Shown: piece after piece, positions 1 through 29,252 of the stretch
Numbering within the stretch: the stretch's first letter is position 1
Layout of the letters: every line of letters starts with the position of its first letter
Source of the DNA: a virus
Length of the DNA stretch: 29,252 nucleotides
Reading direction: 5' to 3' (one strand)
IMG/VR virus record: IMGVR_UViG_3300013131_000181
Span: 1-29,252 of that record
Translations under genes and position numbers: made by a program
The notes under the pieces: generated by a model
The model's input: the letters and a program-made list of their open reading frames with translations, nothing else
Databases searched by the model: none
What the model was told of the DNA's origin: nothing

Positions 1-5
1 ATCAA

Positions 6-127
6 GCCCAACAAGTCGGTCAAAGGGACGCGCCGCCCGGTGGCGGTTTTGAAGTTCAGTTTTTAATCAAGGTTTGGGGTTTCGCTCAAGTCCTGTAGGC
101 GGCGCGCCTCTTACCGTAGCGTTAGGC
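6..127 (-). repeat. attC recombination site (cassette junction 1)
   Basis: Outer cores GCCCAAC (6-12) and GTTAGGC (121-127) bracket an imperfect inverted repeat. Bases 26-38 (gggacgcgccgcc) pair with 98-110 (ggcggcgcgcctc). This fits the R''-L''-L'-R' layout of a long attC. It follows the stop of the cassette gene to its right, whose TAA lies inside the GTTAGGC core. Confidence 0.7.
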
Positions 128-682
128 ATCATCAATATGCGCCCATGATCGTTTAGCTTTTATGGAGCTAACCATGCTTTGAGATATGCCAAAATATTCT
201 GCTATTAAGCGCTGAGAGCGATTATCGGATCTAATAAGTCTTATTTTATCGGCGTCTAATTTTTTTCCGATTTGCTCTCCCTTTTCATGATCTCCGTAAT
301 TAAAAATTGGAGACTCTTCCATATTTTTTGATTGCTCAAGTAATAAGTCGCTTCTTCTCTTTTTCAAGCACTTTCTTGAGCAGGTACAAATTCGTTTTGC
401 TTGAGTTAGAGTCACGTCGAACTCAGTTCCACAAACAATACAGGATTTTTTAATCTTAAATTCTTTTGCCGCTGACGCACATGCCCTAGAGCAATAATGA
501 TTATTTGTGCGCTTTGCCCAACAGGCATACGTTTCGTATGAAATTCCACATAGATCGCAATTTAGCGTTATGTCGCCATGGATTCGGCTAATTTTTGTTG
601 GACATGACATTTCTTTGGTTTTTACCCCATTAACCGGCGTTGTGTCTCTATACGATCTTTCAAATGCCTTATGATTGCTCAT
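122..682 (-). CDS. Cassette protein with Cys-rich zinc cluster and C-terminal HTH (186 aa)
   Basis: The function is unknown. The middle carries paired cysteine motifs: CDLC with CSRAC, then CIVC with CSRKC. These look like two treble-clef or zinc-ribbon knuckles. The C-terminus (LDADKIRLIRSDNRSQRLIA onward) is a helix-turn-helix of the kind often found at the end of phage HNH or homing endonucleases. No HNH catalytic motif is visible, so a DNA-binding role is more likely than nuclease activity. I chose the ATG at 682, behind an AGG, over an upstream TTG at 688. The TAA stop uses bases of the attC core at 121-127, which is typical of an integron cassette gene. The nucleotide composition is AT-rich compared with the flanking attC sites. 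Confidence 0.7.
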   Translation of the reverse strand: MSNHKAFERSYRDTTPVNGVKTKEMSCPTKISRIHGDITLNCDLCGISYETYACWAKRTNNHYCSRACASAAKEFKIKKSCIVCGTEFDVTLTQAKRICTCSRKCLKKRRSDLLLEQSKNMEESPIFNYGDHEKGEQIGKKLDADKIRLIRSDNRSQRLIAEYFGISQSMVSSIKAKRSWAHIDDA

Positions 683-699
683 TATCAATACCTATTAAT

Positions 700-789
700 G
701 CCTAACCCTGCGCTCAACAGGAGCGCGGGGATAGTGCGGTAGTGTTGCTCAGCTTTCAGGGCCGCGCCCTGTTAGCTCAGGCGTTAGAG
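700..789 (-). repeat. attC recombination site (junction 2, family B)
   Basis: Core GCCTAAC at 700-706 and a GTTAGAG core at 783-789 flank inverted repeats. The inner arm (gggccgcgccctgttagctc) is shared almost exactly with the sites at 2564-2652 and 4011-4099, so the three form one attC family. Confidence 0.8.
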
Positions 790-1043
790 CGCTTGCGAAT
801 GGATGCCGCCGTTTCCCGACGCAAAGTGTCGTACAAGCTCCCTGACACCCACTTGCGATCGTCGCTGTTGTCGGCGAATCCCTCTGCTGCTTTGGCGCAC
901 TCCTCGCGCTCTTCAGCTCTAACCATTTCTGCAATCATATTTACAAAAATCAACATGCTGGTTGTGGTTACATACGTTTTGTCGTGGTTAGGCCACTCAA
1001 AAAACGCATTCGCCTCTTCATTAATTCGCTTTTTATTAATCAT
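777..1043 (-). CDS. Small hypothetical cassette protein (88 aa)
   Basis: I do not recognise this protein. It is soluble, without membrane helix or cysteine motif, and contains an acidic/basic helical stretch (MVRAEEREECAKAAEGFA) that could form a coiled coil. The second half, DDRKWVSGSLYDTLRRETAA, resembles many small phage and cassette proteins of unknown role. The start ATG at 1041-1043 is preceded by AGGATA at a normal distance. The reading frame runs into the attC and ends 6 bp past its core, so the last residues are encoded by the recombination site. The plus-strand reading frame over the same bases has no ribosome-binding site. Confidence 0.65.
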   Translation of the reverse strand: MINKKRINEEANAFFEWPNHDKTYVTTTSMLIFVNMIAEMVRAEEREECAKAAEGFADNSDDRKWVSGSLYDTLRRETAASIRKRSNA

Positions 1044-1063
1044 TTAGTATCCTGTTAATCGCG

Positions 1064-1153
1064 TTCTAACCCGTCGCTTAACCAGACCCGCCGACCGTCG
1101 GCGGATTTATTGCTTGGCCTTACGTCGGCGGGCTGGTTAGCTCTGCGTTAGGC
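1064..1153 (-). repeat. attC recombination site (junction 3)
   Basis: TTCTAAC at 1064-1070 and GTTAGGC at 1147-1153 bracket inverted arms that include ccagacccgccgacc and cggcgggctggttag. The GTTAGGC core supplies the TAA stop of the 44-residue gene to its right. Confidence 0.75.
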
Positions 1154-1282
1154 GGAAATTCCTTCTCCCCAACCTCTACGACAAGCTTTACCACGCATCT
1201 TGTCAGTAAAAACGTCGCTTAATTTTTCATCTCTGCGAAGCCTACGTTTCTCGGCCGCCTTTCTTTTGCCTTTTGTTTTCAT
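1148..1282 (-). CDS. Lys/Arg-rich 44-residue cassette peptide
   Basis: This short gene fills the cassette between the sites ending at 1153 and 1353. It starts at the ATG at 1280-1282 and ends with the TAA in the attC core. It encodes about 44 residues starting MKTKGKRKAAEKRRLRRDEK and ending GRGWGEGISA-like (CRRGWGEGISA). More than a third of the residues are Lys or Arg, which suggests RNA or DNA binding. An AGGATGG lies about 10 bases upstream of the start. The overlapping plus-strand reading frame at 1200-1382 crosses the attC and is rejected. The function is unknown. Confidence 0.5.
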   Translation of the reverse strand: MKTKGKRKAAEKRRLRRDEKLSDVFTDKMRGKACRRGWGEGISA

Positions 1283-1294
1283 TATGTTTATCCA

Positions 1295-1353
1295 TCCTAA
1301 TAAGGTAATTTTTTCGTTTTCCGCTACTGCTGTCGGCTATCTAGGCGTTAGGC
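1295..1353 (-). repeat. Probable short attC (junction 4)
   Basis: GTTAGGC at 1347-1353 is a clear core and supplies the stop of the next gene. The opposite core at 1295-1301 (TCCTAAT) is degenerate and the internal repeat is weak. At 59 bp it would be a short attC. Confidence 0.45.
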
Positions 1354-1812
1354 ATCATTCCACCACTGGTGCATTATTTTAAGTCCAATGTTATTTTTTG
1401 CATCCTGAAACGCTTGGATGTCTGCAGCATCACTTTCAGCTATAAAATTCCGCTGCTCTTCTGGTTGTTCGCCCGCATAATACGCAGGGTCGTTCTCCAA
1501 TTCTCTGGTTATAAATTCGTCATCAAATAGAGGGTATTTTTTTCTAATCCTGGAAATCATTTTGTTTACTCTAACTTTTGCCCTAGCTTCTTTTTTCCAT
1601 CTCTTTGGCGGCGCATTTAGGCACGTCCAATGCAATGCATATCCCGTTGGTGGGCGTTTTTCACGGATAAGGCGCTCAATATTTTCCATTTTTACGGCGC
1701 CTTGCTTTGCTGGTGTTTCGATAACTTCTTGTGCAAGTAATTTCGGTAGTCCGTTTGGTGGTTCATTCTGGTATCCCCACCTAATTTGCTTTATCTGGAT
1801 TTTAGTTTTCAT
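1348..1812 (-). CDS. Hypothetical cassette protein (154 aa)
   Basis: I do not recognise this protein. It is hydrophilic and mixed in charge. A basic central segment (PPKRWKKEARAKVRVNKMIS) is followed by an acidic C-terminal part (EQPEEQRNFIAESDAADIQA) that ends in a Trp pair (HQWWNDA). No transmembrane segment, signal peptide or cysteine cluster is visible. The start is the ATG at 1810-1812, 15 bp inside the upstream attC boundary. The TAA stop lies in the attC core at 1347-1353. It is the largest single-gene cassette of unknown function here apart from the 186-residue protein. Confidence 0.7.
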   Translation of the reverse strand: MKTKIQIKQIRWGYQNEPPNGLPKLLAQEVIETPAKQGAVKMENIERLIREKRPPTGYALHWTCLNAPPKRWKKEARAKVRVNKMISRIRKKYPLFDDEFITRELENDPAYYAGEQPEEQRNFIAESDAADIQAFQDAKNNIGLKIMHQWWNDA

Positions 1813-1819
1813 TGATCCG

Positions 1820-1938
1820 GCCTAACAGTTAGTTGCAAGCGACCCGCCGACCGTAGCGCGATTATCACTTGTGTTGTTTAAAATTCGCCGTGCTTTCATA
1901 GTCCAGCGTCCGGCGGTCGCCTGAACTATGCGTTCGGC
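1820..1938 (-). repeat. attC recombination site (junction 5, family A)
   Basis: GCCTAAC at 1820-1826 and GTTCGGC at 1932-1938. The segment 1868-1904 is identical over 37 bp to 3742-3778 in another attC. The arms around cgacccgccgaccg and cggcggtcgcctg pair imperfectly. Confidence 0.8.
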
Positions 1939-1942
1939 GTCA

Positions 1943-2149
1943 CTAGTCGTCTCGCGTGCAGAAGCATTGCCCAGGCCCACCGCGTCCGCATGCCATGCAA
2001 TAACCGTCCATCGCATCGTCAACGAATGCCTGCCTGAAATCCGCGCCGCTTCCGAAATCGCCTTTGCTAGCGAAAAGCAGCTTCACTGCCGCAAGCAATT
2101 CCGCTTCCTCATCGGTTAGAGGTATCTCATTGTCAAACCTGTCTTTCAC
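1943..2149 (-). CDS. Small acidic cassette protein with C-terminal Cys motif (68 aa)
   Basis: The function is unknown. It begins at a GTG (2147-2149) behind a strong ribosome-binding site; the minus strand reads ggaaggagagcaaca before GTG. The N-terminal part (DEEAELLAAVKLLFASKGDF) is an acidic amphipathic helix. The C-terminal part holds CMACGRGGPGQCFC, a compact four-cysteine motif that could bind one zinc. The stop is 5 bp from the GTTCGGC core. Similar short Cys-tailed proteins occur in phages, but I cannot assign a family. Confidence 0.6.
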   Translation of the reverse strand: MKDRFDNEIPLTDEEAELLAAVKLLFASKGDFGSGADFRQAFVDDAMDGYCMACGRGGPGQCFCTRDD

Positions 2150-2178
2150 TGTTGCTCTCCTTCCTCAGTTACCATGAC

Positions 2179-2244
2179 GCCGAACCCAACAGTCGAGCTG
2201 ACCTGCGCGAAAAGCCGCGCAGTCAGCTCACTTTCGCGTTATGC
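2179..2244 (-). repeat. attC recombination site (junction 6)
   Basis: GCCGAAC at 2179-2185 and GTTATGC at 2238-2244 bracket a strong hairpin. Bases gagctgacctgcgcg (2195-2209) pair with cgcgcagtcagctc (2216-2229). At 66 bp this is a compact attC, clear on structure. Confidence 0.75.
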
Positions 2245-2309
2245 GCACTCATGGCTGCGAGCGCTTTATCGGCAACTGATTTTGCGTTTTCTGGTAGCAA
2301 ATCTACCGT

Positions 2310-2338
2310 GCTTAACCCCGCCCATTTAAGCGTTAGGT
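2310..2338 (-). repeat. Partial attC half-site at the end of the 72-residue cassette gene
   Basis: GTTAGGT (2332-2338) is the core next to the 72-residue gene. GCTTAA (2310-2315) pairs with TTAAGC (2326-2331), and GGTAG/CTACC forms a second hairpin at 2293-2307. No matching second core is found before the complete attC ending at 2244. The 88-bp interval 2245-2332 may be the remains of a damaged attC or of a very small cassette. Confidence 0.4.
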
Positions 2339-2544
2339 TGATAAACGCGCTCATATTTACGCGCCATATCCCAATCCGACACATCGACAAAACCCTGATC
2401 GTCCGACCCGTCCAGGCCCTTATATTTGTCGCATTGGCAGCGCGAGATTTTGCCGTGGCGAGCAACAAAAGTAAAAATCGGTGCATTTTTGTCGCCCTTG
2501 CGCCGCACCAGTTGGCCGGGCTTTAACTTACTTGGTGTTGTCAT
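2326..2544 (-). CDS. Small cassette protein, SH3-like beta fold possible (72 aa)
   Basis: The function is unknown. The start PSKLKPGQLVRRKGDKNAPI resembles small DUF-type barrel proteins with a PGQLVRRKG-like strand, common in phages and cassettes; this is a resemblance only. A CQC pair is present. The ATG at 2542-2544 follows a strong ribosome-binding site (ggagagtagc before ATG on the minus strand). The reading frame ends in the attC core region, with its last codons and TAA inside the site. The longer overlapping frame at 2223-2486 on the same strand lacks a ribosome-binding site and crosses an attC, so it is not accepted. Confidence 0.65.
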   Translation of the reverse strand: MTTPSKLKPGQLVRRKGDKNAPIFTFVARHGKISRCQCDKYKGLDGSDDQGFVDVSDWDMARKYERVYQPNA

Positions 2545-2563
2545 GCTACTCTCCTAAATTTAA

Positions 2564-2652
2564 GCCTAATGGGGCGCTCAACCGGAGCGCGGTTATAATG
2601 TGGTTTCATTACTCAGCTTTCCGGGCCGCGCCCGGTTAGCTCGGTGTTATGT
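2564..2652 (-). repeat. attC recombination site (junction 7, family B)
   Basis: GCCTAAT at 2564-2570 and GTTATGT at 2646-2652. The arms ggggcgctcaaccggagcgc and gggccgcgcccggttagctc match the attC sites at 700-789 and 4011-4099. The TAA of the next gene lies in the right-hand core. Confidence 0.8.
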
Positions 2653-2886
2653 TTCCTCTGGATAAATAACGCATCTATTGCCATTTAATTTTCGTCCACC
2701 GTCAATCCAGCTTTGGTACATCCCCCAAAATGGGCTTCTTCCCGGGAATACTCCGTCATTTTTTGGGTCGCCATTTTCATCTACTTGCATCGGGCCAAGG
2801 TATCTGTGCATTTCAAAAAATAGGCACCATCTACCACGACTGATGCGGTAAATTGGGCCTGATTTAGCCAAATGAATCATTTTCAT
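2647..2886 (-). CDS. Small aromatic-rich cassette protein (79 aa)
   Basis: I do not recognise this protein. It is rich in Trp, Tyr, Phe, Gly and Arg, for example GRWCLFFEMHRYLGP and SPFWGMYQSWIDGGRKL. It has no signal peptide or transmembrane helix, and looks like a compact beta-rich fold. The start is ATG at 2884-2886 with a possible second ATG two codons later. The TAA stop is part of the GTTATGT core. Confidence 0.6.
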   Translation of the reverse strand: MKMIHLAKSGPIYRISRGRWCLFFEMHRYLGPMQVDENGDPKNDGVFPGRSPFWGMYQSWIDGGRKLNGNRCVIYPEET

Positions 2887-2905
2887 AAGTGTCTACAACG
2901 TAAAA

Positions 2906-2964
2906 ACATAACCAACGCTCCAGGCGACTCCGCTAACGCTACGCGCCTGAGCTAAGCGTTATGC
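2906..2964 (-). repeat. attC recombination site (junction 8)
   Basis: ACATAAC at 2906-2912 and GTTATGC at 2958-2964. The inner arms gctccaggcg (2916-2925) and cgcgcctgagc (2943-2953) pair. At 59 bp it has the size of a classical 59-base element. Confidence 0.75.
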
Positions 2965-2971
2965 CTCTTCA

Positions 2972-3160
2972 TCACCCGCCCGGCGGCTTGAGCTTGTGCC
3001 GCCGGCAGAGTGCATCCTCGATCAGTTGCGCCGCCGGCTCGTCCTGGCCGCGCAACCACTCGACCAGCCAGCGGGGCAGCTTGTACCCCACCGGCACCTT
3101 GACCATGCGCGGGTCGATCGGGGGCCTTCCGGCCCCTTCGCGCTTGCCTCCGGCGGTCAT
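2972..3160 (-). CDS. Small basic RHH/GAGRPP-type DNA-binding candidate (62 aa)
   Basis: The protein starts MTAGGKREGAGRPP, a basic GAGRPP-type head found on many small phage and plasmid DNA-binding proteins. It continues as KVPVGYKLPRWLVEWLRG and AAQLIEDALCRRHK, which reads as a beta-strand followed by two helices, as in ribbon-helix-helix (MetJ/Arc) or antitoxin folds. Its ATG overlaps the stop of the 144-residue gene (ATGA, 3157-3160), so translation is probably coupled. A longer frame extends upstream to 3316 but only inside that gene. It is the second gene of a two-gene cassette. The layout suggests a regulator or antitoxin, which is inference. Confidence 0.6.
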   Translation of the reverse strand: MTAGGKREGAGRPPIDPRMVKVPVGYKLPRWLVEWLRGQDEPAAQLIEDALCRRHKLKPPGG

Positions 3161-3591
3161 TCCGCGCTCTTGAGGTGATTGGCAATTGCCACCACCACGT
3201 CGCTGTCTGCATGGTCCTCGTGGACGTCGTCCGCCTCCACCAAGCCGACCACCATGCAGGCGTCGATAATCTCGCTGCTCTGCCCGAGAGTCCGCGCACC
3301 GTCGCCGATGCTCCATCCGGTCTCCGTGCTGTACTCCAACATCACGCCAGTCGTGGATTCGGTGTCCATCGCTACCGGGTCGCCGTCGTCGTCAGTCTCG
3401 CCGCCGTCGAACATCGCCACGTCCGCGCACTGGCGCATGCAGTCAAAGGCATCGCACAAGCCAGAGATATAACCGGCCGTGCTGCACCCGTTGTCAAACC
3501 AGCGGTGCGCCCAGACTAGGTTGTCTTCGCCGTCGAAAATCTCAACCGCCGTCATGCCTGCAGACTGTTCGCCAATCAATAGTGCTTTCAT
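3157..3591 (-). CDS. Acidic 144-residue protein, first gene of a two-gene cassette
   Basis: The function is unknown. The protein is strongly acidic, with Asp/Glu-rich stretches GGETDDDGDPVAMDTE and VEADDVHEDHADSDVV and few Lys or Arg. That composition can mean a DNA-mimic inhibitor, but no known family is evident. The start ATG (3589-3591) follows AGAGGATG. It is the only cassette gene here with an obvious consensus promoter immediately upstream (3639-3667). It shares a four-base ATGA overlap with the 62-residue DNA-binding candidate. Gene pair, promoter and repeats together resemble an autoregulated toxin-antitoxin or anti-restriction unit. Confidence 0.65.
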   Translation of the reverse strand: MKALLIGEQSAGMTAVEIFDGEDNLVWAHRWFDNGCSTAGYISGLCDAFDCMRQCADVAMFDGGETDDDGDPVAMDTESTTGVMLEYSTETGWSIGDGARTLGQSSEIIDACMVVGLVEADDVHEDHADSDVVVAIANHLKSAE

Positions 3592-3709
3592 TTTTCATCC
3601 TCTGTAAGCGGCTCGGGCTTATCCCTCACCATGATTACAGTATAGCCGTCAATCTAATTACAGTCAAGCCTTTTTTCAAAATATTTTCAACCGCCATCAA
3701 CCGCCAGAG
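3592..3709. other. Intergenic leader of the two-gene cassette
   Basis: Apart from the promoter and octamer repeats, this AT-rich stretch holds no reading frame. It ends at a tandem repeat of caaccgcca (3688-3705 region) next to the following attC. Confidence 0.5.
3639..3667 (-). promoter_or_regulatory. Consensus sigma70 promoter of the two-gene cassette, with flanking direct repeats
   Basis: On the minus strand, TTGACT (3662-3667) and TATACT (3639-3644) are separated by exactly 17 bp. The octamer ATTACAGT (plus strand) occurs at 3634-3641 and 3657-3664, 23 bp apart. It overlaps both promoter boxes, as expected for an operator bound by a dimeric repressor on one face of the helix. Confidence 0.65.
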
Positions 3710-3812
3710 GCATAACACGCCTAGGTGAGCGCGGTTTGTCGCTTGTGTTGTTTAAAATTCGCCGTGCTTTCATAGTCCGGTGTCTGGCGGTCACCTTAAC
3801 TAGGCGTTAGGC
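3710..3812 (-). repeat. attC recombination site (junction 9, family A)
   Basis: GCATAAC at 3710-3716 and GTTAGGC at 3806-3812. It contains the 37-bp block (3742-3778) identical to 1868-1904 in the attC at 1820-1938. The arms cctaggtgagcgcgg and ggtcaccttaactagg pair imperfectly. Confidence 0.8.
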
Positions 3813-4010
3813 TTTATAGTTGCAGGCTGGCCGCTACTCCAGCTAGATGGACTGTTTAAATCACAGCTTCCCGTCCTGTCACGGATAGGTCAGACACTCT
3901 ACATGCCCCATCCAGGCCACTTATGCACCGTTCCGCATAAGCTCTGTTTCCAGTTGGGCTTTAACCCCGTTCCCGTGCGTTTCTGCTTTCAACGCCGCTG
4001 CAATTATCAA
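3813..4010. other. Cassette without a recognisable gene
   Basis: This 198-bp cassette lies between two good attC sites. No reading frame longer than about 30 codons with a ribosome-binding site is seen on either strand. One short minus-strand frame (reading LKAETHGNGVKAQLETELMR) looks peptide-like, but no initiation signal supports it. It could carry a small RNA, a regulatory element or a gene remnant. Confidence 0.45.
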
Positions 4011-4099
4011 GCCTAACAGGGCGCTAAACCGGAGCGCAGTTACAATCTTCGTTCATATTTCAACCTTACGGGCCGCGCCCTGTTAGCTCTGCGTTAAGC
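4011..4099 (-). repeat. attC recombination site (junction 10, family B)
   Basis: GCCTAAC at 4011-4017 and GTTAAGC at 4093-4099. The arms agggcgctaaaccggagcgc and gggccgcgccctgttagctc match the sites at 700-789 and 2564-2652. The right-hand core provides the stop of the 61-residue gene. Confidence 0.8.
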
Positions 4100-4279
4100 A
4101 CACGCATCAATCCCTTTTTTGGTCGCGCGCAATTGAATAAAGCCACGCACGGCATTGTTTAGTGGTTTTTCGTCAACTAATATGACATATTCATTAGATA
4201 GCAATGCGTTAGTCAACCCAGATTTGGAGATTGTAACGCCTCTCTCGTTTTTGTTATGGTTATCTATGATTGACTGCAA
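4094..4279 (-). CDS. Small cassette protein, TTG start (61 aa)
   Basis: I do not recognise this protein. It reads as a short hydrophilic head followed by a beta-rich part (NEYVILVDEKPLNNAVRGFI) and a basic tail (QLRATKKGIDACA). The only in-frame start is TTG at 4277-4279, because a TGA lies five codons upstream and there is no internal Met. No clear ribosome-binding site precedes it, so the start is uncertain. The TAA stop is inside the attC core at 4093-4099, which supports a real cassette gene. Confidence 0.5.
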   Translation of the reverse strand: MQSIIDNHNKNERGVTISKSGLTNALLSNEYVILVDEKPLNNAVRGFIQLRATKKGIDACA

Positions 4280-4284
4280 TTGTT

Positions 4285-4325
4285 CACAATATCAAATTTA
4301 TTTTGCTTAAATTTGCGTGTTAATC
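4285..4325 (-). repeat. Possible minimal or decayed attC with perfect hairpin
   Basis: GTTAATC at 4319-4325 is core-like and holds the TAA of the zinc-finger gene. CAAATTTA and TAAATTTG form a perfect 8-bp hairpin (about 4294-4316). The site is AT-rich and unlike the other attC sites. It may instead be a transcription-related hairpin. Confidence 0.3.
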
Positions 4326-4514
4326 CGGACCTGCCGGATCGTGATTCTTATTATTTATCAAGTTTTTCTCCCGGCAGGGCTGCGTCATTTTTGATAACGT
4401 TTTTTCAATTTCGGCTCCGATTCCTCTGTGCTCTTTCTCCAGATGCTCCTGTTGAGATTTTTTGTCACGGCCGAAATCTTTTAAGCAAATAGGACATTTC
4501 CAGCCCATAAACAC
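4320..4514 (-). CDS. C2H2 zinc-finger-like cassette protein (64 aa)
   Basis: The N-terminal half has a C2H2-type finger: CPIC at residues 7-10, then hydrophilic residues, then HLEKEH. The pattern is C-x2-C-x13-H-x4-H with the usual aromatic (DFGRD) and Leu positions. The rest is a polar helix and an Asn/Lys-rich tail. Such single fingers occur in prokaryotic Ros/MucR-like proteins and in small phage proteins, but the length and context fit neither. The ATG at 4512-4514 follows a good GAGGTG. The TAA lies in a core-like GTTAATC. It probably binds DNA or RNA; its target is unknown. Confidence 0.65.
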   Translation of the reverse strand: MFMGWKCPICLKDFGRDKKSQQEHLEKEHRGIGAEIEKTLSKMTQPCREKNLINNKNHDPAGPD

Positions 4515-4544
4515 CTCTTATTTGTTATGTCATCCCATCATTCC

Positions 4545-4607
4545 AGAGGGCATTTGAGCGGTTAAAGTTACGTGTGAGGCGGCTTCCCGCTTAACACGGC
4601 GTTAGCG
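4545..4607 (-). repeat. attC half-site at the cassette-prophage junction
   Basis: GTTAGCG at 4601-4607 and cccgcttaac (4586-4595) read on the minus strand as GCTAACGCC followed by GTTAAGCGGG, a typical R''-L'' half of an attC. A weak L' partner (tttgagcgg, 4553-4561) is present. The opposite R' core is missing or decayed, and ACATAAC-like bases at 4524-4530 are in the wrong sense. The integrase gene begins to be read 6 bp further right. Confidence 0.55.
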
Positions 4608-4613
4608 ATTGCA

Positions 4614-5657
4614 TCAATGCTCATCCGAGTTGCCCGCGGGAGCAACTTCATGCAATTTCCTGTCGTAAACGGCAACCATTTGCGGGCTTTTATGGCCGCT
4701 GGCTTTCTGTTTGTCGCCTTCGGTGTCGGATACGCCTTTGGCTTTCAGGTCATGGAAGGTGAATCGCTCGATGCCGGATGCTACTGCCTTGGCCATTAGC
4801 CGCTGCCATAAGGTCTCAAAGCCGCTTTCAGTTAGTCGGTCGCCTTTTTGTCCTCGTACCAAATAAAAATCTCCGGTTTTAATCGCCGGCGTGGGCAGGG
4901 TGGCGGTACGGATAATTACGGCTCTCAATCGCGGCGTCCAGGTGGTAATGTTGTCTCGGCTGCCTTTGCGCCGGCGGATTATCAGGCCGGTGTCGGTGAT
5001 GTGCGATTGCCTCAAGTCCAGTACCTCGCACAATCGCATCCGGCACAGATAAGCAAATTCCATTGCGCATTGGACGTGCATCCAGCCGTCGGCCAAGTGG
5101 TAGACGGCGGCGTATTCGTTATCGGTGACGTAGCGCGTTCTGGCCTTTTCGCTGTTGCGGCGCACGTCCTTGCAGGGGTTGGTTTTTAGCAGGTCGCGTT
5201 CGACCGCCCAAGAGAAGCACACCGACAGGAAGGCGATTTCGCGGTTAGCGGCGACAGTTTTGTCGCCTCGGGCGTCGATGTATTTGCGGACAACGCCGGG
5301 GGTGATGCGTTCGGCGTCGAGCTGGCCGAATAGCGTGCCGCTTTTGGTGGCGGTTTTGCTGAGCCGGGCGGCGTTTTTTTCGTATTCCTTGCGGGTTTTG
5401 ACGGCTTTTTGCGCATGTTGCGCGGATGCCAAATACTCGCCGAATAGCCAGTCTAGGGTTTTGCGCGGTGCGCTGGCGCAGGTGAGCGATTCGTAGCGTT
5501 TCCAGACTTCGGATAGCTGGGCGGTTTCCGGGCAGAGTTTAACGTCCTTGCCGAGTTTGCCTTGGCCTAGATGGGGCCGGTAAATATACCAGCCCCGGCG
5601 GATGTAGACGTATTTCGGCAGGGCGTGGTGTTGTGATGAGGTGCGTTTTCTGGCCAT
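4614..5657 (-). CDS. int: Phage tyrosine recombinase integrase (347 aa)
   Basis: It catalyses site-specific prophage integration and excision. Residues 65-165 form the core-binding SAM-like domain and 175-335 the catalytic domain. Catalytic positions visible are Arg208 in CRMRLCEV, Lys231 in RRRKGSRD, His302 in FHDLKAKG, His322 in SGHKS and the Tyr331 nucleophile in VYDRK. The second Arg of the usual HxxR motif is Lys305, apparently tolerated in this phage subfamily. The N-terminal YIRRGWYIYRP is an arm-type binding region. It is not an IntI: the integron-specific insert is absent. Its ATG overlaps the stop of the 66-residue gene upstream (TGATG). Its own stop lies 6 bp from an attC half-site. 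Confidence 0.93.
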   Translation of the reverse strand: MARKRTSSQHHALPKYVYIRRGWYIYRPHLGQGKLGKDVKLCPETAQLSEVWKRYESLTCASAPRKTLDWLFGEYLASAQHAQKAVKTRKEYEKNAARLSKTATKSGTLFGQLDAERITPGVVRKYIDARGDKTVAANREIAFLSVCFSWAVERDLLKTNPCKDVRRNSEKARTRYVTDNEYAAVYHLADGWMHVQCAMEFAYLCRMRLCEVLDLRQSHITDTGLIIRRRKGSRDNITTWTPRLRAVIIRTATLPTPAIKTGDFYLVRGQKGDRLTESGFETLWQRLMAKAVASGIERFTFHDLKAKGVSDTEGDKQKASGHKSPQMVAVYDRKLHEVAPAGNSDEH

Positions 5658-5857
5658 CAGAATTCTATGTCGTCGTTATTGGCAACAGTTTGGATAGTGA
5701 GCAATGGCAGGTTGACGGCATCCGAGGTGACGCAAACGCGGCCCTTGTTACCCAGGATGTAGGGGATGCCGTGATGGCGCAGCCAGTTGACCAAGGCGTC
5801 GCGGTGCTTGTAGCCGCTCCATTCCATCAGTTCAGTTTCTTGGATCAGTTGCATCAT
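5657..5857 (-). CDS. DUF4224-like small protein, candidate excisionase (66 aa)
   Basis: The sequence ELMEWSGYKHRDALVNWLRH followed by GIPYILGNKGRVCV matches the pattern of DUF4224 proteins. These are small winged-helix-like proteins encoded directly upstream of phage integrases. By position and size it is a candidate recombination directionality factor, though this is not proven for the family. It overlaps the preceding gene by its start (TAATG) and the integrase by its stop (TGATG), so the three genes are translationally coupled. Two adjacent ATG codons are possible starts. Confidence 0.75.
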   Translation of the reverse strand: MMQLIQETELMEWSGYKHRDALVNWLRHHGIPYILGNKGRVCVTSDAVNLPLLTIQTVANNDDIEF

Positions 5858-6468
5858 TAATGCTTACATCCCATTATGCACCCAATGGCAACGCCGGATC
5901 TGAACAAGAGCTGATGCTTTTCTTTTATCGCGCAAATTTCGATGTCGGCTTCGTTGGCGATAAGGGATAAATAATTTGCGCTCAATCTTAGTCCGTCAAT
6001 TATTATTGTTTCATCTGGTGGGTACATAGTCCCTAGTCCGCGACAGATATAGCAATCGTCGTTACCGCCAGGTGTTTTTAGCTCGCCTTCTTCGTCGCAG
6101 GTTTTGCAGGGGACATAATAATTATTGTAACCATTTTCCGCGTATGCCTCGCCTGATCCGGCGCATTCCGGGCATTCTTTTACGGTTAATTTTTTTTCAC
6201 CTGAGCAAATTAGGCACTGAATGCGTTCAGGCCATTGCAATTTAGGAAAATTTATAAAAGATAAATCAGGGTCTTCGAATTTACCCAAAATCGCTTTTAT
6301 TCCACTAATTATCGATGTCATATCTTGAGATAATTCCGGGTAGGTGTTGTCGCGCGGTATGCACAGTAGGATATGTCCATTGCAGGCGATAGTTTTGTCG
6401 TCTAGGCAAAAAGGGTTTCTGAGATATTTTCGGATACTGGTTGGGTCGATGAAGTCTTTTAGGTTCAT
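5857..6468 (-). CDS. Protein with inserted DnaJ-type zinc knuckles (203 aa)
   Basis: The middle (about residues 82-150) has four CxxC groups: CLIC, CPEC with AGSGE, CKTC and CYIC with RGLG, the CxxCxGxG style of DnaJ zinc domains. The flanks read like two halves of one beta-rich fold interrupted by the zinc module. The last part (CAIKEKHQLLFRSGVAIGCI) resembles phage proteins with a sliding-clamp-like tail, but that is only an impression. The ATG at 6466-6468 has ggag upstream. It heads the unit that ends in the integrase and may influence excision or replication. Confidence 0.6.
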   Translation of the reverse strand: MNLKDFIDPTSIRKYLRNPFCLDDKTIACNGHILLCIPRDNTYPELSQDMTSIISGIKAILGKFEDPDLSFINFPKLQWPERIQCLICSGEKKLTVKECPECAGSGEAYAENGYNNYYVPCKTCDEEGELKTPGGNDDCYICRGLGTMYPPDETIIIDGLRLSANYLSLIANEADIEICAIKEKHQLLFRSGVAIGCIMGCKH

Positions 6469-6558
6469 TTTTTTCTCCAGCTAAAGAGTGATTTTTTCCT
6501 AACCGATGCGGCATGAAATAGGCTGTATTTTTTGGGGATTTTTATCTGCATGGTTGCT

Positions 6559-6978
6559 TTACTCAATGTCTTTAAGCTGGAAGTGCATGCCGTCGGGTTT
6601 GCTCCAAGTGCCGCCCCAATCGAAACCGTTGTCGGTGAAGCATTTAACGAACTTTGGGGACAGGTTGGGTACACAGCCAAACTGGTTCCATGAGGCATTG
6701 ACATCGATGGCTAAGCCCCAGCTGTGCAGGCTGGCTGTCTGACCGCCCTTTTTTTTGCGGATGTTGAAGCAACCATCCCAGGTTTTCAGCTCTTTAATGC
6801 TGCCGGTTTTGATTAGGGCGGCGAAGGCGTTGGTTAGCGGCTGGATTAGGCGTTTGTTGCAGTAGATGCGCTTGGGGATTACGCCGATTTCCAGCACGAC
6901 CGGTACATCCCATAGCACCATGTCTTTTTCTATGATGGGGTTACCGAGTATTTTTTGGCATTTTGCGGCGATTAGCAT
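6559..6978 (-). CDS. M15-family peptidase, endolysin-like (139 aa)
   Basis: It is a zinc carboxypeptidase or endopeptidase of the M15 (VanY / L-alanyl-D-glutamate peptidase) type that cuts peptidoglycan stem peptides. Zinc ligands visible are His85 and Asp92 in SLHSWGLAIDVN and His132 in PDGMHFQ, with Asp129 as the likely catalytic acid partner. The length matches phage M15 endolysins. There is no signal peptide, so export would need a holin. A GGAGA precedes the ATG (6976-6978), and a promoter lies just upstream. Odd points: it sits in the lysogeny arm, read toward the integrase and far from the holin-like gene at 13,763. It may be the lysis enzyme or a prophage-expressed gene. Confidence 0.85.
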   Translation of the reverse strand: MLIAAKCQKILGNPIIEKDMVLWDVPVVLEIGVIPKRIYCNKRLIQPLTNAFAALIKTGSIKELKTWDGCFNIRKKKGGQTASLHSWGLAIDVNASWNQFGCVPNLSPKFVKCFTDNGFDWGGTWSKPDGMHFQLKDIE

Positions 6979-7006
6979 GATAGTCTCCGGTTATTTGTAG
7001 CGTACA

Positions 7007-7035
7007 AATATATCAAACAGTAAAAATAAAGTAAA
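7007..7035 (-). promoter_or_regulatory. Promoter of the M15 peptidase gene with nearby palindrome
   Basis: On the minus strand, TTTACT (7030-7035) and TATATT (7007-7012) are 17 bp apart. The palindrome ATATCA-AC-TGATAT (7035-7048) abuts the -35 box. The -10 region shares the 11 bases TTGATATATTT with the Cro promoter at 9506-9516. Confidence 0.5.
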
Positions 7036-7096
7036 TATCAACTGATATATTTATTAGACACAAAGTTTCTGGTAGCGATTTTTTAGCGTGGCAATA

Positions 7097-7120
7097 AAAA
7101 ACCCGCCGTAGCGGGTTTTT
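7097..7120 (-). terminator. Bidirectional terminator after the repressor-linked genes
   Basis: AAAAACCCGC (7097-7106), loop CGTA, GCGGGTTTTT (7111-7120). The U-run is present on both strands. It ends the minus-strand unit whose last gene stops at 7144. Confidence 0.85.
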
Positions 7121-7143
7121 ATCTTAAATCGAATTATATAATG

Positions 7144-7650
7144 TTAATCGTAATGAATAATCGACAGCGGCTTTTCCGTCTGCGTTGAAGACGTTCCAGG
7201 CTGCGCCGTTAATGATGTTGAGTTTGTTGGCGGCAACTTCCACATCGCTCCTGTTGCCGGATCGATAATCAACATGCCAATCAATCCACCTAAAAGAATA
7301 TTGCCGAAATACCAGCCATTAATGCCCGCATTTAGCGGCGTTGTAGCGGCTTGGTATCCCGGTTTTTTGTAGTCGATATTATATCGCCCCGGTTTGAAGT
7401 AGCCACCTCCGGTATCCAACGTGACCGTCTGAGGCGTAACACCGCTGTGGATTGACTTACCGGCGTTGTCGATAATGACAAAATCCGCTTTATCCGGCGT
7501 ACTGGTGATGACTACCGGCGAGCTTGATTCGCTGATGATGCTGGCGCAGCCGCTCAGCATGACAATCGATGCTAAAACTAATAATTTATCCTTCCATTTA
7601 CCCTTTTTTCTAAAGTTTAGGATGTAGGTACTCGTTATAAATAATTTCAT
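7144..7650 (-). CDS. Outer-membrane lipoprotein, prophage-expressed (168 aa)
   Basis: An N-terminal basic stretch (RKKGKWKDK) is followed by a hydrophobic core and a lipobox LSGC with Cys35. Ala after the Cys suggests sorting to the outer membrane. The mature part begins with a beta domain (STPDKADFVIIDNAGKSIHS, PEGA-like) and contains a conserved-looking hydrophobic patch, GWYFGNILLGGLIGMLIIDP, common to a family of uncharacterised bacterial and phage lipoproteins. The start at 7650 overlaps the preceding gene by 41 bp, and no better start is in frame. As the last gene of the repressor unit it may alter the cell surface, for example to block superinfection; that is inference. Confidence 0.75.
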   Translation of the reverse strand: MKLFITSTYILNFRKKGKWKDKLLVLASIVMLSGCASIISESSSPVVITSTPDKADFVIIDNAGKSIHSGVTPQTVTLDTGGGYFKPGRYNIDYKKPGYQAATTPLNAGINGWYFGNILLGGLIGMLIIDPATGAMWKLPPTNSTSLTAQPGTSSTQTEKPLSIIHYD

Positions 7651-8068
7651 TAATATCCGTTAGTTTGAATAGATATTGACATTTCTTTGTTGACTTTGGC
7701 TCTGGATGGCATTTTGAAGGCGGGTTTTGCCAATGTCCATGTCGTGTGACTTGTCCGCATGATGGACAGGTGGCTTGCCACCCGCCAGTGATTTTGGTGA
7801 TTTGGTAACGGCTTAAGGCGATTAGGTTGTTTACCAATACGGTTTGTTTGTCTAAATCATAAGCATCCCACGGTTCGCTTATTATTTGGCTGCTATTTTT
7901 ATCAATAAGCCGATATGTGCGTACCAATCTTCTCTCTTTTGTCCATCTGTCTATCGATATTGTCGAGAAATATTCAAAACAATAGGTGTTGTCTGGCGAA
8001 TCAATAATGATTTTTAGTTTTTTGTTATCAAGCAAATCGCGAACAGTGGCGGTATCCATAACGTTCAT
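7610..8068 (-). CDS. Hypothetical protein with Cys cluster (152 aa)
   Basis: I do not recognise this protein. The first 100 residues are mixed alpha/beta (KLKIIIDSPDNTYCFEYFST). The C-terminal third holds CPSCG, then a Cys in SKCHPE and another in KKCQYL, a possible zinc site. It is positioned between the BRCT protein and the lipoprotein, 10 bp after the former and overlapping the latter by 41 bp, so all three are probably co-transcribed with the repressor. There is no strong ribosome-binding site at 8068; a second ATG three codons later is an alternative start. Confidence 0.6.
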   Translation of the reverse strand: MNVMDTATVRDLLDNKKLKIIIDSPDNTYCFEYFSTISIDRWTKERRLVRTYRLIDKNSSQIISEPWDAYDLDKQTVLVNNLIALSRYQITKITGGWQATCPSCGQVTRHGHWQNPPSKCHPEPKSTKKCQYLFKLTDINEIIYNEYLHPKL

Positions 8069-8078
8069 AAATTTTCGG

Positions 8079-8711
8079 TTAAATTGTAATGAAATTTAAG
8101 AACGTTTCTTCGGTTATGATTTGTATCGCTATGCCATTTTCCCGGTAGTGGTAAGCCTTCTCTATTTTGGTACCGTAGTTTTGGGTGATCCAATCCCGGC
8201 TTGCCCCGGAGCCGATGACTAAATAATCGGTTTTTTTGGTGACATTTTTAGTCGCTATGCCGCCAAATTTTTTGATGGCTTGTTCGCAGGATTTTCGGGT
8301 TCCGGCAAAAAATTCGCCGGTTAGACAAAATGTTGAGTTGCTAATAACGACATGGTTCGGATTATCGGCCATAAACTTAAAAGTCCCACCGCTGGCTGAT
8401 CCGGTTTGATGATAGTCGTTACCGGTTATATCCAGCAGCGTTTGATGCAAGTGGGCACGCTCATCTTCAGTAATGATGCCATCGGCTAAAATACTGTCCA
8501 CGCGATTTTTAATGACGTTTAAAGGGAATGTGTTGGTATGTGCTTCGTTGTCCAGCAACCAGAGATTAAGGAAATGGATTTCTTCGTCACTGACATAGTT
8601 GTCTGCGGTTATTCCCAGTAAAATACCCATTAAGGTATTGGCGGCTTTAATTTTGTTGTTGGCCCAATGGATGCCGGGTTCAGGTTGGTTATTGTTGTCG
8701 AATTGCGTCAC
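8079..8711 (-). CDS. TerB-like/BRCT two-domain protein (210 aa)
   Basis: Residues about 20-100 are a helical domain with acidic loops (NYVSDEEIHFLNLWL and ADGIITEDERAHL) like TerB/EF-hand-style metal-binding proteins. Residues about 121-208 are a BRCT domain (FCLTGEF, AIKKFGGIATKNVTKKTDYL, VIGSGAS) like the one at the end of bacterial DNA ligase LigA. BRCT modules bind DNA ends or phosphorylated partners. No ligase or exonuclease domain is present. The start is GTG (8709-8711) behind GAGG. It lies 25 bp downstream of the repressor gene and probably shares its promoter, so it would be made in the lysogen. Confidence 0.8.
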   Translation of the reverse strand: MTQFDNNNQPEPGIHWANNKIKAANTLMGILLGITADNYVSDEEIHFLNLWLLDNEAHTNTFPLNVIKNRVDSILADGIITEDERAHLHQTLLDITGNDYHQTGSASGGTFKFMADNPNHVVISNSTFCLTGEFFAGTRKSCEQAIKKFGGIATKNVTKKTDYLVIGSGASRDWITQNYGTKIEKAYHYRENGIAIQIITEETFLNFITI

Positions 8712-8736
8712 GCGTTACCTCATCAATTTTTGTCAC

Positions 8737-9438
8737 CTATCGTAGCCCCGACCACCAAAACACCCGGCCGAGCACCCGTAGTTCTTGTTCCGATACCGGA
8801 TATTCATCCGGGTATTCGTCGCTGTTGAAGCTGCGCAGGCGGTAGCCGCCGCCGGGCAGCCGATACATCATTTTAATCCTCAGCTCACCGTGGTGGTCGA
8901 TGGCGTACCAGTCACCGTTGACCACGTCTTTTTTTCCGGTGTCGATGCCGACGGTGCAGCCGTCTGGCAATACCGGTTCCATGCTGTTACCCTTCACCGT
9001 CACGCAATAGGCGCGCTCGGTTTGCACGCCTTGGCGCTTCAATGTGGAGCGGGCAAAGCGCAGTTTGCAACCGTGGTTTTCTTGGACTTCGGATGACCCA
9101 ATGCCTGCTGATAGCTTGACCTCTCGTAAAAACGGCAGCGCGACTTCGTCATAATCCAATGGTGTGTGTTCGTCCCATAGGTCTAATCCACCCAGCCATT
9201 CGGCGTTGCTGGCGGGTTTTTGCGCTTCGCTTCTATCCACATCAAGCCAGCCATGAGGTTTTCTCAAGGAGGCTTCTATTTTTCTGGCGACTTTCTCTCC
9301 AATGTTCCTGTGTCCTACTAGCAAATGATTGATGTAGCCAGGTGTGTAATCCAGGTCGTCAGCCAGTTCTTTTTGACTTTCGTATGTGTTTGCAATTGCT
9401 TTTAAATTTTCAATTCTTATGGTTTGCATAGATTTCAT
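8737..9438 (-). CDS. CI-type prophage repressor, HTH plus S24 peptidase (233 aa)
   Basis: The N-terminal XRE-type HTH covers about residues 8-60 (QKELADDLDYTPGYINHLLV). Residues 105-230 form a LexA/CI-like S24 peptidase domain. Catalytic Ser152 in VKGNSMEP and Lys189 in ELRIKMMYR are present, with the self-cleavage pair Ala111-Gly112 in KLSAGIG. It represses the lytic genes and should be inactivated by RecA-stimulated autocleavage during the SOS response. The gene faces away from the Cro-like gene. The start is ATG at 9436-9438 or the Met three codons later; neither has a ribosome-binding site, which fits a leaderless message. Confidence 0.93.
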   Translation of the reverse strand: MKSMQTIRIENLKAIANTYESQKELADDLDYTPGYINHLLVGHRNIGEKVARKIEASLRKPHGWLDVDRSEAQKPASNAEWLGGLDLWDEHTPLDYDEVALPFLREVKLSAGIGSSEVQENHGCKLRFARSTLKRQGVQTERAYCVTVKGNSMEPVLPDGCTVGIDTGKKDVVNGDWYAIDHHGELRIKMMYRLPGGGYRLRSFNSDEYPDEYPVSEQELRVLGRVFWWSGLR

Positions 9439-9444
9439 TTGGCG

Positions 9445-9472
9445 ACTTTAGCAAATGATAAACAAAAGACAA
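9445..9472 (-). promoter_or_regulatory. Repressor promoter (maintenance type), leaderless
   Basis: On the minus strand, TTGTCT (9467-9472) and TAAAGT (9445-9450) are 16 bp apart. The ATG at 9438 follows the -10 box by 6 bases, so transcription would start at or beside the start codon. Confidence 0.5.
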
Positions 9473-9485
9473 TAATCAAATGCTA
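9449..9485. promoter_or_regulatory. Operator half-repeats between repressor and Cro genes
   Basis: TAGCAAATGATAA (9449-9461) and the inverse complement of 9473-9485 (TAGCATTTGATTA) agree at 10 of 13 positions. They form an inverted pair placed over both promoters. A further TCAA...TTGA dyad at 9476-9494 overlaps the -35 box of the Cro promoter. Confidence 0.45.
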
Positions 9486-9514
9486 TTGACTTGAGATATA
9501 GCTGTTGATATATT
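9486..9514 (+). promoter_or_regulatory. Strong early rightward promoter, leaderless Cro message
   Basis: TTGACT (9486-9491), 17-bp spacer, TATATT (9509-9514). The ATG of the Cro-like gene begins at 9521, 7 bases after the -10 box, which is the expected transcription start. There is no room for a normal ribosome-binding site. Confidence 0.75.
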
Positions 9515-9520
9515 TTAGGC

Positions 9521-9721
9521 ATGATTAAAAACGTCAAAAACAAAGAGCTGGCTACTTTCCTTGGTGTAACGCCAGGTTTTGCGTCGCATATCAGAAACGG
9601 CGTTAGAAAGCTGCCGCCTAAAGATTGCGTAAAAGTATCCAAAAAATTTGATATTCCTCTGGATGTGTTGAGGCCTGATATTTTTGGTACAGAGCAGCCA
9701 GAAAGTAACTGCACCGAGTAA
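9521..9721 (+). CDS. Cro/YdaS-like repressor (66 aa)
   Basis: It is a small single-domain helix-turn-helix protein with helices around KNKELATFLGVTPGFASHIR and RKLPPKDCVKVSKKF, like YdaS/Cro proteins. The RKLPPKDC stretch is typical of YdaS-type proteins. It is transcribed divergently from the CI-type repressor and probably represses the maintenance promoter during lytic growth. The start codon sits directly at the predicted transcription start, so initiation is probably leaderless. The tail (GTEQPESNCTE) is likely disordered. Confidence 0.85.
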   Translation: MIKNVKNKELATFLGVTPGFASHIRNGVRKLPPKDCVKVSKKFDIPLDVLRPDIFGTEQPESNCTE

Positions 9722-9722
9722 C

Positions 9723-9825
9723 GCCGCACCGATGCGGCTGCCGAGGCCGGCGGTTCCGGCCACTAATTTTTGAACACAGCCTACCTCCTGTGTGACTTCA
9801 GCGCCCGCTACGGCGGGCTTTTTTT
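9723..9825 (+). terminator. Three consecutive hairpins, the last an intrinsic terminator
   Basis: Hairpin 1: GCCGCA (9723-9728)/TGCGGC (9733-9738). Hairpin 2: GGCCGG (9745-9750)/CCGGCC (9756-9761). Hairpin 3: GCCCGC (9803-9808)/GCGGGC (9813-9818) followed by seven T. It separates the Cro gene from the replication genes, like lambda tR1. Confidence 0.8.
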
Positions 9826-9888
9826 AATTGTAGGCTGATTTTTTGAGCCGTGGTATCGGCCAGACGAGGTAGCCGGTTAGGGGGATTG

Positions 9889-10236
9889 ATGAGCATTGGG
9901 GTGGAGTTGGTCAGGCGGGACGATTTAACGCCGCGCGAGGGAGCGGCGTTTGTGTTGCTGTGTAAGGGTTATTGCAACAAGGCGATTGCCGCTGAGCTGG
10001 CGATTAGCGTGGAGACGGTACGGGATCATCTGGACCGGATTTATCTTAAATTGGACGTGCGCGAGGCTCGGCTTAACGCGCGGTGCGCGGCTATCAGCAA
10101 GGCAGTTGCGCGCGGCATGGTGCGGTTGTCGATGACGGTGTTGTGCGCGGTGCTGGTGGTGCAGGTGGTGTCGATAGATAGCGTTAAGGCCATGCGTCCG
10201 GCAGCGGCTAAGGTGAGGTTGCGCCGTGACTATTAA
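9889..10236 (+). CDS. LuxR-type HTH protein with C-terminal membrane helix (115 aa)
   Basis: Residues about 10-66 are a LuxR/FixJ-type DNA-binding domain. LTPREGAAFVLLCKGYCNKA and the recognition part SVETVRDHLDRIYLKLDV match the family's usual pattern (xLTxRExxV...GxsNKxIAxxLxxSxxTVxxHxxxIxxKLxV). No receiver or sensor domain is present. Residues about 79-97 (RLSMTVLCAVLVVQVVSI) are one hydrophobic helix, followed by a basic tail, so the protein may be tethered to the inner membrane. I chose the ATG at 9889, behind GGGGG, over an upstream GTG at 9850. It is the first gene after the early terminator and overlaps the next by 11 bp. Confidence 0.75.
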   Translation: MSIGVELVRRDDLTPREGAAFVLLCKGYCNKAIAAELAISVETVRDHLDRIYLKLDVREARLNARCAAISKAVARGMVRLSMTVLCAVLVVQVVSIDSVKAMRPAAAKVRLRRDY

Positions 10237-10366
10237 GCGGGGCATCGCACTGGCATGGGTGTTGCTGGCGGCGGCATGGTTGACCGTGTTAGTCGGATGG
10301 CTGCACTATGGGTTGGTGTTGTTCGTGGATGCGGTATTGGCGGGGATTGAGGATGATGTTTTATGA
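10226..10366 (+). CDS. 46-residue single-pass membrane peptide
   Basis: Starting at GTG (10226-10228) inside the end of the LuxR-type gene, this frame encodes a short basic head (TIKRG) and one long hydrophobic segment (LAWVLLAAAWLTVLVGWL and the following LVLFVDAVLAG), then an acidic end (EDDVL). It looks like one long or two short membrane helices. The function is unknown. The 11-bp overlap suggests coupling with the preceding gene, which also has a membrane helix. Confidence 0.5.
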   Translation: MTIKRGIALAWVLLAAAWLTVLVGWLHYGLVLFVDAVLAGIEDDVL

Positions 10367-10439
10367 CGGTTGGAGTATCGGTGTGAGTACAAAGACGGCG
10401 GTCGCGCGCAGCCTGGACCGGATTGGGGATGGCGCATGA
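10353..10439 (+). CDS. Possible 28-residue peptide linking to dnaB
   Basis: An ATG at 10353 opens a short frame ending in an ATGA overlap with the helicase start at 10436. It overlaps the 46-residue gene by 14 bp. The only support is the tight overlap at both ends, so it may simply serve to couple translation. Confidence 0.25.
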   Translation: MMFYDGWSIGVSTKTAVARSLDRIGDGA

Positions 10440-11785
10440 CGGCGCTGGTGCCTCCGCATTCACTGGCCGCCGAGCAGTCGGTATTGGGCGGCGTGCTGTT
10501 GGATAATTCGGCGTGGCCGGCGGTGCAGGCGGTGTTGCGTTTTTCTGACTTTTACACCAAGCCGCATCAGGTGTTGTTCCGGGCGCTGGCGGCGATGCTG
10601 GCCGATGGTCAGGCGGTGGATGTGCTGACGGTGCATGAGTTTTTGATCAGCAAGGGCCATGCCGAGACGGTGGGCGGCTTGGCGTATATCGGACAGCTGG
10701 CGAGGGATACACCCAGCGTGGCGAATATCGGCAGTTACGCGGCAATTGTTAAGGATAAGTCGATTGCCCGGCAGGTGTTGGTGCAGGGCCGGGCGTTGAT
10801 GGATCAGGCTTTGGCCGGGGCGTTGTCGGCGCGGGAGCTGGTGGCGTTGGTGGAGCAGTCGGCGGTGGATTTGGGTCGGCAGTTGAGCCGGGGCGAGCGG
10901 GGGTTGGTCAGTTGCCGGGAGGTGATGGGCGAGGTGTTGGAGCGCATGGAGGCCGCGTTTGATCGCGATGGGCAGTTGGCGGGGGCGGCATGCGGTTTTA
11001 AGGACCTCGATCAGTTGACGTCGGGGTTTGGCGGAGGGGATTTGGTGGTGATTGCGGCGCGGCCGTCGATGGGTAAAACGGCGTTTGTGTTGAATATTGC
11101 CGAGCACTTGGCGAAATCAGGCCAGGTGGTGGCGTTTTTTTCGATGGAGATGCAGGCGTGGCAAATCGGGCAGCGCTTGTTGTCGTCGGTTTCGCATGTC
11201 AGCCTTAAGCGGGTGCGTGAAAGTTGGCGCTTGGGCGATGATGAGTGGGCTAGGATTACTGCTGGCTGTCAGAGGGTGATGGATGATCCCTTGTATGTGG
11301 ACGATACGCCGGGGTTGACGGTGTCGGCTGTGCGTTCACGCTGTGTGCAGTTGATGGCGGAGTTGCGCGAGTCGCATCCGGCTGGCCTTGGGGCGATTTG
11401 TATCGATTATTTGCAGTTGATGGGTTCTGACCGGGATCGGGGAGCGAACCGTAATGCGGAGATTGAGGATATTACTCGGTCTTTGAAGCGGTTTGCTAAG
11501 GAGCTGAATATTCCGATTTTGTTGCTTAGTCAGCTAAATAGGGAGTTGGAGCGTAGGCCGAATAAGCGGCCGGTATCGGCGGATTTACGCGACTCGGGCA
11601 GTATTGAGCAGGATGCGGATGTGGTGCTGATGTTGTATCGAGATGAGGTGTACAACGAGGATACGCCGGATAAGGATATTGCCGAGGTGATTGTGTGCAA
11701 GCAGCGTAACGGGCCGCTGGGGACGATTAGGTTAGCGTTCGATGGTGAGCATACGCGGTTCCGTGATTTGGCGGGAGACTATTGA
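10436..11785 (+). CDS. dnaB: Replicative DNA helicase, DnaB family (449 aa)
   Basis: It unwinds DNA at the phage replication fork and replaces or supplements the host DnaB. The N-terminal domain (about 10-110; AAEQSVLGGVLLDN, DFYTKPHQVLF) and the RecA-like C-terminal domain (about 180-449) are both complete. Walker A is AARPSMGKT at residues 207-215 and Walker B lies in AICIDYLQLMG. The motif LSQLNRELERRPNKRPVSAD and the DADVVLMLYRDE stretch are typical. The length matches bacterial DnaB. I chose the ATG at 10436 because homology begins there; an upstream TTG at 10370 adds an unrelated head. Its stop overlaps the next start (TGATG). Confidence 0.95.
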   Translation: MTALVPPHSLAAEQSVLGGVLLDNSAWPAVQAVLRFSDFYTKPHQVLFRALAAMLADGQAVDVLTVHEFLISKGHAETVGGLAYIGQLARDTPSVANIGSYAAIVKDKSIARQVLVQGRALMDQALAGALSARELVALVEQSAVDLGRQLSRGERGLVSCREVMGEVLERMEAAFDRDGQLAGAACGFKDLDQLTSGFGGGDLVVIAARPSMGKTAFVLNIAEHLAKSGQVVAFFSMEMQAWQIGQRLLSSVSHVSLKRVRESWRLGDDEWARITAGCQRVMDDPLYVDDTPGLTVSAVRSRCVQLMAELRESHPAGLGAICIDYLQLMGSDRDRGANRNAEIEDITRSLKRFAKELNIPILLLSQLNRELERRPNKRPVSADLRDSGSIEQDADVVLMLYRDEVYNEDTPDKDIAEVIVCKQRNGPLGTIRLAFDGEHTRFRDLAGDY

Positions 11786-12729
11786 TGTTGGTGGTGTTGC
11801 CTGATGAGTTGGCGGTATTGCGGGATATGCAGCCTTTGGATCGGGAGGTGTTTTATTATTTGGCCGAGCGGATGGATATTGATTCGGGGGTGATTGGGAG
11901 TAGCGTAAAGGTGTCTTACGGCGGCATGGCGCTGGATTTGTCTGAGCGTAATGGCGAGCGACGGCGCAAGGAAACGTTGCGGGTGGTGACGATGTGCGGG
12001 GCGCGTGAGTCGGTTAGGCGGTTGGTTGCTGCTGGCTTGTTGCAGGCGGCGAAAACGAATGAGCAGGATAAGCAGTTGGTGGTGCGCCGCGTTTTTTGGG
12101 CGGCGTTTTTGGGTTTGGGTTATTGCGACCAAAAAACAGACCCCAGTAAGACCCCAGAGCAGTTATCCGTTTATAAATGCGTTTTCGATAGAATTTTCAA
12201 CAACTTGTATGTTAAAAATAAAAGCAGTCCTCAGTTAAATTCGGAGCCAGTCCCCAGAACATTAAATAATAATATTAATAATAATACGCCTGCGCTAATA
12301 GACGAATTTTCGATGTTTGTCAACTGGGAACCGTGCGATACCTTGGCTGCGTTGTTGGGGCGGTGCGGTGTGCGGATGGATCAGCTTGATCCGTCGTGGC
12401 TTGGGTTGTTTGTGAGTTACTGGCTGTCGGTGCCTGAGCGTCGGTATTCGCAAGCGGGCTGGACGCAAAAGCTGGTGGCGTATCTGGTGGGTAATATCCG
12501 CCAAGGCGTGGCGGGCAAGCCGTCCAGTGAAAGGCCGGTGAAGGCGAAGAATTACGAGCATGTGCCAGAGCGGTTTCGGGTGCCTAGGGACGATGTGGAG
12601 CTGGTGGCGTGGTCTAGGAAATGGGGCTATGGTGATGCGCGGGTCGGAGAGGATTATCGGGCCTTGCGCAATCGGTTACGGTCAGTATGTCAGGTGCAGT
12701 ATGACGATTGGAAACGGGGGTTGTCGTGA
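11785..12729 (+). CDS. Replication initiator/helicase loader, DnaT-like C-terminus (314 aa)
   Basis: The N-terminal third (about 1-110) looks like a winged-helix DNA-binding domain (GARESVRRLVAAGLL). Residues about 120-175 are a polar Asn-rich linker (NNNINNNT). Residues about 185-245 (LFVSYWLSVPERRYSQAGWT followed by KLVAYL) resemble the DnaT single-stranded-DNA-binding domain. Together with the adjacent dnaB this fits a lambda O / phage primosomal loader. The linker is encoded by a sharply different, AT-rich stretch containing four short repeats, a likely origin of replication inside the gene. The start overlaps the dnaB stop; the end overlaps the next gene (GTGA). Confidence 0.8.
   Translation: MLVVLPDELAVLRDMQPLDREVFYYLAERMDIDSGVIGSSVKVSYGGMALDLSERNGERRRKETLRVVTMCGARESVRRLVAAGLLQAAKTNEQDKQLVVRRVFWAAFLGLGYCDQKTDPSKTPEQLSVYKCVFDRIFNNLYVKNKSSPQLNSEPVPRTLNNNINNNTPALIDEFSMFVNWEPCDTLAALLGRCGVRMDQLDPSWLGLFVSYWLSVPERRYSQAGWTQKLVAYLVGNIRQGVAGKPSSERPVKAKNYEHVPERFRVPRDDVELVAWSRKWGYGDARVGEDYRALRNRLRSVCQVQYDDWKRGLS
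12138..12286 (+). other. Putative phage replication origin inside the initiator gene
   Basis: Four copies of AG(A/T)CC(C/T)CAG lie at 12138-12146, 12149-12157, 12226-12234 and 12249-12257. Copies 1-2 and 3-4 are spaced 11 and 23 bp, one and two helical turns. They are followed by an unbroken A/T run at 12261-12286, with more AT-rich sequence at 12161-12220. Flanking coding sequence is G-rich. This repeats the arrangement of lambda ori within gene O. Confidence 0.65.
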
Positions 12730-13118
12730 GTAGTTCGAGCGGTGTTGTTGAGATTTCTCGGCGGGGTAGCCGGTATATCCAGCGGGATGTGTTGTTGGCT
12801 GGATGGGTGGGTCATGCCGGTTTCACGGCGAAAGAGGTGGCGGTCGAGGTGCTGCGCTGGGAGGGCGAGAAGTACGCTAACGCGCAAAAGCGGGCGAACG
12901 ATTTGGTCAAACTGGGGTATGTGTTGGCGTTGCCTGATCGTGTGTGCCGGGTGACGGGCCGGGATGCGCTGTGCTACAGGCCGACGGAGTCAGGGCTTGC
13001 CTATTTGCAGAAAAAGGGGATTCGGCCGGTTTTGCCTGCGGCCCAGGATAAGCCTGTGCCGGCGGTGGCTGGCCGCGCGGAGTTGTCGAAGTTGCGCGGA
13101 TTATTAGGGGGGGTGTGA
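12726..13118 (+). CDS. Hypothetical phage protein, winged-helix-like (130 aa)
   Basis: I do not recognise a family. The order of elements, helices around TAKEVAVEVLRWEGEKYANA, then QKRANDLVKLGYVLALPDRV and a C-terminal strand, resembles a winged helix in which two-strand hairpins follow a recognition helix. The tail is Pro/Ala-rich (VLPAAQDKPVPAVAGRAEL). The start is GTG at 12726, overlapping the stop of the initiator gene. The stop overlaps the next start. It belongs to the replication transcript and may assist initiation or regulate late genes. Confidence 0.6.
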   Translation: MSSSSGVVEISRRGSRYIQRDVLLAGWVGHAGFTAKEVAVEVLRWEGEKYANAQKRANDLVKLGYVLALPDRVCRVTGRDALCYRPTESGLAYLQKKGIRPVLPAAQDKPVPAVAGRAELSKLRGLLGGV

Positions 13119-13684
13119 TGGCGAATATTGAGGTATTGGCGTTGTTGTGCGCGGGGTCTACCCGATACCATGCTGTCGGCGGACGGTCGTCTAGCGGCGA
13201 TCGGTTGGCGGGTGTTGAGGTGGCTGGCTTGTTGGCAGGTCTTGATAATCAGACCATGAATTTTGCTCTCGCGAAGTATTTAGGCGATGAGCAGGCGGAA
13301 CGGATGTTATTGGCTCAAGTTAGGGTGTGGGCGGTTGGTGTGGCTGTCAACGAGGGTTGGAGGATTGTTAGGGGGCGGCCATGCGTGTTGAATATGGCGG
13401 CTATTGCGGTATTTGAGGCGGTCAGGCCTAATCAGTGCCGGCGCTGTCATGGCAATAAGTTTGTGGGCGGTAAGGTCTGTGGATGCTGTCATGGGTCGGG
13501 AATTGGTAAGCTGTCGACGGCCTCAATTGCTGAGGCGATTGGCGTCGATAAGAGCAATTACGTCAGGGTTTGGCGCGGGCGTTATCAGCAATGTTACGAT
13601 TATGTGCAAGAACTTGATTATAAAGTATTATCGTCTCTTAATAAAAATTACAGAGAAAAACCTATTGCAACCGCAACGATTTGA
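13118..13684 (+). CDS. Q-like late antiterminator with zinc knuckle (188 aa)
   Basis: The centre has CRRCHGNKF and CGCCHGSGIG, a DnaJ-like pair of CxxCxG knuckles, as in the Q antitermination protein family of lambdoid phages. The C-terminal part (LSTASIAEAIGVDKSNYVRV then RYQQCYDYVQELD) is an HTH and helix, also a Q feature. It is the last gene before a strong terminator and the lysis/terminase genes, the normal position of Q. The protein would let RNA polymerase read through the terminator at 13711 into the late genes. The stretch near the stop is AT-rich and may hold the late promoter. Confidence 0.75.
   Translation: MANIEVLALLCAGSTRYHAVGGRSSSGDRLAGVEVAGLLAGLDNQTMNFALAKYLGDEQAERMLLAQVRVWAVGVAVNEGWRIVRGRPCVLNMAAIAVFEAVRPNQCRRCHGNKFVGGKVCGCCHGSGIGKLSTASIAEAIGVDKSNYVRVWRGRYQQCYDYVQELDYKVLSSLNKNYREKPIATATI
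13614..13642 (+). promoter_or_regulatory. Possible late promoter inside the end of the Q-like gene
   Basis: TTGATT (13614-13619), 17-bp spacer, CTTAAT (13637-13642), in an unusually AT-rich end of the coding sequence. A start near 13649 would give a short leader before the terminator at 13711, as at lambda pR'. Confidence 0.3.
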
Positions 13685-13710
13685 TGGTGTAATTTCCCAC
13701 AATACAGAGT

Positions 13711-13744
13711 AACCCTATCAATCATTGGTTGATAGGGTTTTTTT
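13711..13744 (+). terminator. Strong terminator before the late genes
   Basis: A perfect 11-bp stem AACCCTATCAA (13711-13721)/TTGATAGGGTT (13729-13739), loop TCATTGG, then a T-run to 13744. A likely Q-responsive terminator. Confidence 0.9.
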
Positions 13745-13762
13745 ACGCCTGAAGGAAATACT

Positions 13763-14041
13763 ATGCCGGTAAACGATGTCGCTGTAACTAATGCCAGCGA
13801 GTGGGCTCAATTTGGATTAGGTGGATTGGTTATCGCAGCGTTGTTTGCGTTTATTGTGTATGTAGTTAGGGAGCATCGATCCGAGCGAGAGTTATTGATC
13901 GCTCAAATAAACGGACAAAGCAGGGAGTGGAAGGATTTTTATTCGCACAGCGTGCAAGTGATGGACGATAGGCAGCAAGAGACAAACGCAGTCATCCGGG
14001 AATTGACTAAGGTTGTGTCTGAGTTCAAAGGGTCTCGGTAA
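13763..14041 (+). CDS. Holin-like single-pass membrane protein (92 aa)
   Basis: One N-terminal hydrophobic helix (about residues 16-35, FGLGGLVIAALFAFIVYVVR) is followed by a charged coiled-coil tail (HRSERELLIAQING, DRQQETNAVIRELTKVVSEF). Small holins of the BhlA/UviB style have this layout. The gene is the first of the late transcript after the Q terminator, the normal site of lysis genes. A good GAAGGA ribosome-binding site precedes the ATG. The alternative is a spanin-like or structural membrane protein. No endolysin follows; the only M15 candidate is at 6559-6978. Confidence 0.55.
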   Translation: MPVNDVAVTNASEWAQFGLGGLVIAALFAFIVYVVREHRSERELLIAQINGQSREWKDFYSHSVQVMDDRQQETNAVIRELTKVVSEFKGSR

Positions 14042-14421
14042 TGCCTGTAAGGGCTAAGACGGCGTGCCGTCATTCGGGTTGTCGAATATTGCTAAGTTCG
14101 CCGGGTTTTTGCGATCAGCATCGGCGGGAATCATTTAGGGCGCAAAAGGCAGTTGTCGACGTCGATTACAAAGAGCGCAATCGGTTTTATCAGCGATCGG
14201 CCTGGAAGTCGGTCAGGTCGCAACGGCTAAAGATAGAGCCGTTGTGTAGGCAGTGCAGGTTGGCTGGGAGGTTTGTCGAGGCTGCGGTCGTCGATCATAT
14301 TATCCCGATTGAGCATGGTGGATCGGCGCTTGATTTGGACAACACGCAATCGCTGTGCTCAAGCTGCCATAGCGCTAAAACCAGGCGCGACGAATTAGCG
14401 ATTAGGACCGGGTGCGGGTGA
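14041..14421 (+). CDS. HNH endonuclease (126 aa)
   Basis: It has an N-terminal zinc-binding part with Cys9/Cys14 and a CDQH motif, then CRQCR. The HNH signature is VDHIIPIEHGG with LDLDNTQSLCSSCHSAKT, giving His, Asn and His plus the two structural CxxC pairs. Genes like HK97 gp74 sit beside the terminase of cos-type siphophages and help to cut or package the genome. Here it lies directly before the small terminase, consistent with that role. The start overlaps the stop of the holin-like gene (TAATG). Confidence 0.92.
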   Translation: MPVRAKTACRHSGCRILLSSPGFCDQHRRESFRAQKAVVDVDYKERNRFYQRSAWKSVRSQRLKIEPLCRQCRLAGRFVEAAVVDHIIPIEHGGSALDLDNTQSLCSSCHSAKTRRDELAIRTGCG

Positions 14422-14512
14422 AATGTCTACACCTTTTAACCTCCTTTGCGTTGCCCCCACTTTGTTTTTGCGTTTTTGAAATTAAATAGAAAAAGCCCAT
14501 TGGTTGATTATT
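14422..14512. other. Gap before the small terminase, candidate cos region
   Basis: The gap contains pyrimidine-rich sequence and a T-rich stretch but no gene. Packaging sites of HNH-carrying cos phages usually lie here; no specific motif could be recognised. Confidence 0.25.
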
Positions 14513-14971
14513 ATGGCACAAGGTAGAAAGCCACAATTGGTTACTGCTGACGGAAAATTTGCGGCTTTGCCGCTACACGCTGAGCCGCAATCGGTGCATT
14601 TCGCGCGGGCAAATGAATTGCGTCCAGTGGATGATTTGAGTGAATCAGAGTTGCGCATCTGGGATCGTATAGCTCCTTATCTCGTAATGTTGGGCAGGCT
14701 TAAACCGCATTTTGTCGACGCTATGTGCGAGTATTGCCGAGTAGTCCGCCGTTTAGCTGATGCTCGTAAACAGCTAGATGAAAATGATTGGGTATACATA
14801 ACGACTGGTCGCAATGGCCAGCAATATAAAAGCCGCCCTGAAGTCGCCCAACTTAACGACGACTGGCGAAAATGGCGATCATTGGTTGGCGAGTTTGGCT
14901 TGGCGCCGGCCGCTGAACGCGGTATGCAATCCGGGCAGAATGATTTATTTGACGATTTCGATAATTTTTAA
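14513..14971 (+). CDS. Terminase small subunit, P27-like (152 aa)
   Basis: It recognises the packaging site and loads the large terminase. It begins with MAQGRKPQL, close to the GRKP head of P27-family small terminases. The middle (LSESELRIWDRIAPYLVMLG, then LKPHFVDAMCEYCRVVRRLA) has the helical pattern of the family, followed by a linker with RPEVAQLNDDWRKWRSLVGEFGLAPAAERG-like motif (split: RPEVAQLNDDWRKWR and GEFGLAPAAER). I chose the ATG at 14513 over an upstream TTG at 14504. The large terminase is not next to it: four genes intervene, which is unusual. Confidence 0.88.
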   Translation: MAQGRKPQLVTADGKFAALPLHAEPQSVHFARANELRPVDDLSESELRIWDRIAPYLVMLGRLKPHFVDAMCEYCRVVRRLADARKQLDENDWVYITTGRNGQQYKSRPEVAQLNDDWRKWRSLVGEFGLAPAAERGMQSGQNDLFDDFDNF

Positions 14972-14973
14972 AT

Positions 14974-15471
14974 ATGCAAAAAAAAATAATCACAGTAAAA
15001 GTTGATTGGTTAATACCCAATCCTCACAACAGCAGGACGCACTCAGATAAGCAAATAGCCAAAATAGCAGCCAGCATAACCGAATTTGGCTGGACTAATC
15101 CCATACTCATCGACAGCGATATGGTAATCGTGGCTGGTCATGGTCGGACAATGGCAGCTAAAAAATTAGGTATTGACTCAATACCAGCGATAGACGTATC
15201 GCATTTATCAAATGAGCAGAAACGCGCTCTGGTCATCGCGGATAATCAAATAGCGTTAGAGTCAGGTTGGGACGAAGACATCCTAAAATCAGAGCTTGAT
15301 TTTTTAAATAATTTTGAATTTAACATGGAAGTTATTGGATTTAGCGAAAAAAAATTGAACGATTTGCTTATTTATAATGATGATTTAGGCATGGACGAAA
15401 TTAAGTTAAAACAAGATCAAGATCAAAAAGAATTAAACCTATGTCCAAAATGCGGTACAAAGTTTAAATGA
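14974..15471 (+). CDS. ParB/sulfiredoxin-like domain protein (165 aa)
   Basis: It is a ParB N-terminal domain protein. Features are NPHNSRTHSDKQIAKIAASI, the GHGRT nucleotide-binding motif (55-59), and ADNQIAL (89-95) with ESGWDEDILKSEL and IGFSEKKLNDLL. The latter two motifs are typical of ParB domains that in many phages are joined to a DNA methyltransferase. Here the methyltransferase is missing and the protein ends in CPKCGTKF, a half zinc ribbon. The ParB/Srx fold binds or adenylates nucleotide-like substrates, and DpdB of the deazaguanine DNA-modification cluster has it too. The stop overlaps the start of the radical SAM gene by 4 bp (ATGA). Confidence 0.88.
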   Translation: MQKKIITVKVDWLIPNPHNSRTHSDKQIAKIAASITEFGWTNPILIDSDMVIVAGHGRTMAAKKLGIDSIPAIDVSHLSNEQKRALVIADNQIALESGWDEDILKSELDFLNNFEFNMEVIGFSEKKLNDLLIYNDDLGMDEIKLKQDQDQKELNLCPKCGTKFK

Positions 15472-16808
15472 TCCGCGTTGCTTTCCTGGTCTATTACCCA
15501 AAAAATCAACGGCGTGAAGATAACTCATTCGACGGTAACGATAATATCGGCGCAAAGGTCATTGCTGATACCTTACAAAGGGCCGGAATCCCAATAGGCT
15601 ATGTAACACCTGAGTCTGCGCATATTGATGCAGATATAGTGCTTATATCATTAACTAGCACCCACGATATTTTTGCGCTTCTATCGGCAGTCTCATTATT
15701 GCCAACCTGGCAGCCTGGTAATCGTAAATTCCAAGTGCTCGCGGGTGGATTTGGCATGCAGAATCCAACAGCAATCCGTCGCTATGTAGACTACTGCGCA
15801 TTTGGTCGTGCCCACGAATGGGTAGTCGATATTATCAATGCAATGAGCAATGGTAATCGTCCCCAGCATGACAGTTTGCTAGATATAGCACAATTTAATC
15901 CGGTCACAATTTACCAGGGGACCATGTACCCACATACTGTTGATGGATTCATGGAGGAATTTACCGGCTGCCCGCTCAAGTGCAAATTTTGTCACTATAC
16001 TTATGCGCGAAAACATCAAGGCAGTGATGCTTCTTATGCCAAAGGCGCTTATGTGCAGAACAGTTTAACCGGTGGCGGTACGCCCGAGGTCACCTGGGAC
16101 CAGTTATTAACGTGGGGAAAAAAAGCCGGTCGTGTGCGCGTCGCTATCGACGGATTCTCTGAGCGCATCCGCTATTTGTACGGAAAACGGATCAGCAATG
16201 ACGACATTGTCGCCGGAATAGAAAATATGGGATCGTTTTCTGAGGAGAAGGCAACAACTTTGATGGTTTATAACATCGTCAATTTCCCCGGTGAGACCGA
16301 TCAAGATTATCAAGAATTTGTTGATACCGTACAACGCGCAAATCCAAAAGGACGAGTGATATTTGTTGTGCAATCGACACCATTTAGACCATCAATCGCA
16401 ACACCGATGCAGTGGGAGCCTGTAACGCTGTATCCAGATTGGTCAAAACGGCGTACCGAAGTGGTAATAGAGCGCCCTAATCTGAGGGTTGTGCATAGTT
16501 TTACGTTGGAGACACCGTGGACTCATTTGCAGTCGGTTATTGCAGAGAGGGCTACACTAGATGATGACGATGCCATTAAAGCAATCATCCACTCGCCAAA
16601 ATTAAAAAAGCTGAATGCTGAAGGCGCATTAAAACTATTCAGTCGTAATTTTGATATTAACAAATATGTCAAAGAGCTAGATATAGAAGAACAACATCCA
16701 GCCCATTTTGTTAATGGGTACCTAAGACAAGCCCAAATTAAAAAAATAGCCCATAAAATGCGGAGACAGCGTAATGCCTGGTCCGACAAAAGAACAGCAA
16801 TCGCGTGA
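15468..16808 (+). CDS. Radical SAM enzyme with N-terminal Rossmann (B12-binding-like) domain (446 aa)
   Basis: Residues about 1-125 form a Rossmann-like domain (NIGAKVIADTLQRAGIPIGY, ADIVLISLTS, VLAGGFG) of the kind that precedes class B radical SAM enzymes. A cobalamin DxHxxG motif is not visible, so B12 use is uncertain. The [4Fe-4S] motif is Cys168-x3-Cys172-x2-Cys175 in EFTGCPLKCKFCHY. The core continues with VRVAIDGFSERIR and VNFPGETDQDYQEF, then a C-terminal basic helix region (RQAQIKKIAHKMRRQRN). It is too long and differently built to be QueE. It lies between small and large terminase genes and overlaps ParB-like and 66-residue genes. The substrate is unknown; DNA base modification is the suggestion. 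Confidence 0.88.
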   Translation: MIRVAFLVYYPKNQRREDNSFDGNDNIGAKVIADTLQRAGIPIGYVTPESAHIDADIVLISLTSTHDIFALLSAVSLLPTWQPGNRKFQVLAGGFGMQNPTAIRRYVDYCAFGRAHEWVVDIINAMSNGNRPQHDSLLDIAQFNPVTIYQGTMYPHTVDGFMEEFTGCPLKCKFCHYTYARKHQGSDASYAKGAYVQNSLTGGGTPEVTWDQLLTWGKKAGRVRVAIDGFSERIRYLYGKRISNDDIVAGIENMGSFSEEKATTLMVYNIVNFPGETDQDYQEFVDTVQRANPKGRVIFVVQSTPFRPSIATPMQWEPVTLYPDWSKRRTEVVIERPNLRVVHSFTLETPWTHLQSVIAERATLDDDDAIKAIIHSPKLKKLNAEGALKLFSRNFDINKYVKELDIEEQHPAHFVNGYLRQAQIKKIAHKMRRQRNAWSDKRTAIA

Positions 16809-16974
16809 ATTGTGTATATCGGCAAAAAAACATCTCAATGCGATTAAGGCCATATCAGTTAATCCTAAAGGGTCTCAACATTATAAGCCGCCCTTACAAG
16901 AAATTGAGCGACTAAAAATAAAAATACAAAAACTCGAATCGTTATGGTCTGATGGCAGCGCTAAATCAAATTGA
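16774..16974 (+). CDS. Small basic helical protein next to radical SAM (66 aa)
   Basis: The sequence starts MPGPTKEQQSREL with basic residues and ends in a heptad-like helix (LQEIERLKIKIQKLESLW). It may be a coiled-coil dimer. It overlaps the radical SAM gene by 35 bp and the next gene by 23 bp. There is no known family. It could be a partner of the ParB-radical SAM pair or a terminase accessory. Confidence 0.6.
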   Translation: MPGPTKEQQSRELCISAKKHLNAIKAISVNPKGSQHYKPPLQEIERLKIKIQKLESLWSDGSAKSN

Positions 16975-17254
16975 TTATGTCATGTTCATCGATGATGTCA
17001 TGGCTAGACTAATTATCGCTTGGATGCGTATGGATACGACTGAAAGTGACCCTATATTAGATGGTGCTACATGTCGCTGGTCTCCTAGGAAAATAACTCA
17101 AGTAATGGGATTATCAAGAGGCCAGGTATCAGAATTAATAGAAAAATCCTTGTATCTTGGGATCATTAATAAGGACGGATCGGTATCTGATAGTGCACAA
17201 ACAGTCGTACAAGCAATGATTAATAGTAAAATTAAAGAGATACGTGGGGACTGA
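16952..17254 (+). CDS. Small HTH protein before the large terminase (100 aa)
   Basis: The sequence has a helix-turn-helix pattern (SPRKITQVMGLSRGQVSELI) followed by a hydrophobic strand (SLYLGIINKDG), like a small DNA-binding regulator. The head (YVMFIDDVMARLIIAWMRMD) is helical and hydrophobic. It overlaps the 66-residue gene before it and the large terminase start (11 bp). No family is recognised. It could recognise a packaging or modification site. Confidence 0.6.
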   Translation: MAALNQIDYVMFIDDVMARLIIAWMRMDTTESDPILDGATCRWSPRKITQVMGLSRGQVSELIEKSLYLGIINKDGSVSDSAQTVVQAMINSKIKEIRGD

Positions 17255-18953
17255 TCCACTAGAAAAAGCCGCTCAATATGGGCGCGACGTGCTAAACGGC
17301 AAAATAATCACCGGAAACCTGGTTAAACTAGCCATCCAGCGCCACGAAACCGATCTCAAACAAGCCCACCATCGTGGGCTTGTTTTTTGCGAGGAATCGG
17401 CCTATCGGGTGCTGAAAACGTTCGATTATCTCAAGCACTCTAAAGGCGATCTGGCCGGACAGGTCATCGAACTGGAACCCTGGCAATGCTGGATCATTGC
17501 TTGCGTGTTCGGGTGGAAATACCAAGACAGCGAGCGCCGCCGATACCGCACCGTATACGAGGAAATAGCGCGCAAGAACGCCAAGACAACCAAATTAGCT
17601 GGCATTGGCTTATACGGATTAACTAAGGACAACGAAGGTGGGCCGGAAATCTACGCCGCCGCGACCAAGGCAGAGCAGGCGCGTATTTTATTCGACTCTG
17701 CTGGCGCAATGGTTAAGCAATCGGGGGCATTAAGAAATCGTCTTGACGACCAAAAGCATCGGATCATCAATGCAAAAAACTTCGGAAAATTCGTCCCGCT
17801 AAGCGCCGACGGCCAAACAATGGACGGACTTAACCCGCACTTCGCTTTAGTCGACGAGCTGCACGCGCATAAAACCAGCGAAGTCTGGGATGTACTGCGA
17901 TCAGCCCTTGGTGCGCGTTCGCAACCTCTTATATGGGCGATCACGACGGCAGGATTCAACAAAAACGGCATCTGTTATGAAATACGAGACTACGCAATCA
18001 AGGTGTTGCAAGGCATTATCGACGACGACAGCTTTTTCGGAATCATCTACACCCTGGATGACGAAGACCTGAAAAACGAGGGCTGGAAAAACGAGGAAAA
18101 CTGGATAAAAGCCAATCCAAATCTAGGCATATCGGTCGACATCGACTATCTGCGAGACCAGTCCAAGCAGGCCGCCGTCATGCCGACCGCATTGACAAAT
18201 TTCCTAACCAAACATCTCAACGTCTGGACAACCGGCGCTAACCTCTGGTGCAACGTCGAGATGTGGAAACAATGCAGCACATTTATCCTGGACAAAAACA
18301 AAGACCATGATTTCACATGCTGGTTAGCCGATGCCGTAGAGATTTACCTCGGGATTGACTTATCTACCGTATCAGACATCGCCAGCGTCGGCGGTATCGC
18401 CGTCATGGCCGACGGCAATTGGCGAGTCTTCGGAAAGCACTACCTGCCCGAGGAAAACGTCCATCGCAACATCCGAAAAACCATTGTCCCGTTTACGAGA
18501 TGGGCAGCCGACGGCTGGCTGACGCTCACACCCGGTAACATCATTGATTACGAATGGATCAAGGCCGACATCGTATCCCTGAAAAACAAATTCGGCGAAA
18601 AAATAAAAGAAGTGGCTTTCGACCGCTGGAACAGCTCCCAACTGGTCAACGATTTAACCGATCTTGGCTTAATCATGGTCGGATTCGGGCAGGGCTATGT
18701 CAGCATGAACGCCCCCATGAAAGAGCTTGAGCGGCGGTATTTATCCGGACAAATACAGCACCAAAACGATCCGGTGCTGAACTGGACAATGTCAAACGTC
18801 GTCGCCGAGCAAGACCCGGCCGGCAACGTCAAGCCATCAAAGGCCAAATCCAGCGAAAAAATAGACCCCGCTGTCGCCGTCATCATGGCGATAGGTCGTG
18901 CCATGATGACAGAAATAACCGAACAACAAGACCCTGGCTGCGAGTTCTGGTAA
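17244..18953 (+). CDS. Terminase large subunit (569 aa)
   Basis: It is the ATP-driven packaging motor and nuclease. The ATPase half has a deviant Walker A EEIARKNAKTTKLAG (about 106-120), as in HK97-type large terminases, and a Walker B ALVDELHAH (201-209), with the coupling motif ITTAG (about 232-236). The nuclease half begins near 360 (YLGIDLSTVSDIASVGGIAV, with Asp as metal ligand) and has the acidic VAFDRWNSSQL stretch. The length matches the family. The start is GTG at 17244, with AAAGAGA upstream. It overlaps the preceding gene by 11 bp and the portal gene by 1 bp. Confidence 0.95.
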   Translation: MGTDPLEKAAQYGRDVLNGKIITGNLVKLAIQRHETDLKQAHHRGLVFCEESAYRVLKTFDYLKHSKGDLAGQVIELEPWQCWIIACVFGWKYQDSERRRYRTVYEEIARKNAKTTKLAGIGLYGLTKDNEGGPEIYAAATKAEQARILFDSAGAMVKQSGALRNRLDDQKHRIINAKNFGKFVPLSADGQTMDGLNPHFALVDELHAHKTSEVWDVLRSALGARSQPLIWAITTAGFNKNGICYEIRDYAIKVLQGIIDDDSFFGIIYTLDDEDLKNEGWKNEENWIKANPNLGISVDIDYLRDQSKQAAVMPTALTNFLTKHLNVWTTGANLWCNVEMWKQCSTFILDKNKDHDFTCWLADAVEIYLGIDLSTVSDIASVGGIAVMADGNWRVFGKHYLPEENVHRNIRKTIVPFTRWAADGWLTLTPGNIIDYEWIKADIVSLKNKFGEKIKEVAFDRWNSSQLVNDLTDLGLIMVGFGQGYVSMNAPMKELERRYLSGQIQHQNDPVLNWTMSNVVAEQDPAGNVKPSKAKSSEKIDPAVAVIMAIGRAMMTEITEQQDPGCEFW

Positions 18954-20194
18954 TGGGATTATTCAAGCATTTTAGAAAACGGCATGAACAAAAAAGCGCC
19001 GTGATCACCATAGACGAGACGTGGCAATACATACTCGGTCAGGCAAAATCGAAAGCCGGACTCACAGTCAACACCAAAACCTTATTGCAACTGTCCGCCG
19101 CGCAAGCCTGTGCGCGGGTAATTACCGAAGATTTGGCGCAAATACCCGTCAAGCTCTACAAGCGCGAAAAAGACGGCACGAAGAGCGAGGCGGCCGATCA
19201 TCCGCTATCCGACCTCATCAAAACCAAGCCCAACGACTGGCAAACCAGCTTCGAATTCCGCGAGCAAATAGGCCTACACCTGGTACTGACCAACAATGCC
19301 TACATCTGGATCAACCGCGTGCGCGGCCAGATTGCCGAATTGTTGCCACTAGAACCGCATCTTGTCACGCCAAAACGGCGAGGATTTGAAACCGATTATC
19401 TGGTAACGCTCCAAGACGGCAGCCAAAAAAACCTCGGCAACGGCGACATCTGGCACATCCGAGGCCCATCCTGGAACGGCTGGCATGGACTCGACGGCAT
19501 CCGGCTCATGCGCGAATCCGTCGGCCTTGCCTTGGCGCTCGAAGAGCATGGCTCTCGTATGTTCAGCAACGGCTCGACCGTGGGCGGCCTATTATCCACA
19601 GATCAAAACCTAACGTCAGACCAGCGCAAAGAACTTAAGACCAGTTGGGACGCCCGGCAATCAGGATTAGATAACGCCTACAAAACCGCCGTGCTATGGG
19701 GTGGCATGAAATGGACGCCGATGGCGCAACAAAACGATCAGGCGCAATTTTTGGAGACACGCCGATTCCAGGTAGAAGAGGTTTGCCGGGCATTCAAGGT
19801 GATGCCGATCATGGTCGGACATAGCGACAAAACCACCACGTACGCCAGCGCCGAGCAAATGTTTATAGCCCATCGAGTGCAGACAATGGGGCCGTGGTTC
19901 GAGCGCATAGAGCAATCGGCGGACTGCAACCTATTAACCGATGACGAACGCCGCCAAGGTTATTACGTCCGCTTCAATCGCAACGCCTATATGGTGATGA
20001 CGAGCGAAAGCCGGGCTAATTTCTATACCAAAATGTACGGAATAGGCGCGATCAACCCCAATGAAATACGCGACCTGGAAGATATGAACCCCTACGACGG
20101 CGGCGAACAGTACCGTGTCCCGCTCAATATGGCGGACCCCAACGCAATACCCACAGAGAGTGTCAGCAATGCGCCCAAAGCACCTGCAAATTAA
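18953..20194 (+). CDS. Portal protein, HK97 family (413 aa)
   Basis: It forms the dodecameric portal through which DNA enters the capsid. The sequence has the typical HK97-portal parts: an N-terminal ACARVITEDLAQIPVKLYKR, the wing and clip with LPLEPHLVTP and GDIWHIRG, and the crown/stem with RRFQVEEVCRAFKVMPIMVG (residues about 265-285) and YASAEQMFIAHRVQTMGPWF. The length is normal. The C-terminal EQYRVPLNMADPN is flexible. It overlaps the next gene by 26 bp. Confidence 0.95.
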   Translation: MGLFKHFRKRHEQKSAVITIDETWQYILGQAKSKAGLTVNTKTLLQLSAAQACARVITEDLAQIPVKLYKREKDGTKSEAADHPLSDLIKTKPNDWQTSFEFREQIGLHLVLTNNAYIWINRVRGQIAELLPLEPHLVTPKRRGFETDYLVTLQDGSQKNLGNGDIWHIRGPSWNGWHGLDGIRLMRESVGLALALEEHGSRMFSNGSTVGGLLSTDQNLTSDQRKELKTSWDARQSGLDNAYKTAVLWGGMKWTPMAQQNDQAQFLETRRFQVEEVCRAFKVMPIMVGHSDKTTTYASAEQMFIAHRVQTMGPWFERIEQSADCNLLTDDERRQGYYVRFNRNAYMVMTSESRANFYTKMYGIGAINPNEIRDLEDMNPYDGGEQYRVPLNMADPNAIPTESVSNAPKAPAN

Positions 20195-20873
20195 GCTAAA
20201 AGAACTCAAACTCGCGCCGTCTAGTGATACTGGCGTCATGGAATTTACCGGCTACGGTGCGGTATTCGACAACGTCGATGCTTACGGCGATGTGATACAA
20301 AAAAGCGCCTTCACGGCCTATGTCAACGCCGTCAAATCAGGTGTCCAGCAATGGCCGGTCATGCTGCTACAACACGGCGGCTGGGGAGTCGGCAACAACG
20401 ACATGACGCCGGTCGGTATCTGGACGGATATGGCCGAAGATGACATTGGCCTAAAGCTCACCGGCCGCTTTGCTGATACCCAAAACGGCATTGAATGCTA
20501 CCAGCTCGTCAAAATGGAGCCAAGGCCCGCCATTACCGGCCTATCTATAGGCTATTACGCATTAGACGTAGCCTACGGAGGCAAGAACGATAATTTTGAC
20601 CGCCTGATAAAACAAATTGAGCTGCTCGAAATTAGCCTGGTCACGTTCCCGGCCAACGACAAAGCCCGTGTCACCGGCGTTAAATCCGCCGCCGAATACA
20701 CCGAAAGAGACTTTGAACGACTCATGCAAGACGCTGGGTTTACGAGAAAAGAAGCCAGAATTATCCTAAATGACGGCTTTAAAAGCTTAATTGCCAAGCA
20801 AGACGCTGGCGATCAAGCGCTAAAACAACTGTTAGCCTCCATCGAGTGCAACACCAAAATTTTAAATAACTAA
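20169..20873 (+). CDS. Prohead protease, HK97 S78 family (234 aa)
   Basis: It is a serine protease that cuts the capsid precursor during head maturation. Catalytic positions visible are His69 in LLQHGGWG and Ser126 in TGLSIGY, with Glu155 in LLEISLVTFPAN close to the expected acid. FDNVDAYGDVIQKSAF is the family's N-terminal motif. The ATG at 20169 has AGAGAGTG upstream and gives the usual length; a GTG-type start 54 bp upstream is within the portal gene and less likely. The C-terminal part (TERDFERLMQDAGFTRKEAR) is a helical scaffold-like tail. Confidence 0.92.
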   Translation: MRPKHLQIKLKELKLAPSSDTGVMEFTGYGAVFDNVDAYGDVIQKSAFTAYVNAVKSGVQQWPVMLLQHGGWGVGNNDMTPVGIWTDMAEDDIGLKLTGRFADTQNGIECYQLVKMEPRPAITGLSIGYYALDVAYGGKNDNFDRLIKQIELLEISLVTFPANDKARVTGVKSAAEYTERDFERLMQDAGFTRKEARIILNDGFKSLIAKQDAGDQALKQLLASIECNTKILNN

Positions 20874-20884
20874 AGAGGGCGATC

Positions 20885-22237
20885 ATGCAATTAACACATC
20901 GCGATAAAACCGTATTGCTGACAATAGCAATCCTGGTTATCGGGTCGGCGCTGCTATATGCGTTCGAATATATCCAACATCAGGATTTGGCCTATGGCGG
21001 TTTGATGGCCGCTGGCATCGGGGATGTCGAATTCAAGCAAATCCAGGAGCTACTGCAAAAGCAAGGTGAAGCGTTCGAGGCGTTCAAAAAAACCAACGAC
21101 GAACGCCTGGAAGCCGTGGAAAAAAAGGGCTACGCACCGGCTGATACCGTCGAAAAAGTCGATAAAATCAACGAGGATTTAACCAAGCTCGGAAAAGAAA
21201 TTACCGACCTGATGAAAAAATCCAACCGTCCAAATATCGGCGGCGACGGCAACGAACTATCACCGGAAAAACAAGAACACAAAACCGCATTCCGCGAATT
21301 CCTGCGCAAAGGCGGCGCGGCCAACCTGCAAGAGTTGGAGAAAAAAGCCTTCCAACGCGGCAGTGACGTCGACGGCGGTTATTTGATCGACGACGAAATG
21401 GACACCATGATCGACCGCGTGGCGTCAAAAATGTCCATCGTCAGAAGCCTTGCCGATGTCCGCACCATCGGCAAAGAATCGTTAAAATTCCGTGTCAAAA
21501 CAAGTGGCACGGCAGCCCGTTGGGTCGGCGAGGGCGAGGCCGGCGGCGAAACTGCCAACGCCAAGTACGCGCAAATCGAAATCGCCGCCGAAGAAATGGA
21601 GATTGAGCCTTGGGTTTACAACTCAGCGATGGACGATGCCGATTTCGACGTCTACACCGACCTGGTTACCGATGCCGGTATCGGTTTCGGCGAGGGCGAG
21701 GGCGCGGCATTCGTTACTGGCGACGGCGTTAAAAAGCCGCGCGGATTTTTAAGTTATACCAACGTCGCCAACGCCAGTTATGCCTGGGGAAAAATCGGCT
21801 ATATCCCATCCGGCGCGGCAGGAGATTTCTCGGACGGCGACAAAATCATCAACCTGCTGCACAGCCTGCGCCAAACCTACCGCAACGGCGCGGTGCTGCT
21901 GATGAACGATGGCACGTTAGGCAGAATCCGGCAAATGAAGGATGGTACAGGCAATTACTACCTGTTCAATCCAGACGCTACCGGAGCATTCCGAGGCTAT
22001 GTGCTGGGCGTGCCGGTTGAAATCGACGACAACATGCCCGACATCGCCGCCAACAGCTATTCCATAGCCTACGCCAATTTCCAGCGCGCTTACCGTATTG
22101 TTGACCGTACCGGCATTACCTTAATCCGCGATAACATTACCGAAAAAGGCACCACAAAGTTCAATTTCCGCAAGCGCGTCGGCGGCGGCATCAAGCATTT
22201 TGAAGCGATTAAGTTAATGAAATTCGCCGCCAGCTAA
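20885..22237 (+). CDS. Major capsid protein, HK97 fold, with N-terminal membrane helix (450 aa)
   Basis: Residues about 45-105 (QIQELLQKQGEAFEAFKKTN, KINEDLTKLGKEITDL) form the coiled-coil delta/scaffold domain. Residues about 160-450 carry the HK97 capsid fold (GGYLIDDEMDTMIDRVASKM, EMEIEPWVYN, GVKKPRGFLSY, NFQRAYRIVDRTGITLIRDN). It is unusual that residues 8-27 (KTVLLTIAILVIGSALLYAF) form a hydrophobic helix before the delta domain. The ATG at 20885 has a good AGAGGG ribosome-binding site; a later ATG at 21005 has none, so the long form is favoured. The prohead protease would remove the delta domain and with it this helix. Confidence 0.93.
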   Translation: MQLTHRDKTVLLTIAILVIGSALLYAFEYIQHQDLAYGGLMAAGIGDVEFKQIQELLQKQGEAFEAFKKTNDERLEAVEKKGYAPADTVEKVDKINEDLTKLGKEITDLMKKSNRPNIGGDGNELSPEKQEHKTAFREFLRKGGAANLQELEKKAFQRGSDVDGGYLIDDEMDTMIDRVASKMSIVRSLADVRTIGKESLKFRVKTSGTAARWVGEGEAGGETANAKYAQIEIAAEEMEIEPWVYNSAMDDADFDVYTDLVTDAGIGFGEGEGAAFVTGDGVKKPRGFLSYTNVANASYAWGKIGYIPSGAAGDFSDGDKIINLLHSLRQTYRNGAVLLMNDGTLGRIRQMKDGTGNYYLFNPDATGAFRGYVLGVPVEIDDNMPDIAANSYSIAYANFQRAYRIVDRTGITLIRDNITEKGTTKFNFRKRVGGGIKHFEAIKLMKFAAS

Positions 22238-22270
22238 CCGGTAAATTTTATCCTTTAGGCGAAAGCCCGA

Positions 22271-22294
22271 AAGCCCGTATCAACGGGCTTTTTT
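22271..22294 (+). terminator. Terminator/attenuator after the capsid gene
   Basis: AAGCCCG (22271-22277), loop TATCAA, CGGGCTT (22284-22290) and T-run. It probably lowers transcription of downstream genes relative to the capsid gene. Confidence 0.8.
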
Positions 22295-22318
22295 ATACCC
22301 TAAATTAAGGCAAAAACA

Positions 22319-22747
22319 ATGGCAATCGAAGATTTACACAATAACATCAATATCAAGCGTGTGATTTCACCGGTGTCCGTGGCCGACAACACGGCTCAGG
22401 TTGGCCAAATTATCGACATCCAGGGCTATGAGTCGCTCGAATACATCATAGCCACCGGCTCGCTGGCCGACGCCGACGCCACCTTTACCGCGTTGCTGGA
22501 AGAAGGCGACGCCGCCAACCTATCCGATGCCGCCGCCGTCGCCGACGCGCAATTGTTAGGCACCGAGGCGCTGGCGAGTTTCACCTATGCCGATGACGAC
22601 AAGGTGTTAAAACTCGGTTACAAAGGCTTTAAACGTTACACCCGCCTCACCATCACCCCGGCCGCCAATGCCAGCGCCGCATTAATCAGCGCGGTGGCTA
22701 TCTTAGGGCGTCCTTGCATTGCCCCCACCGCCAATCCACCGGTGTAA
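22319..22747 (+). CDS. Probable head decoration or virion protein (142 aa)
   Basis: I do not recognise a family with certainty. The protein is beta-rich and Ala-rich, with IDIQGYESLEYIIATGSLAD, TALLEEGD and GYKGFKRYTRLTITP, a pattern seen in small virion proteins encoded after the major capsid protein. Its position between capsid and connector genes fits a decoration or head-stabilising protein. It has no signal or membrane helix. Transcription is limited by the terminator just before it. Confidence 0.6.
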   Translation: MAIEDLHNNINIKRVISPVSVADNTAQVGQIIDIQGYESLEYIIATGSLADADATFTALLEEGDAANLSDAAAVADAQLLGTEALASFTYADDDKVLKLGYKGFKRYTRLTITPAANASAALISAVAILGRPCIAPTANPPV

Positions 22748-22756
22748 TAAGCGTTA

Positions 22757-23338
22757 ATGAAAAATATTGTCATTGCGCCGCCCGCGGTCGAGCCGGTCAG
22801 CCTCGATAAAATGCGCCTGCATCTCGGTATTATCCAAGCCACCGATACGACCCGCAATGCCGTCATCACGGGCCGTATTATAGCCGCTCGGCAATGGGTA
22901 GAACAGCAAAACGGACTGGCATTAATCACACAAACGATCCAGGCGACCGATACGCGGTTCCCGGCGTGTTTAATACCGCTAAAAATACCGCTGCAAAGCG
23001 TCACCAGCGTGACCTATATCGATACCGACGGGCAACCGCAAACACTCAACCCGGATCAATACCAAGTGGATACGCCGACCGGCTATCTGATGCCGGCGTA
23101 TCAGATGACCTGGCCTGGCGTGCGCGAGTCATTCGGTGCTGTCAAAATTGAATATGTCGCCGGATTCGGTGACGCCGACGATGCCGTACCACAGGCAATA
23201 AAAGAGGCCATCATGTTTATTGTCGGCCAGTGGGAGGTATTCCAGTCCAGCATCGAGGGCGTGATACGCCCGTTCACGATCCCCAACGCCGCCAAAGAGC
23301 TGATTAGCGGCTATATCGACATGCGGGAGTGTTTCTGA
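22757..23338 (+). CDS. Head-tail connector, gp6-like (193 aa)
   Basis: It is an HK97 gp6-like adaptor that forms a ring beneath the portal. The helical opening VSLDKMRLHLGI followed by ITGRIIAARQWVEQQNGLAL, the central beta part (VTSVTYIDTDGQPQTLNPDQ, KIEYVAGFGDADDAVP) and the helix AIKEAIMFIVGQWEVFQSS match the family. The last Met and stop overlap the next start (TGATG). Confidence 0.88.
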   Translation: MKNIVIAPPAVEPVSLDKMRLHLGIIQATDTTRNAVITGRIIAARQWVEQQNGLALITQTIQATDTRFPACLIPLKIPLQSVTSVTYIDTDGQPQTLNPDQYQVDTPTGYLMPAYQMTWPGVRESFGAVKIEYVAGFGDADDAVPQAIKEAIMFIVGQWEVFQSSIEGVIRPFTIPNAAKELISGYIDMRECF

Positions 23339-23772
23339 TGCACAAACGCCGGACTATCATCAATGCGATAAAAGCCCAACTGCAAACGCTAAATGTCGGC
23401 GGCGTGTGGAACCAACGCACGCCGCCCACGCGCAACGTATGGCCTGCCGTCACGCTCTACGCCGAAGAAGAAACCATCGACATCGCGCCCGGTCACGAAT
23501 ACCCAATCCAGCCGCGCTCGCAAACCCGGCATTTAACCTTGGCGGTCAACGTCTGGTTAAGATGCGATCAAGACGCGGAAAAAATCGAAGACGACATGGA
23601 CGAGTGGGCTGTCAACATCGAACAAACGCTGAGCAACGACGGCACCATTGGCATCGCCGACTTAATCCTGATCAATAGCGAATTTAGCGTCGCCGAAGAT
23701 GACCCGAAAATCAACGTCATGACCTTGACCTATTACGTCATGTATTACACAGAGGAGCAAAATCCGGAATGA
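23338..23772 (+). CDS. Tail terminator-like protein (144 aa)
   Basis: It probably forms the ring that ends tail-tube growth and joins it to the head. KRRTIINAIKAQLQTL, WPAVTLYAEEETI, RHLTLAVNVWLR and IADLILINSEFSVAED match the alpha/beta pattern of lambda gpU/HK97-like tail terminators. I chose the ATG at 23338 over a short extension at 23329. It is directly after the connector. No separate head-closure gene is evident; it may be merged in function. Confidence 0.75.
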   Translation: MHKRRTIINAIKAQLQTLNVGGVWNQRTPPTRNVWPAVTLYAEEETIDIAPGHEYPIQPRSQTRHLTLAVNVWLRCDQDAEKIEDDMDEWAVNIEQTLSNDGTIGIADLILINSEFSVAEDDPKINVMTLTYYVMYYTEEQNPE

Positions 23773-23960
23773 ACCCAATAAAAATAATCGTAGAAAACTT
23801 ACGCTATCGAGGCGAACTCATAGCGATAGGCACCCTACTGCAAGTTAGTGATAACACAGCAAACTGGTTAATAAAATTTGGTAAAGGGCAAAACCAACCG
23901 GATTTTGTACCCGAATCCAACGACCAACCCAACCCTGAAACCACCACCCATAACGAGTAA
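23769..23960 (+). CDS. Small protein between tail terminator and tail tube (63 aa)
   Basis: Short proteins with IIVENLRYRGELIAIGTLLQ and a following helix NTANWLIKFGKG are frequent at this position in siphophages, where some carry DUF-type names; the function is unknown. The C-terminal tail is Asn/Pro/Thr-rich and probably disordered. The start overlaps the preceding gene by 4 bp. Confidence 0.65.
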   Translation: MNPIKIIVENLRYRGELIAIGTLLQVSDNTANWLIKFGKGQNQPDFVPESNDQPNPETTTHNE

Positions 23961-23965
23961 CCACT

Positions 23966-25078
23966 ATGTCAAATGCATTAACATTCAGAGGCAAAATCTA
24001 TACCGGATCCGTCCAACCTTACACAGACGACCAAATCGACAGCGGCGACAGCAATATCGCTAACCCAATGTCCTGGCTAGGCGTCGTCAGCAAATTTATT
24101 TTTACTCCGGCCGTTGAACGTACCAAGCTGCCGGAATACCATACCGGCAACGACACCACATTTGATAGCTGGTCGCGCGTGACCGGCGGCACCATAGAAA
24201 TGACCTGCGACGAATCTAAGCCGGAAAATTTGGCGCTAAACCTAATGGGCGTCTCCACCGTCATCGGCCCTGAAAGCGTCGCGGAAGCCTATTTGGGCAA
24301 CAAAAACACCACTACCAAAAAATGGTCAACATTAGAAAGCACAGTCGCGTTAGAAGCTGGCATAAGATATAAATTTGTCCGCGAAATATCTGATGACGGC
24401 TATGTCATGGTGCCATATGAACTAATTGACAGCACCTCATTTGAATTAACCGACAGTTCAACAACGCCAAAAACATTAACTGCAGGCACGGATTACATTT
24501 TATACCCATTGATAGGCGCGATTAAACTAACGAATACCGCCAGTCACGGCGTTAACTTACCGGGTATCACCTACCCCTTAGTCGCGTCATTTGATGTCGG
24601 CGCATTCATCGATAGCTTGCCCAATCCATTAAAAAACAACGCAGAGTATGCGCTATCGCATGTCAACATCAGCGACTATAGCGTTAAAGACTCCTCAGCG
24701 ACGCCGAAAGTCATCAGCGATGACTATTACAGTATCGATACCAAAGCCGGATTAATAAAAATCACTGATTTAACCGCGATTAAAGCAGTATCCGGCATTA
24801 CCTTCCCGCTGCAAGTCTACGCAACGCGCGGCAATACCAAAACCGTCGGCATCTTAGCCAGCAACCAAATCGAAAAACAAATACGCGTCGTTGGTCAAAA
24901 CGTGCGCAGCGGTCAAGCCGTGATCATAACACTATATCGGGTATCGTTCGATGCCAGTGCGGTCGATTTTTTTGACAAAGATTGGGTGAAAACGCCGTTA
25001 AAAGCGGAATTGCTGTCCGACCCGACACGACCTAGTGACGACGTGATGGGTCAATACGGAAAGATCGAGTACATCTAA
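23966..25078 (+). CDS. Major tail tube protein (370 aa)
   Basis: It polymerises into the non-contractile tail tube. The N-terminal LTFRGKIYTGSVQPYTDD and GGTIEMTCDESKPENLALNL, and the end (IEKQIRVVGQNVRSGQAVII, RVSFDASAVDFF, LKAELLSD), are typical of siphophage tail tubes. The middle contains two similar segments (SFELTDSSTTPKTLTAGTDY and DYSVKDSSATPKVISDDYYS, about 95 residues apart). These read as repeated Ig-like or beta-sandwich decorations and may explain the above-average length. Confidence 0.9.
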   Translation: MSNALTFRGKIYTGSVQPYTDDQIDSGDSNIANPMSWLGVVSKFIFTPAVERTKLPEYHTGNDTTFDSWSRVTGGTIEMTCDESKPENLALNLMGVSTVIGPESVAEAYLGNKNTTTKKWSTLESTVALEAGIRYKFVREISDDGYVMVPYELIDSTSFELTDSSTTPKTLTAGTDYILYPLIGAIKLTNTASHGVNLPGITYPLVASFDVGAFIDSLPNPLKNNAEYALSHVNISDYSVKDSSATPKVISDDYYSIDTKAGLIKITDLTAIKAVSGITFPLQVYATRGNTKTVGILASNQIEKQIRVVGQNVRSGQAVIITLYRVSFDASAVDFFDKDWVKTPLKAELLSDPTRPSDDVMGQYGKIEYI

Positions 25079-25102
25079 AGAGCGATGAACACCGCAAAAC
25101 CA

Positions 25103-25125
25103 AACCCGCTACGGCGGGTTTTTTT
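25103..25125 (+). terminator. Terminator/attenuator after the tail tube gene
   Basis: AACCCGC (25103-25109), loop TACG, GCGGGTT (25114-25120) and T-run. It shares its stem and loop with the terminator at 7097-7120. Confidence 0.85.
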
Positions 25126-25158
25126 GTGTCATTTAACTAGTCATTAATTAATAACGAT

Positions 25159-25542
25159 ATGAAGGAATTAGCAGAAATCATCGCGCAACCGGATACCGTC
25201 ACTATCGGCGGGAAGCCCGTGACGATCAAAAAACTCACTATCGGACAATTGCCGACTGCGCGCGAACTCGCGTTAACGCTGTTTACCGGATCGGCTATCC
25301 AATGGGGTAGCGAAGACTATGCGATTGATTTGGAGGGTGAGCACATCGCAATAATGAAACAACTCATTGCCCTGATGACGGATTTAAGCCTACCCGACAT
25401 AGAACTGCCGCTAACCGAATTTTTCCAGTTATTTTTTGCGGTCATCCAATTTAACGGCGATTTTTTTTTGCAGATCATCCGCAAAACGAAGATACAACCG
25501 ATTGGCCCGACATCTTCCTTAAACTACGCCGATCCGGTCTAG
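25159..25542 (+). CDS. Tail assembly chaperone, gpG-like short form (127 aa)
   Basis: It has the normal position and size of the lambda gpG/HK97 gp13-type chaperone between tail tube and tape measure genes. The sequence is acidic-helical (MKQLIALMTDLSLPDIELPL). Translation in frame 0 passes the run of nine T (25461-25469) and ends at TAG 25540. Most ribosomes would make this product; a fraction shift to make the longer one. Confidence 0.8.
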   Translation: MKELAEIIAQPDTVTIGGKPVTIKKLTIGQLPTARELALTLFTGSAIQWGSEDYAIDLEGEHIAIMKQLIALMTDLSLPDIELPLTEFFQLFFAVIQFNGDFFLQIIRKTKIQPIGPTSSLNYADPV

Positions 25543-25694
25543 TGCCAGAGCTACTCAACATCAGCCAATGCCGGCGTTATCTGGATGCCATCCACAACGG
25601 GCAACAAATGCAACTCAAAAACGACGCCTACAGCACGCGTATCGGCATGTGGGCCGATAAAGACAGTTTCATGGAGTATATCAACGATGACTGA
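25159..25694 (+). CDS. Tail assembly chaperone, -1 frameshift long form (about 178 aa)
   Basis: A T_TTT_TTG slippery heptamer at 25464-25470 allows a -1 shift inside the run of nine T. After the shift the reading is ADHPQNEDTTDWPDIFLKLR and continues through LVPELLNISQCRRYLDAIHN and SFMEYINDD to TGA at 25692-25694. The second part looks like the T domain of the lambda gpGT class and has no start of its own near its beginning. It overlaps the next gene by 8 bp. Based on the family, a small percentage of ribosomes would shift. Confidence 0.8.
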
Positions 25695-26151
25695 GCAAGC
25701 CATATCCCTACACGGCCTGACCGATACCCAAAAGCGCTTGCGCGAACTCGATCAAAAAATGGCCGATAAAGCCGTCATTCGAGGACTGCGCGCCGGTGCG
25801 CGGTACATGCTCAAACAAGTTAGAGAAGCAGCGCCGAAAAAAACCGGACGGTTAAGAAAATCGATCACGGTTAGGTTGTCTAAAAAAAATCGCAAACGAG
25901 TTAACGGCAAACTCGGTCTATATATATCAATCAAAAAAGGCAAAAAAAGCGACGACCCAAAAGGCGCGTATTACGGCGTTTTTCAAGATCAAGGCTGGCG
26001 GCAAAACCCGCAGCGCGGCAATAAGCAAATCGCAGGCAAGCACTTCATCAGCCGCACCTTTGAGGCCAACCAAGATGCCGCCTTATCGGTCACGTTAGAT
26101 GCAATTAAAGCGGAAAGCCAACAATTAATCAATGAGTTTAATGCCTCATGA
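25687..26151 (+). CDS. HK97 gp10-like tail/neck protein (154 aa)
   Basis: The N-terminal helix LTDTQKRLRELDQKMADKAV followed by IRGLRAGARYMLKQVREAAP and the motif KKTGRLRKSI match the HK97 gp10-like family, a neck/tail-completion protein. The later part (GAYYGVFQDQGWRQNPQRG, AGKHFISRTFE) is also typical: the family usually ends with GTxxxpAxpFlrpA. I chose the ATG at 25687, inside the end of the frameshift product, over a longer frame from 25585. Such genes normally lie before the tail terminator; here it is placed after the chaperones. Confidence 0.85.
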   Translation: MTEQAISLHGLTDTQKRLRELDQKMADKAVIRGLRAGARYMLKQVREAAPKKTGRLRKSITVRLSKKNRKRVNGKLGLYISIKKGKKSDDPKGAYYGVFQDQGWRQNPQRGNKQIAGKHFISRTFEANQDAALSVTLDAIKAESQQLINEFNAS

Positions 26152-29100
26152 GTAGCATCACTATCGACTTTGTCGCCAACGTCGCAAGGTTTACCACCGC
26201 GGTGCAAGGCATGCAAGGCCAGCTGGACCGGTTCCAGCAGCACACGAGCAAAATATCCGGCTTTGTCAACCAAGCATTGGGTGCCATCGGCGCGGGCGCA
26301 TCAGTCGCAGGCATCGCCAGCTACATTAAATCCGGGATCGATGCCGCCGATGCGCTCAACGATATGTCAGACCGTACTGGCGTAGCGATTGAAACGCTGG
26401 CGGGATTGAAATACGGATTAAAGTTGGCCGATACCGATTTAGACTATTTCTCAGGATCAGTTAACAAACTCAGCATCAACATCGCCAACAACCGGGACGA
26501 ATTTGCCAAACTTGGCATTACCGCAGATGACCCGATTGAGGCGTTTTATCAATTGGCCGACGTATTTTCAAAAACTGAAAACGCCCAAGATCGCGCCGCG
26601 CTAGGCGCTAAAGCCTTGGGTAAGAACTATGCCGAAATGGCGCCGTTTTTACTGCAAGGCGGTGCCGCCATTCGGCAACAAATCGAAGACGGAAAAAAAC
26701 TAACGGGAGTTACTGAAGAGAGCGCCAAGCAAGCTGGGGAGTTTAACGATCAACTCGACACGCTATCAGTACGCTTAGATGGCCTAAAAGTGCGTATAGG
26801 GATTGATGCCGTGACCGGAATTAACGCCTTGGCGCAAAGTCTTGAGGACGCCGCTAAAGCGGGCGATGATCTCAACAAAATATTGCTTGCGCTAAATTAC
26901 GTTAAAACTGGATTGCCATCTGACGAATTGGCACGGTTGAAAACCGAACTTGCCGTCATCGACGCAAAAATTGCGCAAAGCGAGAAAGCCAATAAACTGC
27001 GGGCACTGTTGGGCTACATGCCGCAATCGGCCCAGGACAGGCTAGTCGATCTTGGCACCCTGCGCGAAAATACAGTACAACAAATCAACACTTTAGAAAC
27101 CAAAAACCAACAACAAACAGCCGCAACCGAACAAAAAAAACTCATCGAGCAAACCTTCACTAAATCCGAACAGCAATACCGCCTGGAAGAAAACCTGCTC
27201 AAGGCCATCGCCGGCGTCGAGACCGGCGGCAGCTACAAAACCGACTTAGTGTCACCGGTCGGCGCTGTGGGCTTAATGCAGTTTATGCCGGATACCGCCA
27301 GGCGCTACGGCGTCACCGATCGCGCCAACCCCGTGCAAAGCATCGAGGGCGCAGGAAAAATGATGCGCGAACTGTTGGACAAATACGATGGCAACCTCAA
27401 CCTGGCGCTGGCCGCCTACAACGCCGGCGAAGGCCGCGTGTCCGGCGGCTACACCACCAAAAAAGGCGAGTACATCCCGCCGCACGAACCGCGCATACCC
27501 AACATTGCCGAAACCCAGCAATACGTCGTCAAAGTCCTAACCGAACTGGACAAGCTGCAAAAAAACGCCGCCGATAACGGCCTGGTCGCCGGTTACAAAC
27601 AATACGAGCAACTGGCCGCCAGTAAACTTGAAGCGGTCACCATCCGCACCGCCAGCGCCATCGATACGCGCCTTAAAACCACGCAAAACGAAGCCAATGC
27701 ACGGATTGAAGAACTCAAGCAATTAAAAGAGCAAAGCAAAATCGGCTTAAAGGACTACTACACCGAACTTAGTATTGAGCAAACCAAACTGGCGCAAGCC
27801 AACATCACGGCGGTTAAAGAAAAAATTACCGAACTCGACAGGCAACAGCAAGAAGCCGTTGCCGCCGCTAAGCAGGAACAACTACCGCGCCTCGCCGCTG
27901 ATTTTGAGGCTAAAAAAACCGCGTTGCAAACCGACTTGGATGAATACCAAAACCAATTAGGCCGAATTGAACCAAGTAATCTTATCGATTACGAAAAGGA
28001 ACAAAGCGAACTCGATCAACTGGTTGCTCAGATCAAGCTCAAAATCGCCGAACTCAATGGCGAAACTGAAAAAGACCCGCTTAAAATCAAAGCCAAAATA
28101 GAAATAGAAAACGCCGATGCAATCGACAAACTGCGCAAAGGTGGTCAAGGTGAGCTGGCCGATCAATACATCAGCCGCCTGACCGCCGGCGAGCAAGTGA
28201 ATATCATCGACAACAATATTGCCAATGTGCGCAGCCGAACATCCGCCAGGGAAACGCAGATCAATATCCTGCACCAATCCGGCAGCATCGGCCAACTGCA
28301 AGCCCAGCAAGAACTCAACGATCTGTACCAACAATCGGCGGACGAACTGGACAAAATGGCCGAAAAACTTCAGGTGCTGGGCGATAGCAACGGCTTGGAC
28401 GAACTGAAGATCAAAGCCTTAGAAACCAAAAACGCCGCTGGCCAATTAAGGCTCACACTGCCTAGTCTGAGTCAAAAATTTATCAATGCCGGACAAACCG
28501 CTTTTGTCGACTCGATGGCAGATAGCTTAATCAAAATGGCAAGTGGTGCCGAGACTGCCGGACAAGCCTTTGCCAATATGGGCTTAGCAGTTGTGCAGGC
28601 GATGCAGCAAATTGCTGCGCAAGAACTCGCGAAGCAATTATTAGGCGGCGTGTTTAAATTAGCCGGCGCTGCGCTGGGTTCTGTTGGCGATGTGGGCAGC
28701 AGTACGGTTGACGGCATCAATACGTCTAACACCAGTATAGGCAGTGCATTAGACGGGTTTATACTGGCCCGTAAAGACGGCGGCATCATCCCGGCCTTCG
28801 CTGCCGGAGGCCTTATCCACGGCCCAGGCACCGGCACCTCCGACAGCATATTGGCGTATCTGGCAACAGGCGGATTCGTGCTGAAAGCGGCGGCGGTCGA
28901 ACAAATCGGCCGCCCTGTGCTGGATACCTTAATCGGCGGCCCTGGCGACAATACCCGGCCGGTCCGGGTCTCCAATGGCGAATACTACGTGCCGCCCGAG
29001 TTAGTCCAACAGCACGGCCGCATATTTTACGAAAAGCTCAATCGTGGTGACGGCGCGCCGTCGTCGCTGCCGCAAGTATCGCGCAAAATAAGCGGATTTT

Positions 29101-29252
29101 TCAGGTCGGCGACCAACAGCCAAAACGTCACCGACCAAACCGTCGAGCAAACCCGGCAAGCCGTTGAGTTTATCCAGCGTTACATCGAGCGGACAACGAC
29201 CGACCGCGCCGCATCAGACCGGCAGACCGTGACCGACCAAACCGTCGAGCAA
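26148..29252 (+). CDS. Tape measure protein with lytic transglycosylase domain (partial, 1035+ aa)
   Basis: It sets tail length and helps DNA entry. The frame starts at ATG 26148 (overlapping the preceding stop) and is open to the window edge, so the C-terminus is missing. Residues about 1-90 contain the tape measure head (GAIGAGASVAGIASYIKSGI, DALNDMSDRTGVAIETLAGL). Residues about 347-465 are an SLT/lysozyme-like domain: Glu358 in AGVETGGSYK, then VGAVGLMQFMPDTARRYGV and LALAAYNAGEGR. It would cut peptidoglycan during entry. Long coiled coils cover about 485-770. A Gly-rich hydrophobic part (LAYLATGGFVLKAAAVEQIG) lies near 895-915. A peptide VTDQTVEQ occurs twice at the end. Confidence 0.95.
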   Translation, partial: MSSITIDFVANVARFTTAVQGMQGQLDRFQQHTSKISGFVNQALGAIGAGASVAGIASYIKSGIDAADALNDMSDRTGVAIETLAGLKYGLKLADTDLDYFSGSVNKLSINIANNRDEFAKLGITADDPIEAFYQLADVFSKTENAQDRAALGAKALGKNYAEMAPFLLQGGAAIRQQIEDGKKLTGVTEESAKQAGEFNDQLDTLSVRLDGLKVRIGIDAVTGINALAQSLEDAAKAGDDLNKILLALNYVKTGLPSDELARLKTELAVIDAKIAQSEKANKLRALLGYMPQSAQDRLVDLGTLRENTVQQINTLETKNQQQTAATEQKKLIEQTFTKSEQQYRLEENLLKAIAGVETGGSYKTDLVSPVGAVGLMQFMPDTARRYGVTDRANPVQSIEGAGKMMRELLDKYDGNLNLALAAYNAGEGRVSGGYTTKKGEYIPPHEPRIPNIAETQQYVVKVLTELDKLQKNAADNGLVAGYKQYEQLAASKLEAVTIRTASAIDTRLKTTQNEANARIEELKQLKEQSKIGLKDYYTELSIEQTKLAQANITAVKEKITELDRQQQEAVAAAKQEQLPRLAADFEAKKTALQTDLDEYQNQLGRIEPSNLIDYEKEQSELDQLVAQIKLKIAELNGETEKDPLKIKAKIEIENADAIDKLRKGGQGELADQYISRLTAGEQVNIIDNNIANVRSRTSARETQINILHQSGSIGQLQAQQELNDLYQQSADELDKMAEKLQVLGDSNGLDELKIKALETKNAAGQLRLTLPSLSQKFINAGQTAFVDSMADSLIKMASGAETAGQAFANMGLAVVQAMQQIAAQELAKQLLGGVFKLAGAALGSVGDVGSSTVDGINTSNTSIGSALDGFILARKDGGIIPAFAAGGLIHGPGTGTSDSILAYLATGGFVLKAAAVEQIGRPVLDTLIGGPGDNTRPVRVSNGEYYVPPELVQQHGRIFYEKLNRGDGAPSSLPQVSRKISGFFRSATNSQNVTDQTVEQTRQAVEFIQRYIERTTTDRAASDRQTVTDQTVEQ

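Follow-up and report, generated by a model that had tools for sequence, protein, structure and literature searches.

A ParB-like protein and a predicted cobalamin-type radical SAM enzyme form a recurrent phage gene pair that may modify DNA

What is the function of a radical SAM enzyme encoded directly behind a ParB-like protein and between the two terminase genes of a phage? We met this arrangement in the 29,252-base IMG/VR virus record IMGVR_UViG_3300013131_000181 (positions 1 to 29,252, hereafter the window), which has the look of a temperate tailed phage: it encodes an integrase, a CI-like repressor, an HNH nuclease, both terminase subunits (TerS and TerL), and portal, protease, and capsid proteins. 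An earlier note on this DNA had described a ParB protein with a GHGRT motif beside a 446-aa radical SAM protein carrying Cys168, Cys172, and Cys175, and these features were confirmed in the sequence and by Pfam (Table 1). The two had also been called translationally fused through an ATGA. The overlap is there and likely couples their translation; they are, however, two overlapping genes and not a fusion. Overlaps, noted before from the radical SAM gene to TerL, were present at every junction from ParB onward, and the block was indeed more AT-rich than its flanks (GC 0.417 for 14974-17254 vs 0.48-0.53 in flanking genes and 0.50 in the window). In the window genes that were examined, we recognised none dedicated to nucleotide biosynthesis, on a contig that may be a fragment. 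Elsewhere in the window, a predicted protein on the minus strand (8079-8711) has a C-terminal stretch, spotted by eye, that is BRCT-like (SNSTFCLTGEFFAGTRKSCEQAIKKFGG).

Table 1. Features of the cassette and its flanks, in window coordinates
Feature	Coordinates	Strand	Evidence
TerS, terminase small subunit (flank)	14504..14971	+	Pfam Terminase_4 E=2.3e-15
ParB/Srx-fold protein, 165 aa	14974..15471	+	Pfam ParB_N E=1.3e-7; phrog_620 E=1e-54
CPKCGTKFK tail of ParB, last nine codons before stop	15442..15468	+	Alignments
ATGA, radical SAM start overlapping ParB stop (TGA)	15468..15471	+	Sequence
Radical SAM enzyme, predicted cobalamin-type class B, 446 aa	15468..16808	+	Pfam Radical_SAM E=7.5e-8; fold match to MgmA
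66-aa basic protein ORF	16774-16974		ORF list; no confident family match
100-aa HTH ORF (winged-HTH-like)	16952-17254		No confident family match
TerL, terminase large subunit (flank)	17244..18953	+	Pfam TerL_ATPase + TerL_nuclease

Recurrence and distribution of the pair

IMG/VR was scanned with single sequences, then with alignments, and then with the cysteine motif alone. Relatives of the radical SAM protein were found in 17 other distinct contigs, mostly with 35-56% identity to the protein of the window; narrow-pattern viral scans gave only one relative and the wider alignments gave the rest. The most divergent member, used as the seed of a scan, recovered only itself, and one pattern match (L006) was discarded as a chance hit rather than a relative. 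No tblastn match to the protein was obtained in 50,697 phage records (INPHARED) or 72,556 plasmids (PLSDB). Among 84,980 species genomes, one was positive, through a contig (L022) of a metagenome-assembled Bacteroidetes genome that is itself phage-like, its genes matching the viral contig L027. When 295 more genomes from the same phylum were searched with a profile, none gave a match at 1e-20. The distribution found is phage-restricted, with the proviso that distant cellular relatives may be missed because the scans depend on conserved peptides. Homologues occurring mostly without ParB in housekeeping contexts, named in the earlier note as evidence against its proposal, were sought in phages, plasmids, and species genomes and were not found.

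The gene-neighbourhood check that the note had suggested bore out the pairing. Of the 15 loci having upstream DNA, 14 had a ParB with a CP-x-C tail as the gene just before the enzyme (the window, L007, L008, L009, L010, L011, L012, L022/L027, L023, L028, L029, L031, L117, and L118; L008 comprises the ParB tail only, L011 is partial, and L011 and L012 are near-identical), and recurrence of the pair in 13 loci other than the window places it beyond chance. L117 and L118, both with a tailed ParB upstream, were found via the enzyme cysteine motif alone. The enzyme start overlapped the ParB end in most loci, and the only ParB matches in enzyme-bearing contigs were those adjoining the enzyme. No ParB match was found in the whole 44.9-kb record of one divergent relative (L030:6001-7293, 39%). 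The radical SAM frame of L009 (3075-4373) contains an in-frame TAG close to the C-terminal end, and ~140 nt separate this frame from ParB. A remnant of the enzyme, approximately its last 150 aa, occurs beside terminase genes in L003 (= L014) at 7120-7584 as a decayed copy, an HTH gene occupying the place of the 5' part and of ParB.

ParB bodies have been exchanged beside the enzyme, diverging to about 21-37% identity where the enzymes share 64-78% (L009/L010: enzyme 71%, ParB 25%; L009/L028: enzyme 78%, ParB 36%). Both genes were under purifying selection in L009/L012 (w=0.04 for the enzyme, 0.06 for ParB), the only pair in which enzyme dS was unsaturated, dN/dS being saturated in most pairs. 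Terminase genes were adjacent or near in nearly all loci; their relative orders differed and they spanned at least four Pfam families (TerL_ATPase/nuclease, Terminase_6, Terminase_3, and GpA), which suggests that the ParB-enzyme pair was inserted independently and repeatedly. The 66-aa and HTH genes, which the earlier note lists behind the enzyme, did not turn up in the other loci that were read, most of which pass from the enzyme to the terminase genes, and we therefore left them out of the conserved unit.

Predicted structures of the two proteins

The cluster motif of the enzyme, CPLKCKFC (CX3CX2C), was invariant in all 13 alignment rows covering it. Its three cysteines were the only invariant cysteines in the family alignment, which argues against a second cluster such as that of methylthiotransferases. 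A B12-binding-like Rossmann domain (residues ~1-131) precedes the radical SAM core and a C-terminal helical region. An AlphaFold2 model built on 14 relatives (pLDDT 82.4, pTM 0.83) had as its best solved match MgmA, the methyl-coenzyme M reductase glutamine C-methylase (PDB 9ccb; TIGR04014), with a Foldseek E of 1.2e-9 and Z 16.4 over 308 residues. Further full-length matches were CysS (Z 13.2), AprD4, OxsB (12.6), TsrM (12.0), and MiaB with RNA (11.7), and the model of residues 1-131 matched cobalamin-binding domains at Z about 8-10. Window enzyme and MgmA share the two-domain architecture of class B cobalamin radical SAM proteins; MgmA, by contrast, is an archaeal protein methylase with about 18% identity to the window enzyme.

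Sequence comparison gave a fainter signal for the N-terminal domain (Radical_SAM_N2 E 6.5e-4, below the Pfam cut-off; B12-binding E 0.07). A profile of the family found MgmA in the PDB (E 4.5e-6), where single-sequence phmmer gave nothing useful. The radical SAM protein passed no curated NCBIfam cut-off, scoring 22.7 bits against the 360 set for TIGR04014, and matched MiaB-like models weakly; BFVD yielded one match at 21% identity (A0A8S5QA32). The classical DxHxxG is absent from the cobalamin loop, a point against the proposed cobalamin use that does not decide the matter, since many class B radical SAM enzymes are without this motif. A QueE or other deazaguanine enzyme was considered and rejected, the only match being one of 23 residues to phrog_2076 (E 0.37). 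Sequence and model together refine the reading to a probable cobalamin-type class B enzyme, predicted to bind cobalamin, and away from the deazaguanine-type link drawn in the earlier note.

Its partner comprises an N-terminal ParB domain with a GHGR box, a helical middle, a disordered linker, and a C-terminal CPKCGTKFK knuckle, and carries the motifs GHGRT, ADNQ..ESGWD, and IGFSEKKLNDLL. The phrog_620 profile matched residues 2-164, which counts as full length. The structure model (pLDDT 83.5) matched the nucleotide-binding domains of ParB, Noc, and KorB, with weaker matches to a serine kinase and to sulfiredoxin. The N-terminal fold is thus common to the chromosomal ParB/Noc/KorB CTPases (6sdk, 7nfu, and others). 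Unlike those proteins, however, the 165-aa window ParB gave no HTH match in Pfam, and the partition CTPase boxes GERRxRA and ENxQR are replaced by GHGRTMAA and IADNQIA (GHGR for GERRxRA, ADN for ENxQR), so that it does not read as a partition protein. The CP-x-C tail was invariant across 32 aligned tailed ParBs; with a single CP-x-C per chain, a metal site could be shared between two ParB protomers or between ParB and the enzyme.

Enzymes in the same slot beside related ParBs

Window ParB matched 499 phage records. To place its partner, we took the 80 closest ParBs of the window type in IMG/VR, 41 of which were fused, and scanned the next genes of 36 split ones. In agreement with the earlier statement that this ParB type normally accompanies a DNA methyltransferase in phages, N6_N4_Mtase was found in 40 of the 41 fusions. 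Behind split ParBs, 28 of the 36 next genes encoded Mom (17), a C5 DNA_methylase (9), or TAGT (2); the others were two of ABC-ATPase type, two His_Phos+CTP_transf, three without match, and one apparently TerS. The upstream genes of the same ParBs served as control: three of 68 matched N6_N4_Mtase, a few others had methyltransferase-fold matches, one was a GNAT, and none of the 68 was Mom, C5, or TAGT. Among cultured phages, the gene after ParB encodes a C5-cytosine methyltransferase in Moraxella Mcat8, Mom in Psychrobacter Y8A, an ABC-ATPase/GNAT protein in Pasteurella Pmp13 and Pseudoalteromonas SL25, and in Fusobacterium phiFN37 a protein annotated as queuine tRNA-ribosyltransferase (TGT) with no Pfam match; in Vibrio 1.213, ParB is fused to what we judge by sequence to be a DNA methyltransferase.

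The earlier view that a radical SAM enzyme had replaced the methyltransferase is supported in part and refined: the methyltransferase slot exchanges its occupants, with Mom, C5-methyltransferases, a TAGT glycosyltransferase, and a TGT-annotated protein found there as well. Slot enzyme families of known function act on polymerised DNA, and ParBs of the window type mark phage DNA-modification modules. The CP-x-C tail was present beside the C5-methyltransferase group, one Mom group, and three partners without Pfam match, and absent beside the other Mom group and the ABC-GNAT, TAGT, and phosphatase partners.

Three observations concern other occupants of the slot. A family of ~195 aa (MxPPxGWHY...) without Pfam match lies beside tailed ParBs at L036:3987-4583, L065:3631-4206, and L104:1298-1876 and is a candidate for another DNA-modifying enzyme. 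At L035:1419-2384 and L060:2942-3892, ParB is followed by a two-domain protein resembling a histidine phosphatase and a cytidylyltransferase, for which a sugar- or nucleotide-linked DNA modification is possible. In phiFN37 (L019:595-1880), ParB, here with a CPHCG tail, overlaps the TGT-annotated gene, and a queosine precursor transporter gene is nearby.

The window cassette thus shares with ParB-DNA methyltransferase fusions and with ParB-Mom and ParB-C5-methyltransferase pairs the ParB family itself (phrog_620), and the C5-methyltransferase group and one Mom group also have its CP-x-C tail. In the methyltransferase and Mom systems ParB likewise lies directly upstream with an overlap, often next to terminase. 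What differs is the enzyme: by prediction it belongs to the B12-type radical SAM proteins and has no relation to the methyltransferase, Mom, or glycosyltransferase folds. ParBc proteins are also frequent neighbours of phage cytosine-modifying enzymes, among them the CmoX carboxymethyltransferase systems of DNA hypermodification, in a 2025 paper that gives their role as unknown; CmoX is a DNA cytosine C5-carboxymethyltransferase and not a radical SAM protein (PMC12783734). The open literature that we searched yielded no system combining ParB with a radical SAM enzyme, and other papers may mention one. The arrangement of a ParB with a modifying enzyme is already known; this enzyme class we found nowhere described for it.

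Proposed function and its alternatives

Given that the known slot enzymes act on polymerised DNA and that no nucleotide-biosynthesis gene was recognised in the part of the window looked at, we consider it probable that the cassette modifies phage DNA after replication, a B12-type radical SAM enzyme doing the chemistry and ParB serving as its DNA or NTP adaptor. The enzyme, probably cobalamin-dependent, would alter bases or deoxyriboses in phage DNA that is already polymerised. The likeliest chemistry would place a methyl or another carbon group on an unactivated carbon; C-methylation is less certain than the DNA-modification account itself, and we hold only tentatively that DNA receives a C-linked modification, such as C-methylation, from this phage-restricted cobalamin-dependent family. 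ParB, made just before the enzyme and perhaps joined to it via the CP-x-C tail, may bring the enzyme to DNA or gate it through nucleotide binding, and the product would protect virion DNA against host nucleases.

Guilt by association cannot name a substrate, and the best fold matches include enzymes acting on proteins or small molecules (MgmA, TsrM, and CysS). The enzyme might instead act on a protein, such as a subunit of the terminase or the capsid, ParB then being only a neighbour or a separate DNA nickase. MgmA, the closest solved fold, methylates a glutamine of methyl-coenzyme M reductase, and nearly all loci lie by terminase genes. However, those terminases differ so much across loci that no common protein substrate is evident, adjacency to ParB is kept although ParB bodies diverge, and slot enzymes of known family act on DNA; we regard protein modification as unlikely. 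Rather improbable, too, is a moron or conflict module, with ParB acting as an NTP-dependent nickase or nuclease and the enzyme, instead of modifying the genome, producing a nucleotide or signal to block rivals or host defences. The AT-rich block does look mobile, and NTPase and DNase or nicking activity has been described for ParB/Srx proteins, including a ParB-adenine methylase that nicks (PMC5512222), but the known-family neighbours of these ParBs are overwhelmingly DNA-modifying enzymes, whereas those on the upstream control side are not.

An auxiliary gene encoding a MiaB/RimO-type methylthiotransferase, or another enzyme that modifies RNA, would fit the weak MiaB-like family matches and the fold match to MiaB with RNA. 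This we hold to be very improbable: the three further conserved N-terminal cysteines of such enzymes were not found, only the radical SAM cysteines being invariant, the C-terminus is modelled as helices and not as a beta-barrel TRAM domain, and no cellular housekeeping homologues emerged from the 84,980 species genomes and the 295 further genomes. DNA modification remains our preferred reading, in a slot that also holds partners without an established DNA-modification role (the histidine-phosphatase/cytidylyltransferase proteins and the three without match).

No radical SAM enzyme is known to us that modifies a base or a sugar within polymerised DNA. If the proposal is true, radical SAM/B12 chemistry would join the disguises of phage DNA and reach carbons beyond those open to ordinary methyltransferases, and the cassette would offer a new DNA modification with a testable two-gene system. 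The pair also bears on the puzzle of why phage DNA-modifying enzymes come with small ParB proteins, and it provides a usable rule: a ParB with a CP-x-C tail marks a slot in which unknown DNA-modifying enzymes may be found, a further unknown partner family already occupying it at three loci.
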